From NCBI RefSeq assembly GCF_002305875.1, contig NZ_CP022098.1, positions 3,658,001 through 3,722,000 of the forward strand: 64,000 nucleotides of DNA, in the 5' to 3' direction. Positions 1 through 64,000 of this stretch are shown here, piece by piece (the stretch's first letter is position 1; the number at the start of each line of letters is the position of its first letter). Made by a program: the position numbers and the translations under genes. The notes under the pieces were generated by a model that had not been told where the DNA came from, made no database searches, and worked only from the letters and a program-made list of their open reading frames with translations. Source of the stretch: Cystobacter fuscus (GTDB lineage Bacteria; Myxococcota; Myxococcia; Myxococcales; Myxococcaceae).

Positions 1-1
1 C

Positions 2-175
2 AAGGGCTCCTCGGTCAAGGGCGCCCGGAAGGACTTCGACTGCCCGGAGTGCTCCGCCAACAACCCGCTCGATGACGCGCTCAAGGACGGGCACGAAGTG
101 ATGTGCAACTACTGCGGCTGCTCCTTCCTGGTGAAGGCCACGGACGACGGCCGCTTCAAGTTCCGGGAAATCTGA
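2..175 (+). CDS. C-terminal part of a zinc-ribbon protein (truncated by window edge)
   Basis: Only the last 57 codons lie in the window, ending with TGA at 173-175. The fragment carries two cysteine pairs, CPEC and CNYC followed by GC, about 20 residues apart, the layout of a small treble-clef/zinc-ribbon metal site. The rest is charged and hydrophilic with no membrane segment. The family cannot be named from this fragment. The next gene (yggS) is convergent with only 13 bp between the two stops. Confidence 0.7.
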   Translation, partial: KGSSVKGARKDFDCPECSANNPLDDALKDGHEVMCNYCGCSFLVKATDDGRFKFREI

Positions 176-188
176 GCCCGCGGGGGCC

Positions 189-854
189 TCACGCGCGCTC
201 GCCGAAGAGGGCGGTGCCTACCCGGACCAGGGTGGCTCCCTCCTCGATGGCGAGCTCGTAGTCATGCGTGGTCCCCATGGACAGGCCCGGCAGCCCGTGG
301 CGCTGCGCCAGCTCCCGCAGGGCGCGGAAGTAGCCGCGCGCCACCTGCTCGTCGTCGGTGGGGGGCGGCAGTGACATGAGGCCGTCGATCCTCAGCCCGG
401 GCAGGGCACGCACGGTCTTCAGGAAGGACTCCACCTGCTCGGGCGCGAGGCCACTCTTGCTGGCTTCCCCACCCACGTTCACCTCCACATGGCAGGGCAG
501 GGGTGCCTCCAGCCGGCGCCGCGACAGCTCCTCGGCCACCTCCAGCCGCTCCAGCGCGTGGTAGGCGTGCGCCGCCTTCGCCACGTACTTCACCTTGTTC
601 GTCTGGAGGGGACCGATGGCGTGCCAGCGCAGCTCCTTCAGGTCTGCCAGCTCCGCGGCCTTGTCCCGCAGCTCCTGGGCGTAGTTCTCCCCGAAGTCGC
701 GCTGCCCCGCCGCGTACGCCTCGCGGATGAGCGCCGCCGGCTTGAGCTTGGACACGGCCACCAGGGTGACGGACTCGGGCGGCCGGCCCGCCCGCGCACA
801 CGCCGCCGCCATCCGCTCGCGCACCTCCGCCAGGCGCTCCGCGAGGCCACTCAT
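189..854 (-). CDS. yggS: YggS/PLPBP family pyridoxal-phosphate homeostasis protein
   Basis: 221 aa, normal length for the COG0325 family. It is a cytoplasmic PLP-binding TIM-barrel protein that buffers PLP and influences amino-acid/keto-acid balance and has no known catalysis. The PLP lysine motif AVSKLKP puts the predicted Schiff-base lysine at K36. Other family motifs visible are [20 protein letters not shown] and the phosphate-binding end [22 protein letters not shown]. Its ATG (complement of 852-854) overlaps the stop of maf in a TCAT/ATGA arrangement, so the two are probably translationally coupled. Confidence 0.95.
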
Positions 855-1450
855 GACGCGCTCCAGGGAAGCACCACGCCCGCCCGGGCGATCAGCTCGA
901 GTGTCTCGCCCAACGGCAGGCCAATCACGTTGGTGGGGCTGCCCTCCACCGACGCCACCAGGAAGCCTCCCTTGCCCTGCATGGCGTAGCTGCCCGCCTT
1001 GTCCAGCGGCTCCCCCGTCCCCGCGTACCAGGCGATTTCACCGGGACTGAGGGCACGGAAGGTGACGCGGGTGCGCACCAGGGTGGACTGCCCGGCGCCA
1101 GGGCCCGCGAGCGCCACGCCGGTATAGACCTCGTGGGTCCTGCCCGACAGCCGACCCAACATGTCACGCGCCTCGGCGGCGTCCCGGGGCTTGCCGAGCA
1201 GCGCTTCTCCGAGCGCCACGGTGGTATCCGCCGCCAGGACCCAGGCGTCCGGGTGCCGGAGGGCCACCACGCGAGCCTTCTCCTGGGCCAGCCGCAGCAC
1301 GTAGGCGCCGGCGGGCTCGCCCGGCTGGGGCGTCTCGTCGATGTCCGCCGCGGAGACCTCGAAGGTGAGGCCGAGCTGACCGAGCAGCTCGCGCCGCCGC
1401 GGCGAGGCGGACGCGAGGACGAGCCGAGTTTGACCCACTGGTGTGTGCAT
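851..1450 (-). CDS. maf: Maf family nucleoside-triphosphate pyrophosphatase
   Basis: 199 aa. Maf proteins hydrolyse non-canonical or modified nucleoside triphosphates to monophosphates, and overexpression blocks septation in Bacillus. The diagnostic N-terminal [12 protein letters not shown], the acidic AADTTVAL motif and GKPRDAAEA are all present. The open frame continues upstream to 2629 without homology, so the start is placed at the ATG at 1450 ([17 protein letters not shown]), 16 residues before the end of the signature. It is co-directional with and overlaps yggS. The divergent cyclase gene starts 45 bp away. Confidence 0.93.
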
Positions 1451-1495
1451 GTTACGGCTCGCCTCTAGCAGAACTGCGCCCTGGAGTGGATCTGG

Positions 1496-2578
1496 ATGAA
1501 CTCCGCGGAACTCCTCGCGGCCATGACGCGTACGGTGGAGCAACTGGCCGCCTACAACGACATCGCCAAGGCGCTCACCTCGACGCTCGAGCTGCGCGAG
1601 GTGCTCAACCTGATGATGGAGAAGATCCGCGGCCTGTTGCGTCCGCGCAACTGGTCCCTGCTCCTGCAGGACGAGCGCACGGGCAAGCTCTACTTCGAGA
1701 TCGCCGTGGGCGAGGGCGCCGAGGTGCTCAAGGGCCTGCAGCTCGCGCCGGGCGAGGGCATCGCCGGCACGGCGTTCGCCACGGGGACGGCCCGGCTGGT
1801 GGAGGACGTGTCCCATGATCCGGCCTTCGCCTCGCGCTTCGACGCCGCGTCCACCTTCCGCACCCGCTCCATCGTCGCCGTGCCGCTCATCGCGCGCGGC
1901 CAGGTGCTCGGCGTCATCGAGCTGGTCAACGGCGTCATCGATCGGCCCTTCACCCAGGAAGATTTGATGGCGCTCACCGCGATCGCCGACTTCGCGGCCA
2001 TCGCCATCGAGAACGCGCGCAACTTCCGCCGGGTGCAGGAGCTCACCATCAAGGACGAGCACACGGGTGTCTACAACGCCCGGCACCTGCGCGCCCAGCT
2101 CGAGCACGAGGTGCGGCGCTCCCAGCGCTTCCACCACCCGGTGTCCCTCATCTTCCTGGATCTGGATCGCTTCAAGTCCATCAACGATGCCCACGGGCAC
2201 CTGGTGGGCAGCGCCGTGCTGCGCGAGGTGGGCGAGCTGCTCATGTCCTGCTGCCGGCAGCTCGACTACGTCTTCCGCTATGGCGGCGACGAGTTCGCCC
2301 TGCTGCTCGTGGAGACGAGCACGGATGGGGCGGTGACGACCGCCACGCGCATCCGCGATGCCTTCCGCAAGCAGATCTTCCAGCAGGCGGCGGAGCTGGA
2401 GCTCCGGGTGACGGCGAGTCTCGGGGTGGCCACCTACCCGGAGCACGCCCTGTCCGCGGTGGACCTCGTCCGGGCGGCGGACTTCGCCATGTACGCCGCC
2501 AAGGCCCGGGGCCGCGATGACATCTGCGTCGCCGTGCCCCAGGGGGAGCGGCCGGAGTCCATGATGGGCAAGAAATGA
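1496..2578 (+). CDS. GAF-GGDEF diguanylate cyclase
   Basis: 360 aa, soluble. Residues about 25-180 form a GAF sensory domain. Residues about 185-350 form a GGDEF domain with metal ligands in FLDLDRFK (D222, D224) and an intact active-site signature GGDEF at 263-267. An RxxD inhibitory I-site (RQLD, 254-257) sits the usual distance upstream, so product inhibition by c-di-GMP is expected. It should make c-di-GMP from two GTP in response to a ligand or redox cue sensed by GAF. A PilZ-type receptor gene lies 8 kb downstream. A strong hairpin follows the stop. Confidence 0.92.
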
Positions 2579-2580
2579 AA

Positions 2581-2615
2581 CAGGGGGCGCTCCCCGGAAT
2601 GGGAGACGCCCCCTG
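2581..2615. terminator. Hairpin terminator between convergent genes
   Basis: CAGGGGGCG (2581-2589) pairs with CGCCCCCTG (2607-2615), and the stem continues inward as CTCCC/GGGAG with one bulged base. It begins 3 bp after the cyclase stop, before the convergent foldase gene. There is no clear T tract, so it may act in both directions or as an mRNA 3' end stabiliser. Confidence 0.6.
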
Positions 2616-2619
2616 GGGT

Positions 2620-2639
2620 GGCGAGCCACGGGGCTCGCC
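2620..2639. terminator. Second hairpin in the same convergent gap
   Basis: Perfect 8-bp stem GGCGAGCC/GGCTCGCC (2620-2627 and 2632-2639) with an ACGG loop, immediately beyond the first hairpin and 5 bp from the foldase stop codon. It probably serves the minus-strand transcript. Confidence 0.5.
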
Positions 2640-2644
2640 GGGAC

Positions 2645-4210
2645 TCAGCTGCCGGCCACCTGATCGAGCGCGGCGGGGTTGGTCTCCACCTTGCCGCTCT
2701 TCTTCAGCGCCTTGATGAAGGAGTCGGCCACCTCGTACTGCTTGGCCTGCTGGGCCTGCTGGCGCAGCTCGTCGCGCTTCTCGGCGAACTTCGCGTCATC
2801 CGGCAGCTGGCGCTCGGTCACCTGGGCCACGACGAAGCCATCACCCACGGGGTAGACCTGCTCGAGCACGGCCGGCCCCTGGGTGGCGAACACCGCGGTG
2901 AGCAGCTCCGGCGCCGGGCCGAGGTGGGGCACGTTGGGGCTGGCGGCGTTGAAGGTGTCCGTCTGCACCGCCTCCGGACGCGTCTCCTGCTCGAAGCGCA
3001 GGAGCGCCGGCTGGCCCTCCTTCTCCGGGGGGAACAGGGCGGTGAGCGTCTGGCCGCCCTTCACCGTGGCGAGCGCCTTGTCCGCCTCGGTCCGGGCGAG
3101 CTCCTTGGCCTTCTCCTTCTTGTAGAGGGTGGTGGCGATCTCGTCCTGCACCTCCTCGAGCTTCTTGTCCTGCGCCGGCTTCTTCTCCTCCACCTTCACC
3201 AGGTGGATGCCGTACTTCGTCTCGATGGGCTGGGTGAGCTTCCCGGGCTCGAGCGCGAAGGCGGCGTTGGCGAGCGCGGGCTCCCAGTTGCCCCGCTCCA
3301 CCCAGCCGAGGTCTCCACCGCTGGCCTTGGTGCCCGGATCCTCGCTGCTCGTGCTCGCCACCTCGGCGAAGTCCTTGCCGCCCTCGAGTTCCTGGCGCAG
3401 CGCCTGGGCGCGCGCGAGCACCTGGGCCTTCTGCTCCGGCGTGGCGTCCGGGGTGAGCTTGAGGAGGATCTGCCGCGCGTGGACACGCTCGGGCTGCTGG
3501 TACACGAAGCGGTTGGACTCGTAGTACTCCTTGATGGCCTTCTCCTGCGCCTGCTTGAAGGTGGTCAGGTCCGCCGGGGTGGGGGCGGGGACCTTGTCGG
3601 AGTACATGGAGGGCAGGAAGCGGGCGAATACGACGCGGGCCTGGTTGCCCTCCTTGGCGAAGCGCGCGCGCACCTCGTCATCGGAGACGACCACGCCGGC
3701 CTGCACCACGCCCAGGAGCTTCTGGGCCGACAGGCGCTTGCGCAGGTCCTCCTCGTAGTCCGCGGGCGACTGGCGGAAGTAGTCGCGCAGCACCTGCTGG
3801 TAGGTGGCGTAGTCGAACTGGCCGTCCTTCTGGAAGTCCGGGCTGCGGTGCAGGATGCGGAGGATCTCCTCGTCCGACGCCCGCAGGCCCTGGCGCGCGG
3901 CGGCCTGGGAGAGCAGCTCCGTGTTCACCAGCCGGTCCAGCACCGTCTGGGGCAGACCGAACTGCCGGGCGACCGCCTCGGTGATCGGCTGACCCTGCTG
4001 ACGCAGGTACTGCAACTGTCCGGCATACTCGCGGCGGAACTCGTTGAGGGGGATTTCCTTGCCGTTGACCACCGCCGCGGCCGCGGGGGCGCCGGCGGGG
4101 TTCACGTCGCTGAACCCGTTGCTCCCCGGGCCGAACTGCACGGTGAACACCACCGCGATCGCGATGATGAAGAGGAGCGAGAAGACCTTTCGGAGATCCA
4201 AGGAGTCCAT
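2645..4210 (-). CDS. PpiD/SurA-type periplasmic peptidyl-prolyl isomerase (parvulin)
   Basis: 521 aa from the ATG at 4210. A short cytoplasmic start is followed by one membrane anchor (about residues 10-26, FSLLFIIAIAVVF), a SurA_N-like chaperone region (about 45-185), a parvulin rotamase domain (about 241-343, with ARQILLK, GGDLGWV and the YGIHLVKV end) and a C-terminal chaperone half. This layout matches PpiD, the membrane-anchored foldase that helps outer-membrane and secreted proteins emerge from Sec. The open frame runs to 5182 upstream, but only the part from 4210 has homology. It is divergent from mreC. Confidence 0.88.
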   Translation of the reverse strand: MDSLDLRKVFSLLFIIAIAVVFTVQFGPGSNGFSDVNPAGAPAAAAVVNGKEIPLNEFRREYAGQLQYLRQQGQPITEAVARQFGLPQTVLDRLVNTELLSQAAARQGLRASDEEILRILHRSPDFQKDGQFDYATYQQVLRDYFRQSPADYEEDLRKRLSAQKLLGVVQAGVVVSDDEVRARFAKEGNQARVVFARFLPSMYSDKVPAPTPADLTTFKQAQEKAIKEYYESNRFVYQQPERVHARQILLKLTPDATPEQKAQVLARAQALRQELEGGKDFAEVASTSSEDPGTKASGGDLGWVERGNWEPALANAAFALEPGKLTQPIETKYGIHLVKVEEKKPAQDKKLEEVQDEIATTLYKKEKAKELARTEADKALATVKGGQTLTALFPPEKEGQPALLRFEQETRPEAVQTDTFNAASPNVPHLGPAPELLTAVFATQGPAVLEQVYPVGDGFVVAQVTERQLPDDAKFAEKRDELRQQAQQAKQYEVADSFIKALKKSGKVETNPAALDQVAGS

Positions 4211-4444
4211 GATGCCTTGACCGTTTCCGTGCCTTGAAACGCGCCGATCAGCTCTTCGCGTGGAAGGTTTCGCGGCGCGCGTGTGTTGGGTGCCCGGTTC
4301 GGATGGTGGACGTTGTGACGTCCCCCACCGTGAAGACCTTGACTGCCTAGAGCAACACCTCGGAAAATGCAAGCGATTCAGAGTAGTTAGCGAGCCCCCC
4401 CGACCCATCCGCCGCTCCCCCTCTCCCACACGGACCTCCACGAA
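4211..4444. promoter_or_regulatory. Divergent intergenic region between the foldase gene and mreC
   Basis: 234 bp that must hold both promoters. The clearest structure is a small inverted repeat GGACGT (4308-4313), loop TGTG, ACGTCC (4318-4323), with outer GGT/ACC pairing, about 120 bp before mreC. No confident -35/-10 pair was recognised. Confidence 0.35.
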
Positions 4445-5308
4445 GTGCTGTCGCTTCTCAAGCGCTACCGGACCTTGCTGATCGTGAGTGCCCTCCTGCT
4501 CTACCCGTTCGGGGCCTTCCTGACGACGGGAGGCCGACGCGGGCGGGAGCCCAATGCCGTGGACCGGCTCGTCATCGGTCTGACGGCCCCCGTGCAGCGG
4601 GGGCTGGTGGGGCTCATCGACGGGGTGAAGGCCGTGGTGTTCGGCTACATCGACCTGCGCGAGGTGCGCCAGGAGAACGAGCAGCTGCGCGCGGAGAACC
4701 TCCAGTTGAGGGCGAGCGTGCACGCGCTCGGCGAGACGCGGATGGAGAACGAGCGGCTGCGCGGCCTGCTCGCCTACGCCGAGGCGTCGCCCGGGCCGGA
4801 CATTCCCGCGCGGGTCATCGGGGTGAATCCCGTGGCCAAGCTGCTGTCGGTGCGCATCAACCGGGGCGAGTCCGACGGGGTGTTCCGCGGCATGTCGGTG
4901 GTGACGCCGGACGGCATCGTGGGCCAGGTGGTGCGCACGACGGGAGGTTGGGCGGACGTGGCGCTGGTGACGGACGCGCAGAGCCGGGTGGCCGCGCAGG
5001 TGCAGCGCTCGCGGGCGCGCGGCACGGCGGCGGGGGCCGGCAAGGGGCCGCTGCAATTGGAGAACATGTTGCGCATCGAGGACGTGCAGGAGGGCGATCT
5101 CATCATCACCTCGGGCACGGATGGCGTGTACCCGCCGGGGCTGGTGGTGGGGAAGGTGACGCACCTGGAGAAGACGGAGCACGGCATGTTCCTGGGCGGT
5201 GACATCGTGCCCGCGGTGGACACCACGCGGCTGGAAGAGGTGCTCGTGCGCGGCAATCCCTTTGGTGCCAGCGCGCAGGGTGGAGCGGGCGAGGGGAGCG
5301 GACGATGA
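4445..5308 (+). CDS. mreC: Rod shape-determining protein MreC
   Basis: 287 aa. MreC is the periplasmic scaffold of the elongasome, linking MreB/MreD to PBP2-RodA. One N-terminal membrane helix (about residues 9-27) is followed by a coiled coil (about 75-110, repeated LRAEN/ENERLR heptads) and the two beta domains of the family (IPARVIGVNP, INRGESDGVFRGM, GIVGQV, LIITSGTDGVYPPGLVVGKV). The start is a GTG at 4445, the first in-frame start before the membrane helix. The stop overlaps mreD as ATGA. First gene of the mreC-mreD-mrdA-rodA operon. Confidence 0.95.
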   Translation: MLSLLKRYRTLLIVSALLLYPFGAFLTTGGRRGREPNAVDRLVIGLTAPVQRGLVGLIDGVKAVVFGYIDLREVRQENEQLRAENLQLRASVHALGETRMENERLRGLLAYAEASPGPDIPARVIGVNPVAKLLSVRINRGESDGVFRGMSVVTPDGIVGQVVRTTGGWADVALVTDAQSRVAAQVQRSRARGTAAGAGKGPLQLENMLRIEDVQEGDLIITSGTDGVYPPGLVVGKVTHLEKTEHGMFLGGDIVPAVDTTRLEEVLVRGNPFGASAQGGAGEGSGR

Positions 5309-5811
5309 AATTCCTCGTCACCGTGGCGCTCGCGTTGCTCCTGCTCACCCTGGAGTCGGTGCTGGTGCAGCAGCTGGGCCTGGCCATCAGCCGCATCGAC
5401 GTGACGGTGGTGCTGGTGGCCTTCCTGGCGCTGCGCGCGAGCCTGCTCGAGGGCGCCTTCTCCTCCTTCGCGGTGGGCTACCTGCTGGACTTGATGAGTG
5501 GCCAGCCCACCGGGCTCTTCACCTTCCTGGCCGTCTTCACCTTCCTGGCGTGCAAGCTCGTGGTGCGCCTGACGGACGTGCGCAGCCGCGCGGCCTTCGT
5601 CCTCTTCGCCATGGGCGCGGACCTGGGCCATGGCGCCCTGGTGAGCTTCTTCACCTGGCTCACCACCAAGGATGGTTCGGCCTCGGCGCTGCTGCCGGGC
5701 CTGCCGCTGCAGGTGACACTCACGGGCGTGGCGGCCGCGCTGCTCTATCCGCTGCTGCGCCGCTTCGAGGTGTCGCAGGATCGCTCTTCTTCCGCGGGGT
5801 TGCTGCGTTGA
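5305..5811 (+). CDS. mreD: Rod shape-determining protein MreD
   Basis: 168 aa, very hydrophobic, about five membrane helices, as usual for MreD. Internal DVTVVLVAFLALR and GYLLDLMSG match the family, whose members sit in the inner membrane with MreC and help activate PBP2. The ATG at 5305 overlaps the mreC stop by 4 bp and its stop TGA overlaps the predicted TTG start of mrdA, so the three genes look translationally coupled. Confidence 0.93.
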   Translation: MKFLVTVALALLLLTLESVLVQQLGLAISRIDVTVVLVAFLALRASLLEGAFSSFAVGYLLDLMSGQPTGLFTFLAVFTFLACKLVVRLTDVRSRAAFVLFAMGADLGHGALVSFFTWLTTKDGSASALLPGLPLQVTLTGVAAALLYPLLRRFEVSQDRSSSAGLLR

Positions 5812-7835
5812 CGCCTTCCACTCTGTCCGAGACGACCCCCGGGCGCGACCTCAAGCGCCGCTTCCTCTGGCTGGGCCTGGCCATGGTGATGGGCCTGACG
5901 ATGCTCGCCATCCAGCTCTACCGCCTGCAGATCACCCAGGGCGAGGAGTACGCCGCCAAGAGCGTGGCCAACTTCGTCAAGGAAGTGCGGCTGCGCGCCG
6001 ACCGCGGCCTCATCATGGATCGGCGCGGCACCATCCTCGTGGACAGCCGCCCCTCCTTCGACGCCTTCGTCACCCCGGCCTTCTGCACCCAGTGCGCCGA
6101 GGAGGTGCTGCCCCGCCTGGGAGAGCTGCTCGGGTGGGACGACGCCACGCGCAAGCGCATGGAGGAGCAGGTGCGCGCGGCGCGCCGCACGGCGCCCTTC
6201 CTGCCGCTGTCCGTGCGCGTGGACCTCTCGCGCGACGAGTACGATCGCATCAACGCCCGGCGCGACATCCTCGACGGCGTGGAAGTGGTGCCGGTGCCGC
6301 ACCGCTACTACCGCACCGGCAGCGTGCTCTCGCACGTGCTCGGGTACATGAACGAAATCAACCCGGACGAGCTGGGGCGCCTGAACGCCGAGGGGGGCCA
6401 CTACGCCCTGGGTGACTACATCGGGCGGCGCGGCCTGGAGCGCACCTTCGAGTCCAAGCTGATCGGCACCGACGGCGTGCGCAAGGAGGTCGTCAACGCG
6501 CGGGGCCGGGTGCTCGAGGAGTTCAACGACAAGCTGGGCGAGGACTCGGTGATGCCGTCGCGGCCGGGCAACAACCTGGTGCTGTCGCTCGACATGCGCC
6601 TGCAGGAGGAGGCCGAGCGCGCGTTTCCGGGCTCGGCGGGCGCCCTGGTGGTGGTGGACGTGAAGACGGGCTTCATCCGCGCGCTGGTGTCGCGCCCGGG
6701 CTTCGATCCCAACCTGCTCACCGGCCGCATCACCCCCGCGCAGATGGCCGCGCTGTCGAGGGATCCCCTCCAGCCGATGATCAACCGCGTCTCCGCCAAC
6801 CACTTCAGCCCCGGCTCCACCTTCAAGGTCGTCTCCACCCTGGCCGCCTACAAGTCGGGTCTGTTCCGGCCGGAGTCGTTGGTGAACTGCACGGGCAGCT
6901 ACCGGCTCGGCGCGCGCGCCTGGCGCTGCCACAAGGACAGCGGCCACGGGCCGGTCAACGGCAAGACGGCGTTGCAGTACTCGTGCGACTGGTGGTTCTA
7001 CAAGGTGGCCGACACCATCGGGTTGGATCCCATCGCGGACATGGGCAAGGCCCTGGGCATGGGCGCCCCCACGGGCATCGGCGTGCTCGCCGAGGTGCCG
7101 GGGATCATGCCGTCCAGCGAGTACCACGACAAAGTGTCTCCCGGGGGCTACACCAAGGGCATGGCGCTCAACAGCGTCATGGGCCAGGGCGACGTGAACG
7201 CCACGCCGCTGCAGGTGGCCATGATGTACGCGGCCATCGCCAACGGTGGCACCCTGCTCAAGCCGCAGCTCGTCGAGCGCGTGGAGGGCCTGGATGGCCG
7301 CGTGCTCGAGAAGTTCGATCCCGAGGTGGTGCGCAAGGTGCAGATTCCCGAGGCGCACCGCAAGGCGGTGATGGAGGCGCTCGTGTCGGTGGTGCAGGAG
7401 CCGGGTGGAACGGCCTACCGCTCGTGGCTGCCCTACAAGGAGCGGCTCGGTGGCATCACGGTGGCGGGCAAGACGGGCAGCGCCCAGGTGGCGGCGATCG
7501 GCGCGATCCGTCTCAAGGAACACCAGATGGACTTCTTCCAGCGCGACCACGCGTGGTTCGCGGCGGTGGCACCCGCGGAGGATCCGGAGATCGCCGTGGT
7601 GGTGCTCAACGAGCACGGAGGCCACGGTGGCGTGGACGCCGCGCCCGCCGGCATGGCGGTCATCACCCGCTACTTCGAGCTGAAGAAGGAAGACGCGGCC
7701 AACCCGCCGCCGCGCCAGAGCACCCCCTATGTGCCGGGGATGCCCACCGCGCCGGCTCAGGACGGCGCGTCGCTCACCCGGAGCGCGTCCCCGGTCACCA
7801 GCGGGACGGGAGGCTCGGATGCAGCTGCGGATTGA
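5808..7835 (+). CDS. mrdA: Penicillin-binding protein 2 (elongasome transpeptidase)
   Basis: 675 aa class B PBP that cross-links peptidoglycan during elongation. The membrane anchor is at about residues 20-38, followed by the pedestal (RADRGLIMDRRGTIL, YIGRRGLE) and the transpeptidase domain with catalytic STFK at 337-340, SCD at 392-394 (the PBP2 form of SxN) and KTG at 555-557. No ATG precedes the membrane helix. The TTG at 5808, overlapping the mreD stop as TTGA, is the best start, although the frame is open back to 5199. An unusual CTQC pair sits at residues 93-96. It overlaps rodA by 17 bp. Confidence 0.93.
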   Translation: MTPSTLSETTPGRDLKRRFLWLGLAMVMGLTMLAIQLYRLQITQGEEYAAKSVANFVKEVRLRADRGLIMDRRGTILVDSRPSFDAFVTPAFCTQCAEEVLPRLGELLGWDDATRKRMEEQVRAARRTAPFLPLSVRVDLSRDEYDRINARRDILDGVEVVPVPHRYYRTGSVLSHVLGYMNEINPDELGRLNAEGGHYALGDYIGRRGLERTFESKLIGTDGVRKEVVNARGRVLEEFNDKLGEDSVMPSRPGNNLVLSLDMRLQEEAERAFPGSAGALVVVDVKTGFIRALVSRPGFDPNLLTGRITPAQMAALSRDPLQPMINRVSANHFSPGSTFKVVSTLAAYKSGLFRPESLVNCTGSYRLGARAWRCHKDSGHGPVNGKTALQYSCDWWFYKVADTIGLDPIADMGKALGMGAPTGIGVLAEVPGIMPSSEYHDKVSPGGYTKGMALNSVMGQGDVNATPLQVAMMYAAIANGGTLLKPQLVERVEGLDGRVLEKFDPEVVRKVQIPEAHRKAVMEALVSVVQEPGGTAYRSWLPYKERLGGITVAGKTGSAQVAAIGAIRLKEHQMDFFQRDHAWFAAVAPAEDPEIAVVVLNEHGGHGGVDAAPAGMAVITRYFELKKEDAANPPPRQSTPYVPGMPTAPAQDGASLTRSASPVTSGTGGSDAAAD

Positions 7836-8970
7836 GCGGCGCATGCTGCCCCACGTGCCGTGGGGCCTCATCCTGAGCGTGCTCGCGCTGATGGGGCTGG
7901 GCATCTTCAACCTGGCGTCGGCCTCGCGCTCGCAGGCCTCGCCGGTGTGGACGAGCCAGGCGGTGTACGCGGGCGTCAGCGTCCTGGCCGCGCTCATCGT
8001 GTGCCTGGTGGACTACCGCGTCATCAAGAACCTGGCGCTGCCCATCTACGTGCTCAACATCGCGGCGCTGCTCGCGCTGCGGGTCATCGGCCACAAGGCC
8101 AAGGGCGCCGAGAGCTGGTTCGTGCTCGGGCCCATCCGCATCCAGCCCGCCGAGTTCATGAAGATCGGCGTGTTGTTGATGCTCGCCAAGGTCTACCACG
8201 ACGACTTCAAGCCGGGAGACGGCTCCTATGGCCTCAAGCGCCTGGTGAAGCCGGTCCTGGTCGTCATGGTGCCCACCGCGCTGGTGCTGGTGCAGCCGGA
8301 CCTGGGCACCGCGCTGATGATCCTCCTGTCCTCGGCGACGGTCATCCTGTTCGGCAAGGTGCGCTGGTACCTGGTGGCGGTGTTGCTGGTGGGCTTCTTC
8401 GCCGTCGCGGGCATCATCTGGAACGACTACGTGCGGGACGTGCCCGAGCCGCGCACCACGGTCGTGCGCCACCTGCTCAAGGCGCACCAGAGCAAGCGCA
8501 TCTCCGGGTGGTTGGATCCCGAGTCGGACCTGCGCGGCAGCGGCTACCACGCGGCCCAGTCGAAGATCGCCGTGGGCTCCGGAGGGCTGCACGGCAAGGG
8601 GTGGAAGGAGGGGACCCAGACGGGCCTGTCCTTCCTGCCCGAGCAGCACACGGACTTCATCTTCTCCGTGTGGGCCGAGGAGCACGGCTTCGTCAAATGC
8701 GTGGTGCTGCTGGTGCTCTACGGCTTGCTGTTCATCTTCGGGCTGGGCGTGGGGTTCACCGCGCGCGACCGCTTCGGCGCCTTCGCGGCCGTGGGCGTCG
8801 TGGCGATGATCTTCTGGCAGGTGTTCGAGAACATCGGCATGGTCATCGGCCTGCTGCCGGTGACGGGTATCACCCTGCCGCTGCTCAGCTATGGCGGCTC
8901 CTCGCTGGTGAGCGTCATGCTGTGCATCGGGCTGCTGGTGAACATCAGCATGCGCCGCCACATGTTCTGA
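7819..8970 (+). CDS. mrdB: RodA SEDS-family peptidoglycan glycosyltransferase
   Basis: 383 aa from the ATG at 7819, about ten membrane helices. RodA polymerises lipid II and works as a pair with PBP2. SEDS motifs are present: GAESWFVLGPIRIQPAEFMKI, VLVQPDLGTAL, the long periplasmic loop with FLPEQHTDFIFSVWAEEHGF, and GITLPLLSYGGSSL near the end. The start is supported by GGGAGG about 8 nt upstream; an alternative ATG lies at 7843. It ends 1 bp from the stop codon of the convergent mgtE, leaving no room for a terminator. Confidence 0.95.
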   Translation: MQLRIERRMLPHVPWGLILSVLALMGLGIFNLASASRSQASPVWTSQAVYAGVSVLAALIVCLVDYRVIKNLALPIYVLNIAALLALRVIGHKAKGAESWFVLGPIRIQPAEFMKIGVLLMLAKVYHDDFKPGDGSYGLKRLVKPVLVVMVPTALVLVQPDLGTALMILLSSATVILFGKVRWYLVAVLLVGFFAVAGIIWNDYVRDVPEPRTTVVRHLLKAHQSKRISGWLDPESDLRGSGYHAAQSKIAVGSGGLHGKGWKEGTQTGLSFLPEQHTDFIFSVWAEEHGFVKCVVLLVLYGLLFIFGLGVGFTARDRFGAFAAVGVVAMIFWQVFENIGMVIGLLPVTGITLPLLSYGGSSLVSVMLCIGLLVNISMRRHMF

Positions 8971-8971
8971 T

Positions 8972-10351
<1,380 letters not shown>

Positions 10352-10445
10352 CTCAAGACTCCACGCGCGGACGAAGTGGCGCATGGTGTATGAATCCCGG
10401 CGCCGGGGGTATGCAAATCTGTCCGGGTCCCCCAGGAGGTAGAAG

Positions 10446-11189
10446 ATGGAGCGCAAGGGCTCGCGAAAGAAGGTTCCCGCCCAGGCCGTGGCCCCCGAGC
10501 AACCGGCGGTCGCCGCGCCGCCCCCCGTGGTCCGGCCCGAGCCGCCACGCGCGGTGGTGCCTCCCCGGCCCGAGCCCCGCGTGCAGCCCCCCGCGCGGCC
10601 CGCGTCCCCATTGCCCCCCGCGCGGCCCGTGTCCCCCTTCCGCTTCTCGTCGACGCCCGTCACCTCCCGACTTCCCCCCGCGCCCATCATCGGGGTGGGG
10701 AGCGAGGAGGAGGTGGAGCACCGGCGCTTTCCCCGCGCGCAGCTCGCCACGAGCTTCGAGTTGTGGATCGACGAGGGGGGAGCACGGCGCTTCACGGCCA
10801 CGCTGCGCTCGGTGAACGTGAGCGTGGGCGGGGCCTTCCTGGAGAGCACCTTCTTCCTGCCCCTGTCCACGGAGCTCCGGGTGCGCTTCTCCCTGGCTCC
10901 CGGGGCCGCGCCCGTGGAGGCCCGGGCCCTCGTGGTGCGTGAGCAACGGCCGGTGCGGGACGGGATGCCCTCTGGCTTCGGCATCCACTTCGAGGAGTTC
11001 TACGGCCAGACGGAGGTGGCGCTGGCGCGGCTCTTCCTGGACCTGCGGTTGCGCGCGTTCGCGGAGGAGTACCTCGCCTCGCCCCGGGCCCGCGGGCTGT
11101 CCGATGGGCTGGAGCGGGTGGTGGACGCACTCGCCGCGTGGGAGCTGCTCAAGGCCCAGACATCCACGGATCTGTGGCAGGGGGAGTGA
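10446..11189 (+). CDS. PilZ domain protein with proline-rich N-terminus
   Basis: 247 aa. Residues about 10-82 are a low-complexity Pro/Ala/Arg linker. Residues about 90-200 form a PilZ domain with both c-di-GMP motifs intact: RRFPR (RxxxR) and NVSVGG (D/NxSxxG), about 35-40 residues apart. The remaining tail is helical. It is a predicted c-di-GMP receptor, and in myxobacteria PilZ proteins affect motility and polysaccharide production. A near-perfect AGGAGG (10435-10440 region) precedes the ATG by 5-6 nt. The output partner is unknown. Confidence 0.88.
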   Translation: MERKGSRKKVPAQAVAPEQPAVAAPPPVVRPEPPRAVVPPRPEPRVQPPARPASPLPPARPVSPFRFSSTPVTSRLPPAPIIGVGSEEEVEHRRFPRAQLATSFELWIDEGGARRFTATLRSVNVSVGGAFLESTFFLPLSTELRVRFSLAPGAAPVEARALVVREQRPVRDGMPSGFGIHFEEFYGQTEVALARLFLDLRLRAFAEEYLASPRARGLSDGLERVVDALAAWELLKAQTSTDLWQGE

Positions 11190-11192
11190 GTC

Positions 11193-11236
11193 CCGCGCGG
11201 AGCCCCAAAGGGAACCCAAAGGGGTGCTCCGCGCGG
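11193..11236. terminator. Long hairpin between PilZ gene and trxA
   Basis: CCGCGCGGAGCCCC (11193-11206) pairs with GGGGTGCTCCGCGCGG (11221-11236) with one bulged base, and the loop is A-rich (about 14 nt). It sits 3 bp after the PilZ-gene stop and 13 bp before the trxA stop, so it can end both convergent transcripts. Confidence 0.7.
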
Positions 11237-11249
11237 AGGACGGCGGGAA

Positions 11250-11579
11250 CTACAGGGCCTTCTTCACGGCCTCTTCGATCTTCGACTTGGGGACGGAGCC
11301 GACGATCTGGTCCACCACCTTGCCCCCCTTGAAGACGAGCAGGGTGGGGATGGAGCGGATGCCGTACTGCTGGGGGGTGTCCTGGTTCTGGTCGATGTCG
11401 ATCTTGGCCACCTTGAGCTGGCCCTTGTACTGGGTGGCCAGCGCGTCGATGGCGGGCGCGATGGCGCGGCACGGGGCGCACCACGTGGCCCAGAAATCCA
11501 CCAACACGGGCTCGCTGGAATCCAGCACCTGCGTCTTGAAATCCCCATCTCCAACCGTCAACACGTCAGCGCCTGCCAT
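11250..11579 (-). CDS. trxA: Thioredoxin
   Basis: 109 aa, the standard length of thioredoxin 1. The active site is WCAPC (about residues 33-37), preceded by VLVDFWAT, with the cis-proline loop SIPTLLVFKGG. It is a cytoplasmic disulfide reductase serving ribonucleotide reductase, peroxiredoxins and others. There is no signal peptide. An inverted repeat (11613-11634) lies 34 bp upstream of the start. Convergent with the PilZ gene through a shared hairpin. Confidence 0.97.
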   Translation of the reverse strand: MAGADVLTVGDGDFKTQVLDSSEPVLVDFWATWCAPCRAIAPAIDALATQYKGQLKVAKIDIDQNQDTPQQYGIRSIPTLLVFKGGKVVDQIVGSVPKSKIEEAVKKAL

Positions 11580-11612
11580 GGTGTCTCCTCTCGAGCGTGG
11601 GCCGCTTCGGCT

Positions 11613-11634
11613 GGCGCGTCCTCTAATACGCGCC
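11613..11634. promoter_or_regulatory. Inverted repeat upstream of trxA
   Basis: GGCGCGT (11613-11619), 8-nt AT-containing spacer CCTCTAAT, ACGCGCC (11628-11634). Perfect 7-bp arms centred about 45 bp upstream of the trxA ATG, so it could be an operator over the core promoter or a 5'-UTR hairpin. The regulator is unknown. Confidence 0.45.
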
Positions 11635-11728
11635 TACCTGGCCTGCAAGCATGGGACCTCGCCGGGTCCATTGCCTGCCTACGTAGATGCGGAAGGGGCG
11701 CGGACGTCGCAACCCGTCCGCCCTCTAT

Positions 11729-11756
11729 ATGGTAGTTGGCGCATGGTAGTTGGCGC
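11729..11756. repeat. Perfect 14-bp tandem duplication upstream of the small conserved gene
   Basis: ATGGTAGTTGGCGC occurs twice back to back (11729-11742 and 11743-11756), ending 37 bp before the ATG at 11794. It lies where a promoter or 5' UTR is expected and could double a protein-binding site or be a recent slippage event. Confidence 0.85.
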
Positions 11757-11793
11757 TTCGGCCCGAGTCCGGGCGGTGTAGAATGGGGCCTTC

Positions 11794-12165
11794 ATGAAGC
11801 TCTTCCTTCCCCAGACCCAGCTCGAGGAGTGGGCGCTGGAAGACAAAGCGGACGTCAAGGACGGGGTCCTGGTGGTGACGGGTGAGACGGGCGTGTACCC
11901 GGTGGTTCCCGCCGTCCACATCGTCCAGTTGGTCACGGGCGAGGACACCAACCGACTGGTGGCCAAGGTGAAGACGGAGCAGCAGCTCGAATCCCTGGGG
12001 GCCGAGCAGATGGCCGACTCCGTGTTGCTCGGAGAGACGGCATACGAGGTGGTCCCTGGTTATGTAGCCGAGGTGCCGTCGCCCTCGGATGCTTCCTCGG
12101 AGGACGGCAATGCAGGCTCGGAGACGGACCTGCTCGCCGCGTTTCTTTTGAACAAAATGGGCTGA
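11794..12165 (+). CDS. Small conserved hypothetical protein
   Basis: 123 aa, acidic, soluble, no signal peptide or membrane segment. The first 95 residues look folded (alternating hydrophobic strands, such as VLVVTGETGVYPVVPAVHIVQLV) and the last 28 are a Ser/Asp/Glu-rich tail ending in a short hydrophobic helix. I do not recognise a domain. It begins the run leading into the haem genes, with 31 bp to the next start, so it probably shares a transcript. A tandem 14-bp repeat lies just upstream. Confidence 0.75.
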   Translation: MKLFLPQTQLEEWALEDKADVKDGVLVVTGETGVYPVVPAVHIVQLVTGEDTNRLVAKVKTEQQLESLGAEQMADSVLLGETAYEVVPGYVAEVPSPSDASSEDGNAGSETDLLAAFLLNKMG

Positions 12166-12196
12166 CGCGCTCAGTCCAGTGGGTTTGTCAGCCGCC

Positions 12197-13006
12197 ATGA
12201 ACCACGCGCTCGTCTCCCTCGCCTGCCACGCCTATGTCGTCGCGGCGCTCGTCTATCTGGTGTACCTCGTCCGGCAATGGGACGCGCTGGCCACCGCGGG
12301 CCGCGTGCTCGTGGGCACCGGCCTGGTCCTGCACGGCGTGGCCCTCTTCGGGCTCTTCGGCGCCCAGGGCGGCCGCCCGGTGGGGGTGGCCCAGGGCTTC
12401 TCCACCTTCGCCTTCCTGCTGCTGGCCATCTTCCTGGTGGTGGATGTGCGCTACCGGCGGCCGGTGATGGGGGCCTTCATCACCCCCCTGGCGGTGGCGG
12501 TGCTCCTGCCGGGACTGTTGCTGGATGGGGGCACGCCCCTGCCGGCGCACGTGCAGCGGCCCCTGTTGCCCGTGCACATCACCATCGCCCTGCTGGGCGT
12601 GGCCGCCTCGGCGGTGGCCGCGGGCGTGGCGGGCATGTACCTGCTCATGGAGCGGCAGGTGAAGGGCAAGCGCTTCGGCCTGCTCTTCGCGCGCCTGCCC
12701 TCGCTCGAGTTCCTCGACACCCTCAACCGCCAGCTCGTGGTGGTGGGCTTCATCGCGCTGTCGGTGACGCTGGTGACCGGGGCCTTCTTCTCCAGCGCGG
12801 CGCCGGGCTTCGTCTGGTCCTGGCAGTCCAAGCAGATCGCCACCCTGGTGGCCTGGGTCGTCTTCGCCGCGCTCGTCAGCGCGCGCTCCTTCGGGGGCTG
12901 GCGGGGCCGGCGGGTCGCGCTGCTCACCATGACGGGGTTTGGTTTGTTGCTGCTGTGTTTCCTGTCGTCGTACGACTTCACGCACGTGGGTGGAGGCTGG
13001 CGCTAG
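12197..13006 (+). CDS. HemX/CcsA-like cytochrome c assembly family membrane protein
   Basis: 269 aa, about eight membrane helices. The helix containing FVWSWQSKQIATLVAW matches the part of the CcsA/CcmC/HemX fold where those proteins have W-WDPK-TW, and HITIALLG carries a candidate haem-ligand His. Its place directly before hemA is that of HemX, which in Bacillus lowers glutamyl-tRNA reductase abundance, so a role in haem supply is likely but inferred. The ATG at 12197 was chosen over a GTG at 12179, since the extra six residues have no family support. It ends 2 bp before the hemA ATG. Confidence 0.8.
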   Translation: MNHALVSLACHAYVVAALVYLVYLVRQWDALATAGRVLVGTGLVLHGVALFGLFGAQGGRPVGVAQGFSTFAFLLLAIFLVVDVRYRRPVMGAFITPLAVAVLLPGLLLDGGTPLPAHVQRPLLPVHITIALLGVAASAVAAGVAGMYLLMERQVKGKRFGLLFARLPSLEFLDTLNRQLVVVGFIALSVTLVTGAFFSSAAPGFVWSWQSKQIATLVAWVVFAALVSARSFGGWRGRRVALLTMTGFGLLLLCFLSSYDFTHVGGGWR

Positions 13007-13008
13007 CT

Positions 13009-14319
13009 ATGGAGTTCCTGTGCATGGGTGTGTCGCACCGGACGGCTCCGCTGTCCGTGCGGGAGCGGCTCGCACTGCCCGAGTCCCAGCAGGTGGAGCT
13101 GTTGCGGCGCCTGGCCCAGGCGCCCCACGAGGCGATGCTGGTGTCCACGTGCAACCGGGTGGAGCTGTACATGGCCTCGCCGGACCTGTCCCAGGCCCGG
13201 GAGGGCGCGCAGCGCGAGCTGCTGGCGCTCGGCGGCCCCGAGGGGATGGATCACCTCTACGAGCACCGGGGCGAGGACGCGCTGGTGCACCTCTTCCGGG
13301 TGTCGGCCAGCCTGGACTCCATGGTGCTCGGCGAGGCGCAGATCCTCGGCCAGGTGAAGGACGCGTTCGAGCGGGGGCAGGGCTCGGGGGCGGTGCGCGG
13401 CGAGCTGACGCGGGTGTGCGCCGCGGCGTTCGGCTGTGCCAAGCGCGTGCGCACCGAGACGGCCATCGGCCGCTCCGCCACCTCCATGGCCAGTGCCGCC
13501 GTGGCGCTCGCGAGCAAGGTGTTCGACGGGCTGCGGGACAAGACGGTGTTGCTGGTGGGCGCCGGGGAGATGTCGGAACTGGCCGCGCGCCACCTCAAGC
13601 AGGCCGGGGCCACGCGGATGCTGGTGACCAACCGCACCTTCTCGCGCGCCGAGGCGCTCGCGGCGGAGGTGGGTGCCACCGCGCGGCCCTTCGAGGAGCT
13701 GCTCGCGCTGCTCACCTCGGCGGACGTGGTGGTGTGCAGCACCGCCTCGCCCGTGCCCCTCTTCACCCAGGAGAACGTGGCCTCGGTGGGCAAGGCGCGC
13801 CGCTTCCGCCCGCTCTTCATGGTGGACCTGGCCGTGCCGCGCGACATCGCCCCGGAGGTGGGCTCGCTGGACTGGGTGCACGCCTACGACCTGGACGACA
13901 TCCAGAAGTTCGTGGCGGACAACGCCGCCGCCCGTGCCGAGGAGGCGCAGAAGGCGGGGGTGCTCGTGGCCCAGGAGGTGGCCCGCTTCGTGCGTGAGCG
14001 CGCCGTGCGCCAGGGCGTGCCGGTGCTCGCCCAACTGCGGCAGCGCGGCGAGGCCATCGCCCGCGCCGAGGTGGAGCGCACGCTCGCCGCGCTGGGTGAC
14101 AGCCTCAACGACAAGCAGCGCAAGAGCGTGGAGGCCATGGCGCGCGCCATCGTCAACAAGCTCCTGCACGAGCCCACCGCGCGGCTGCGCGCCGTGGGGC
14201 CCGAGCACGAGGGCAACCGGCTGGCGGGCGCCGCCGCCGAGCTCTTCGGACTCGAGGGCTCGCCCAACGCGCCGGACGCCTCCGTCCCCAACGTGGTGGC
14301 CACGGGAGGCAAGGGATGA
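13009..14319 (+). CDS. hemA: Glutamyl-tRNA reductase
   Basis: 436 aa. It reduces glutamyl-tRNA(Glu) to glutamate-1-semialdehyde with NADPH, the first committed step of the C5 route to haem. The N-terminal catalytic domain has the invariant STCNRVELY with nucleophile C48 and [10 protein letters not shown]. The NADPH domain has [17 protein letters not shown] and [15 protein letters not shown]-terminal dimerisation helix region follows. The ATG at 13009 follows the upstream stop directly, and the open frame back to 12277 is a shadow. The stop overlaps hemC as ATGA. tRNA-Glu genes occur 29 kb away. Confidence 0.96.
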
Positions 14320-15257
14320 AGTCCATCCGAATCGCCACACGGCAGAGTCCGCTGGCGCTCTGGCAGGCCCGTCACGTGGGCGCGCTGCTCTCCCGGCTCC
14401 ATCCCGAGCTGCAGGTCTCCTTCGTCGAGATGACCACCGCGGGCGACCGCTTCCTCGCCGCGCCCCTGTCCACCGTGGGTGGCAAGGGGTTGTTCGTGAA
14501 GGAGATCGAGCAGTGCCTGCTCGATGGCCGCGCGGACCTGGCCGTGCACAGCCTCAAGGACATGACGTCCGTGCTGCCCCCGGGCCTGCTGCTCGCGGCG
14601 CTGCCCACGCGCGAGGATCCGCGCGACGCGCTCTGCGGCCCTCCCGGCTTGTCGTTGGACGGGCTGCCCAAGGGAGCACGGCTGGGCACGTCCTCGCTGC
14701 GGCGCAGCTGCATCCTGCGAGCGCGGCGGCCGGACCTGGAGATCGTCAGCCTGCGCGGCAACGTGCAGACGCGGCTGGCGCGCATGCGCGAGCTGCAACT
14801 GCATGGCGCGGTGCTCGCCTTCGCGGGCCTCAAGCGCCTGGGTCTGGACTCGGAGATCGCCGAGGTGCTGCCCACCAGCGTGAGCCTGCCGGCGGTGGGG
14901 CAGGGCGTGCTCGCCATCCAGTGCCGCACGGAAGACGCCGCGGTGCGCGCTCTGCTCGCGCCGCTCGAGGACGCCACCACGCGCGTGGCGGTGACGGCCG
15001 AGCGCGCCTTCATGGCCCGCCTGGAAGGTGGCTGCACCGTCCCACTCGCGGGACATGCCACCGTGCAGGGCCAGACCGTCCACTTGCGTGGACTGGTGGG
15101 TCGGCCGGATGGCACGAAGGTGGTGATGGGCGAGCGCAGTGGTCCGGTGGAGGCGGCGCTCGCGGTGGGCGACGCGCTCGCGGAGGAATTGTTGTCGCGT
15201 GGCGCGGCGGACATCCTGCGTGATTTTGGTCGCCTCGCCTCCGCGCGGGAGTCCTAG
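14316..15257 (+). CDS. hemC: Porphobilinogen deaminase (hydroxymethylbilane synthase)
   Basis: 313 aa. It condenses four porphobilinogens into hydroxymethylbilane on a covalent dipyrromethane primer. The cofactor-binding cysteine is C240 in [12 protein letters not shown]. Other family motifs are [20 protein letters not shown] with the catalytic Asp, GTSSLRR and [10 protein letters not shown]. It overlaps hemA by 4 bp and lies 10 bp before hemD. Confidence 0.96.
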
Positions 15258-15267
15258 AGTCGAGTCC

Positions 15268-16029
15268 GTGGACAGGCGACTCGAAGGTATCCGCGTTCTG
15301 GTGACGCGCCCGCGCGATCGAGCGGAGGAGCTGTGCTTCCTCCTCGAGGACGAGGGCGCGCAAGTGTTGCACGTGCCGCTGCTGGAGCTGGTGCCTCCGG
15401 AGGATTCGCGCCCGCTGATGGCGGCCGCGGAGTCCATCCAGCGCTACAAGTGGGTGGTGTTCGCCAGCGCCTCGGCGGTGGACGCGTTGATGGAGGCGCT
15501 GCGCGAGGCGGGCACGACGCAACTGCTGTCGCCCGTGCGCTTCGCCGTGGTGGGGCCGCGCACCGCGCGCGCCGTGGAGGGCTACGGACTCAAGGTGGCC
15601 GCCGAGTCTCCCAGTGGCACGGGCGAGGCGCTCGCCGAGGTGATGCGCCCCGCGCTGCACCCCGAGGACGAAGTGCTGCTGCCCGCGGCGGAGGAGGGGC
15701 GGCGCGAGCTGGAGGACGCCTTGCGCGAGCACGGCGCGCGGGTGACGCGAGTGACGGCCTACCGCGCCCGGCCCACGCCGCTGCCCGACGAGACGCGGGC
15801 GCTGCTCGAGGCCTCGCCGCCCGACGTGGCCCTCTTCGCCTCGCCCCGGACGGCGGAGGCCTTCCTGGAGGACGCGGGCCGCGAGCGGCTCGGCGCGGCC
15901 CGTCTGGTGGCCATTGGCCCCACCACCGCGGCGGCGCTGTCCCAACTGGGCCTCGCGGTGGCCGCCGTGGCCGAGCGTCCCACCCCCGAGGCGCTCGTGG
16001 AGGCGACCGTCCGGGCGGTTCGCGGATAG
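15268..16029 (+). CDS. hemD: Uroporphyrinogen-III synthase
   Basis: 253 aa. It cyclises hydroxymethylbilane with inversion of ring D to uroporphyrinogen III. The family is poorly conserved, but the bilobal pattern is visible: IRVLVTRPRDRAEEL at the start, WVVFASASAVDALMEAL, VGPRTARAVEGYGL, the hinge, VALFASPRTAEAFLED and AIGPTTAAALSQLGL. The start is set at the GTG at 15268 directly before the conserved beginning; the frame is open further upstream inside hemC. The gene order completes hemA-hemC-hemD. Confidence 0.92.
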   Translation: MDRRLEGIRVLVTRPRDRAEELCFLLEDEGAQVLHVPLLELVPPEDSRPLMAAAESIQRYKWVVFASASAVDALMEALREAGTTQLLSPVRFAVVGPRTARAVEGYGLKVAAESPSGTGEALAEVMRPALHPEDEVLLPAAEEGRRELEDALREHGARVTRVTAYRARPTPLPDETRALLEASPPDVALFASPRTAEAFLEDAGRERLGAARLVAIGPTTAAALSQLGLAVAAVAERPTPEALVEATVRAVRG

Positions 16030-16165
16030 ACTGCCCTTCCGGGATGGACCCGGAACAGGAGCAAGTGGCTGGAAGCCCGGGTCCCGGGTGTGGTTGCCTG
16101 GGAGCCGCCGTGAACGCGCCGGGATTGCCTGGCTCGCTGGCCGTGTTGCTCGTGGCCGCAAGGAG

Positions 16166-18019
16166 ATGCTTTTGCCCGCGCCCGTGACCCCGTCCGCTCC
16201 CTCTCCGAACCGGAGCAGAACCGACTTCTCGCTGTCCTTCGTGCTCGACGCGCTCGTCACCCAGCGGGTGCTCACCGCCGAGCAGGCGCAGAACATCCTC
16301 GCGCGCGAGCAGGCCGCACGGGCCCGGGTCCTCAAGAACCAGGGCGTCACGGGCAAGGACACGACACGCTACGACGTGTCTCCCGTGGAGATCGTCGCCG
16401 CCTTCCAGGTGCCGCTGGCGGATGGCCGTGGCGTGCTCGACGAGGATCGCGTCACGGAGATCACCGCGCGCGCCGCCGGCATCCCCTACAAGAAGGTGGA
16501 TCCGCTCAAGCTGGACATGGCGCTGGCCACCCGCACCGTCTCCCGGCCCTTCGCGCAGAAGAACGTGCTGCTGCCGCTCGAGCGCGGCCAGGACGGCCGG
16601 CTGGTGGTGGCGGTGGCCAACCCCTTCGATCAGGAGCTGTTCGAGAGCATCCACGTGCTCACCGGCATGCCCATCGATCCGGTGCTCGCCTCCAAGGGCG
16701 ACATCCTCCGGGCCATCGCGGACATCTACGGCTTCAAGCGCACGCTGGCCAAGGCGGCGGATGACTTCAGCGCCAACCCGGGCAACTCGCCGCAGGTGAG
16801 CAACTTCGAGCAGCTCGTCACGCTCAGTGGCCGCCAGGAGCTGGACGCCGCGGACCAGCCCGTGGTGCAGGCGGTGGACTACCTCCTGCGCTACGCCTTC
16901 GACAACCGCGCCTCGGACATCCACATCGAGCCCAAGCGCACCACCTCGCTCGTGCGCCTGCGCATCGACGGCGTGCTGCACCCCGTCTACACCCTGCCCG
17001 CGGGCGTGCACCCGCCCATCGTGTCGCGCGTGAAGATGCTCTCGCGCATGGACATCTCCGAGAAGCGCAAGCCCCAGGACGGCCGCATCAAGACGGAGAA
17101 GGACGGGCGCGAGGTGGAGTTGCGCGTGTCCTGCCTGCCCACCGCCTTCGGCGAGAAGGTCGTCATCCGCGTGTTCGACCCGGAGACGCTGGTGCAGGAC
17201 ATCGCCCAGCTCGGCTTCGATCAGCAGGAGAAGAGCGTCTTCGAGTCGTGGATCGGGCAGCCCCACGGCATCATCCTCGTCACCGGCCCCACCGGCAGCG
17301 GCAAGACGACCACGCTCTACTCGGCGCTCAAGGCCGTGGCGGGGCCGGACGTGAACGTCACCACCATCGAGGATCCCATCGAAATGGTGTGGGACGGCTT
17401 CAACCAGGTGCAGGTGCAGCCCAAGGTGGGGCTCGACTTCGCCAACGCCCTGCGCAGCATCCTGCGCCAGGACCCGGACGTCATCATGGTGGGCGAAATC
17501 CGCGACGAGGAGACGGCGGAGAACGCCGTCCAGGCCGCGCTCACGGGCCACCTGGTGCTCTCCACGCTGCACACCAATGACGCCATCGGCTCGGTGGCGC
17601 GGCTCAAGGACCTGGGCGTACCGCCCTTCCTGCTCGCGCAGAGTCTCATCGGAATGATGGCCCAGCGCCTGCTGCGGCGCGTGTGCCCGCACTGCGCTCA
17701 GCAGACGTCGCTCACCCAGGACGAGCTGGCCATGCTGGGTACCCCCATCCCCCTGCTGCCCAACGGGGTGCGCATCGTCAAGGGCGTGGGGTGCGTGCGC
17801 TGCCGGGGGACCGGTTACTGGGGCCGCACGGGTGCCTTCGAGATCGTCAACATGAACAACGAGCTGCGCGAGTTCATCTCCCGCGGCGCCAATCCCACGC
17901 AGATCCTGGACGCCGCGCGCCGGGCGGGCACGCGCACCCTGCGAGAGGCCGCCGTGCGAAAGCTCGCCATGGGTCTTACTTCCTTCGACGAGGTGGTGCG
18001 CATGACGTCCCTGAGTTGA
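16166..18019 (+). CDS. PilB/GspE-family type IV pilus or type II secretion ATPase
   Basis: 617 aa. An N-terminal GspE_N/MshEN-like region (about 20-195) precedes the hexameric ATPase core with SDIHIEP, Walker A GPTGSGKT (374-381), the Asp box TTIEDPIE, Walker B with QDPDVIMVGEIRDEE (435-449), the His box HLVLSTLHTN and a four-cysteine zinc site (CPHC 507-510, CVRC 543-546). It should power assembly of a pilus or pseudopilus. No other pilus genes are nearby, so the system it serves is unknown. The AGGAG abuts the ATG at 16166 with no spacer; a TTG at 16172 would be spaced normally, so the start is uncertain by a few residues. Confidence 0.9.
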   Translation: MLLPAPVTPSAPSPNRSRTDFSLSFVLDALVTQRVLTAEQAQNILAREQAARARVLKNQGVTGKDTTRYDVSPVEIVAAFQVPLADGRGVLDEDRVTEITARAAGIPYKKVDPLKLDMALATRTVSRPFAQKNVLLPLERGQDGRLVVAVANPFDQELFESIHVLTGMPIDPVLASKGDILRAIADIYGFKRTLAKAADDFSANPGNSPQVSNFEQLVTLSGRQELDAADQPVVQAVDYLLRYAFDNRASDIHIEPKRTTSLVRLRIDGVLHPVYTLPAGVHPPIVSRVKMLSRMDISEKRKPQDGRIKTEKDGREVELRVSCLPTAFGEKVVIRVFDPETLVQDIAQLGFDQQEKSVFESWIGQPHGIILVTGPTGSGKTTTLYSALKAVAGPDVNVTTIEDPIEMVWDGFNQVQVQPKVGLDFANALRSILRQDPDVIMVGEIRDEETAENAVQAALTGHLVLSTLHTNDAIGSVARLKDLGVPPFLLAQSLIGMMAQRLLRRVCPHCAQQTSLTQDELAMLGTPIPLLPNGVRIVKGVGCVRCRGTGYWGRTGAFEIVNMNNELREFISRGANPTQILDAARRAGTRTLREAAVRKLAMGLTSFDEVVRMTSLS

Positions 18020-18120
18020 GCCGGGGCCGCTGGGAAAAATCCCGGCGGCGGCCTCCCGGTTCCACTCGGGGGGCGCGAAGATGGGTACTCGAGGAGTGCA
18101 CGGCAGCGAGGAGATACGGG

Positions 18121-19632
18121 ATGACGCGACAGGACCTGGTGGGTGGCGGCACGGACGAGGCACTGCTTGGCGGTGCGGAGGCGGAGCGGACGGGCACTCG
18201 AGGGCCCGCGGAGGGAATCGGGTATTTCGCCCGCTTCGGCGTCACCGAGACGCTCATCCGCGAGACGCTCGCCGCGGCGCTGTCGCGCGGCGGGGACTAC
18301 AGCGATCTGTTCTTCCAGCATCGCGTCTCCACCTCCATGTCGCTGGAGGACGGCGCGGTGAACCGGGCGTTCACCACCGTGGAGCTCGGCGTCGGGGTGC
18401 GCGTCATCAAGGGAGACCAGACGGGCTACGCCTACACCGAGGAGCTGTCGTTGGAGGCGATGCGCAGCGCCGCGCGCACGGCGGCGGCGATCGCGGATGG
18501 ACCCTCGCGGGCCGGCCCCCAGCACTTCCATGTCTTCAAGGACCTTCCCAAGCGCTACGTGCTCCAGGCCGGCTGGGACGCCGTGCGCCCCGAGCAGAAG
18601 CTGCCCATCCTCGAGGGGCTCAACTCGGCGGCCTTCCAGGCCGACACGCGCGTGGCCAAGGTGAGCCTGTCCTTCTCGGATGAGCATGGCGCGGTGCTCG
18701 TGGCCGACAGCACCGGGCGCATCGTCGAGGACGTGCAGCCGATGACGAGCCTCTACCTGTCGTGCGTCGCCGAGCAGAACGGCAAGCGCGAGCAGAACGC
18801 GTACGGCGTCGCCGGCCGAGCGGGGCTGGACTTCTACTCGCGCGACCGGTTGGACCGCATCGTGCGCGAGGCGGTGGCGCGCACCACCATCCTGTTCGAC
18901 TCCGTGCAGCCCCCGGCCGGAGAGATGCCGGTGGTGCTCGCCGCGGGCTCCTCGGGCATCCTGCTGCACGAGGCCATCGGCCACGGCATGGAGGCCGACT
19001 TCAACCGCAAGGGCACGTCCATCTACGCGGACAAGCTCAACAAGCCCATTGCCCACCCCTTCGTGAACATCGTCGACGACGGCACGAACGAGCACGCGCG
19101 TGGCGCCATCAACGTGGACGACGAGGGCAACGTGCCGGGCAAGACGATGCTCGTGGAGAATGGGGTCCTCACCACCTTCCTCCACGACTCCATCTCCGCC
19201 CGCCACTACAAGGTGAAGCCCACGGGCAACGGCCGACGCGAGAGCTACCGCCACGCCCCCCTGCCGCGCATGCGCTCCACGTACATGCTGCCGGGGCCCC
19301 ACACGCCCGACGAGATCATCGCCTCCGTGAAGAAGGGCATCTACTGCTCCAACTTCACCAACGGCCAGGTGAACATCGGCGCCGGCGACTTCACCTTCTA
19401 CGTGAAGAACGGCTACCTCATCGAGGACGGCAAGCTCACGCGCCCCATCAAGGACGTGAACATCATTGGCAACGGGCCCAAGGTCCTGGAGAAGGTGGAC
19501 ATGGTCGCCAATGATCTCGTCATCGACGAGGGCGGCTGGACGTGCGGCAAGGATGGACAGGGCGTGCCCGTGTCCCAGGGCATCCCCACCGTCCGGGTCG
19601 CGTCCATCACCGTGGGCGGGCGCAACGCGTGA
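18121..19632 (+). CDS. tldD: TldD family metalloprotease subunit
   Basis: 503 aa. TldD and TldE form a heteromeric zinc protease that trims unfolded or modified peptides in the cytoplasm (microcin and CcdA maturation in E. coli). The metal motif HEAIGH is at 283-288, and C-terminal cysteines sit in YCSNFTNGQVN and GWTCGKDGQG. It is about 20 residues longer at the N-terminus than typical. The ATG at 18121 has GAGGAG about 10 nt upstream, and the open frame back to 17683 is a shadow over the ATPase gene. tldE follows after 11 bp. Confidence 0.94.
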   Translation: MTRQDLVGGGTDEALLGGAEAERTGTRGPAEGIGYFARFGVTETLIRETLAAALSRGGDYSDLFFQHRVSTSMSLEDGAVNRAFTTVELGVGVRVIKGDQTGYAYTEELSLEAMRSAARTAAAIADGPSRAGPQHFHVFKDLPKRYVLQAGWDAVRPEQKLPILEGLNSAAFQADTRVAKVSLSFSDEHGAVLVADSTGRIVEDVQPMTSLYLSCVAEQNGKREQNAYGVAGRAGLDFYSRDRLDRIVREAVARTTILFDSVQPPAGEMPVVLAAGSSGILLHEAIGHGMEADFNRKGTSIYADKLNKPIAHPFVNIVDDGTNEHARGAINVDDEGNVPGKTMLVENGVLTTFLHDSISARHYKVKPTGNGRRESYRHAPLPRMRSTYMLPGPHTPDEIIASVKKGIYCSNFTNGQVNIGAGDFTFYVKNGYLIEDGKLTRPIKDVNIIGNGPKVLEKVDMVANDLVIDEGGWTCGKDGQGVPVSQGIPTVRVASITVGGRNA

Positions 19633-19643
19633 AAGAGGCCGGC

Positions 19644-20981
19644 ATGAGCACGACGAACAGCACGAGTCTGGAAGAGACGGCGCGGCGGGCGGTGGACCTG
19701 GCCCGCCGGCATGGTGCCAACGAGGCCTCGGCCACCGCGGGCCGCATGCGGGAGCTGGAAGTGCAGTGGCGCGATGGCCGCGTGGAGAAGGTCTCCGAGG
19801 CGACCACCCGCGGCCTGTCGCTCCAGCTCTTCGTCGACGGGCGCTACTCCGCCGTCTCCACGAGCGATCTGCGCCCCGACGCGCTCGATCGCTTCATCTC
19901 CGACTCCATCGCGATGACGCGCGTCCTCACCCCGGACGAGCACCGCCGCCTTCCCGAGCCCGAGTTCTACGCGGGGCGCGCCAGCCTGGAGCTGATGATC
20001 GAGGATCCGCGCCAGACGCAGCTCTCCTCCGAGGAGCGCCAGCGCTTCGCCCGGGAGTTGGAGGAAGGTGCCCGCTCGGCGGATGGCAAGGGCGCCATCC
20101 TCTCGGTGACCACGGGCTTCGGCGACCTGTCCCGCGAGGTGTTCCGCGTCACCTCCAATGGCTTCGAGGGAGGCTCGCGCTCCACGCAGTTCGCCGCCTC
20201 CGCGGAGGTGAGCGTGCAGGATCCGGATGGACGCCGCCCGGAAGAGGGAGACTCCGGCTTCTCGCGCTTCTTCGAGGACCTGCCCTCGGCGAGCGCCCTG
20301 GGCCGTCGTGCCGGAGAGCGGGCCCTGGGCCGCATCGGCTCGGTGAAGGGCGCGTCGGCGGTGCTGCCGATGGTCGTCGACAACAAGGCCGCGGGCCGGC
20401 TCGTGTCGATGCTCCTCGCGTCGATGGTGGGCGGGGCCATCCAGCAGAAGCGCTCGTTCCTCGATGGGAAGCTGGACCAGCAGGTGGGCAGCCCGCTGCT
20501 GTCCCTCTCCGACGAGCCGCACCTGAAGCGGGGACTCGGCTCGCGCCTGTTCGACGGCGAGGGCATCACCTCCCGCCCGATGGCGCTGTTCGAGGAGGGG
20601 GTGCTGCGCACGTACTTCATCGACAGCTACTACGCCCGCAAGCTCCAGACGCGTCCGACGACGGGGGGGCCCTCCAACCTCTCCTGGAAGCTGGGAACGA
20701 AGGACCGGGCGGGGCTGCTGGCGGACCTGGGCGAGGGCATCCTCGTGACGGGCTTCCTCGGAGGCAACTCGAGCGCCCTCACCGGTGACTTCTCGCTCGG
20801 CATCCAGGGCTTCCGCGTGCGCGGAGGACAGCTCGCCGAGCCCATCAGCGAGATGAACATCTCCGGCAACCAGTTGGACCTGTGGAAGCGGCTGGTGGCC
20901 GTGGGCAGCGAGCCCTACCGCTACAGCACCTCGCGCACGCCCACGCTCGTCTTCGAGGGCGTGCAGTTCGCGGGCACGTAG
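19644..20981 (+). CDS. tldE: TldE/PmbA family protein, partner of TldD
   Basis: 445 aa. It is the non-metal subunit of the TldD/TldE protease and lacks the HExxxH motif, as usual. Family features are visible in the beta-rich N-terminal half (VQWRDGRVEKVSEATTRGLSLQLF) and the C-terminal RPTTGGPSNLSWKLG and GFLGGNSSALTGDFSLGIQGF. The ATG at 19644 has AGAGG 6 nt upstream; a GTG at 19629 overlapping the tldD stop is an alternative. It is co-transcribed with tldD and ends 18 bp from the convergent VOC gene. Confidence 0.93.
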   Translation: MSTTNSTSLEETARRAVDLARRHGANEASATAGRMRELEVQWRDGRVEKVSEATTRGLSLQLFVDGRYSAVSTSDLRPDALDRFISDSIAMTRVLTPDEHRRLPEPEFYAGRASLELMIEDPRQTQLSSEERQRFARELEEGARSADGKGAILSVTTGFGDLSREVFRVTSNGFEGGSRSTQFAASAEVSVQDPDGRRPEEGDSGFSRFFEDLPSASALGRRAGERALGRIGSVKGASAVLPMVVDNKAAGRLVSMLLASMVGGAIQQKRSFLDGKLDQQVGSPLLSLSDEPHLKRGLGSRLFDGEGITSRPMALFEEGVLRTYFIDSYYARKLQTRPTTGGPSNLSWKLGTKDRAGLLADLGEGILVTGFLGGNSSALTGDFSLGIQGFRVRGGQLAEPISEMNISGNQLDLWKRLVAVGSEPYRYSTSRTPTLVFEGVQFAGT

Positions 20982-20999
20982 CCGTGAGCCGCCGGGCCC

Positions 21000-21371
21000 T
21001 CACGCGGGCTCGATGAAGTTCAACCGGTAGCCGTCGGGATCCGCGAGGACGACTTCCCGCGTGTGCCACGGCTGCCGGGTGGGGCCATCCACGCTCACCC
21101 CGAGCGCCTGGGCACGTGCGGCCACCTCCTCCACGCCCAGGGCACCCACCCGGATGCCAATCAGCACGCCCATGCCCCGGCGGCCCTCCACCCCCAGCGC
21201 CGCGGGCGCCTTGACCAGGTACACCTCGGCCTGGTTCTCCCACCGCAGTTGGAGGAAGGGAGGATCCGAGCGCAGCCGCTTGAAGCCGAGGGCCTCGTAG
21301 AAGGCCGCGGAGCGCTCGACATCCGTGACGAGCAGCTTCACGAAGGACGACAGCAGGTTTTCAGTCTCCAT
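21000..21371 (-). CDS. VOC (glyoxalase/bleomycin-resistance) superfamily protein
   Basis: 123 aa, a single vicinal-oxygen-chelate unit of two beta-alpha-beta-beta-beta modules. It has FVKLLVTDVERSAAFYEALGF at the start and VVLADPDGYRLNFIEPA at the end, the typical closing motif with the metal-ligand Glu. The substrate cannot be predicted. The start is at the ATG at 21371 (METENLL). It is transcribed away from the DUF1592 gene's end with 44 bp between them, so it could be read through from that operon. Confidence 0.85.
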   Translation of the reverse strand: METENLLSSFVKLLVTDVERSAAFYEALGFKRLRSDPPFLQLRWENQAEVYLVKAPAALGVEGRRGMGVLIGIRVGALGVEEVAARAQALGVSVDGPTRQPWHTREVVLADPDGYRLNFIEPA

Positions 21372-21415
21372 GCGCGCCGTCTGTATCACGTGCGGCGCGC
21401 CGGAGGCCCTTCGGC

Positions 21416-23944
21416 TCAGCGCTTGGCGCAGTAGCCGAAGTCCGTGCTGGCCCCGGCCTCCAGCTCTCTGTTCCAGGACTCGCCGGTGAACGTGACCACG
21501 CTGCCGGACGCGGAGGCGTAGGAGCTCCAGGCGCTCGTCAGGGTGCCCACGATCGTGATGGAGACCTTCCAGGTGACCTTGCTCGTCCCCTTGTTCGTCA
21601 GCTTGACGTTGTTGCAGTAGCCGGTGCCCCAGTCGCTCTGGACTTTCTGGGTGATCTGGAGGCCGCCCGAGGGCGTGCCCGCGTCGGTGCCCGTGCCGCC
21701 GTCGGGGGGACGCGTGCCGCCGTCCGTGGTGCCCGTGCCGCCGTCCGTGGTGCCCGTGCCGCCGTCGGGAGGACGCGTGCCACCGTCCGTGGTGCCCGTG
21801 CCGCCGTCCGTGGTGCCCGTGCCGCCGTCCGTGGTGCCCGTGCCTCCATCCGTGGACGGGAGAGGCGGCTGCTGCGTGTCCGCCTCGCCCCAGCGCTGGG
21901 TGAAGCGGGGCAACTGGGTCACGGAGACGATCAGCTCCGGAATGCTCAGGGAGTTCTGGCGGAAGCGCGCCGTGAGCTGGCTGGCGGCGCAGGTGTTCTC
22001 CTCGCCCGCCACGCCGTAGGCGAAGCGCAGCCACTGCAGGGAGAAGCAGTCCGCCACGTCCGGGCTGCTCGCGAGCTTCACCTGGAGCCCGTCCACGCCC
22101 ACGAAGGTGCCCTGGGTCGACCTGGAGGCCAGCACCTCGCCGCTCGCGTCCACCAGGTCGCCGTTGGCCATCTTCGGCTTGTAGCGGCCCACGCTATCGA
22201 ACTGCTCGAAGCCGAAGCCGATGGGATCCATCAACTGGTGGCACGTGGAGCAGGCCGCGTTGCGCGAGTGCTCCTGGAAGCGTTGCCGGTTCGTCTGTTG
22301 CGTCCCCGTGTCACCCAGCTCGAGATCCAACCCCGGCGGCGCGGGCGGGAGCGGCTGGCACAGCAGGCGCTCGCGCACGAGCTTGCCGCGGCGCACGGGA
22401 GAGGCGGCCTGCGGCGTGGCCTGCGCGGCGAGGATGCCGCCATGGGTGAGGAGCCCACCGCGGCCCGTGCCCTTGAGCGACCACATGTTCGCCCCGCTGG
22501 GCGAGGTCGTCCCGCCCACGGGCATGTTCAGTCCGTAGAACGTCGCCAGCGTGTTCGAGGCGAACGTGTAGTCCGCGGAGAACAGCTCGGAGAGCTGGCC
22601 ACTGCCCTGGCGCACGATGTGATCGAACAGCTCCAGCGTCTCCGTCTTCATCGCCGTGCGCAGCTCGGGGCTGAAGTTGGCGAGGACGAGGGGATCCTTC
22701 TGCACCTGATCCACCCGCTCCAGCTCCATCCACTGGCTCACGAAGTGGTTGAGCAGCGGGCGGCTCCGGGGCGAGGTGAGCATCCGGCGCGCCTCGGCGG
22801 CGATCTGCTCCGGCGTGTGCAACTGGCCCTGCTTCGCCTTGGCGAAGAGCGCCGCGTCCGGCATCGAGCCCCAGAAGAGGTACGACAGCTCCGAGGCCAC
22901 CTCGTAGTCGGTGAGCGCGTACCGCCCGCCGCCCTGGTGCACGCCCAGCTCGGAGCGGTAGAGGAAGTTGGGCGACAGGAGCATGGAGGTCGTCACGGCC
23001 TTGATGCCCTCGGAGAAGCCCTCCTCCGTCGACACCTTCGTGTAGAGCGCCTGGTAGCGCGTGCGCTCCGTCTCATCGAGCGGTGCCCGGAAGGCGCGCG
23101 CGCCGAAGTCCTGGATGAACTGGAGCGCGCAGGCCGCGCTCGCCGAGCACGAGACGTGCCGGGACAGCTTCTCCACGGCGGCCGCGGCGGCCTGCTCGGA
23201 GGCGGTGAGGAGCTTGTCGGTGAGCAGCTGGCCCACGGTCCGGGCCGCCGCGGCGTTGTCGAAGCCGTTGGCCACTTCCTCCGCGGGCAGGGCCTGGCCC
23301 CACGTGGAGGGCTCGTCCAGGTAGAGCAGGTCGGTCAGGGTGTTGTCGTACTCGAAGCGCGTGAGCATGCGCAGCTGCCGCCGGGCGGTGGGATCCAGCT
23401 CGTCCGCCGCGCAGGCCTCCTGCGTGGGGGGCGTGGCGTCGCAGGAGCCGGGCACGCCCTCGGCGCGCTGGGTGAAGCGCTGGAAGTCCGCGTAGAGCGC
23501 GCTGTCGGGGCTCAGCAGCTTGCCGCCGCCATGACCCAGGGGATGCTGGCCCGAGGGCTTGAGCAGCAGCAGCGAGGTGCCGTCGTACCGCAGGCGCGCC
23601 ACCGCCCGCACCGTGTCGAGGTTGTTCTCCTCCGCGCCGGGCTCTCCCTCGGGGATGAGCACCATGCGCGTGCCCGCCGCGCTTCCGCCGGCGTTGTGGC
23701 AGGTGATGCACTGCACGGACATCACCGGCTCCCACAGCCGGGTGCGGAAGAACTCCGCGTCATCCGGGCAGCCGGTCGGGTCCGTGGGATCCGTCGGGTC
23801 CTGTTCCCCCTGCAGGGGCGGAAACTGCCCGGAGGGCCCTCCCGAGGAGGGAAGCTCCTCATCGGGCTCGGCCGGAGGGGCCAGCCCACAGGCGAGGGAA
23901 GAGGCAAGGGTGCCAAGGGCAACGAGGTGCCGGAAGGTCAGCAC
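21416..23944 (-). CDS. Secreted DUF1592/DUF1588/DUF1585 lipoprotein with C-terminal CBM2-like domain
   Basis: 842 aa from a GTG at 23944 preceded by AGGTGG. A lipobox (ASSLAC, residue 19) makes it a likely lipoprotein. A haem-type CITCH (about residues 80-84) resembles the planctomycete cytochrome domain, followed by the DUF1587/1592/1588/1585 blocks (RFEYDNTLTDLLYLD, FGARAFRAPLDETER, ACSTCHQLMDPIGFGFEQFD with a second CxxCH). Residues 699-758 are a Thr/Gly/Asp heptapeptide linker. The last 84 residues resemble a family 2 carbohydrate-binding module with two Cys and spaced Trp residues. The function is unknown; the domain set suggests an extracellular c-type haem protein acting on or near polysaccharide. 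It follows the DUF1552 gene by 48 bp. Confidence 0.85.
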   Translation of the reverse strand: MLTFRHLVALGTLASSLACGLAPPAEPDEELPSSGGPSGQFPPLQGEQDPTDPTDPTGCPDDAEFFRTRLWEPVMSVQCITCHNAGGSAAGTRMVLIPEGEPGAEENNLDTVRAVARLRYDGTSLLLLKPSGQHPLGHGGGKLLSPDSALYADFQRFTQRAEGVPGSCDATPPTQEACAADELDPTARRQLRMLTRFEYDNTLTDLLYLDEPSTWGQALPAEEVANGFDNAAAARTVGQLLTDKLLTASEQAAAAAVEKLSRHVSCSASAACALQFIQDFGARAFRAPLDETERTRYQALYTKVSTEEGFSEGIKAVTTSMLLSPNFLYRSELGVHQGGGRYALTDYEVASELSYLFWGSMPDAALFAKAKQGQLHTPEQIAAEARRMLTSPRSRPLLNHFVSQWMELERVDQVQKDPLVLANFSPELRTAMKTETLELFDHIVRQGSGQLSELFSADYTFASNTLATFYGLNMPVGGTTSPSGANMWSLKGTGRGGLLTHGGILAAQATPQAASPVRRGKLVRERLLCQPLPPAPPGLDLELGDTGTQQTNRQRFQEHSRNAACSTCHQLMDPIGFGFEQFDSVGRYKPKMANGDLVDASGEVLASRSTQGTFVGVDGLQVKLASSPDVADCFSLQWLRFAYGVAGEENTCAASQLTARFRQNSLSIPELIVSVTQLPRFTQRWGEADTQQPPLPSTDGGTGTTDGGTGTTDGGTGTTDGGTRPPDGGTGTTDGGTGTTDGGTRPPDGGTGTDAGTPSGGLQITQKVQSDWGTGYCNNVKLTNKGTSKVTWKVSITIVGTLTSAWSSYASASGSVVTFTGESWNRELEAGASTDFGYCAKR
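21671..21850 (-). repeat. Coding tandem repeat, 21-bp unit, in the DUF1592 protein linker
   Basis: Eight near-identical heptapeptides, mainly DGGTGTT with DGGTRPP as a variant, arranged three plus RPP, two plus RPP, then a shortened unit. It encodes a flexible spacer between the catalytic-type domains and the carbohydrate-binding module. Repeat number is likely to vary between strains. Confidence 0.9.
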
Positions 23945-23992
23945 GGGTCCACCTGCGGGGGAGGGGGGAGAAAGCGGGAGGGGGAGCGGGGG

Positions 23993-25306
23993 TCAGACGA
24001 GCCCGGAGAGCGGGCCGGTGGAGCGCGAGGCGTCGCCGAAGGTGTCGAGCGTGAGGCCCATTCCCTGGCAGACCGAGGTGAGCAGCTTCTGGTGCGGCGT
24101 GCTGGTGTAGCGCAGGTAGCGCCCGAAGCGGAACGGCGTCCCCGAGCCCCCGGCGAGGATGAAGGGCACCGAGCGGCACGTGTGCAGGCGGCTGTCGCCG
24201 AGCTCCTTGGCCCAGAGCACCAGGGTGGAGTCGAGCATCGTGCCCCCCGTGGTGCTCGAGAGATCCGGACGGGCCTGGAGCGCGTCGAGCAGATAGGCGA
24301 ACTGCTCGGCGAACCAGCGCTCGCACTTGACGAAGCTCGCGACGCCCGCCGTGTTCGAGTCCACCTTGTGCGACAGCTCGTGGTGGGCTTCCGAGGCGCC
24401 CGCCCAGGTGAAGACCTGGGGGGCGATGGTGTGGGACCACTGCAGGGACGCCACGCGCGTCATGCCGCAGGCGAGCGCGTTCACCAGCAGATCCATCTGC
24501 ATCTTCCCCACCTGGGGGAAGTTGGCGTTGGCCTTGGCGTCGATGACCGCGGGGGACTGGCCGGGGGAGCACGCGGTGGTGCTGGCCGCGGCCAGGGCCT
24601 GTTCCGTCTGGCGCAGGGCCTGGATGTGCTGCTCGAGCTTGATCTTCTCCTCCGCGCCCACCTGCGAGGACAGGGCCGTGAGATCGGTGCGCGCCACGTC
24701 CAGCATGCTCTTGCGGCGGCGCAACAGTCTTTCGGCCTCGGTCGAGGTGCCCCCGGCCGAGCCGAACAGGCGTTGATAGGCATTGAGCGGTACGTCCTCG
24801 GGGGACACGAAGACTCCCGGTGCGGAATAGGACATACGCGTGGAGCGCGAGGCGCCCCAGAGGCTCGTCTGGACGCCGAACTCCAGTGATTTGAAGCGCG
24901 AGCCCTGTCCCAGCTTGCTCGCGACGTATTGGTCGATGGACATGCCCGCGGTGGGGCTGCTCGCTGTCCCACTTCCGGTGAGCATGTGCGCCATGCCCGG
25001 GTCGTGGTTGTCCGCCCCCACGAAGTCGAGCCCATCACAGACGAGCAGCTTGCTACGCAGCCGGTTGAGGGGCTCGAGCATGCTGCCCGCGGCGAACGTG
25101 AAGCTCGTCTCCGTGCCCGTGGGCCGCCAATACTTGTGCACCGTGCCATTGGGCGTGAAGAAGACGATGAGCCTCTTGGCCGCGATGGGAGCCGCCGCCT
25201 GTGCCTCGCCATTGAGCAGCCGCACCAGGGGTGACGCCAGCAGGGTGGCGCCAATTCCCGCGGTGAATTGTCTTCGCCCCAATCGCCTCATCGCACCGAC
25301 TCCCAT
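23993..25306 (-). CDS. DUF1552 family secreted protein
   Basis: 437 aa. The N-terminus has a twin-arginine-like motif (GRRQFTAGIGATLLASP) and an AQA-A cleavage region, so export folded via Tat is likely. Core DUF1552 features are LIVFFTPNGTVHKYWRPTG, GADNHDPGMAHMLTG, SIDQYVASKLG and HHELSHK with histidines that may bind metal. DUF1552 genes usually sit next to DUF1592-type cytochrome genes, as here (48 bp spacing, same strand), in planctomycetes and myxobacteria. The biochemical role is unknown. The start at 25306 could instead be the ATG at 25291. Confidence 0.85.
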   Translation of the reverse strand: MGVGAMRRLGRRQFTAGIGATLLASPLVRLLNGEAQAAAPIAAKRLIVFFTPNGTVHKYWRPTGTETSFTFAAGSMLEPLNRLRSKLLVCDGLDFVGADNHDPGMAHMLTGSGTASSPTAGMSIDQYVASKLGQGSRFKSLEFGVQTSLWGASRSTRMSYSAPGVFVSPEDVPLNAYQRLFGSAGGTSTEAERLLRRRKSMLDVARTDLTALSSQVGAEEKIKLEQHIQALRQTEQALAAASTTACSPGQSPAVIDAKANANFPQVGKMQMDLLVNALACGMTRVASLQWSHTIAPQVFTWAGASEAHHELSHKVDSNTAGVASFVKCERWFAEQFAYLLDALQARPDLSSTTGGTMLDSTLVLWAKELGDSRLHTCRSVPFILAGGSGTPFRFGRYLRYTSTPHQKLLTSVCQGMGLTLDTFGDASRSTGPLSGLV

Positions 25307-25475
25307 CCGTCACTGCGTGGTTACAGCTCGTGGGTCTTCAGGCCGGGTCCGATGTCAATCCCTCTCCCGGAAGTCTGGCCGGACGAGGCGGCGTGGACTC
25401 CCCTCTAATCGGGCCTTGCTCTTATTGATCAGTAATAAAATCTGACGGGTCTGTCCATGAGTCATCGCAGACATG

Positions 25476-25590
25476 CCTGGAGTGGGCGCGGACCCAGGTA
25501 GGAAAGACAACTCCCGCTGACCACGTGTCAATTCAATACAAATACAGTCCCGCCGGATAAATCCTGCTCAATCGTCCGGGGACATCCAAT
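25476..25590. repeat. Tandem non-coding repeat, copy 1 (about 116 bp)
   Basis: It starts CCTGGAGTGGGCGCGGAC and ends GTCCGGGGACATCCAA. Compared with copy 2 it has six mismatches in the first ~105 bases, then a one-base length difference near the end. The minus strand carries TTGACA at 25526-25531. No ORF runs through the unit and there are no terminal inverted repeats of an insertion sequence. Confidence 0.9.
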
Positions 25591-25591
25591 A

Positions 25592-25706
25592 CCTGGAGTG
25601 AAAGCGGACGCAGGTAGGAAAGACAACTCCCGCTGACCACGTGTCAATCCAATACAAATACAGTCCCGCCGGATAAATCCTGCTCAACCGTCCGGGATAT
25701 CCAAAC
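25592..25706. repeat. Tandem non-coding repeat, copy 2 (about 116 bp)
   Basis: It starts CCTGGAGTGAAAGCGGAC, offset by exactly 116 bp from copy 1. The central block around GACAACTCCCGCTGACCACG and the block around TACAGTCCCGCCGGATAA are identical in both copies. The conservation of the middle over the edges suggests a maintained function such as a binding site, promoter or small RNA. Confidence 0.9.
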
Positions 25707-25752
25707 CGCGAGAGTACCGTGGGCTCATCGCAGCGCGGCATTTCCCATCGAA

Positions 25753-25814
25753 GGAGGGTGCCGCGGGTCGTGGGTTGTATGACGCAACAACCCAGACCCT
25801 TCCAGGCACCCTCC
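25753..25814. terminator. Long three-segment hairpin after the aldo/keto reductase gene
   Basis: GGAGGGTGCC (25753-25762), GGGTC (25765-25769) and TGGGTTGT (25771-25778) pair in order with ACAACCCA (25787-25794), GACCC (25795-25799) and GGCACCCTCC (25805-25814), leaving an 8-nt loop and small internal loops. It begins 9 bp beyond the stop of the minus-strand reductase gene, fitting a terminator, but no T tract follows on either strand. It could also be a processed structured RNA. Confidence 0.65.
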
Positions 25815-25822
25815 CCGCGGTT

Positions 25823-26740
25823 TCAGGGCACCTCGGTGCCCTGGGCGGCGCTCCACACGGAGAACCAGTCCTGGGTGTCCAGGTTCAACGAGAGCGCGCG
25901 GACGGCCGAGGTGATGCGCCCGGTGTCGTTGGTGCCCAGCACGGGGAGTATGCGCGCGGGGTGCCGCAGCAGCCACGCGTAGAGGATCTGCTCGGGGAGC
26001 GCCTCGTGCTTCTGACCCAGGCTCGCGAGCACCTCGCGCACTCGCGTCTCCGCGGGCCCCTCGCCCGTCAGCAGCCGTCCTCCCGCGAGCGGAGACCACG
26101 CCATGGGACTGATGCGCTGGCGCAGACATTGATCGAGCGTTCCGTCCAGGAAGGGCTCGGGCCTCAGGGGGTGGAGCTCCACCTGGTTGGTCACCAGCGG
26201 GAAGGGGAGCCAGCTGGAGAGCATGTCGAACTGGGCGGGCGTGAAGTTGGACACCCCCAGGTGGCGCACCTTGCCCTGGGCCCGCAGCGTCTGGAGGGCC
26301 TCGGCCACCTCCGAGGGATCCAACAAGGGGCTGGGCCGGTGCAGCAGCAGCACGTCCAGGTAGTCCGTGGCGAGCTGGCGCAGCGACTGCTCCACGGACT
26401 GGATGATGTGCTGGCGGGAGTAGTCGTAGTGCTTGAGCCGGTTGGCGGGCCGCGCGGGATTCACCAGCATGATGCCGCACTTGGTCACCAGCTCCATGCG
26501 CTGCCGCAGTCCGGGCTGGGCCCGCAGCGCGGCGCCGAACGCCTCCTCGCATTGGTAGCCGCCGTAGATGTCGGCGTGGTCGAAGGTGGTGATGCCGCAG
26601 TCCAGGCACGTCTGGATCTTCTCCAGCACCCGTTGCACGCCGGCGCCCTGGGGATCCTGCAACAGGCGCCACACGCCATGGATCAGCCGGGACACCTCGG
26701 GCCCCTGGGGGGCCATGGTCACGCGCGAAGAGAGGCTCAT
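25823..26740 (-). CDS. Aldo/keto reductase (YdhF-like)
   Basis: 305 aa, NADPH-dependent TIM-barrel oxidoreductase. The catalytic tetrad is visible: Asp and Tyr in TFDHADIYGGY, Lys in ELVTKCGI, His in DVLLLHRPSPL. Cofactor motifs near the end are VLGTNDTGRI. The N-terminal SRLIHGVWRL and the DHADIYGGYQCEE pattern resemble E. coli YdhF. The ATG at 26740 has GAGGTGA upstream. It starts 9 bp after the frameshifted beta-barrel gene, so the two are probably co-transcribed, and is followed by a long hairpin. The physiological substrate is unknown. Confidence 0.9.
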   Translation of the reverse strand: MSLSSRVTMAPQGPEVSRLIHGVWRLLQDPQGAGVQRVLEKIQTCLDCGITTFDHADIYGGYQCEEAFGAALRAQPGLRQRMELVTKCGIMLVNPARPANRLKHYDYSRQHIIQSVEQSLRQLATDYLDVLLLHRPSPLLDPSEVAEALQTLRAQGKVRHLGVSNFTPAQFDMLSSWLPFPLVTNQVELHPLRPEPFLDGTLDQCLRQRISPMAWSPLAGGRLLTGEGPAETRVREVLASLGQKHEALPEQILYAWLLRHPARILPVLGTNDTGRITSAVRALSLNLDTQDWFSVWSAAQGTEVP

Positions 26741-26749
26741 CCGATCACC

Positions 26750-27417
26750 TCAGAGGTACACGTTGAACAGCAGTCCCGAGGTGCCGAAGGGCAGGTGGAC
26801 GGTCTGTCCGCCACTGTCGAATCGCAGCGAGAGGCCCAGTGTACCCGCCACGCTCACCCGGGGGACGAAGTAATACTCGACGCCGACGCCGCCGTGGAGC
26901 CCGAAGCCGATCTGCTGCGAGTAGTTGAGTTGAAGACCGCCCTCGATGAAGGGACGCAGGTTGCCGCCGAGCAGATGGTGGCGCACGCCCGCGCCGACGG
27001 AGAACCCCACACTGAAGTCCGGTGTGAAGTCCAAGTTGAGCCCCAGGTTGAAGCGCAGGGAGTCCGCCGGGGTCAGGTGGAGGAAGCCGCCCACCGTGGG
27101 CAGGCTGTTGACGCCGAGCACCAGGCCCTTGGCGCCGGCCACCGCGGCGGTGCCGTCTCCCGCGCTCGAGTCCGAGGCATTCGACTGCTCGGGGGCGGGC
27201 GTCGGAGTGGGGGCGGCCCTCGGCGCGGGGGCGGCCGCCGGAGCGGGAGCAGCCGCCGGAGCGGGGCGGGGGTGGGCTCCGGAGCGGGGGGCGCCTCTGG
27301 AGCGGGGGCGGGCGCCGGAGCGGCAGCGGCCTTCGGCGCGGCGGCCTTCGGCGCGGCGGCGGCGGGGAGCACTGGCAGCAGGATGCAGACGACGGAGGAG
27401 CGCAGGGCGGAGCGCAT
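26750..27417 (-). pseudogene. Outer-membrane beta-barrel-like protein, frameshifted in its Pro/Ala-rich linker
   Basis: The start (ATG at 27417) encodes a signal peptide (MRSALRSSVVCILLPVLPAAA) and an Ala/Pro/Lys-rich linker in one frame. From about 27265 downward the sensible sequence continues in another frame: more Ala/Pro linker, then about 125 residues of alternating strands (LRFNLGLNLDFTPDFSVGF, GGVGVEYYFVPRVSVAG) typical of a small porin-like barrel ending in a hydrophobic residue. One extra C on the minus strand in the C-rich run at about 27263-27275 would restore a single reading frame of about 222 aa. It is either a real frameshift, a slippage-prone tract or a sequence error. Confidence 0.7.
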
Positions 27418-27647
27418 GGTGTTGGGACCTCGGGAAAGAGCAGGACGTCGGGGTGCCCTTATAGTGGGAGGACTTTCCTCCCTGGGGCCCAACCTCGTCT
27501 GGTTCGACCCGGTGGCCTCGAGTGGAGGCCGTCGCGTTCCTCGTGGCCGCTGGAGCGTGCTGGGGACTGCGCGCGCTCGGTGCCCGCGTCTTCGCGCGCA
27601 CCGACCTTCGAATGACAGCTCAAGGGAGGGATGGTTGGAGTTTTCTG

Positions 27648-27666
27648 TCCTTTCTGAAAAAAAGGA
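27648..27666. promoter_or_regulatory. Small inverted repeat upstream of the MarR-type gene
   Basis: TCCTTT (27648-27653), 7-nt spacer CTGAAAA, AAAGGA (27661-27666), centred about 60 bp before the ATG at 27716 in an unusually A/T-rich stretch. It is a candidate operator for autoregulation by the MarR-family protein; evidence is positional only. Confidence 0.35.
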
Positions 27667-27715
27667 TTGTGGAGCTTTCGACGATGTTGGAGAACCGGGG
27701 GCGGAGGATGTAGCC

Positions 27716-28210
27716 ATGGGTAAGAGAGCGGGGGCGAAACGGGACGAGGCGGCCGTGGGCCGGTTCGTCGAGCGCTTCGCCCTGGCGCTGTCGGACGACG
27801 GGTTTCCCCGCATGCCCGCCCGGGTGTTCGTGGGACTGTTGGTGTCGGAGCAGGAGACGAGGACGGCGGCCGAGCTGGCCCAGCAACTCCGGGTGAGTCC
27901 CGCGGCCATCTCCGGAGCCGTGCGCTACCTGGTGCAGATGGGAATGGTGTCGCGCGAGCGCGAGCCGGGGCAACGCAGCGACCACTATCGGGTCTCCTCC
28001 AACGCCTGGTACGAGGCGCTCGCCCGGCGCGACCAGATGCTGCTGCGCTTCGAGCAGGGCTTGCGCGAGGGCATCGACGCGGTGGGCGTGGAGAGCATGG
28101 CCGGTCTCCGGTTGGAGGAGTCACGGCAGTTCTTCGAGTTCGTCCGGGGAGAGATGCCGCGCCTCTTGGTGAAATGGCGCGAGCAGCGCGCCGCGAAGGG
28201 CCAGGGCTGA
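27716..28210 (+). CDS. GbsR/MarR-family transcriptional regulator
   Basis: 164 aa from an ATG with GGAGG 8 nt upstream. The winged helix-turn-helix occupies about residues 30-95 (PARVFVGLLVSEQETRTAAELAQQLRVSPAAISGAVRYLVQMGMVSRERE, with DHYRV in the wing), followed by a helical dimerisation half, as in GbsR-like members. The frame is open far upstream without homology. It is divergent from the beta-barrel/reductase pair, which could be its target. The ligand is unknown. Confidence 0.88.
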   Translation: MGKRAGAKRDEAAVGRFVERFALALSDDGFPRMPARVFVGLLVSEQETRTAAELAQQLRVSPAAISGAVRYLVQMGMVSREREPGQRSDHYRVSSNAWYEALARRDQMLLRFEQGLREGIDAVGVESMAGLRLEESRQFFEFVRGEMPRLLVKWREQRAAKGQG

Positions 28211-28238
28211 GCTTCCTCCCCGGCCCCGTGGCCTTCGC
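28193..28238. terminator. Hairpin shared by convergent gene ends
   Basis: GCGAAGGGCCAGGG (28193-28206) pairs imperfectly with CCCCGTGGCCTTCGC (28224-28238). It overlaps the end of the MarR gene and abuts the stop of the convergent epimerase gene, so it probably ends both transcripts. Confidence 0.45.
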
Positions 28239-29387
28239 TCAACCGGCCTGGGCGGGCCGCTCCTGCCGCTGATGCCACGCGGCGAGCACCTCGCGCTCAC
28301 GCTCCGGAGACAGGCCGCCGCGCTTGCGCAGTTTCTCCTGCTGCTCCGGAGTCAGCCCCCGGAACCAGGCCAGGGTGTCGCGCGCGGTGTCCACGACGGG
28401 GCGGAACTTCAGTCCTCGCGCCTGCGCCCGGGCGGTGCTGACCTGGCCGACGCCCCCCATGTCCCCGGTGGAGGGAACCCAGACGGGCAGGTCGCTCCAG
28501 CCGCTCACCTTCTGCTGCTCGAGGAAGGCGGCATCGGCCCAGGTGAAGGTGGCATCGGACTGGCTGGCCTGCTTGCACGCCTCCAGCATCTCCCGGACGG
28601 TGAGCGGCCGGGCGGGGCCGGTGGCGTTGAAGACACCGAAGTCGCGGTTCTCGAGCGCGAGCAGGGTCCACTCGGCCAGGTCGCGCACGTCGATGAACTG
28701 CACCCGATCCGAGCCGTCTCCGGGCGCGAGCACCTCGCCGCCCCGCGCCACGCGCTCGGGCCAGTAGGTGAAGCGCTGGGTGGGGTCCTCCGGGCCGACG
28801 ATGAGGCCCGGGCGGATGTTGGTGGTGCGTCCGGGGAAGGCCGCCTCCGCCTCCTGCTCACAGAGCGCCTTGAGCGCGCCGTAGTTCTCCTCGCCGATGG
28901 TCTCGTTGCTGGGGTCGCTCGTGGTGGCCACGGGGGCGGTCTCGTCCAGGCCCGGCCGGCTCAGGTCCTTGTAGACGGAGATGCTGGAGATGAAGAGGTA
29001 CTGGCCCACGTGGGGCGCCAGGAGCTGTGCCGAGGCGCGCACCAGGCGGGGCACGTAGCCGGAGGTGTCGATGACGGCATCCCACGTGCGGCCCTCGAGT
29101 GCCTTCAGGCCCTCGCCCTTGGTGGGGTCGCGATCCCCCTGGAGCTTTTCCACGTCGGGGAAGAGATGGGGCCGTGTCTTGCCACGGTTGAAGAGGGTGA
29201 CGGTGTGGCCGCGCGCGCGTGCCGCCTCCACGAGCTGGGGCCCCAGGAAGGCCGTGCCTCCGAGGATGAGGATGCGCTTGCCTCCCTTGGACGTCCGGGC
29301 GACGGTGCCCGGGGTGGCACAGCCCACGGCCCAGAGCGAGCCGAGCGCGGCGGCTCCTTTCAACAGCCCTCTGCGAGATATCTTCAT
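28239..29387 (-). CDS. Tat-exported NAD-dependent epimerase/dehydratase-like protein
   Basis: 382 aa. The N-terminus has the twin-arginine motif SRRGLLKG and a lipobox-like AVGCA, so it is probably exported folded and may be a lipoprotein. The rest is an extended short-chain dehydrogenase: LILGGTAFLGPQLVEAA (nucleotide-binding glycines), VIDTSGYVP, FISSISVYKD and a Tyr in NYGALKALCE where YxxxK is expected. Export of an NAD(P)-binding Rossmann enzyme is unusual and fits Tat transport with bound cofactor. The strong GAGGAGGT upstream decides the start. It follows the nucleotide-transporter-like gene by 54 bp. Confidence 0.88.
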   Translation of the reverse strand: MKISRRGLLKGAAALGSLWAVGCATPGTVARTSKGGKRILILGGTAFLGPQLVEAARARGHTVTLFNRGKTRPHLFPDVEKLQGDRDPTKGEGLKALEGRTWDAVIDTSGYVPRLVRASAQLLAPHVGQYLFISSISVYKDLSRPGLDETAPVATTSDPSNETIGEENYGALKALCEQEAEAAFPGRTTNIRPGLIVGPEDPTQRFTYWPERVARGGEVLAPGDGSDRVQFIDVRDLAEWTLLALENRDFGVFNATGPARPLTVREMLEACKQASQSDATFTWADAAFLEQQKVSGWSDLPVWVPSTGDMGGVGQVSTARAQARGLKFRPVVDTARDTLAWFRGLTPEQQEKLRKRGGLSPEREREVLAAWHQRQERPAQAG

Positions 29388-29441
29388 GGGAACGACCTCC
29401 TCTTGAGGAAATCCGAAGGAAAGGGACGAAGCGCCCTGGGG

Positions 29442-30728
29442 TCAGCGGGCCGCGTCCGTGGACGCGCCCCACGCGGGCTCCGTCGCGGGCTGGTGATTGC
29501 GCGAGTAGCGGGCGAGCCAGACGGACACGGTGAGCCACAGGCACGCGACGGGCACCGCCGACAGCGCGAGTCCCATGGGCCCCAGCCCCAGCACGTCGAG
29601 GCCTCGGTACAGCCAGGAGCTCACCGTGTCGCTGCCGCGGTACACCACCGTGTCGATGAAGCCCTTGGACTTGTACTTCGTCTCGCGGTCCACGCCGGTG
29701 AAGAGGATTTCGCGTCCGGGGCGCTCGAGCGCGTAATGCGAGGCATTGCGCAAGGCCTTGAACGAGATGAGCATGCCCATGCCGGGCAGCAGCGCCAGTC
29801 CGGCGAAGCCGAGCGCGGTGAGCAGGGGCGCCACCGCCAGGGCCGCGCCCAGCCCGAAGCGATGGATGAGCCGGCCCGTGACGCCCAGTTGCAGCACGAG
29901 CGTGAGCACCTGCACCCAGAAGTCGATGTTCGCGAACGCGGCCGCGCGCGCGTTGGCGCCGGAGGCCCCTCGGTCCACGATGTGGACCTGCTGGTAGTAG
30001 AGGAAGGTGGAGGTGGCGGCGTAGAGGAGCATCTGCAGCGCCAGGCCTCGCAGCAGGGGGGAGGAGAACAGCAGCCGCAAGCCGGCGAAGACGCCTCCAC
30101 CCACGGGGTCCTCGGTGGAGCGGGCGCGCGAGGGCGCGAGGATTTCCTGCCGGGACAGCCGCCGCACGCATTGGGCGCTGGCCTCCAGCAGCACCGCGGT
30201 GATGAGCATCAGGTTGGTGGCGCCCACGGGCTCGGCCAGGAGCTTGACGAGGAAGGGGCCCACCAACATGCCCGTCGTGCCCCCCGCGGCGATGAAGCCA
30301 AACAAGCGCCGGCCCTGCTCGTTCACGAACAGGTCCGCCATGAAGGTCCAGAACACGGAGACGACGAAGAGGTTGTAGACGCTGACCCAGACGAAGAAGA
30401 CACGCGCCACCACATCCCGGTCCACGCCCAGCTTCAGCACCCCGAAGAAGAGCAGCAGGTGGAGCAGGAAGAAGCGGTAGACGAGCGGCAGGACGCGCCG
30501 CCGGGGCCAGCGCGACACGAGCGCGGAGAAGACGGGCACCGCCACGAGCATCACGAGGAAGGTCACCGTGAAGAGCCACGGCACCCCCTGGACGCCCTTG
30601 GCCGTCGCCATCTCGTCCCGGAGGGGCTTGAGGATGGCGTAGCCGCACATCAGCGTGAAGAAATAGAAGAAGGACACGAGGACCGGGCTGATCTCTTCGT
30701 CCTTCACGTTCACGAATCGCTTGAGCAT
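29442..30728 (-). CDS. Npt1/Npt2-like (ATP:ADP antiporter-related) MFS protein
   Basis: 428 aa, about twelve membrane helices. N-terminal FFYFFTLMCGYAILKPLRDEMATAKG is the characteristic opening of the NTP/NDP exchange transporter (COG3202) relatives found in many free-living Proteobacteria, and ALRNASHYALERPGREILFTGVDRETKYKSKGFIDTVVYRGSD is the conserved late motif. True nucleotide exchange is established only in obligate intracellular organisms and plastids, so the substrate here is unknown. Start at the ATG at 30728; a GTG at 30737 is possible. Co-directional with the exported epimerase. Confidence 0.82.
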   Translation of the reverse strand: MLKRFVNVKDEEISPVLVSFFYFFTLMCGYAILKPLRDEMATAKGVQGVPWLFTVTFLVMLVAVPVFSALVSRWPRRRVLPLVYRFFLLHLLLFFGVLKLGVDRDVVARVFFVWVSVYNLFVVSVFWTFMADLFVNEQGRRLFGFIAAGGTTGMLVGPFLVKLLAEPVGATNLMLITAVLLEASAQCVRRLSRQEILAPSRARSTEDPVGGGVFAGLRLLFSSPLLRGLALQMLLYAATSTFLYYQQVHIVDRGASGANARAAAFANIDFWVQVLTLVLQLGVTGRLIHRFGLGAALAVAPLLTALGFAGLALLPGMGMLISFKALRNASHYALERPGREILFTGVDRETKYKSKGFIDTVVYRGSDTVSSWLYRGLDVLGLGPMGLALSAVPVACLWLTVSVWLARYSRNHQPATEPAWGASTDAAR

Positions 30729-30960
30729 GGCCCCCACGCCGCTGGGTAGGCGTGCGAGCCCAACCGCTCGTGGGTGGGGATATTCCCAGGGCCGCGGGTC
30801 GAGGCTTCACGGGGGCCCGCGTGTTGTCGTCTTCATGACGCGCGAGGCCGTCGGGACGGGAATGCGGAAATCGACCGCCCCGGGGTCCGGGCGAGGTACG
30901 ACAGTATTCCGGGGGGAGCCGGTACGGCCCCGCGTCACGGTCTTGGTTCAGGGAGCGGTC

Positions 30961-31635
30961 ATGCGTTCGAGCAGTCAGTCCTCGGTCACGGACATCGAGG
31001 TCATCGAGGATTTCTCGGCCACGGCGAGGTGCGACGAGGGTTTCTTGCGGGTGCGGAGGCTGCGGTGTCAGAACCGGCGCGCGGACGGGACGGCGTCCAA
31101 GGTGTACCGGGTGGACGTGGTGGACCGGCCGCGGCTGGACGCGGTGGCGGTGCTGGTGTACCGGCGGGGCGAGTCGGGGCTGGAGGTGCTCACGCGGATG
31201 AACCTGCGGCCGGCGGCGTACTTCCGGCGGGGCAAGGACATGACGGTACCGGATGCGGCCAGCTACCTGCGGGTGGAGGAGATCGTCGCGGGCCTGTTGG
31301 AACTGGAGGACAAGGGCGAGGCGGGACTGCGGCACCGGGCGGCCGAGGAGGTGCGGGAGGAGGCGGGCTATGACGTGCGGCCGGAGGAGGTGCGGCTGCT
31401 CGGGGCGGGCTTCTTCGTGGCGCCGGGCATCCTGTCGGAGAAGGTGTTTCCGGCGGCGGTGGACGTGACGGGCCGGCAGCCCGGTGTGCCCAAGGGGGAC
31501 GGCTCACCCCTGGAGGAGGGCACCGAGGTGCGGTGGCGGCCCATCCGCGAGCTGCTCGCGATGTGCCGGAGCGGGGAGGTGCCGGACGCGAAGACGGAGC
31601 TGTGCATCCTGCGGCTGCTCGCCGAGCAGGAGTGA
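30961..31635 (+). CDS. NUDIX hydrolase
   Basis: 224 aa. Residues about 55-215 form a NUDIX fold; the box region GEAGLRHRAAEEVREEAGY keeps the metal-binding EExGY but departs from the consensus Gx5Ex7REUxEExGU, with Glu in place of the Arg and the upstream Glu shifted. Overall it resembles the ADP-sugar/UDP-glucose pyrophosphatase branch (insertion before the box, PGILSEKVFPAAVDV). The ATG at 30961 follows GGGAG by 6 nt; the open frame extends to 30721. The substrate is uncertain. Confidence 0.82.
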   Translation: MRSSSQSSVTDIEVIEDFSATARCDEGFLRVRRLRCQNRRADGTASKVYRVDVVDRPRLDAVAVLVYRRGESGLEVLTRMNLRPAAYFRRGKDMTVPDAASYLRVEEIVAGLLELEDKGEAGLRHRAAEEVREEAGYDVRPEEVRLLGAGFFVAPGILSEKVFPAAVDVTGRQPGVPKGDGSPLEEGTEVRWRPIRELLAMCRSGEVPDAKTELCILRLLAEQE

Positions 31636-31691
31636 TTCACTCGGGGCGTGATTGGCGGTGGGGCACCAAGGCGGGTAGGGTGCCCGGCGAC

Positions 31692-33083
31692 ATGCATGAC
31701 GCCGCCCCCTCGTCCTCGTCACCCCGGCCGGAGTACTCGCGGGCCTTCCGCCTGCGCCGTGCCCAGAACTGGCTCACCCTCGGCACCATGTACGCGGCCA
31801 TGTACATGGGCCGCTACAACTTCTCCTTCGCCAACGCCACGTTGTCGGGGCAGTACGGGTGGAGCAAGACGCAGGTGGGCGCCATCATCAGCGCGGCCAC
31901 CTTCATCTATGGCGTCTCCGCCATCTTCAACGGCCCCCTGGCGGACCGGATCGGCGGGCGCAAGGCCATGCTGGTGGGAGCCGCGGGCGGCACGGTGTTC
32001 AACCTGGCCTTCGGCCTGGGCGCCTACCTGGGCTTCCTCGGCACGGGACCGCTGCTGCTCGGCTACCTGGCCACGGTCTGGTCGCTGAACATGTACTTCC
32101 AGTCCTACTCGGCCCTGGCGCTCATCAAGGTGAACTCGGGCTGGTTCCACATCGGCGAGCGCGGCGTGTTCTCCGCCATCTTCGGCTCGATGATCCAGGG
32201 CGGCCGGGCGCTCATCTACTTCATCGGTCCGCTGCTGGTGGCCACGCTGCCCTGGCCCTTCGTGTTCTTCGTGCCCGCGGCGGTGATGACGCTGCTCGGG
32301 TTCTTGACTTTCCTGTGGGTGCGCGACTCGCCGGACGAGGCGGGGCTGCCGCCGCTGGACACGGCGGATGCCTCCAGCGGGTACACCGGCCAGGTGGACT
32401 TCAAGTACGTGGCGCGCGTGGTGTTCACCAACCCCGTCACCCTCACCATCGCGGCGGCCGAGTTCTGCACCGGCTTCGTGCGTCACGGCTTCGAGCAGTG
32501 GTTTCCGCGCTACATGCTGGAGGCGCAGAAGCTGCCGCTCAACAGCCCCATCTTCCAGAAGGGCGCCACGGGCGTGGTGCTCGCCGGTATCGCGGGCGCG
32601 TTCGCCGCGGGCTTCATGTCCGACCTGCTCTTCAAGGCGCGCCGGCCTCCCGTGGCCTTCATCGGCTACGCGTTGCAGGTGGTGTGCATGGCCATCATCT
32701 GGAAGGCCCCCAGCATCGAGCTGGTGATCGCCGCCTTCGTGGTGAACTCCTTCTCCATCAGCATCGTGCACTCCATGCTCTCGGGCACCTCCTCCATGGA
32801 CTTCGGGGGACGCAAGGCCGCGGCCACCGCGGCCGGCATGTTCGACGGCATGCAGTACGTGGGCGGCTCGGTGGTGGGCGTGGGCATGGGCTCGCTGTTG
32901 GATCACTTCGGCTGGGGCGCCTGGGGCCCGAGCATGATCGGCTTCTCCCTGGTGGGGGGCCTGCTCATGCTCACCCTCTGGAATGCCCGCCCCAAGGCGC
33001 ATGGCGGCGCCAGCACGTCCTCGGTGGCTGCGGAGGCCCCTCCTCCCGCGACCGACGCCTCCCAGGCCAGCTCCGGCCGTTGA
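31692..33083 (+). CDS. MFS transporter, GlpT/organophosphate:phosphate antiporter-like
   Basis: 463 aa, twelve membrane helices. YMGRYNFSFANATLSGQYGWSKTQVGAIISAATFIYGVSAIFNGPLADRIGGRKAML contains the helix 1 Arg and MFS motif A of the OPA family (GlpT/UhpT), and FGSMIQGGRALIYFIGP fits helix 5. Such proteins exchange sugar phosphates or glycerol-3-phosphate for phosphate; the actual substrate is unknown. The hydrophilic tail is Ala/Ser/Pro-rich. ATG at 31692, 56 bp after the NUDIX gene, so co-transcription is possible. Confidence 0.87.
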   Translation: MHDAAPSSSSPRPEYSRAFRLRRAQNWLTLGTMYAAMYMGRYNFSFANATLSGQYGWSKTQVGAIISAATFIYGVSAIFNGPLADRIGGRKAMLVGAAGGTVFNLAFGLGAYLGFLGTGPLLLGYLATVWSLNMYFQSYSALALIKVNSGWFHIGERGVFSAIFGSMIQGGRALIYFIGPLLVATLPWPFVFFVPAAVMTLLGFLTFLWVRDSPDEAGLPPLDTADASSGYTGQVDFKYVARVVFTNPVTLTIAAAEFCTGFVRHGFEQWFPRYMLEAQKLPLNSPIFQKGATGVVLAGIAGAFAAGFMSDLLFKARRPPVAFIGYALQVVCMAIIWKAPSIELVIAAFVVNSFSISIVHSMLSGTSSMDFGGRKAAATAAGMFDGMQYVGGSVVGVGMGSLLDHFGWGAWGPSMIGFSLVGGLLMLTLWNARPKAHGGASTSSVAAEAPPPATDASQASSGR

Positions 33084-33177
33084 TGTGGGTGCCGGGTCCA
33101 CAGCTCTCGGGGCCTCTGGAGTTTGGGGCTCCTAGGAACGGTGAGGGCACGCGCGTCGGGGGGTGGAGGGTGACCTT

Positions 33178-33205
33178 GTCCCCTGGGACCTCTGTCGTGT
33201 GACAG
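33178..33205. promoter_or_regulatory. Pair of short palindromes upstream of the 520-aa membrane protein gene
   Basis: GTCCCCTGGGAC (33178-33189) and CTGTCGTGTGACAG (33192-33205) lie nearly adjacent, 24-51 bp before the GTG at 33229. They could be operators or small stem-loops in the 5' UTR. No regulator is suggested. Confidence 0.35.
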
Positions 33206-33228
33206 TTCTGTGACTTAGAGTCGAGGGT

Positions 33229-34791
33229 GTGTCCCCGACACCCTCGCCCCTGTTGCAGAACCGGTTGGATGTCCACGACCGCAAGCAGTTCGAACTCAAG
33301 CTCGAGTATCAGCCCTCCGGGGCGGATGACGAGACGCGCTACGTCGTCGAGACGTACCTCTTCCTTCCGTCGAGTCTGAACATCGACGCGGAGACGTACC
33401 CGCGCGCGAGCTTCTACGGGGACATCCACAACTACGTGCGCTTCAAGACGCCGGTGATGAGCCTCGAGGATGTGTTGCTCTCGGGCCGCTCGCCACTGAT
33501 GAGGCTGGAGGCGGCGCTGCGCACGGGGCTGATGGGGGAGAGGGATCTCGTCTACCAGGCGAAGCTGTTGTCCTGTGTGTTCCGGGGCGCGCTGCGGCGC
33601 TTCGCGCGGGACGTGGAGGAGCTGTGCGAGGGTCAGGGCCGCGCGACGGCCGAGGAGGGATGCGCGCGGCTGGAGAGTGACGCGAGGGCGACGTGCGCGA
33701 GCGTGCGGCAGATCCTGGAGCGCTTTCGCACGTGGGTGCGCGCGGTCAACCAGCATGGGTTGAAGGAGAAGACGCGCGCCTCGCTGCGCCTGGTGGACGA
33801 GTACCTGAGCCTCACGGTGGAGCAGTTCTTGCGCAAGGCCGTGGCGGACATGGCCGAGCAGCCCCGCGCGGGTTTCTCCTTCGAGCTGCGCAAGGAGCTG
33901 ATGGACGAGGTGGTGCGCGAGGAGAAGTACCGCCGCGACAACCAGTTGCGCTCGGTCATCAGCCCCACGGGGGACAACGAGGAGTACCTGCACCGCTTCG
34001 GCTTCTTGAAGAAGTTCTGCATGAACGTCCTCTTCCTGTCGGCGCGCCGGGATCAGAAGCGCCAGGGGTGGGAAGAGGTGCTGTTCGCGCTGGCGGCGGG
34101 AGTGGCCATGGCGTTCGCCTCGGCGGTGGCCATCTGGGCGCAGGGCCGCTACACGCAGGCGAGCCTCAACTTCTTCCTCATCATGATCGTGGGCTACATG
34201 ATGAAGGATCGCATCAAGGAGGGGATGCGCCGCATCTTCAGCCAGGTGGCGGCGCGGCACCTCTATGATCGCACGGCGCGCATCGTGGAGCCGGTGACGG
34301 GGCGGTGCCTGGGCTCGTGCCAGGAGAAGGTGGACTACTGGCGCCCGGCGCGGGTGCCGGAGGAGGTGGCCGCGCTGCGCTCGCGCGATGATCTCATCAC
34401 CGCGTCCCAGGGGGAGTTGTCCGAGACGGTGCTGCGCTACCAGAAGCAGGTGGTGCTGGACGTGGATCTGCTGCCGCGCACCGAGCGGGGGGTGGAGGGC
34501 ATCACCGACATCATCCGCATCAACGTGGGGCGCTTCCTGCGCGACATGGACGAGCCGGAGTACGCGCTGGAGTACGTGGACCTGGAGGACTTCTCGGTGG
34601 GGCGGGTGCGCGGCGCCAAGAGCTACCAGGTGGACCTGGCCTTCCGCTTCATCGTGCAGGAGGCGGGACAGGAGCGGGTGACGCTGCACCTGGTGCGGCT
34701 GGTGCTGGACCGCAACGGCATCAAGCGGATGTTGCGCCTGTACCCCGAGCAGCAGCCCCCCCGGCCCGAGCCGGTGCGCTCGGCGGCCTGA
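33229..34791 (+). CDS. Uncharacterised 520-aa membrane protein
   Basis: I do not recognise the family. The N-terminal half (1-280) is soluble and charged, with ELKLEYQPSG and a long helical stretch rich in Arg/Glu. Two membrane helices follow at about 283-303 and 308-323 (EEVLFALAAGVAMAFASAVAIWAQG; LNFFLIMIVGYMM), then a soluble C-terminal half with positive MKDRIKEGMRR and later beta-rich sequence. There is no signal peptide. A hairpin topology with both ends in the cytoplasm is likely. The start is a GTG at 33229, directly before the first conserved-looking block. It stands alone, with two palindromes upstream. Confidence 0.75.
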   Translation: MSPTPSPLLQNRLDVHDRKQFELKLEYQPSGADDETRYVVETYLFLPSSLNIDAETYPRASFYGDIHNYVRFKTPVMSLEDVLLSGRSPLMRLEAALRTGLMGERDLVYQAKLLSCVFRGALRRFARDVEELCEGQGRATAEEGCARLESDARATCASVRQILERFRTWVRAVNQHGLKEKTRASLRLVDEYLSLTVEQFLRKAVADMAEQPRAGFSFELRKELMDEVVREEKYRRDNQLRSVISPTGDNEEYLHRFGFLKKFCMNVLFLSARRDQKRQGWEEVLFALAAGVAMAFASAVAIWAQGRYTQASLNFFLIMIVGYMMKDRIKEGMRRIFSQVAARHLYDRTARIVEPVTGRCLGSCQEKVDYWRPARVPEEVAALRSRDDLITASQGELSETVLRYQKQVVLDVDLLPRTERGVEGITDIIRINVGRFLRDMDEPEYALEYVDLEDFSVGRVRGAKSYQVDLAFRFIVQEAGQERVTLHLVRLVLDRNGIKRMLRLYPEQQPPRPEPVRSAA

Positions 34792-34841
34792 GCGGTTGAA
34801 TTCCCCTCCCCCAGGGGGCCCGGTGCCTTGTAGAAGGGGGC

Positions 34842-35585
34842 ATGGCTTCGGATCTCAAGACCCGGGTGCGCGAGGGCTGGCAGCAGACCCTGCGCGGCAT
34901 CCTGGAGCGGGCGCGGGCGATGGGCCCGCAGGCGGTGCTGGCCTTCGACCTGGACTCCACCCTCTTCGACAACAAGCCCCGGCAGGCGCGCATCCTGAGG
35001 GAGTACGGGCTGGCGAAATCGCACGAGAAGCTGGGCCAGTGCGAGCCCCAGCACTGGGACAGCGGCTTCGACATGCGCGGCGCCATGCGCAACTGCGGCC
35101 TGTCCGAGCAGGAGGTGGAGGCGCACTACCCCCTGGTGCGCTCCTTCTGGCTGGAGCGCTTCTTCACCAGTGACTACTGCGTGGACGACGAGGCCATCGA
35201 GGGCGCCGCCGCCTTCACCCATGCCGTGGCGAACTCGGGTGCGCACCTCGTCTACGTGACGGGCCGTCACGAGGCCATGCGAGCGGGCACCGAGGCGTGC
35301 ATGCGCCAGCGGGGCCTGCCCGTGCCCGGCGAGGGCCGCGTCCACCTGCTGATGAAGCCGAACGCGAGCGACAACGATGACGCCTTCAAGCGCGAGGCCC
35401 ATGCCCGCCTGGGGCAGTGGGGCACGCTCATCGCCGCGTTCGACAACGAGCCCACCCACGCCAATGACTACCTGCGCCGCTTTCCCCAGGCCCAGGTGAT
35501 TCACCTGGCAACGGATCATTCCGGTAGGCCCGTGACGCTCCTGGAAGAGATTGTTTCCGTGCCGCACTTTTCACACGAGTCTTGA
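34842..35585 (+). CDS. HAD-superfamily hydrolase
   Basis: 247 aa. HAD motif I is AFDLDSTLFD (nucleophile and acid Asp), motif II is VYVTGRHE, motif III Lys is in FKREAHARLG and motif IV is AAFDNEPTHAND. It has a helical cap between motifs I and II. Probably a cytoplasmic phosphatase; the substrate is unknown. The ATG at 34842 lies 50 bp after the preceding gene, so they may be co-transcribed, and pdhA begins 116 bp downstream. Confidence 0.87.
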   Translation: MASDLKTRVREGWQQTLRGILERARAMGPQAVLAFDLDSTLFDNKPRQARILREYGLAKSHEKLGQCEPQHWDSGFDMRGAMRNCGLSEQEVEAHYPLVRSFWLERFFTSDYCVDDEAIEGAAAFTHAVANSGAHLVYVTGRHEAMRAGTEACMRQRGLPVPGEGRVHLLMKPNASDNDDAFKREAHARLGQWGTLIAAFDNEPTHANDYLRRFPQAQVIHLATDHSGRPVTLLEEIVSVPHFSHES

Positions 35586-35701
35586 CGCGACGCGGCTAGA
35601 CGAAAGCCCTTCGCAGTCCCCTTGCCGCGCGCTATGCAGGCGCCTTGGCGTTTTTCGCCGCTCCGAGTCGGGGCGGTCTTCAACTGTACGGAGGAGTGGC
35701 G

Positions 35702-36826
35702 GTGGCCAGCCCTTACTCGAAGGACCTGCTGTTGACGATGTACCGGAAGATGTACCTCATGCGCCGCTTCGAGGAGCGCACCCAGCAGCAGTACGGCCTG
35801 GGGAAGATCGCCGGCTTCTGCCACCTGTACATCGGGCAGGAAGCGGTGGCGATCGGGGTCAACGAGGCGATCCGTCCGGATGACTACATGCTCTCGGGTT
35901 ACCGCGATCACGCCCAGCCGCTGGCGCGTGGCTCGCACCCGGGAATGATCATGGCGGAGCTGTTCGGCCGCACCGGTGGCTACAGCAAGGGTAAGGGCGG
36001 CTCGATGCACGTCTTCGACATCGAGCACCACTTCTACGGGGGCTACGGCATCGTGGGCGGGCAGATTCCGCTCGCCGCGGGCATGGCCTTCGCCAGCCGC
36101 TACCGCAACGAGGACCGCATCACCGTGTGCTACTTCGGTGACGCCGCGGCCAACCAGGGCGCCTTCCACGAGACGTTCAACATGGCGGTCAAGTGGAAGC
36201 TGCCCGTGCTCTACATCTGCGAGAACAACCGCTACGGCATGGGCACGGCCATTGCCCGCGTGTCGGCGGAGCCGGAGATCCACAAGCGCGGCGCCGCCTA
36301 CAACATGCGCCACGAGGCCGTGGACGGCATGGACGCGCTGAAGATGTACGAGGCGGTGAAGGACGCGGCCGCCTACATCCGCGCGGGCAACGGCCCGGTG
36401 CTCATGGAGGCCAACACCTACCGCTTCCGCGGCCACTCGGTGGTGGACCCCGCCACCTACCGCTCCAAGGACGAGGTGGAGGAGGAGCGCAAGAACGACC
36501 CCATCCCGCGCCTCATGCACTACGCCCTCGGCAAGAAGCTGGCGAAGGAGTCCGACTTCGAGGCCATCGAGGCCGAGGTGAAGGCGCAGGTGGACGAGGC
36601 GGTGAAGTTCGCCGACGAGTCGCCCGAGCCGGCGCTGGACGAGCTGTGGCGCGACACCATCGTGGAGGAGGGCGAGGAGGACGTGCGCCCCCGCGAGCGC
36701 GTGTTGGGCGTGAAGGTGGACAAGTGGCCCTCGTATCCCTCGGGCAAGGAACTCAAGGTGACTTGGGACCTGGAGCCGCGGGCACAGGCGGAGAAGGCCG
36801 ACAAGGCCGCGGGGCTGAAGGGTTAG
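35702..36826 (+). CDS. pdhA: Pyruvate dehydrogenase E1 component, alpha subunit
   Basis: 374 aa. The thiamine-diphosphate motif runs from YFGDAAANQGAFHE to CENN; the phosphorylation-loop-like YRFRGHSVVDPATYR is present. With PdhB it decarboxylates pyruvate and acetylates the E2 lipoyl group. The GTG at 35702 has GGAGGA ending 6 nt upstream and starts just before the conserved YSKDLLLTMYRKMYLMRRFEE; an upstream TTG at 35645 is in frame but poorly placed. First gene of pdhA-pdhB-pdhC (44 and 5 bp gaps). Confidence 0.95.
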   Translation: MASPYSKDLLLTMYRKMYLMRRFEERTQQQYGLGKIAGFCHLYIGQEAVAIGVNEAIRPDDYMLSGYRDHAQPLARGSHPGMIMAELFGRTGGYSKGKGGSMHVFDIEHHFYGGYGIVGGQIPLAAGMAFASRYRNEDRITVCYFGDAAANQGAFHETFNMAVKWKLPVLYICENNRYGMGTAIARVSAEPEIHKRGAAYNMRHEAVDGMDALKMYEAVKDAAAYIRAGNGPVLMEANTYRFRGHSVVDPATYRSKDEVEEERKNDPIPRLMHYALGKKLAKESDFEAIEAEVKAQVDEAVKFADESPEPALDELWRDTIVEEGEEDVRPRERVLGVKVDKWPSYPSGKELKVTWDLEPRAQAEKADKAAGLKG

Positions 36827-36870
36827 TACTCCATTCCACTGACTGACGATTTTCGCATTCGGAGCCAAAG

Positions 36871-37857
36871 ATGGCCGAGTTGATGTATCGCGAGGCGCTG
36901 AACCAGGCCCTCGCCGAGGAGATGGAGCGCGACGCCCAGGTCTTCCTGATTGGCGAGGAAGTGGGCCGCTATCAGGGCGCCTTCAAGGTGTCGCAGGGTC
37001 TGTTGGACAAGTTCGGGAGCGCGCGCATCATCGACGCGCCCATCTCCGAGCTGGGCTTCACGGGCCTGGGAGTCGGCGCGGCCATGGTGGGCCTGCGTCC
37101 GGTGGTGGAGATGATGACGTGGAACTTCGCCATCCTGGCGATGGACCAGATCGTCAACAACGCCGCCAAGCTGCGCCACATGTCGGGCGGCCAGCTGCGC
37201 TGCCCCATTGTGTTCCGCGGCCCCGGCGGCGCGGGTGGCCGTCTGTCCAGCCAGCACAGCCAGGCGCTCGAGTCCACCTACGCCCACTTCCCGGGCCTCA
37301 AGGTGATTGCCCCCGCCACCCCGGCGGACGCCAAGGGCATGCTCAAGGCGGCCATCCGGGATGACAACCCCGTGGTCATGTTCGAGGGCGAGCGCCTCTA
37401 CGCGCTCAAGGGCGAGGTGCCCGAGGGCGAGCACATCGTCCCGCTGGGCAAGGCGGATGTGAAGCGCGAGGGCAAGGACGTCACCATCATCACCTGGTCG
37501 CGCATGTACTACTTCTGCGAGGAGGCCGCGAAGCAGCTCGAGGCCGAGGGCATCTCCGCGGAGATCCTCGACCTGCGCACGCTGCGCCCCCTGGACGAGG
37601 AGGCCATCCTCGCCTCCGTGCGCAAGACGAACCGCGCCGTCATCGTGGAAGAGGGCTGGCCGCTGGCCGGCGTGGGCGCGCAGGTGGTGGACATCATCCA
37701 GTCCAAGGCGTTCGACGAGCTGGATGCGCCCGTGGTGCGCGTGACCGGCCTCGATGTGAACATGTCCTATGCGGCGAACCTCGAGAACGCGATCCAGCCG
37801 GACGCGCCGAAGATCATCGCCGCCGTGAAGAAGGTCCTCTACCGAGAGGGAGCCTGA
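36871..37857 (+). CDS. pdhB: Pyruvate dehydrogenase E1 component, beta subunit
   Basis: 328 aa, the usual length of the separate E1-beta. It has the family start YREALNQALAEEMERD, GEEVGRYQGAFKVSQGL, APISELGFTGLGVGAAM, and the C-terminal transketolase domain (AEILDLRTLRPLDEEAI, RTLRPLD Arg binding site). It completes the alpha2beta2 E1 with PdhA. ATG at 36871, GGAG ribosome site 8 nt upstream. Confidence 0.96.
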   Translation: MAELMYREALNQALAEEMERDAQVFLIGEEVGRYQGAFKVSQGLLDKFGSARIIDAPISELGFTGLGVGAAMVGLRPVVEMMTWNFAILAMDQIVNNAAKLRHMSGGQLRCPIVFRGPGGAGGRLSSQHSQALESTYAHFPGLKVIAPATPADAKGMLKAAIRDDNPVVMFEGERLYALKGEVPEGEHIVPLGKADVKREGKDVTIITWSRMYYFCEEAAKQLEAEGISAEILDLRTLRPLDEEAILASVRKTNRAVIVEEGWPLAGVGAQVVDIIQSKAFDELDAPVVRVTGLDVNMSYAANLENAIQPDAPKIIAAVKKVLYREGA

Positions 37858-37862
37858 GACGT

Positions 37863-39461
37863 ATGGCCACGCCCATCCAGATGCCTTCCCTCTCTCCGAC
37901 GATGAAGGAGGGAAAGATCGTCAAGTGGCTCAAGAAGGAGGGCGACAAGGTCTCCTCTGGCGAAGCGATCGCCGAGTGCGAGACCGACAAGTCGAACCTC
38001 GAGATTGAGGCCTACGACGATGGTTACCTGTTGAAGATCCTCGTGCCCGAGGGGGAGATGGCCACCGTGGGTGCGCCCATCGCCATGCTCGGCGCCAAGG
38101 GGGAGAAGGCCGACGCGGGTGGGGGCGCCAAGCCCGCCGCTCCCGCCGCCGCGCCCAAGGCGGAGGCTCCCAAGCCCGCCGCCCAGCCCGAGGCGAAGAA
38201 GCCCGAGGCCGCTCCGGCCGCCGCCTCCGGTGGCGACGGCATCGCCATCGCCATGCCCTCGATGTCCCCGACGATGACCGAGGGGAAGATCGTCAAGTGG
38301 CTCAAGAAGGAGGGGGACAAGATCTCCTCCGGCCAGGCGATCGCCGAGGTGGAGACGGACAAGTCCAACCTCGAGGTCGAGGCGTACGACGACGGCGTGC
38401 TCGCGCGCATCGTGGTGCGCGAGGGCGAGGTGGCCAAGGTGGGTGCGCCCATCGCGTACCTGGCGGGCAAGGGTGGGGCGAAGCCCGCTCCGGCCGCGAC
38501 GCCGGCGGCTCCTTCCGCCAAGGCTCCCGCCGCCACGCCCCCCGCGGCGGCTCCGGCGCCCAAGCCGAGCGCTCCCGCCGCCGCTTCCGGGGGCCGGCTG
38601 CGCGCCAGCCCGCTGGCGAAGAAGATGGCTCAGGAGAAGGGCCTGGATCTGTCGCAGATCCAGGGCTCGGGTCCCGCGGGCCGCATCGTGAAGCGGGACA
38701 TCGAGGCGGCGTCCACCCAGGCCGCCGCTCCCGCCGCGCGCAAGGCTCCCGCCGCCGCCGCGGCCCAGGCCACGGGACCCCGTCCCGAGCCGAAGTCGGT
38801 GCCCGTCTCCACCATGCGCAAGGTCATCAGCCAGCGCATGGCCGAGGTGAAGCCCGGGGTGCCCCACTTCTACCTGTCGGTGGACGTGGAGATGGACGCC
38901 GCGCTGAAGATCCGCGAGGAGGCCAAGGCCCTGGAGTCCAAGGTCTCGGTCAACGACATCATCGTGAAGGCGTCGGCCATGGCGCTGCGCCGCTACCCGA
39001 AGATGAACGTGTCGCTGCAGGGCGACGCGATCCTGCACTTCGAGTCGGTGGATGTCGGCATCGCGGTGGCCATCGAGGAGGGCCTCATCACCCCGATCAT
39101 CCGCGACGCGGACAAGAAGGGGCTGAGCGCCATCTCCGCCGAGGCGCGTGACCTGGCCGAGCGCGCCCGTAAGCGCGCCCTCAAGCCGGCGGAGTACACG
39201 GGCGGCTCGCTCACGGTGAGCAACCTGGGCATGTACGGCATCGACTCGTTCATCGCCGTCATCAACCCGCCCCAGGCGGCCATCCTCGCGGTGGGCTCCG
39301 TGTCGGACAAGGTCGTCGTGCGCGAGGGGCAGATGGTGATCCGCAAGGTGATGACGGTGACGCTCTCGGGCGACCACCGCGTCATCGACGGGGCCATCGG
39401 CGCCGAGTACCTGCGGGAACTCAAGGCGCTGCTCGAGCACCCGATGCGGCTGCTGTTCTAG
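37863..39461 (+). CDS. pdhC: Pyruvate dehydrogenase E2, dihydrolipoamide acetyltransferase with two lipoyl domains
   Basis: 532 aa. Two lipoyl domains, with lipoylated lysines expected at K43 and K167 (both ETDKSNLE), are separated by Ala/Pro linkers. A peripheral-subunit-binding domain is at about 243-282 (RASPLAKKMAQEKGLDLSQI). The catalytic acetyltransferase core ends in DHRVIDG (H505, D509). The protein forms the core of the complex and passes acetyl groups to CoA. An E3 gene is not in the window. It is followed by a perfect 12-bp hairpin. Confidence 0.96.
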   Translation: MATPIQMPSLSPTMKEGKIVKWLKKEGDKVSSGEAIAECETDKSNLEIEAYDDGYLLKILVPEGEMATVGAPIAMLGAKGEKADAGGGAKPAAPAAAPKAEAPKPAAQPEAKKPEAAPAAASGGDGIAIAMPSMSPTMTEGKIVKWLKKEGDKISSGQAIAEVETDKSNLEVEAYDDGVLARIVVREGEVAKVGAPIAYLAGKGGAKPAPAATPAAPSAKAPAATPPAAAPAPKPSAPAAASGGRLRASPLAKKMAQEKGLDLSQIQGSGPAGRIVKRDIEAASTQAAAPAARKAPAAAAAQATGPRPEPKSVPVSTMRKVISQRMAEVKPGVPHFYLSVDVEMDAALKIREEAKALESKVSVNDIIVKASAMALRRYPKMNVSLQGDAILHFESVDVGIAVAIEEGLITPIIRDADKKGLSAISAEARDLAERARKRALKPAEYTGGSLTVSNLGMYGIDSFIAVINPPQAAILAVGSVSDKVVVREGQMVIRKVMTVTLSGDHRVIDGAIGAEYLRELKALLEHPMRLLF

Positions 39462-39474
39462 TCCGCGTCGTCCT

Positions 39475-39502
39475 GGCGGGCCGCCCACGAGGGCGGCCCG
39501 CC
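39475..39502 (+). terminator. Perfect hairpin terminator after the pdh operon
   Basis: GGCGGGCCGCCC (39475-39486), loop ACGA, GGGCGGCCCGCC (39491-39502): a 12-bp uninterrupted stem 13 bp after the pdhC stop. No T run follows. It also lies before the end of the convergent 70-aa gene. Confidence 0.75.
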
Positions 39503-39525
39503 CGGAGCGCTCGGCACGGGGGCCG

Positions 39526-39738
39526 CTACTCCCGGGTGGAGGCGACCGACTCGTCCATTTCCTGCTCGAGTTGACGCTGGGCGTCAGTGACGTCGGCCTG
39601 CTCCGCCCGCCTGGTCCCCGTGGGCAACTCCTCTTCCCGCTCCTTGGAGCGACCCTGGATGCCGGGCCAGGGCTCGGGGCGCGTGGCCTGCACGTGCTTG
39701 ATGTTCTCCGTGTACCCTGTGCTCTTCTTCTTCGTCAT
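39526..39738 (-). CDS. Small hydrophilic protein of unknown function
   Basis: 70 aa, very charged (Lys/Arg at the start, Glu/Gln-rich helix near the end), no hydrophobic segment; likely disordered or helical. I recognise no domain. A near-consensus AGGAGG ends 6 nt before the ATG at 39738, which is the main reason to accept it as a real gene. It lies between the pdh operon and the divergent DUF2795-like gene and resembles small stress- or stationary-phase proteins only in composition. Confidence 0.6.
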   Translation of the reverse strand: MTKKKSTGYTENIKHVQATRPEPWPGIQGRSKEREEELPTGTRRAEQADVTDAQRQLEQEMDESVASTRE

Positions 39739-39893
39739 CTCGTCCTCCTGTTATGTGGTCGGAGTGCCCTCATACGGTGGGGATGGGTGCCGAGAGGGCC
39801 AATGGGCAGGTGGATGCCCGACCGCCGCTCCCCTGGCTGCTGGGGCGGCTCACAGGATGGATGAAAATGAAACAAATCCATGGAGGGCCTGGG

Positions 39894-40145
39894 ATGGATG
39901 ATCCGGCCGGGCTGGTGCTGGCCCTTACCCAGGCCCTGCGGGGCGCCGTCTTCCCTCTCTCCCGGTCGCAGCTGGTGTGGCTGGCCCGGGAGAACGATGC
40001 CGCGGCGTCCCTGCTGACGCGTTTGAGCGGCTTGCCCGAGGGAGTGTTCGCGTCCCTGGCGGAGGTGGAGCGCGCCCTGGGGGTCCAGGCGGGTGAAGGC
40101 ACGCCCGCCACCGTGCCCCCGCCCCCCAGTCCGAACCCGCGCTGA
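39894..40145 (+). CDS. Small DUF2795-like protein
   Basis: 83 aa from the ATG at 39894, with GGAGGG about 7 nt upstream; the frame opens earlier at 39753 but that part lacks a ribosome site. ALRGAVFPLSRSQLVWLARENDAAASLLTRLSGLPEGVFASLAEVERALG fits the DUF2795 pattern (proline after the first helix, Leu/Ala-rich second helix, Leu-Pro, then a final helix). The function of the family is unknown. The tail is proline-rich. Confidence 0.65.
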   Translation: MDDPAGLVLALTQALRGAVFPLSRSQLVWLARENDAAASLLTRLSGLPEGVFASLAEVERALGVQAGEGTPATVPPPPSPNPR

Positions 40146-40323
40146 ACCATTTCACGGTGCCCGGTCTCCAACGGTTGTCGAACGGACTTGCCGGAGCGTG
40201 AGGCCGAGGGAGCGTCAAACACGGCCCATCGGGTTTTGTGCGTGACGTGGTATCTCTTGGGGGTGGGCGCAGTGGTGGGATGGGTGGGAGTGTGCTGGTC
40301 GACCTGGCCCGGAGAGGAACTCC

Positions 40324-41481
40324 ATGAATCCGTCTGACCTCCCCGCCGTCCTCTATGTCGACGACGACGCGCTCAACCTGCGGGTGTTCGAGGCGAACTT
40401 CGGCCAGAAGTTCCGCATCTTCCGCTGCTCGACTCCCGCCGAGGCGCTGACGTTGTTGGAGCAGAAGCGCAACGAGATTGGCGTCATCCTGTCGGATCAA
40501 CGCATGCCGGGGATGACGGGCGTGGAACTGCTCGAGCGCGCGCGCTCGCTGGCTCCTGACGCCAAGCGCATGCTCGTCACGGCCTACTCGGACATGCAGG
40601 CGGTGATCGACGCGGTGAACCGCGGCCAGGTGAGCCGCTACTTCGTCAAGCCGTGGGATCGCGCCGAGGTGCTGGCCGCGCTCGAGGACGGGTTGAAGAT
40701 CGCCCGGCTGGAGCTGCGCGTGCGCGAGGTGGAAGGGCGCATGATGAAGGCCGAGCGTCTGGCCACGCTGGGCCAGGTGACGGCGGGCATCGCGCACGAG
40801 CTGATGGGCCCGGTGGGCTACCTGTCGCAGAACGTGGCGTCGCTGCGGAGGGATCTGGAGTGCGTGGTGCAGTACGCCTCCAAGCATCTGGCGGCGGATC
40901 CCGCGCCCGAGGTGGCCAGCGTGCTCGAGGATCTGCCCTCGCTGTTGCAGGACCTGGCCTCGGGCGCGGATCACCTGCGCGGGGTGGCGCTGGGCTTGAG
41001 GGCGCAGGCGCGCGGCGATGACATGGAGGCCTCGGCGGATGTGGCCGAGGTGGTGTCCTTCGCGGTGAAGCTGGCGCGCGCCGAGGTGCGCGACCGCGCC
41101 CGCATCACCACCATGGGCGAGCCGGTGAAGGTGACGTTCGGGCCGGTGAAGCTGTGCCAGGTGCTGCTCAACCTCATCGTCAACGCCGCGCAGGCCATGG
41201 AGGGCACGGGCCGGCCGGGCCGCATCGAGGTGCGCTGGTCGTCGCGCGAGCAGGACGTGCTGCTCACCGTGGCGGACAACGGGTGCGGCATTCCCCAGGA
41301 GCTTCAGGAGAAGGTCTTCCAGCCCCTGTTCACCACCAAGCCGGTGGGCATCGGCACGGGGCTCGGCCTGTCCATCTGCAAGGAGCTGGTGGCGCAGTTC
41401 GGGGGCACGGTGCGGCTGTCCTCGAAGCAGGGGACGGGCACGGAAGTCGAGCTCACCCTCCGGCGAGGCCCGCTCCCCTGA
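40324..41481 (+). CDS. Hybrid response regulator-histidine kinase
   Basis: 385 aa, soluble. The receiver domain is at about 8-125 with the acidic pocket VDDDA, phospho-Asp D58 in SDQRMPG and K109 (FVKPW). A HisKA segment with phospho-His H158 (TAGIAHELMGP) and an HATPase domain follow, with N box LLNLIVNAAQAM, G1 DNGCGIP, F box FQPLFTTK and G2 GTGLGLSI. The REC-first order suggests the kinase is controlled by phosphorylation from another kinase rather than by its own sensor. The ATG has a GGAG site upstream. A separate response regulator lies 0.6 kb away. Confidence 0.92.
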   Translation: MNPSDLPAVLYVDDDALNLRVFEANFGQKFRIFRCSTPAEALTLLEQKRNEIGVILSDQRMPGMTGVELLERARSLAPDAKRMLVTAYSDMQAVIDAVNRGQVSRYFVKPWDRAEVLAALEDGLKIARLELRVREVEGRMMKAERLATLGQVTAGIAHELMGPVGYLSQNVASLRRDLECVVQYASKHLAADPAPEVASVLEDLPSLLQDLASGADHLRGVALGLRAQARGDDMEASADVAEVVSFAVKLARAEVRDRARITTMGEPVKVTFGPVKLCQVLLNLIVNAAQAMEGTGRPGRIEVRWSSREQDVLLTVADNGCGIPQELQEKVFQPLFTTKPVGIGTGLGLSICKELVAQFGGTVRLSSKQGTGTEVELTLRRGPLP

Positions 41482-42049
41482 GCCCGAAGGCGTTGTGCAG
41501 CATCCGCCAGACGCGCAGGAGCGCCTCCTGCTCGCTCTTGGGGATGTGCTCCACCAGCACCTCGCGCCGCGGCGGCGTCTTCTCTTCGTCCCCGGCGCGC
41601 CACACCACCACCAGCGTGTAGCGTCCGTCCGGGCGCTCCACCACCTCCACCGCCGTCACCTCGTCGAACGGCACCCACTCGGCGCGCGTGGCCCCCGGTG
41701 TCCACCGCAGCCGTTCCAGCCGCAGCCGCTCGGAGCGGAAGTGCAGCACGAAGCGGCGTCGGCCGAGCTGTCCCTCCAGCCAGAGCGCGAGCCCCACCAG
41801 GGCGGCCGCCAGGAGGCCCGGCGCCCAGAACAGGCCCAGGCCCTGGTGGGCCCCCTCCGCCCACGCGCCCACCAGCGCGAGCAGCGTCAGGGGCACGGCC
41901 ATCCCCAGACAGACGGTGGGCAGCAGGCGCTTCCAGTACGAAGGGGCGCGGGATTCTCCGAGCAGACGGCCGGGCTCGTAGCGCAGCCGGACGTCGCCCA
42001 GTTGACGCGGAGCGGGGTTGTCCTCCAAGGCATCCGAGAAGCTCGCCAC
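41453..42049 (-). CDS. Two-helix membrane protein of unknown function
   Basis: 198 aa. There are two membrane helices at about 43-62 and 70-90. The soluble C-terminal part has RFVLHFRSERLRLERLRW and FDEVTAVEVVERPDGRYTLVVVW, which looks like a small beta domain of the bacterial-PH type. The function is unknown. Its 3' end overlaps the kinase gene's 3' end by 29 bp on the opposite strand, and it diverges from the response-regulator gene with 66 bp between starts. Confidence 0.7.
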   Translation of the reverse strand: MASFSDALEDNPAPRQLGDVRLRYEPGRLLGESRAPSYWKRLLPTVCLGMAVPLTLLALVGAWAEGAHQGLGLFWAPGLLAAALVGLALWLEGQLGRRRFVLHFRSERLRLERLRWTPGATRAEWVPFDEVTAVEVVERPDGRYTLVVVWRAGDEEKTPPRREVLVEHIPKSEQEALLRVWRMLHNAFGLRGAGLAGG

Positions 42050-42115
42050 CGTTGCAACATAACCCCCTGGTGGCCACGCTCGAAGTCCGTCGCGAGCTGT
42101 GCGATTCTCGAGAGC

Positions 42116-43090
42116 ATGGACCTCCCCTTCGAGACGGATGAGCGCAGTGGAGGTGAGGGGGGCGGGGGCACCCTCGCCTCGACCGTGCTGGTGGTGGACG
42201 ACGAGCCCGTGGTGCGGGATGTGTGCGCGCGTCTGCTGGCCCGAGAGCCGGACCTGGTGGTGACCCTGGCCGAGGACGCGGAGCAGGCGCTGCTCCTGCT
42301 CGACTCCCAGCGCTTCGACGTGCTCATCACCGACAAGAACCTGCCGGGCATGGGCGGCGTGGAGCTCATCGCCGAGGCGCGCGCGCGCCAGCCCTCGCTG
42401 GAGGCGGTGATGATCACCGGCTACTCCAGCTCCGAGTCGGTGATCGCCGCCTTCGCCGCGGGCGCCAGTGACTACATCCTCAAGCCCTTCGAGGATCTGC
42501 GTCTGGTGCGCGCCAAGGTGCGCGCCGCGCTGGAGCGTCGGGCCGGACGGGTGAAGGGACGGGAGCAGGCGCGGCGGGTGGCCCGGGAGGCCGCCGAGCT
42601 GTTGCAGGCGGGTGGGCAGGCGTCCCCCGAGGCGCGCCAGCAGATGGAGAGCCAGCTGCGCGCGTACGAGCTCGCCAGCCGGATGTCGCCGGGAGGCCAG
42701 GTGGCGGTGGTGGGCAGCCCCGAGGCCCTGCGGACCCTGTTGGAGGAAGGCCTGGAGGCGGTGGCCTTGCCGCCGGACTCCCCCGCGCTCCTGGGTGCCG
42801 CCGTGGTGGTGCTGGAGACGGGCGCGCCGGACTGGTGGGACATCGCCGAGCGCCTCCAGACGGCCTCACCGGACGTGGTGTTGCTCGCCGGCCCCCATGC
42901 GGACCTGGCGGATCTCCTGGACGCCATCACCTTGCGCCTGGAGCTGGTGGGCTTCGGCTCCTCGTCGCCGCGGGCGCTGCCGGAGCGGGTGCGCATGTTG
43001 CTCATGCGCCGCAACCTGCAGCGCGCCCAGACGAACCTGGCCTCGGCCCTGATGGCCTTCCGGGAGAGCCTCGCGCGGGGCGGTACCTAG
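42116..43090 (+). CDS. Response regulator with uncharacterised C-terminal domain
   Basis: 324 aa. The receiver domain is at about 22-140: VDDEP acidic pair, phospho-Asp D73 in ITDKNLPGMGG, conserved Thr in MITGYS and Lys in YILKPFEDL. The C-terminal ~180 residues have no DNA-binding or enzymatic signature I recognise. They contain a helical linker and an alpha/beta part (VAVVGSPEALRTLLEEGLEAV, VVLLAGPHADLADLLDAI) resembling a degenerate receiver fold. It may accept phosphate from the REC-kinase nearby. The ATG at 42116 was chosen because the upstream frame is non-homologous. Confidence 0.82.
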   Translation: MDLPFETDERSGGEGGGGTLASTVLVVDDEPVVRDVCARLLAREPDLVVTLAEDAEQALLLLDSQRFDVLITDKNLPGMGGVELIAEARARQPSLEAVMITGYSSSESVIAAFAAGASDYILKPFEDLRLVRAKVRAALERRAGRVKGREQARRVAREAAELLQAGGQASPEARQQMESQLRAYELASRMSPGGQVAVVGSPEALRTLLEEGLEAVALPPDSPALLGAAVVVLETGAPDWWDIAERLQTASPDVVLLAGPHADLADLLDAITLRLELVGFGSSSPRALPERVRMLLMRRNLQRAQTNLASALMAFRESLARGGT

Positions 43091-43120
43091 GCGGAGAGGG
43101 GAGGGCGGGCCCGCAAAAGC

Positions 43121-43158
43121 GAAGCGCCCGCTTCTCCGAGGAGAGAAGCGGGCGCTTC
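43121..43158. terminator. Strong terminator hairpin between response regulator gene and tRNA-Glu
   Basis: GAAGCGCCCGCTTCTC (43121-43136) and GAGAAGCGGGCGCTTC (43143-43158) form a perfect 16-bp stem with a 6-nt loop. On the minus strand it is followed by GCTTTTGC, giving a Rho-independent layout for the tRNA transcript; it also ends the plus-strand gene. Confidence 0.85.
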
Positions 43159-43160
43159 AG

Positions 43161-43232
43161 TGACCCTGCCGGGATTCGAACCCGAGTTTGAGCCGTGAGA
43201 GGGCTCCGTCCTAACCACTAGACGACAGGGCC
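43161..43232 (-). tRNA. tRNA-Glu (anticodon CTC), copy 1
   Basis: 72 nt without encoded CCA. Acceptor GGCCCTG pairs with CAGGGTC (one G-U), discriminator A; anticodon stem GAGCC/GGCTC encloses loop CTCTCAC, anticodon CTC. The T arm has GGTTCGAATCC. Identical over its length to the second copy 50 bp away. A perfect hairpin follows. Confidence 0.95.
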
Positions 43233-43243
43233 GGAAAACAGAA

Positions 43244-43269
43244 CCCCCACCTTCCCAAGAAGGTGGGGG
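43244..43269 (-). terminator. Terminator between the two tRNA-Glu genes
   Basis: CCCCCACCTTC (43244-43254), loop CCAA, GAAGGTGGGGG (43259-43269): a perfect 11-bp stem. Read on the minus strand it is followed by TTCTGTTTTCC, a T-rich tail. It follows the upstream tRNA-Glu, so each tRNA-Glu copy has its own terminator. Confidence 0.8.
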
Positions 43270-43282
43270 CCTTTGCTACGAG

Positions 43283-43354
43283 TGACCCTGCCGGGATTCG
43301 AACCCGAGTTTGAGCCGTGAGAGGGCTCCGTCCTAACCACTAGACGACAGGGCC
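43283..43354 (-). tRNA. tRNA-Glu (anticodon CTC), copy 2
   Basis: 72 nt, same sequence and structure as copy 1: anticodon loop CTCTCAC, discriminator A, no encoded CCA. It is the promoter-proximal copy of the pair, 23 bp after tRNA-Gln, and is followed by its own terminator hairpin. Confidence 0.95.
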
Positions 43355-43377
43355 GGTAGACAACCGGGTACTACGAG

Positions 43378-43448
43378 CTGGGGAACTAGGATTCGAACCT
43401 AGATAAGCAGAGTCAGAGTCTGCTGTCCTGCCGTTAGACGATTCCCCA
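43378..43448 (-). tRNA. tRNA-Gln (anticodon CTG)
   Basis: 71 nt. Acceptor TGGGGAA/TTCCCCA with the U1-A72 pair typical of tRNA-Gln, discriminator G73. Anticodon stem GCAGA/TCTGC encloses loop CTCTGAC, anticodon CTG. T arm AGGTTCGAATCCT. No encoded CCA. First of the three tRNAs in the direction of transcription. Confidence 0.95.
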
Positions 43449-43518
43449 AGAACCGCTGAACTGCCCACTCCGTACCGCAACCACCCCGCTGATTCAACTG
43501 CTTTTTCGAACCACCGGG

Positions 43519-43941
43519 CTACCGCGACTTCTTCCCCGACTTCGGCTCTGCCTTCTTCGCCGGCGGCTTGCTGCTTGCCGGAGTCGACTTCAGAGGTACC
43601 ACATACACCCGAACTTCGTCATTCGCTTCGTAGATGTTCAATCCCTCGAAGTTCTTCCCCGAGGGATTGGTGATGTGGACAGCCTTGACGCCCGGCTGGT
43701 TGACGATGACCCGCCGGGGATAGGCACTCGAGGGGTAGACGATCTTGTAGTACTCGAGCGTCTTCTCGTAGTCCCCCGGCGCCCGGTACCTGTTCTCGCC
43801 CACCTTCTGGGCGCCGTCAGGCAACTGGGCCCCGCTCACCACCTCCGCCACCGCCACCGCCGCCCAGAGCGCCACCACCACCGCCCCGAGCGGGCGCGCC
43901 TTATAGAAAAGGCCCTTCCGGCTGTCAAGCACTCGTGTCAT
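43519..43941 (-). CDS. Small secreted or membrane-anchored protein of unknown function
   Basis: 140 aa from the ATG at 43941. A basic start and a hydrophobic stretch (about residues 15-33, PLGAVVVALWAAVAVAEVV) form a signal peptide or anchor. The mature part has YRAPGDYEKTLEYYKIVYP and RRVIVNQPGVKAVHITNP, a compact alpha/beta pattern, then a basic Lys/Pro/Ser tail. I recognise no family. It lies 71 bp after gltX on the same strand and may be read through from it. Confidence 0.75.
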   Translation of the reverse strand: MTRVLDSRKGLFYKARPLGAVVVALWAAVAVAEVVSGAQLPDGAQKVGENRYRAPGDYEKTLEYYKIVYPSSAYPRRVIVNQPGVKAVHITNPSGKNFEGLNIYEANDEVRVYVVPLKSTPASSKPPAKKAEPKSGKKSR

Positions 43942-43989
43942 CGGCGCAGAACAATAGGGCCCTGGCGCGGAGGTGTCCACTCCAACCTG

Positions 43990-44010
43990 GGCCCCCGGGC
44001 GTCCCGGGCC
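43990..44010 (-). terminator. Possible hairpin after gltX
   Basis: Two CCCGGG hexamers separated by 3 nt with GC-rich flanks can fold just after the gltX stop (44013). There is no T tract. It may attenuate readthrough into the downstream small gene. Confidence 0.35.
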
Positions 44011-44012
44011 TC

Positions 44013-45455
<1,443 letters not shown>

Positions 45456-45566
45456 AGTCGGAGGGGGCGGATAGCAGGAGCGGTCTCGTGTGGTCAACGA
45501 AGGGGCCGCTTCCAGGTCCCGTGAGCACCCTCCATGCATTAAACTGGCGGGCATCGAGGACCATTC

Positions 45567-46151
45567 ATGACCCGTTCCAGCGCATTCCGCGTCCTGCTTG
45601 CCACCGCTGTCCTGCTCTGTGTGCCCGCGAGCGCCACCACCCTGCTCAAGATGGACCTGCCCGAGCTGTCCCACTCGGCCGATGTCATCGTCCACGGCAC
45701 GGTGCGCCGCATGGAGAGCCGGTGGAGCGGCGATCACCGCCTCATCGTCACGGACGTGGAGATCCAGGTGACCGAGTCCCTCAAGGGGCAGGCGAGCGGC
45801 ACGGTGCTCGTCACCCAGCGCGGGGGGGAAGTGGGAGATATCGGTCAGAAGGTGAGCGGCCTGGCCTCCTTCGCTCCGAACGAGGAGGTGGTGGTGTTCC
45901 TCGAGCGCCGCGGACCCGCCTTCCATGTCTCGGGCATGGCGCAGGGCAAGTACAAGGTCCTGCGCACCGAGGGCGAGACGCGCGCCATGGCGGTGCCGGA
46001 GTCCACCGGGGAGGCGCTCCTGCTGGACGCCAGGACGCACCAGACCGTCACCTCCTCACGCCCGTCCCTGCCGCTCTCGGACCTCAAGGCCGCCATCCGC
46101 GCGGCGCTCCAGCAGCCGGCCCCGATGCGCTCGCAGGAGAAGCGGCCATGA
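45567..46151 (+). CDS. Secreted protein of unknown function, first gene of the matrixin trio
   Basis: 194 aa with a clear signal peptide (FRVLLATAVLLCVPASA). The mature part starts LLKMDLPELSHSADVIVHGTVRRMESRW, followed by a beta-rich domain (VTDVEIQVTESLKGQASGTVLVTQRGGEVG) of the OB-like type common in secreted myxobacterial proteins encoded beside proteases. Catalytic residues are not evident. Its stop overlaps the next ATG (ATGA), so it is coupled to two matrixin-like proteases and may be their partner, inhibitor or chaperone; this role is inferred from position. Confidence 0.8.
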   Translation: MTRSSAFRVLLATAVLLCVPASATTLLKMDLPELSHSADVIVHGTVRRMESRWSGDHRLIVTDVEIQVTESLKGQASGTVLVTQRGGEVGDIGQKVSGLASFAPNEEVVVFLERRGPAFHVSGMAQGKYKVLRTEGETRAMAVPESTGEALLLDARTHQTVTSSRPSLPLSDLKAAIRAALQQPAPMRSQEKRP

Positions 46152-47068
46152 CGGTCACCACCGCCCTGCTCCTCTCCCTCGCCGTGGCGCAGAGCAGCCC
46201 CTATGTGCGCAGCCATGTGGACAAGGACGACTCGAGCACCCAGTGCCTCTTCTGGACGACGCCCACCCTCACCTGGAACCTGAGCAGCGTGGGCAACCCG
46301 GAGAGCGGGGACGAGCAGAAGCAGCACGAGTTCGCGGCCATCCGCGCCTCCTTCCAGAGCTGGCAGCGCATCTTCGAGGACTGCGGCAACCTGAGCTTCT
46401 CCGAGGGGCCGCTGCTCGACGAGCGCCGGGTGGGGTACGTGCAGAAGGCGGAGAACCACAACCTCATCCTCTTCCGCTCGCGGCGCTGCCGGGAGGTGGC
46501 ACCCTCCACGGACAAGTGCTGGGCCGAGGAGACGTGCGGCAACGTCTACGACTGCTGGGACAGCGATGATCGCACCATCGCCCTCACGCTCACCACGTAT
46601 GACCAGCGCTCCGGCATCATCTACGACTCGGACGTCCAGTTGAACGCGAGTGGCTTCGTCTTCACCACCGTGTCCAGTCCGCCCTGCGCCCAGCCCATCT
46701 CCAGCAAGACGCCCAACTGCGTGGCCACCGACGTGCAGAACACCATGACCCACGAGCTCGGCCACCTCATCGGCCTGGATCACACCTGGTTGAGCACCTC
46801 CGTCATGTACCCCCAGGCGCCCTCGGGGGAGATCACCAAGCGCATCATCGATGAGGGCTCGCGCGACTTCGTGTGCCGCACCTATCCCAAGGGGCTCGCC
46901 AGTCAGAGTTGCCTCACGCCCACGCTCAACGCGTCGTCCCCGGGTGACACCGCCTTCTCCCTGGGCAGACAGGCCGCGGGGTGTTCCACCACGGGCGGCG
47001 CGTCGTGGCTCTCCGCGCTGGCGGCCCTGGGCTGGCTCGGGTGGCGGCGCCGGGGAGTGCGCTCATGA
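46148..47068 (+). CDS. Matrixin-like metalloprotease with MYXO-CTERM tail (paralogue 1)
   Basis: 306 aa. A short hydrophobic start is followed by a metzincin domain with the complete zinc motif HELGHLIGLDH and a following Met (SVMYPQ) that fits the Met-turn. Several cysteines (CGNVYDCW, SPPCAQP) suggest disulfides. The C-terminus is a MYXO-CTERM signal: a Gly-Cys, a hydrophobic helix (SWLSALAALGWLGW) and RRR. Such tails direct surface anchoring and are processed by a CPBP-type intramembrane protease (myxosortase). Both ends overlap neighbouring genes as ATGA. Confidence 0.9.
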   Translation: MTVTTALLLSLAVAQSSPYVRSHVDKDDSSTQCLFWTTPTLTWNLSSVGNPESGDEQKQHEFAAIRASFQSWQRIFEDCGNLSFSEGPLLDERRVGYVQKAENHNLILFRSRRCREVAPSTDKCWAEETCGNVYDCWDSDDRTIALTLTTYDQRSGIIYDSDVQLNASGFVFTTVSSPPCAQPISSKTPNCVATDVQNTMTHELGHLIGLDHTWLSTSVMYPQAPSGEITKRIIDEGSRDFVCRTYPKGLASQSCLTPTLNASSPGDTAFSLGRQAAGCSTTGGASWLSALAALGWLGWRRRGVRS

Positions 47069-47991
47069 CGCGCCCGCTCGTGGTGATGGTGTCCGCGGCG
47101 CTCTGCCTCGCCGCGCCTCGCGCTGGGGCGCAGGTGTACCACCGCACCCTGGCCAAGGGCCGGCCCTTCTGTGTCTTCTGGCCCGGGCGCGAGTTCGTCT
47201 ACCGCCTGGACGCGGCGGGCAGCACCCGCACCCCAGGGAACTCCGAGTTCGCGGCCATCGAGGCCGCGGTGGAGTCCTGGCGCGCGGTGTCCGCCACCTG
47301 CAGCGACTACACCTTCCGCCGGGGGCCCGACATCGAGCACCCCACCGTGGGCTACAACGAGAACTCCGAAGAGAACGAGAACGTCATCCTCTTCCGCGAG
47401 CAGGACTGCAACGACGTCGTCCCTCCGGGCGACCCCTGCATCACGGCGAAGACCTGCGGCAACGTCTACTCCTGCTGGGCGCACGGCCCGGGAATCCTCG
47501 GGCTGACCACCACCACCTATGGCTTGAGCACCGGCAAGATCTTCGACGCGGACATCGAGCTCAACGCGGCCCCGGCGGGCAGGGGGTTCCTCTTCACCAC
47601 CGTGGACTCGCCGCCCTGTGATGACGTCCAGACCTCCGGGTGTGTCTCCGCCGACGTGCAGAACACGGTGACCCACGAACTTGGCCACGTCGTCGGGCTG
47701 GACCACGTCCCCGAACAGCCGGATTCCACCATGGAGCCCTCCGCGTCCCCGGGAGAGACGCACAAGCGCATCATCGACGTGGGCAGCATCGCGGGTTTCT
47801 GCGACGCCTACCCCCGGGGACTCCCGCCCACCCAGTGCGGCGAGAGCCCGGAACTCGGTCGCCGCTTCCAGGCGGTGTCCCACGTCCCGTGGTCCGGGTG
47901 CGCGGCGGCGCCCGGCGCCCTGCTGCCCGCGGCGGCGCTGCTCGGCGCGTGGGGACTCCGCCGACGGCGCGGGCGCACGCACGGCTCGTGA
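47065..47991 (+). CDS. Matrixin-like metalloprotease with MYXO-CTERM tail (paralogue 2)
   Basis: 308 aa with a signal peptide (VVMVSAALCLAAPRAGA). The zinc motif HELGHVVGLDH and Met-turn STMEPS are present. It shares with the upstream protease CGNVYSCW, LTTTTYG, SPPC, VQNTVTHELGH and KRIID, so the two arose by tandem duplication and have since diverged. The tail has Cys, a hydrophobic helix (LLPAAALLGAWGL) and RRRR, a MYXO-CTERM signal. It is convergent with the kinase-TonB gene. Confidence 0.9.
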   Translation: MTRPLVVMVSAALCLAAPRAGAQVYHRTLAKGRPFCVFWPGREFVYRLDAAGSTRTPGNSEFAAIEAAVESWRAVSATCSDYTFRRGPDIEHPTVGYNENSEENENVILFREQDCNDVVPPGDPCITAKTCGNVYSCWAHGPGILGLTTTTYGLSTGKIFDADIELNAAPAGRGFLFTTVDSPPCDDVQTSGCVSADVQNTVTHELGHVVGLDHVPEQPDSTMEPSASPGETHKRIIDVGSIAGFCDAYPRGLPPTQCGESPELGRRFQAVSHVPWSGCAAAPGALLPAAALLGAWGLRRRRGRTHGS

Positions 47992-48036
47992 GTCCCAGCC
48001 GCGGTCCCACGGCCCCGGCGCGCCGACGTGCCTTCC

Positions 48037-50022
48037 TCAGCGCTCGCGGGGAGGCACCAGCCGGATGACGAAGGGGTAGTCCACCGCCGTCGGACGGCCG
48101 TCGATCACCATGGGCTTGTAGAGGCGCGCCTGCAGCGATTGCACCACCGCCTCGTTCATGTGCGGCAGGCCCTTGATGACGCGGCAGTTCTCCACGCTGC
48201 CCTTGAGCGTGATGACGCACTTGACGATCATCACGCCCGACACGCGCGCCGCGCGCGCCTCGCGCGAGAACACGATCTCCTTGCCCTGGATCTCCACCGG
48301 ACGGGGCATGCCCTCCTGGTAGGGCACGGGACCATCGGCCTTGCGCGTGTCCACCGCCGGGGCCATCGCCACCACGGGCACGGCCACCGCCGGCGTGCTC
48401 TTGGTGTCCGAGGGCGGGGGCGGCTCGGCCTCCAGCAGCACCGGCGCGGACATCGAGCCCACGGCCGCCGTCGACGAGGCGCCGCTCGAGCCCATGGCCC
48501 GCTCCACCCGGTTGGACGAACTTCCCCGGCTGGTTGCCGTGCGCACCCGCTGCATCTTCTGGGAGAACACCACCTCGCCCGAGCCGCCGGTGATGACCGT
48601 CTCCGGGTGGTAGCCGTCCAGCGTGAAGGTGAACTCGGCGGTGAAGGTGTCCTGGCCCTTGTCCTTGGGAATCTCCAGCAGCAGCGGCGTCGTGCCGCGC
48701 TCCTCTCCCTTGTAGAAGACGTGTGCTCCCGTGGGCTGGCTCATCAGCCGGAAGCGCACCACCGCATCCGCCGCGGGCTCGGCGGCGGGGGTGGCCTGGG
48801 GCGCCGCGGCGACCGCCGGCTCGCTCCGGGGCGCCGGTGCCTCCTTGAAGAGGCTCGAGGACAACAGCAGCCCTCCCGTCAGGAGCACCGCGATGCCTCC
48901 GCCCACGAGCCCTCCGATGAGCAGCGTGCGCCGGCGCGCCTTCTGGATGTCGGGCGGCACTTCCACGCTGATGTCCACCGCGAGCGTGTCTCCGCTCGAG
49001 TGGCTGTCCCCGGAGATGCCCGCGAAGAGCGGCGTCTTGTGCGGCCCGGTGGTGCTCTGTCCGCTCGGGTGCTTGAAGATGCCGCTGTGGCCGCCCGCCT
49101 CCATGCTGGCGGTGCGCAGGGCCTCCAGCAGCTCGTCCATCGTCTGGTAGCGGCGCGCCGGATCCTTCTCCATGCAGCGGCGCACCACCGCCTCGATGCC
49201 CATGGGCACGGAGATGTCCGGCCGCACGGAGCTGAACGCGGGGGGCAGCTCCTTGTGGTGGGCGAAGATGAGCTCGATGTGATCCTTGGAGACGAACGGC
49301 GGCCGGCCCACCAGCATCTGGTAGAGCACCACGCCGAGCGAATACACGTCGCTGCGCACGTCGGCTTCGTTGCGCGCCTGCTCGGGCGCCATGTACGCCG
49401 GGGAGCCCAGGAAGGTGCCGCTCTGGGTGATCTCCGGGTTGGGCGCGTTCTCCGTGACGGCGATGGACTTCACCAGTCCGAAGTCCAACACCTTGACGAG
49501 GTCCTGGTCGGCCTCGTTGAGCAGCATGATGTTGGCGGGCTTCAGGTCGCGGTGGACGATGCCCTGGTTGTGCGCCTCGCGCAGTGAACGGCAGATCTGT
49601 TGGGTGATGCTCAGTGCGCGCGCCCAGGCGATGGGACCCGACTCCGCCACGACCTGACCGAGGGTGCGGCCCTCGATGTACTCCATGGCGATGTAGTAGA
49701 TGCCGTCGTCCGTCTGTCCGTAATCAATCACCGTCACCGTGTTGGGGTGGCGGAGCTTGGAGGAGAGCGAGGCCTCGCGCAGGAAGCGCTTCTGGAAGCC
49801 CGGATCCTTGCTCGTGGGGAAGTGGGGATTGAGCACCTTGAGCGCCACCACCCGGTCCAGGGGCGTCTGCTTGGCGCGATAGACCCGGCCCATGCCTCCC
49901 ACACCCAGCGGCTCGAGGATGCTGAAGCGGCCGTTGAGCGTTCGCCCGATGAGGGGATCCGTCCCCGTATCACCTGGACCCTGTGAGTCGCCGGTCACCA
50001 TAATTTCGTCGTGCTCCCCCAT
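48037..50022 (-). CDS. Ser/Thr protein kinase fused to a TonB-type C-terminal domain
   Basis: 661 aa. The Hanks-type kinase domain (about 30-290) is intact: GVGGMGRVY, catalytic K62, HRDLKPAN (H157-D159), DFG 180-182 and SPAYMAPEQ. A disordered linker leads to one membrane helix (about 372-394), then a periplasmic part with a PEGA-like beta domain (TGAHVFYKGEERGTTPLLLEIP), a Ser/Pro linker and a C-terminal TonB_C domain (about 575-661, SGVMIVKCVITLKGSVENCRVIKGLPHMNEAVVQSLQ). The arrangement suggests signalling across the inner membrane coupled to outer-membrane receptors or envelope contact; partner proteins are unknown. Confidence 0.9.
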   Translation of the reverse strand: MGEHDEIMVTGDSQGPGDTGTDPLIGRTLNGRFSILEPLGVGGMGRVYRAKQTPLDRVVALKVLNPHFPTSKDPGFQKRFLREASLSSKLRHPNTVTVIDYGQTDDGIYYIAMEYIEGRTLGQVVAESGPIAWARALSITQQICRSLREAHNQGIVHRDLKPANIMLLNEADQDLVKVLDFGLVKSIAVTENAPNPEITQSGTFLGSPAYMAPEQARNEADVRSDVYSLGVVLYQMLVGRPPFVSKDHIELIFAHHKELPPAFSSVRPDISVPMGIEAVVRRCMEKDPARRYQTMDELLEALRTASMEAGGHSGIFKHPSGQSTTGPHKTPLFAGISGDSHSSGDTLAVDISVEVPPDIQKARRRTLLIGGLVGGGIAVLLTGGLLLSSSLFKEAPAPRSEPAVAAAPQATPAAEPAADAVVRFRLMSQPTGAHVFYKGEERGTTPLLLEIPKDKGQDTFTAEFTFTLDGYHPETVITGGSGEVVFSQKMQRVRTATSRGSSSNRVERAMGSSGASSTAAVGSMSAPVLLEAEPPPPSDTKSTPAVAVPVVAMAPAVDTRKADGPVPYQEGMPRPVEIQGKEIVFSREARAARVSGVMIVKCVITLKGSVENCRVIKGLPHMNEAVVQSLQARLYKPMVIDGRPTAVDYPFVIRLVPPRER

Positions 50023-50249
50023 CCCGCGTCCGGGTGGGAACCATTCTTCCAGGAAGTGGAGTCAAGCCATGAAACCACAACTCCCGGAAACACGCGACTT
50101 GGGAGCGGGTGCTTGCTCGGCCCCCGTCCTCGGGGTGCTCGCCGAGGGACCAGGGGGCGAGCGGGATGCGCGGCCCGCATTGACGGGTTCGGCGTGATCG
50201 GACTACCGTTCCATCCCTCCCCCCGCGGACTCGTTCAGGCGGGCCCGCC
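50023..50249. promoter_or_regulatory. Divergent region between the kinase-TonB gene and the Che4-type operon
   Basis: 227 bp expected to hold promoters for both directions. The only clear symmetric element is CTTCCAGGAAG at 50046-50056, close to the kinase start. No -12/-24 or -10/-35 pair could be assigned with confidence. Confidence 0.3.
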
Positions 50250-50813
50250 ATGGTCGACTTTCCTCCAATGACGGCTGATGCCCAGGCGAGACGTGCGTCG
50301 GTCCAGAAGCGCTTGCTGGTGCTGGAGGAGGAGATCGTCCGGCTGCGGCGGGAGCTGAGTACGCTCGGCGTGGACCAGCGCCTGCCGGGGCTCTACCTCA
50401 CCGTGGAGGTGGCGGGCTCCACCGCCCTGCTGCCCGTGGAGGCCGTGCTGGAGGTGGTACGGCTGGTGGCCATCGAGCCCCTGCCGGCGGCCCTGCCCCA
50501 TGTGCGCGGCACCATGCTCTACCGGGGCACGCCCGCGGTGGTGGTGGACCTGGCGGCGATGCTGGGCGTGCCGCGGGAGCCGGATCTGGACGCGCACCTG
50601 GTCATCTGCGGCGGCTCGCGCATGGTGGCCGTGCTGGTGGACCGGGTGCGCGACCTCGTCGAGTCGCCCGTGCTGGTGGAGGGGTCCGTCGAGGAGGGCG
50701 TCCCCACCGCGTGGGACAGGACGGGGCTGATGGCGGGCCTGTGCCGCACGCCCGAGGGCATCCGCCCGCTGCTGCGGGCCTCGGCCATCCTGAACGTTCC
50801 GGAGGGCGCGTGA
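50250..50813 (+). CDS. cheW: CheW-type adaptor of a Che4-like system
   Basis: 187 aa. An N-terminal coiled coil (about 12-42, VQKRLLVLEEEIVRLRRELS) precedes a CheW domain (about 45-180, YLTVEVAGSTALLPVEAVLEVVRL, VRGTMLYRGTPAVVVDLAAMLG). It links receptor to CheA. First of six genes cheW-cheR-mcp-cheY-cheW-cheA. The content matches the published M. xanthus che4 operon (MCP, two CheW, CheA-CheY hybrid, response regulator, CheR). Its stop overlaps the cheR GTG. Confidence 0.88.
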   Translation: MVDFPPMTADAQARRASVQKRLLVLEEEIVRLRRELSTLGVDQRLPGLYLTVEVAGSTALLPVEAVLEVVRLVAIEPLPAALPHVRGTMLYRGTPAVVVDLAAMLGVPREPDLDAHLVICGGSRMVAVLVDRVRDLVESPVLVEGSVEEGVPTAWDRTGLMAGLCRTPEGIRPLLRASAILNVPEGA

Positions 50814-52189
50814 AGGAGCCGGGGAAGGTGGAACGGCTCGATGACGCGGCGCTCGGAGGTCTGGAGTCCGTCCTGCGCGCCGAGTGCGGCATGGTGCTGG
50901 CCCCCAGCGTGCGTCGCTCGCTGGGCACCGCCCTCACGCGCGCGGCCGAGGCCCAGGGCCTGCCGCCGCTCGACTTCCTCCACCGGCTGCTGGCGCGCGA
51001 CACCGGGGCGGTGGAGTCCTTCATCGGCTACGCGGTCATCGGCGAGACGTACTTCTTCCGCCACCCCGAGCAGCTGCGCGAGCTGGCGCGCGTGGCCTCC
51101 GTGCACGTGGGGCCCTTCCTCGTCTGGAGCGCCGGGTGCGCGAGCGGCGAGGAGCCCTACAGCATCGCCATGGCCCTGCTGACCGCGGGCCTCCAGCCCG
51201 AGCACATCCGCGTGGTGGGCACGGACGTGTCCGGCCGCGCCCTGGACAAGGCCCGGCAGGGCGTCTACTCGCCCTGGTCCGTGCGGCGCATGGAGCTGGC
51301 GTTGGAGCGGCGCTACCTCACCCTGCGGCCCGACTCCGTCACCGTGCCGACCGAGGTGCGGGCCCGGGTGGAGTTCCGGCGGCACAACCTCGTGACGGAT
51401 CCTCCCCCCCTGTCCGGGGCCCAGGCCATCTTCTGCCGCAACGTCCTCATCTACTTCCCCCCCGAGACCATCCCCACCGTGCTCAAGCGGCTGCTCGCGG
51501 CGCTCGCTCCGGGGGGCTGGCTCTTCCTGGCGCCCGCCGAGCTGCCCTTCACCCGGGGACTGGGGCTGGAGGAGCAGATGGTCGAGGGGCTGCCCGTGCT
51601 GCGCAAGCCCCTGACGGCGGGGTCGCTCCCGGTGCCCCCCTCCGAGCCCGCCCCTGTCCGGGGGCCGTCCCGGACGCCCGTCGCATCGTTCCAGATGGTT
51701 CCGGTGGTCCACTCCCCGCCCGCCGTGGCGTCCCTGGCCGCCTCCCTGCCCGAGACGCTCGCGCCCGCGGCCCCCTCGGGCCCGCTGGTGCGCGACACCC
51801 TGGAGCAGGCGCGGGCCGCGGCGCGCGCCGGACACTTCGAGCAGGCCGAGGCCTTCGCCCGCCTGGCGGCGCGCGAGCTGTCGCCCGAGGCCTACCTGCT
51901 GCTGTCCATGGTCGCCGAGCAGCGGGGAGACGTGCGCGAGGCCGTGGCCTGCGTGCGCAAGGCGCTCTATCTGGAGCCGCAACTGGCCATCGGGCATGCC
52001 ATGCTCGTGGCGTTGTATGGACAGCTGGGGCAGACCGATGAGGCGGAGCGGGCGCGGCGCAACGCGCTCCGGGCGCTGGAAGGTCTGGATGACGAACTCG
52101 TGCTGCGCGGAGTCGAGGAGATGACGGTGGGTGGGTTGCGGCGCGCGCTCGTTCCAGGAGTGAAGATGGGAAAGTCGGGTGCGCGATGA
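50810..52189 (+). CDS. cheR: CheR methyltransferase with C-terminal TPR repeats
   Basis: 459 aa from a GTG overlapping the cheW stop (GTGA). The CheR core has [17 protein letters not shown] (S-adenosylmethionine site), [17 protein letters not shown] and [16 protein letters not shown] Pro-rich linker (about 275-330) leads to about three TPR-like helical pairs ([46 protein letters not shown]). It methylates glutamates of the neighbouring receptor; TPRs probably set specificity, as in FrzF. No methylesterase CheB is encoded here. Confidence 0.92.
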
Positions 52190-52217
52190 GCGCCGCTCGT
52201 TGTTCTGGGGAGGTCCC

Positions 52218-53828
52218 ATGGACGGTAATGGCATGAGACCACTGACGATCCAGCGGCTGGACATGCGGCGGCTCAGTCTGCGCACGCGGATCGTGGCCAT
52301 CACCGCGGTGTCGGGCGCACTGGTCATCGCCCTGCTCGTGGCCGCCTTCTCGCTGCAGATGCGCGAGGCGCTCAAGGCGGAGTTCACCAAGCGCGCCGTG
52401 GCGGTGAGCCATTCGCTGGCCAATCACCTGTCGGCCGCGCGGGACACGGAGTCGCTGCGGCAGGCCGCGGCCGCCGCGCTGCGCCACCAACCCGACCCCG
52501 ACATGGCCTATGTGGTGGTGCGCGGCCCCGAGGGCGACATGCTCGCCCACACCGCGGTGGAGCGCCTGGTGAGCCCGGCCCTGCTGCCGCCGGTGTCCCT
52601 GAGCACGGCGCCCCGTGATTTGTACGTGGGTGGCCGGCCCGTGCTGGAGATCTCCGCGCCCATCGTCTCCTCGTGGCCCGGTGCCCCGCCGGACGCCATC
52701 GAGCGGGTGGGCTCGGTGCAGGTGGGCCTGGAGCTGAGCGTGCTGGAATCGGCCGTGTCGCTCATGGTCGTGCGCGTGCTCGGACTGGGGGTGCTCACGC
52801 TCGCCGGCTGTCTGGTGGTGGTGTCCGTGCTCTGCCGCATGCTCATCATCCCGCTCGAGCGTCTGGCACGCGCGGCGGCCGGACTCGCCGCGGGCGACCT
52901 GCGCCAGCAGATCGAGTCGAGCGGCATCGACGAGGTGGGCGACCTGGCGCGCAGCTTCGCCACCATGGCGGAGATGCTCACCAACATGCTCAAGGATCTG
53001 CGCAGCGCCGCGGCGGACATGGAGCGCGAGGCCACCAACGTGCTGGCCACCTCCTCGCAGCAGTCCGCCATGGCCAACGAGCAGGCCTCCGCCATCCACG
53101 AGACGGGCGCCACCGTGGCGGAGATCGCCCAGACGTCCCGGCAGGCCACGTCCTTCGCCGACACCGTCATCTCGGGCGCCAGCCGCTCGGACTCGCTGAG
53201 CGCCGAGGGCCAGAATGTCGTCGGCGAGAGCGTGGCCGCCATGGAGAAGCTCAGCGAGCAGGTCAAGGCCATCGCCCTGGCCATCACCGACCTCAACGAG
53301 CAGACGCTGCAGATCGGCGACATCATCACCACGGTGAAGGACGTGGCCGAGCAGTCCAACCTGCTCGCGCTCAACGCCTCCATCGAGGCGGCCAAGGCGG
53401 GCGACCAGGGCCGCGGCTTCGCGGTGGTCGCCATGGAGATGCGCACGCTGGCCGAGCAGTCGAAGATGGCCGCCAACCAGGTGCGTGCCCTGCTCGGCGA
53501 GGTGCAGAAGGGCACCCGCGCCGCGGTGATGGCCACCGAGGAGGGCAGCCGCCGCGCCCTGGCCGCCATGGAGCTCGCCCAGAGCGCCGGCGCCGCCATC
53601 AAGGGCCTGTCCGACCTCATCCGCGACTCGTCGTCGGCCGCCCGGCAGATCGCCGGCAACACGCGCCAGCAGACCATCGGCGTCGAGCAGATCGCCGTCG
53701 CCATGAACGAATTGACCATTGCCATGCAGGACAACGTGGAGGGGACCAAACGCATCGAGCAGGTGGCGGGCAACCTCTCCAACCTGTCCAGACGCTTCTC
53801 CGACCTCGTCGGGAAGTACCAACTATGA
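52218..53828 (+). CDS. mcp: Methyl-accepting chemotaxis protein
   Basis: 536 aa from an ATG with GGGGAGG 5 nt upstream; an in-frame GTG at 52179 is less likely. Membrane helices at about 25-45 and about 180-205 flank a ~130-residue periplasmic sensor with no recognised ligand domain. A HAMP domain follows (about 205-257), then the signalling coiled coil with the hairpin tip [39 protein letters not shown]. No C-terminal CheR-tethering pentapeptide. It is the sole receptor in this cluster. Confidence 0.93.
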
Positions 53829-53859
53829 CCGGGGGGCTGCTCGTGGAGGACGTGGAAGA

Positions 53860-54237
53860 ATGAAGGTGCTTATCGTCGAGGATACGAAGACCATCACCAA
53901 CCTCATCCAGGTCTACCTGATGGGGTGGGGGCTGGAGTTCTTCGAGGCGGGTAATGGCGTCCAGGGGCTGGCCCGCGCCCGGGAGGTCAAGCCGGATCTG
54001 ATCATCTCCGACGTGCAGATGCCGGAGATGGATGGTTTCGCGCTGTGTGCGGCGGTGAGGGCGGATCCCATCCTCTTCTCCACGCCCTTCGTGATGCTCA
54101 CGTCGCTCAAGGACGACGCGAGCCGGCAGCGGGGCCGGCTCGTGGGCGCGAGCGCCTTTCTCAACAAGCCCGTGGCGGTGGATGACCTGCGCGAGAAGGT
54201 GCGCAGCATCCTGAAGCTGCCCGCCAGCAAGTACTGA
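53860..54237 (+). CDS. cheY: CheY-type single-domain response regulator
   Basis: 125 aa, one receiver domain. Acidic residues VED (E7, D8), phospho-Asp D51 in ISDVQMPEMDG, Thr in MLTSLKDD and the Lys in FLNKPV are intact. It is the likely diffusible output of the neighbouring CheA; in M. xanthus the equivalent CheY4 affects type IV pilus motility. The ATG at 53860 is 31 bp after the receptor gene. Confidence 0.92.
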   Translation: MKVLIVEDTKTITNLIQVYLMGWGLEFFEAGNGVQGLARAREVKPDLIISDVQMPEMDGFALCAAVRADPILFSTPFVMLTSLKDDASRQRGRLVGASAFLNKPVAVDDLREKVRSILKLPASKY

Positions 54238-54245
54238 GAGGCGTC

Positions 54246-54824
54246 ATGGTCGGCGACGAGTCACGCGGGAAGATCGACTACACGGCGCTGCGCCGCAAGC
54301 TGGACGAGGCGCAGGCGGTGCTCGAGGGAGCCCAGGTGCTCAGTCCGGAGCGCCGCCGTGAGGTGCTCGCCGAGCGCGCGCGCATCCTGGCCGAGTCACG
54401 CCAGGAGGAGCGTCGCGAGACGGTATCGGTGCTCGCCTTCCGCGTGGGCGGCGAGCGCTATGCCGTGCCCATCGACGCGGTGGACCACGTGCTGGAGGCC
54501 CGGGGCTTGTGTCCCCTTCCGGGGGCGCCGCGCCACGTGCTCGGCGCGCTGCTGTCGCGCTCGCGCGTGGTGCCGGTGCTGGACCTGCGGCAGGTGCTGG
54601 GCCTGGAAGGCGGCGGCATGTCGGACCTGGCGCGCGTGGTGGTGGTGGAAGTGGCCGAGGAGTTCTTCGGGATGGCGGTGGAGGAGGTGGATGGACGGCA
54701 GGAACTGCCCCGCGTGGACCTGTCCCAGCCGCCGCCGGGTCCCTTCACCTGGCTCACGCGCAACCGGCTGATGGTGCTGGATCTGGTGCAACTGAGCGAT
54801 CCGTCCGTGGCGGGCCGGGGATAG
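54246..54824 (+). CDS. cheW: Second CheW-type adaptor
   Basis: 192 aa. A helical N-terminal extension (about 10-55, rich in Glu/Arg/Ala) precedes a CheW domain (VLAFRVGGERYAVPIDAVDHVLEARGLCPLPGAPRHVLG, LSRSRVVPVLDLRQVLGL). With the first CheW it doubles the adaptor set of the operon; separate roles are unknown. It ends 12 bp before cheA. Confidence 0.92.
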   Translation: MVGDESRGKIDYTALRRKLDEAQAVLEGAQVLSPERRREVLAERARILAESRQEERRETVSVLAFRVGGERYAVPIDAVDHVLEARGLCPLPGAPRHVLGALLSRSRVVPVLDLRQVLGLEGGGMSDLARVVVVEVAEEFFGMAVEEVDGRQELPRVDLSQPPPGPFTWLTRNRLMVLDLVQLSDPSVAGRG

Positions 54825-54836
54825 GACGAAGGACGC

Positions 54837-57362
54837 ATGGACCCCCGGGTACTGCGCAGTCTCTGGCCCATCTTCGCCGCGGAAACACGCGAGCAGTTGC
54901 AGACCATCGGCACGGCGGTGCTCGGGCTGGAGCAGGGCACCGCCGAACAGGCCGCCGAGCAGCTCACCGCGCTCAAGCGCGAGGTGCACAGCCTCAAGGG
55001 GTCCGCGGCCAGCCTGGGCCTGTCGGACATCGAGCAGCTGGTCCATGCCATCGAGGACGGGCTCGCGCGCTGCTCTCCGGGCCACGTGCCACCCCCGGGC
55101 CTGGTGGACTCCACCCTGCGCAGCCTGTCGGCCATCGAGGCCGCGCTCAACCGGGGCGACGCGGGCGAGCCACCCACCATCGAGGGGCTCTCCGGGCTCC
55201 TGGCGGGGCTCGGCCGGGGTGGCTTCGTGCCGCCCTCGGAGACGAAGACGCGGGTGTCGGCGCACTTCCGGCGTGACGGGCTGCAGACGCTCGAGAAGCT
55301 GGAGTCGGCGCTGGGCCGGTTGTGCTCGCCCGGGCTGGAGGATCGTCCCGGCGCCGTCTGGGAGGCGGTGGGGCTCGCCGAACTGCTCAAGGCCGCGGCC
55401 AACACCGCCGGCATCACCGCGGTGGAGTCCCTGGCGAGCTCCATCCGCGCCGGCTTCGCGCGCATGGAGGAGGCGGGAGTCGGCGCCAGCGTGGCGGCTT
55501 CGGACATCGCCGGGGCGCTGGTGCAGCTGCGCGGCTCGCTGGAGGCGCTCGCGGAGGAGACGGCCCCCGAGCCCGCCTCGGCCCCGGCGGAGCCCGAGGT
55601 GACGGCGCGCTCGGCGGCGGGCCGACGCCAGCCGGACATGGATCGGGCGGTGCGCGTGTCGGTGCGCACGCTCGACTCGCTGGCCCTGCAGGTGGAGCAG
55701 CTCGCGGCGGGCCGTGCCCAGCAGTTGCGCCGCGCGGAGGCCCACCGCGAGCTGATGGAGCAGACCAACCACGCCCTGCTGCAACTGGAGCGCGCGGCCC
55801 AGCAGCTCGCGCTGTCCGGCAATGGGGGTGGGGCGCTGGAGTCGCTGCGTGCCGGCGTGGGTCAGGTGCGCGGGGTGCAGAAGCGCTTGTTGCAGCTCTC
55901 CAAGGACACGCACCGCGAGGGCGAGCAGCTCGCCCTGGTGGCCCAGGTGGTGCGCGATGACCTGAGGGATCTGCGCATGGTGCCCGCGTCGCAGATGCTC
56001 GAGCCGCTCAAGCGCACGGTGCGCGAGCTGGCCGCGCGGCTGGGCAAGGACGTGGAGCTGGTGCTCGCCGGAGGGGACGTGCGCATCGACCGGCGCATCG
56101 TGGACGTGCTCAAGGATCCCCTCCAGCACCTGGTGCGCAACGCCCTGGACCACGGCCTGGAGTCCACCTCCGATCGCGTGGCCGCGGGCAAGTCCCCCCG
56201 CGGCATGTTGTCCGTCCGGGTGGAGCCGCGGGGCACGCGCCTGGCGGTGGTGGTGGAGGACGACGGCGCGGGCCTGTCCCCGGAGAACGTTCGCGCCACG
56301 GCGGTGCGGCGCGGGCTGCTCGGCGAGGCCGAGGCCGCCAAGCTCACCGACATGCAGGCCGCGCGGCTCATCTTCGAGCCGGGCTTCTCCACGCGCGAGC
56401 AGGTGACGGAGACGTCCGGCCGGGGCGTGGGCCTGGACGTGGTGCAGAGCACGGCCACGCGGCTGCAGGGCGCGGTGGACGTCTCCTTCTCCCCGAGAGA
56501 GGGCACGCGCTTCACCATCGATCTGCCCCTCATCCTCGCGGGCGCGCTGGGGCTGCTGGTGCGTGCCGGCACGTCGGTGGTGGCCATTCCCTCGGACGCG
56601 GTGGAGCGCGTCCTGCGGTTGATGCCCGCGGACGTGGGCACGGTGGCCGGACACGTGGTGGCGCGCGTGGAGGACGAGCAACTGCCCTTCCACGCGCTCT
56701 CCACGTCCATCCACATGCCGCGGCTGCCCCTGGCCATCGAGTCCGGCAAGCCGCAGACGGCGATGGTGCTGGCGCTCGGCGGCGTGCGCGCGGTGTTCGC
56801 CATCGACGCGGTGGTGGGCCAGCAGGAGATTGTCGTGCGCTCGCTGGGCCCGCACCTGCGCGGCGTGGCGCACCTGGCCGGAGCGGCCGTGCTGGACGAC
56901 GGCAGCGTGGTGCCCGTGCTCAACGCGCCCGAGTTGTTGCGCGTCGCCGCCGCGCCCGTGGTGCTGCGCGCCGCCACCGAGACGCGCCGCCCGCACATCC
57001 TCGTGTGCGACGACGCGCTCACCACGCGCTTCGCCATCAAGTCGCTGCTGGAGATCGCCGGCTACTCGGTGGTGACGGCCGGTGACGGACAGGAGGCGCT
57101 GGGCATCCTCGAGCGCACGCCCTGCCAGCTCGTGGTGAGTGACTGGCAGATGCCGCGGCTGGACGGCATCGGCCTCACCCGGCGCATCCGCGCCCACCCC
57201 AAGCTGTCCAACATCCCCGTCATCCTGTGCACCTCCCTGGACAGTCCCCAGGAGCGTGCCGCCGGCCTGGAGGCGGGCGCGGACGGCTACCTCGTCAAGC
57301 GCGAGGTGGAGCGTGGCAAGCTGTTGGATCTCGTGCGCCAGCTCCTGCCCACGAGCGTATAG
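54837..57362 (+). CDS. cheA: CheA-CheY hybrid histidine kinase
   Basis: 841 aa. The P1/Hpt domain has phospho-His H51 in REVHSLKGSAASLG. A low-complexity region is followed by the dimerisation helix (LALQVEQLAAGRAQQLRR), an HATPase domain (HLVRNALDHGLES, DDGAGLSPENV, TSGRGVGLDVV), a CheW-like P5 regulatory domain (GLLVRAGTSVVAIPSDAVERVLRL) and a C-terminal receiver with phospho-Asp D769 (VVSDWQMPRLDG) and K821. No separate P2 CheY-binding domain is evident. The fused receiver, as in FrzE, may act as phosphate sink or regulator of the kinase. Confidence 0.93.
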   Translation: MDPRVLRSLWPIFAAETREQLQTIGTAVLGLEQGTAEQAAEQLTALKREVHSLKGSAASLGLSDIEQLVHAIEDGLARCSPGHVPPPGLVDSTLRSLSAIEAALNRGDAGEPPTIEGLSGLLAGLGRGGFVPPSETKTRVSAHFRRDGLQTLEKLESALGRLCSPGLEDRPGAVWEAVGLAELLKAAANTAGITAVESLASSIRAGFARMEEAGVGASVAASDIAGALVQLRGSLEALAEETAPEPASAPAEPEVTARSAAGRRQPDMDRAVRVSVRTLDSLALQVEQLAAGRAQQLRRAEAHRELMEQTNHALLQLERAAQQLALSGNGGGALESLRAGVGQVRGVQKRLLQLSKDTHREGEQLALVAQVVRDDLRDLRMVPASQMLEPLKRTVRELAARLGKDVELVLAGGDVRIDRRIVDVLKDPLQHLVRNALDHGLESTSDRVAAGKSPRGMLSVRVEPRGTRLAVVVEDDGAGLSPENVRATAVRRGLLGEAEAAKLTDMQAARLIFEPGFSTREQVTETSGRGVGLDVVQSTATRLQGAVDVSFSPREGTRFTIDLPLILAGALGLLVRAGTSVVAIPSDAVERVLRLMPADVGTVAGHVVARVEDEQLPFHALSTSIHMPRLPLAIESGKPQTAMVLALGGVRAVFAIDAVVGQQEIVVRSLGPHLRGVAHLAGAAVLDDGSVVPVLNAPELLRVAAAPVVLRAATETRRPHILVCDDALTTRFAIKSLLEIAGYSVVTAGDGQEALGILERTPCQLVVSDWQMPRLDGIGLTRRIRAHPKLSNIPVILCTSLDSPQERAAGLEAGADGYLVKREVERGKLLDLVRQLLPTSV

Positions 57363-57421
57363 ACAGGCAGGAACGTGGTCCTCCTCGGTGGGGGGTAGTC
57401 GCGCGCGGCTACCGGATTGAA

Positions 57422-57907
57422 ATGAAAAAACACAACCTGCGACACGGGCACCTGGCCGAGGTCTGGGGCGATACGGTCGATCTGCGGCACCTGGCGTGGT
57501 CCATCGGGATCGGACTCGTCGTCAGCCTGGGCTGCTTCCTTCTGGCCAGTCATCTCCTGGTGGACCGGGTCGGCAGTGCCGCGCTCGCGCGTGCCTACGC
57601 GATGCTGGCGGGTCTGGCCGGCTGCGTTCTGTCCGGTGTCATCTGCGGCGCACTGTTCCCTCCCAAGCGAGAGGTGGTGGAGGACGGGGGGGCCGATCCC
57701 TCGTGGCGCCAGGAGGTGCTGAACGAGCTTGCCGCGCAGTCCGGTGGACTCGGAGCGGTTGCCGAGCTGCCGCCCGCGGTGGTGGATGAGATGAAGGCGC
57801 TGCACATCTACGAGCTGTTCGCGAACGCCCAGCCGGTCGTGCCTGACGCCACGGTGACCCCTTCGGGGATGCCCCAGGCCGTACCCTCGGCGAAGGAGGA
57901 GCGGTAG
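57422..57907 (+). CDS. Small two-helix membrane protein, probable partner of the TctA-like permease
   Basis: 161 aa. Two membrane helices (about 25-48 and 58-80) and a soluble cytoplasmic or periplasmic tail of about 80 residues ending in Pro/Ser/Lys. It occupies the TctB position before a TctA-like gene and its stop overlaps that gene's GTG by one base, but TctB proteins normally have four helices. The role is therefore inferred from position. ATG at 57422; the open frame upstream is a shadow of cheA. Confidence 0.65.
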   Translation: MKKHNLRHGHLAEVWGDTVDLRHLAWSIGIGLVVSLGCFLLASHLLVDRVGSAALARAYAMLAGLAGCVLSGVICGALFPPKREVVEDGGADPSWRQEVLNELAAQSGGLGAVAELPPAVVDEMKALHIYELFANAQPVVPDATVTPSGMPQAVPSAKEER

Positions 57908-59292
57908 TGCAACCGGACCTCCTGAATCAGATCCTGATCGCCGCGGGAATGGGGCTGCTCGGTGCGGTGGTGTTCGCCGCCATCGGATTGATCTCCGGGA
58001 CGGACGAGACGACGACGCTCGCACCGCCGACCCTGCTGGTCGCGCTGCTGGGCGTGCCGCCCGTGGGCGTCTTCACCTTCTTCCTCGCCGGAGCGGTCGC
58101 CAAACACATGACGCATGCGGTCCCCACCGCGCTGCTCGGCATTCCCGGCGACACCACCGCCATTCCCCTGCTGCAGGACGCCAACATCCTGCGCAATCTC
58201 GGCGTGCCGCACATCGCGCTGCGCAAGATGGTGTCTGGGGGGCTCCTCGCCGCCTTCCTGGCGGTGCCGCTGGCGGTGTTGTTCGCCGTCCTGCTCGCGC
58301 CCTTTGGGGACACCATCTCGAAGTCGGCGCCGTGGATCTTCGTGACGGCCGCGGTGCTGATCGCCTACCTGTCTGGCGGCCGTTGGGCCTCCGTGATCAC
58401 GCTGGTGCCCTTCGTCCTCGTCATCGTGGCATTGCAAGCCTTCACGGCCAGCCGCGGCGTCAAGCTCAGTGTGAGCTACTTCCTCGGAATCGCCATCGGC
58501 CCGCTGGTGGCCGACCTGTTCTCGGTGCTCTCCCCGCTCGAGGGGCCGCGCATGCGGCGCGACCGCGTCCGGACGTTCTCGCTGGCTCCGGACGTGAAGA
58601 GCTGGTCGGGTTATTTCCCCAACCCGTTCAAGGTGCTCGATGCCACCCAGACCCGCTGGACGCTCGCCGCCGCGGCGGTGTCCAGCGCCACGTTCGTGTT
58701 CAGCCCGGTGGCCATGACGGTGGTGATGGGCGAGGCCGTGGGCTCGCGCATCAAGCATGCGTATCACCGGCTGACCACCGTGCTGGCCACGCGCAATGGT
58801 GTGACCGAGGCCACCTACATCGCGGAAGTGCTGATTCCGCTGATCGCCTTCGGCCTGCCCTTGAGTCCGGTGGCCGCCGGCCCGGCGGCGCCGCTGTTCA
58901 ACGCGCCCCCACGGTTCACGGTGGATACCGCCACCGGGCAGACGCACAACCTGCACGACCTGCTCAGCCACTGGGAGTTTCTTGGCTACGGCATGCTGTC
59001 CGTGGTGCTGGCGGCGCTGGTGTCGTACCCGTTCGCCATGAACCATGCGCGGCGGGCGGCGTTGTTCGTCTCACGCAAGGTGAGCCACGAGGCCATCATC
59101 GCCACCTTCGTCGGCCTGATCATCGTCATCAGTGTCTGGGAAGGTCAGCTCCTGGGGCTGCTGGTGATCCTGACGATGGGACTGCTCGGTGGGCTGTTGT
59201 CTCGCACCCTCGGCTTCAATACGGGCGTGCAGTTCATGGGCTACTACACCGCGGTGCTCACCGTGCCCGCGTTGCTCAAGCTGTTCACGTGA
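57907..59292 (+). CDS. TctA-like (tripartite tricarboxylate transporter) permease
   Basis: 461 aa, about eleven membrane helices, GTG start overlapping the previous stop. The N-terminal block with GTDETTTLAPPTLLVALLGVPPVGVFTFFLAGAVAKHMTHAVPTALLGIPGDTTAIPLL resembles the glycine/proline-rich signature of TctA permeases. The genuine TctC binding protein is absent nearby, so the mechanism or substrate may differ. The pair follows the Che operon by 59 bp and could belong to the same transcript. Confidence 0.65.
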   Translation: MQPDLLNQILIAAGMGLLGAVVFAAIGLISGTDETTTLAPPTLLVALLGVPPVGVFTFFLAGAVAKHMTHAVPTALLGIPGDTTAIPLLQDANILRNLGVPHIALRKMVSGGLLAAFLAVPLAVLFAVLLAPFGDTISKSAPWIFVTAAVLIAYLSGGRWASVITLVPFVLVIVALQAFTASRGVKLSVSYFLGIAIGPLVADLFSVLSPLEGPRMRRDRVRTFSLAPDVKSWSGYFPNPFKVLDATQTRWTLAAAAVSSATFVFSPVAMTVVMGEAVGSRIKHAYHRLTTVLATRNGVTEATYIAEVLIPLIAFGLPLSPVAAGPAAPLFNAPPRFTVDTATGQTHNLHDLLSHWEFLGYGMLSVVLAALVSYPFAMNHARRAALFVSRKVSHEAIIATFVGLIIVISVWEGQLLGLLVILTMGLLGGLLSRTLGFNTGVQFMGYYTAVLTVPALLKLFT

Positions 59293-59330
59293 GGCCCGCA
59301 CGAGAAACCCCGTCCGCTCAGGCTCCTGAC

Positions 59331-61462
59331 TCAGCGGCTCTCGGGCCGGAAGCCCCTGGGCCATCGGGTCTTCGCGTCGTGCTTCACCTCCTTCATGTCG
59401 GAGGGCAGTCGCGCCCCGCGCAGGTCCGCTCCACGGAGATCCGTGTGGAACAGCCGGGCTTTCGAGAGGTCCACCTCGCGGAGGTCCGCGCCGTCGAAGC
59501 GGGCCCCGCTCAGCCTGGCCAGGGAGAAGACGGTCCGGTAGCACTTCGCCCGGGAGAGGTTCGCCTCGCGTAGCTCCGCGCGTCGGAACTGGGCTTCGCG
59601 GCGGACTTCGCCTCGGCCTCGAGCAGGAAGGGAGCGCCCTTCTCGGCCTTCTTCCTCGCCAGGGTCTCCACGACCACGCTGCCGTCCGGGCCCACGTAGG
59701 CCACCCCATCGCCGAGCATCGCGATGGGCCGCGCCTCCTTCTCCAGCGTCTGGGGCCGGACGTCTTCCTCCTCTGGCTCGAGCCAGCGCGCCTTCGCCGG
59801 GTTGGCCACATCCGCGAGGAGCAGCCGCCCCAGCGAGTCGGCCACCGCGACGCGCGTGTCCCCCACGAAGGCCACCTGCCCCAGCCGCACCTCGCGACGT
59901 TCGAGCCGGCTCAACGTCTCGCCGCTGCGTGGATCCACCAGGAGCAGCGCGCTCTCCGCGTCGGCGTTGTTGTCGCTGCCGTCCACGCTGACCGCGATCC
60001 AGCCGCGCGGGGAGACCGCCAGCCCTCGCACGATGGTGTCCGACCCATCGCTCGCCAGGGAGATGTCGCGTACCACCTCCGGTGACTTCCCCATCCGCCA
60101 CAGGTGCAGCGCGCTGTCCGCGGTGACCAGCCACGCGTCCTTCGGGCCGAAGGCACACGCGCTCACTGGCGCCTCGTGCGGCAGCTCCGCCCGGAGCAGG
60201 CCACGCTTCAGTACCCATACCTGGACGCTTTCCTGAGCCGGCGCGGCGAGCAGCGTCTCGTCCCGGGAGATCGCGAGCGGACCCGAGGCGTAGGTGGAGA
60301 GCCGAAAGGCCTCGCGCGCCTTCGCGTCGAGCGACTTGCCGACGAAGATGGACTCGTAGTCGAGCCGCACCAGCAGGCCGGACGAGAGGCCCTTGGCGTC
60401 CGTGGGAGGGAAACCGGCTGGAATCTCCGTCCGCTTCCCGGTGTCGAGTTCCCAGGAGACGCAGGAGTCGTTCGATGTGGCCACGACCGCGCGCGGGGTG
60501 AGGGCCAGTCCGAGAATTGGCGCGGGCGCGGCGTCCCCTCCGCCGTGCGACGTTCCATCCTCCGCTGTCCACACGCTCAGCGCGCCCGGGGTGGAGCCGG
60601 TGGCGAGCCACCGACCATCGGGAGAGAGCGCGGTGACCGAACCTTGCGCGTGCCGCCTGGGCACGTGGATGACCGGTCCCTCGTCACCGTCCGGGACGCT
60701 CCACGAACGCAGCAGGTGCTCGTTGCCGAGCGAGAACGCGCGCTCGCCGTCCGATGAGAAGGCGACCCAGCGGCAACCGGCGCCTCCCCCCGCCTTGAAC
60801 GTGTGATGGGCCACGAAGCGCGACACCGGCTTCAGATCCTCCACGCCCCACAGCTCCACCTTACCGGTGCCATGACCGACGAGCAGGTGCTTCCCCGTGG
60901 GTGAGAAGGCGAGGGCGAGGACCTTGGTACTGCTCCGCTTCGCCCGCTCCTTGCCGGTACGTGCGTCGAACAGCCGGACGATTCCCTTCGACGACCCGGT
61001 CGCCAGCAGCGTTCCATCCGCGCTGAAGGCGACGGAGTGGAGGGCCCCGTCCTTCTCGCGGAGGGTGTGGAGCACGGTGGTGCGGCTGGCGTCACGGACC
61101 AGCGCCTCGGACCCTTCGATGCTGACGAACACGGAGCGGTCCGGGCTCATCGCGGCCAGATGGAGGCCCTGCGTTCCCTCGAGCGTCCACTTCGCCTTCC
61201 CACGGGAAGAGAGCCGGCGGATGTGCCCCCACCATCCGAGCAGGACGTCGCCACCCGGCAGCGCGTGGACCACCCGCCAGCGTCCGTTGAGTTCCCGCTG
61301 CTCGGCCACCGTGCCGCGCGCCACGTCGAAGGACACCAGCAGGGAGGTGTCTTCGCCGGGGAGGATGGCCCGCAGGACGCGCGAGTCCGGAGAGAAGTCG
61401 AGCCCGGCGAACTCCCCCGGGGCGTTGAAGGGCGTGGTGCCATAGGCACGTCGGGCGGTCAT
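59331..61462 (-). pseudogene. WD40-like/pentapeptide-repeat protein interrupted by a frameshift
   Basis: From the ATG at 61462 about 615 residues form beta-propeller-type repeats (GLDFSPDSRVLRAI, HSVAFSADGTLLATGSSKGIVRLFDARTG, ALAFSPTGKHLLVGHGTGKVELWGVED, ALSPDGRWLATGSTPGALSVWTAEDG). Near 59600-59630 the coherent sequence moves to another frame, which continues with FRRAELREANLSRAK and ADLREVDLSKARLFHTDLRGADLRGARL, a pentapeptide-repeat helix, to the stop at 59331. The shift equals one missing base. In this sequence the first frame would end at 59510. Such proteins are usually scaffolds near kinases. The frameshift could be real or a sequence error. Confidence 0.7.
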
Positions 61463-61869
61463 GGCTCAAAGGATGCCAGAGAATTCCAGGAAAGGGTGTC
61501 AGTGCGTGTGCTGTTTGAAGGAGTGCTCCATGATCCCAAGAAACCAAAACCAGGAAACCAAAAAAGACATGGGCTCGTGCCAGTCTTCATTCACATGTTT
61601 CAAGAAGCGAGAGATAGGGGTCTAATCAGACTTCAATCCCTCTGAAGTGTATGAACTCACGACAGTGAATGAGAGCAGGCGAAACCCAGCGTTTTTGATG
61701 GGCCTGGCTTGTCTTGTGTAAATGTTGTTTACATTCTCGTGCGCGGGCGCTGCCGCACCCATGCTCCAGTGAGTCTTCAGCGGGAGGAGGACATCATTGA
61801 AGTTCTGATGAGTTGGGGAATCGGCATGCATCCTGCTTTGCGCACACTCCTCTCCCGGAGGAGATGTGC
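61463..61869. promoter_or_regulatory. 407-bp intergenic region with palindromes upstream of the M28 peptidase
   Basis: No credible gene. The base composition is richer in A/T than the surroundings. Two inverted repeats stand out: ACTTCA-N7-TGAAGT (61630-61648) and TGTAAA-N5-TTTACA (61717-61733). The second is 137 bp before the peptidase start and is the best operator candidate in the window. No sigma-54-type promoter was recognised. Confidence 0.5.
61717..61733. promoter_or_regulatory. Palindromic operator candidate TGTAAA-N5-TTTACA
   Basis: Perfect 6-bp arms with a TGTTG spacer in a local A/T-rich patch. The form is typical of a site for a dimeric helix-turn-helix regulator. It could act on the M28 peptidase gene downstream; no candidate regulator gene adjoins it. 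Confidence 0.5.
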
Positions 61870-63681
61870 ATGAGAATGAGCAGGTTGGGTTCGGTGGCCG
61901 TGTGGCTCGCATGTGCCACGTCCGCGTTCGCGAAGGCTCCACAAGAGAAGGAGGTGTGGATCACCCTCGGCACGGACGCGTTGGAGCCGGTGCGCGGCGC
62001 GTTCCAGGGCCAGGGCCTGACGCTGGCCGCTCCTACGTTCCAGAAGGGCGGTGTGGCGGTGCTGCGCATGCGCGAGTCGCAGGTGGCGCAACTGGCGCGG
62101 GCGATGCACGACAAGCTCAACCGGTGCGCGGGTTTCGTCACCCATGACTCCCAGGCCGAGGCGTTCGCGGCGGTGGAGTCCGACGGCGCTTCCCAGTCTG
62201 CCCAGTTGGTGGCCTCGCTCATCACCTACGACATCAACAATGCCCCCTCGGTGAATGCGCTGCTGGACGAAGTGCAGGAGACGGAGATCCGGGGCACCAT
62301 CAACTCGCTGTCCACCAACTGGACCAACCGCTACTACGACGTGCAGTCGGGAGCGGATGCGTCCACCTGGCTCGAGAACAAGTGGAAGACGATCACCGCC
62401 GGGCGCTCGGACATCACGGTGGAGCTCTTCCCCCATTCCTGGAAGCAATCGTCCGTCATCGCCACCCTCCAGGGCACCACGCTGCCCGACGAGGTGGTGG
62501 TGATTGGTGGCCACCTGGACTCCATCAACTTGAGCGACCCCACGACGGGCACGGCGCCGGGCGCGGATGACGACGCGTCGGGCGTGGCCTCGGTGACCGA
62601 GGTGCTGCGCGTGGCGGTGCTCAAGGGCTACAGGCCGGCGCGCACGGTGAAGTTCATGGCCTACGCGGGCGAGGAGGTGGGCCTGTTGGGCTCCAAGGCC
62701 ATCGCCAATTCGTTCAAGAGCAGCGGCGTGAACGTGGTGGGCGTGTTGCAGTTGGACATGACCAACTACAAGGGCAACACGTTCGACTTCGGACTCGTGG
62801 TGGACAGAACCAACGCGGCGCTCAACACGCAGATCAGAAACCTCGTCACCACGTACCAGCCGGGGCTGACCGTCGTCAGCGCCGGGTGCGGCTATGCCTG
62901 CTCGGACCATGCCTCGTGGACCAGTGCGGGCTATCCGGCCTCGATGCCCTTCGAAGCCTCGCTGAGCACGATGAACCCGAAGATCCACGGGGCGGAGGAC
63001 ACGCTGGCGTTCATGGGGGGCACGGCGGCCAACTCGGTGAAGTTCGCGAAGCTGGGCGCGTCCTTCGTGGCCGAGCTGGCCAAGGGTGCCACCGAGGGCA
63101 ACACTCCTCCCCCGACGAACGGTGGAGGTGAAGATCCGGGCGGTGGGGGATCGCTCAACACCGCGGTCTTCGACGCGACGTACAAGGCACCCCGTTGCGC
63201 CACGGCGGGCCCGGATTGTGACTCGGGTGCTCTGCTCGACGGCCGCGCTGGCCTGGGCCCCGAACTGAACACGCCCAACACGCTCAACGCGGGCTGCGCG
63301 GACGGCACCTCGGGCAGCTACCACGGGGATGAGTCCATCGATCGCCTCGAGGTGAGCACCACGGATGGGACGACTCTGGCCGCGGGCAAGACGGTGAAGA
63401 TCGAGGCCACCGTGTATGCCTATTCCACCTCGGCGGACAAGCTGGACCTGTATTACACGGGGGACGCCGCGAGCCCCTCGTGGACGTTCATCGGTACGTA
63501 CAGCCCGAGCAGCACCGGCACCACCACCCTCTCCGCCACGTACACCCTGCCCGCGGGCGGTGTGCAGGCCATTCGCGCGAACTTCCGCTACAACGGGAGC
63601 AACGACACCAACAGCACCGCGTCCATCTGCAGCAGCGGCGCCTACGACGACCACGACGACCTGGTCTTCACGGTGCAGTGA
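61870..63681 (+). CDS. Secreted M28-family zinc aminopeptidase with C-terminal accessory domain
   Basis: 603 aa from the ATG at 61870, which has GGAGGAG 6 nt upstream (ATGs at 61813 and 61864 are less suitable). A signal peptide (MRMSRLGSVAVWLACATSAFA) is followed by a propeptide-like region and the M28 domain, with metal ligands in VVIGGHLDS, GADDDASG, YAGEEVGLLGS, LQLDMTNYKG and the final His in CSDHASW. This resembles Vibrio/Aeromonas leucyl aminopeptidases. A Pro/Gly linker (about 420-440) leads to a beta-rich C-terminal domain of about 160 residues. It probably digests peptides outside the cell. Confidence 0.92.
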   Translation: MRMSRLGSVAVWLACATSAFAKAPQEKEVWITLGTDALEPVRGAFQGQGLTLAAPTFQKGGVAVLRMRESQVAQLARAMHDKLNRCAGFVTHDSQAEAFAAVESDGASQSAQLVASLITYDINNAPSVNALLDEVQETEIRGTINSLSTNWTNRYYDVQSGADASTWLENKWKTITAGRSDITVELFPHSWKQSSVIATLQGTTLPDEVVVIGGHLDSINLSDPTTGTAPGADDDASGVASVTEVLRVAVLKGYRPARTVKFMAYAGEEVGLLGSKAIANSFKSSGVNVVGVLQLDMTNYKGNTFDFGLVVDRTNAALNTQIRNLVTTYQPGLTVVSAGCGYACSDHASWTSAGYPASMPFEASLSTMNPKIHGAEDTLAFMGGTAANSVKFAKLGASFVAELAKGATEGNTPPPTNGGGEDPGGGGSLNTAVFDATYKAPRCATAGPDCDSGALLDGRAGLGPELNTPNTLNAGCADGTSGSYHGDESIDRLEVSTTDGTTLAAGKTVKIEATVYAYSTSADKLDLYYTGDAASPSWTFIGTYSPSSTGTTTLSATYTLPAGGVQAIRANFRYNGSNDTNSTASICSSGAYDDHDDLVFTVQ

Positions 63682-63787
63682 GTCCCGATTCCCTTTCCTC
63701 GCCAGCATTGCCCTCCGAACGCATTTCCCCGTCATCGGAGCGGTGTGTTCCAGCCGTTGAGTCTCTCACCCTTGATAAGGAGTCCCC

Positions 63788-64000
63788 ATGCGCCATTCCC
63801 TGTTCGCCGCTTGTGTTTCGCTTTCGCTCGGTGCCTGTGGAGGCACCACACTCCCCGAGCCCACCGGGGATGAAGCCACGCAAGTCCTTGCCCCGGATCT
63901 TCCAGCGGATGTCCGCTCCGCGCTCGCCGCGCTGCCCTCCGCGCGGATCATCGGCGCGCACGAGGACGGGATGCCCTTCATGATTCGGGGCGATTTCGGC
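63788..64000 (+). CDS. N-terminal part of a secreted lipoprotein (truncated by window edge)
   Basis: The first 71 codons are in the window. AAGGAG lies 6 nt before the ATG. A lipobox LSLGACGG (Cys about residue 17) predicts a lipid-anchored secreted protein. The following PADVRSALAALPSARIIGAHEDGMPFMIRGDFG looks like the start of a propeptide of the type seen before some secreted metallopeptidases, but too little is visible for assignment. It lies 106 bp after the M28 peptidase, same strand. Confidence 0.75.
   Translation, partial: MRHSLFAACVSLSLGACGGTTLPEPTGDEATQVLAPDLPADVRSALAALPSARIIGAHEDGMPFMIRGDFG

Follow-up and report, generated by a model that had tools for sequence, protein, structure and literature searches.

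The gene at 48037-50022 of the window (the whole 64,000-nucleotide stretch of Cystobacter fuscus DNA that we analysed) encodes a Hanks-type Ser/Thr kinase, a membrane helix and a TonB C-terminal domain in one chain. Comparison of this protein with its relatives indicates that one kinase chassis bears tails of at least two TonB systems, gained via fusion or replacement. The gene and its encoded parts lie in the window as follows.

48037..50022, minus strand: gene for the protein with kinase, transmembrane helix, PEGA-like domain and TonB_C domain, a single open frame of 661 codons
49129..49923, minus strand: Hanks-type Ser/Thr kinase domain, residues 34-298 (Pfam, 168.7 bits; catalytic residues intact)
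48868..48939, minus strand: single membrane helix, about residues 362-385, glycine-rich and without histidine (hydropathy; AlphaFold2 helix at 357-384)
48553..48765, minus strand: PEGA-like beta domain, about residues 420-490 (AlphaFold2 model and fold search; Pfam PEGA in relatives only)
48058..48294, minus strand: TonB C-terminal domain, residues 577-655, with Cys602 and Cys613 (Pfam, model, fold search, cysteines)

Architecture and conservation of the fusion

The initial annotation, made from the sequence alone, had placed a kinase, a helix and TonB_C in one chain, and Pfam matches above cut-off for Pkinase and TonB_C, the AlphaFold2 model and the fold search all bear this out; its coordinates were correct, and the strand, which it did not give, is the minus strand. 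Translation probably starts at residue 8 (Met, base 50001), because the residues N-terminal to it vary among relatives. Many assemblies read one and the same single frame, which rules out an assembly error as the source of the fusion. A scan for promoters and terminators was uninformative, returning no terminator and one weak plus-strand promoter match within the 5' portion of the kinase frame.

Pkinase was matched at residues 34-298 with 168.7 bits against a cut-off of 31.7, and K62, E83, H157-R158-D159, K161, N164, D180-F181-G182 and P213-E214 are identical in all 14 aligned rows of the kinase domain. By its residues the Hanks domain is intact, with the catalytic lysine, HRD, DFG and APE all in place. 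The layout of kinase, helix and extracytoplasmic sensor is that of the PASTA/PEGA-type receptor kinases, and the PknB_PASTA kinase model matches the kinase part with 319.9 bits, below its cut-off of 450; the window protein differs from these kinases in having a TonB domain as its sensor, and neither Pfam nor NCBIfam found PASTA repeats in it. Matches to the query in the genome itself (12.35 Mb) number at least 154, nearly all of them to the kinase part, which points to a very large kinome.

The assignment of the C-terminus to TonB_C stands by Pfam, which gave 41.9 bits at residues 583-651 for a cut-off of 24.6, but not by NCBIfam TIGR01352, whose 24.0 bits fall slightly short of 27.1. TonB_C was above the Pfam cut-off in all 19 fused proteins scanned. 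The structure prediction, which the initial annotation had suggested for this region, returned a confident TonB-like domain at residues 577-655, with pLDDT above 90 across most of it, and a confident seven-strand domain at 421-489, the linkers being of low confidence. Searched against the PDB, the tail retrieved TonB C-terminal domains, the best of which was FoxA-bound TonB (6i97 chain D, Z 10.8 over 88 residues, 2.4 Å), and TonB chains were also recovered by sequence with a profile of the C-terminal part (best E value 3.6e-06). The C-terminal domain is thus like that of the TonB energy transducers by profile, model and fold; the window protein differs from them in its N-terminal kinase and in a helix lacking the SxxxH motif.

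The PEGA-like domain proposed in the initial annotation fared less evenly: a confident beta domain is present in the model and the fold search, but PEGA is absent from the Pfam matches of the window protein at E ≤ 10. Across 18 scanned proteins (the window protein and relatives), Pfam listed PEGA in 14 and placed it above cut-off in one (L045, 22.5 for a cut-off of 20.8). In the PDB this part resembles transthyretin-like domains with Z up to 8.3, a score that may reflect a merely common fold, and because many unrelated beta sandwiches were also matched, its fold is no guide to function.

A match to the C-terminal 297 residues at E ≤ 1e-30 was found in 66 of 96 family genomes, although in several of these (for example G090 and G105) the listed matches span only query residues 1 to about 200 and end ahead of TonB_C; three further genomes (G056, G057 and G059) showed the gene when their loci were read, giving 69 of 96. 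Direct reading of the tail covered 43 distinct proteins, and also the loci of G087, G090, G099 and G105, a subset of the 66 genomes. Fused carriers include Archangium lansinium, A. violaceum, several Corallococcus, Citreicoccus inhibens and metagenome-assembled genomes (14 of 29 loci fused), and a fused kinase was found in all six further genomes: Pyxidicoccus fallax, Myxococcus dinghuensis, M. eversor and three Corallococcus. The many orthologs rule out the reading, raised beforehand as a way for the annotation to fail, that the fusion is an isolated case.

In the 14-row alignment, identity to the window protein averages 0.79 for the kinase, 0.64 for the PEGA-like part and 0.56 for the TonB part, with 0.29 for each linker. 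For three close relatives, the tail has dN/dS values of 0.21-0.28 compared with 0.63-1.60 in the linkers, from few substitutions. Two more distant pairs gave tail values of 1.25 and 0.60, which either run counter to steady constraint or are an effect of low synonymous change in GC-rich codons. Outside the family, a locus from another class of the phylum (L166:513-2738) encodes an unrelated kinase, 31% identical to the window kinase, followed by a helix and a TonB_C tail (52.9 bits). It was the one such case in 21 loci, chosen mainly by frame length, that were read among the matches listed, and probably represents a separate fusion event.

Tails from two TonB systems

The genome of C. fuscus has 16 TonB_C matches above cut-off, the kinase included. 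Reading of the translations divides the other 15 into five separate TonBs, four receptor-like proteins, three FHA-type proteins, one lipobox-type protein and two others, and Pfam confirmed FHA in both of the FHA-TM-TonB_C proteins that were scanned. Since TonB_C occurs in four receptor N-termini, three FHA proteins and one lipobox protein of the genome, the domain is not specific to sensing. The four receptor-like proteins (L140, L141, L142 and L143; G000:C1 at 9221462, 9746296, 11918601 and 11932083) carry TonB_C near the N-terminus and plug- or barrel-like sequence in one chain, and long frames like theirs recur across the phylum. The short lipobox-type protein (L053:5319-5951) has TonB_C with a cysteine pair as in the tails of kinase A, the type found in the window.

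The window kinase tail is 54% identical to a TonB of the same genome (G000:C1:2586716; system 1). As read from the translations, one ExbB-like gene and two ExbD-like ones come after the gene of this TonB, and a large receptor-like gene diverges from it. Kinases of a sister group, B, and a kinase C from a metagenome-assembled genome have kinase and PEGA-like parts as in kinase A (the kinase of three B proteins is 66-67% identical to the window protein) and the tail of another TonB system. Their tails group with the TonB at G000:C1:12002859 (system 2), whose gene likewise has ExbB- and ExbD-like genes after it. Long-frame matches to system-2-type tails occur in 14 of 96 family genomes, of which seven (G014, G049, G082, G083, G084, G096 and G100) were read as kinases and the rest inferred from frame length. 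The neighbours of kinase B vary among the three loci compared.

In the tail tree, kinase-A and kinase-B/C tails group with different TonB systems. A single origin of all kinase tails was rejected with p-AU 2.8e-06 in an alignment that leaves out three FHA, three receptor and the L166 tails, and with p-AU 2.3e-60 in one with more rows, which took in four of ten system-2 TonB loci and five of six additional system-1 loci. A single clade was not rejected for the kinase-A tails (p-AU 0.307) or for the B/C tails (0.292), these clade tests being applied to groups named from a first tree. The kinase-domain trees, built from rows other than L007, L008 and L166, have long branches to the outgroup and are poorly resolved. 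A pair of cysteines 11 residues apart is present in all 14 kinase-A tails and in every row of the related TonB group (12 rows: 11 TonBs and the lipobox protein), and is absent from all four kinase-B/C tails and from the genome's own system-2 TonB. Because a single tail clade is rejected, and the cysteine pair agrees, the chassis has taken up tails at least twice, which in turn suggests TonB-type binding as a selected trait.

Adjacency to che4 and the MXAN_2680 position

The strongest context that we found, missing from the initial annotation, is a che4 chemosensory operon divergent from the kinase gene.

50023..50249, no strand: intergenic region of 227 bases between the kinase gene and the divergent che4-type operon (a putative MrpC site is reported for the corresponding region in M. 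xanthus, PMC4320627)
50250..57362, plus strand: che4-type operon encoding CheW, CheR, MCP, CheY, CheW and CheA-CheY (Pfam; gene order)

The che4 operon of Myxococcus xanthus is MXAN_2681-2686, with the gene order of the window operon, and the mechanism of its chemosensory system is described as unclear (PMC3945109). Both che4 and MXAN_2680 are reported to have a putative MrpC site upstream (PMC4320627). On its other flank the window kinase has two genes of the NCBIfam MXAN_2677/MXAN_2678 family (390.8 and 361.5 bits, cut-off 250). These adjoining metalloprotease-family genes, at 46148-47991, have MYXO-CTERM-like ends, and protease and kinase genes are 45 bases apart in the window. In a genome of the genus Myxococcus, a frame with an HAD phosphatase-like start (DLDKT) lies between protease and kinase, at the position of MXAN_2679 (L180:3016-3795).

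Flanked by the MXAN_2677/MXAN_2678 family and by an operon in che4 order, the window kinase sits at the position of MXAN_2680, which M. xanthus has between that metalloprotease family and che4 (PMC3945109 and PMC4320627). A Myxococcus-genus genome (G105) has a fused kinase at the MXAN_2680 position, and its CheW4b, CheY4, CheW4a and CheA4 have the published lengths of 188, 127, 194 and 848. The M. xanthus counterpart of the kinase thus appears, from gene position, to be MXAN_2680, for which we found no function in the literature searched, a body that has most subscription journals outside its coverage.

The operon's CheR was matched at E ≤ 1e-80 in 66 of 96 family genomes. In 58 of these 66 the kinase tail lies within 6 kb of CheR on the opposite strand, and three more found on reading loci bring the count to 61. 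Four others (G055, G063, G067 and G106) have kinase and CheR on different contigs, and in G053, whose che cluster is more distant, the fetched 8.4 kb, which end with the contig about 1.8 kb past CheW, contain no kinase. This conserved adjacency suggests a functional link of the kinase with che4, a link that is not obligatory, because four genomes (G009, G014, G079 and G108) have the kinase without a CheR match.

Possible roles of the TonB tail

Our leading interpretation, held tentatively and at a little less than even confidence, is that the protein is a transmembrane Hanks receptor kinase that senses with a TonB domain from an ExbB/ExbD-partnered TonB, and that it reports TonB-box or envelope state. 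Judging from its length, the tail would span the periplasm with the help of the PEGA-like domain and two unstructured linkers, one of about 34 residues and one of about 80, and it may bind the TonB boxes, or another envelope partner, of the receptors served by the matching TonB. Binding would alter kinase-domain pairing via the glycine-rich helix and so change cytoplasmic phosphorylation, with an output that, given the gene neighbourhood, could bear on che4-regulated motility. The initial annotation had likewise proposed that outer-membrane transport or contact state sets kinase activity; the fusion on which it built is real and conserved, and the coupling is compatible with the evidence, in that the tail has the TonB fold and closely matches a TonB encoded next to ExbB/ExbD-type genes, and the linkers are of a length that could bridge the periplasm.

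TonB domains of this genome are also found in receptors and FHA proteins, which makes passive tethering a serious rival: the tail would merely anchor the kinase at an envelope structure, such as peptidoglycan or an outer-membrane protein belonging to a machine, without reporting receptor state. The gliding-machinery protein GltG (PglI) offers a precedent, with a cytoplasmic FHA domain, one helix and TonB_C outside (PMC3169522), and the C. fuscus genome encodes three FHA-TM-TonB_C proteins. GltG differs in having FHA in place of the kinase and in contacting the motor protein AglR, and the tails of the FHA proteins of this genome form a separate group in the tree, whereas the kinase tails are nearest to TonBs beside ExbB/ExbD genes; we regard passive anchoring as possible, but doubtful. 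The tail might also serve only kinase pairing or stability, or recognise a small ligand in the periplasm, in either case unconnected to the outer membrane. TonB C-terminal fragments have been observed as dimers, and the glycine-rich helix appears to resemble pairing helices, as would befit a kinase that pairs, yet such a role leaves unexplained why one chassis took up tails from two TonB systems, and we consider it unlikely.

Least probable, in our estimate, is that the kinase acts as a TonB in its own right, driven by ExbB/ExbD and engaged in both transport and signalling. Neither SxxxH nor any helix histidine is found in the 43 distinct fused kinases, whereas the same script found SxxxH in 11 of 12 TonBs of the group nearest the kinase-A tail (43 and 12 being the proteins that fit the script patterns), and the kinase helix, unlike that of TonB, is preceded by a cytoplasmic part of 360 residues. 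In the other direction, system-2 TonBs (L150 and L182-L211) have no helix histidine either (none in 30 loci, two of them truncated ahead of the helix), and the genome's own system-2 TonB is encoded beside ExbB/ExbD-like genes. As these TonBs also do without it, the missing histidine is no proof against driving; driving of the kinase-A tail is nevertheless unlikely.

Receptor kinases, TonB domains and the joining of a signalling domain to TonB_C are already known, the last from GltG (PMC3169522). The kinase-TonB_C fusion and the repeated recruitment of its tail from different TonB systems were not found in the literature that we covered, from which most subscription journals were absent.

Extending the receptor-kinase reading to a class is more speculative, and we would not bet on it: TonB-mimic receptor kinases would each read the boxes of one TonB and turn transporter engagement into Ser/Thr phosphorylation, tied here to a chemosensory system. 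FecA-FecR likewise carries the state of an outer-membrane receptor to the cytoplasm via an inner-membrane protein, and differs in relying on a signalling domain of the receptor and on an anti-sigma factor instead of a kinase-borne TonB domain. If the tail of the window kinase binds TonB boxes, it would link the state of outer-membrane transporters directly to phosphorylation in the cytoplasm, with no sigma/anti-sigma pair in between, and would provide a testable input beside che4, a chemosensory system. With two types of tail on one chassis, these kinases constitute a natural experiment in sensor specificity.
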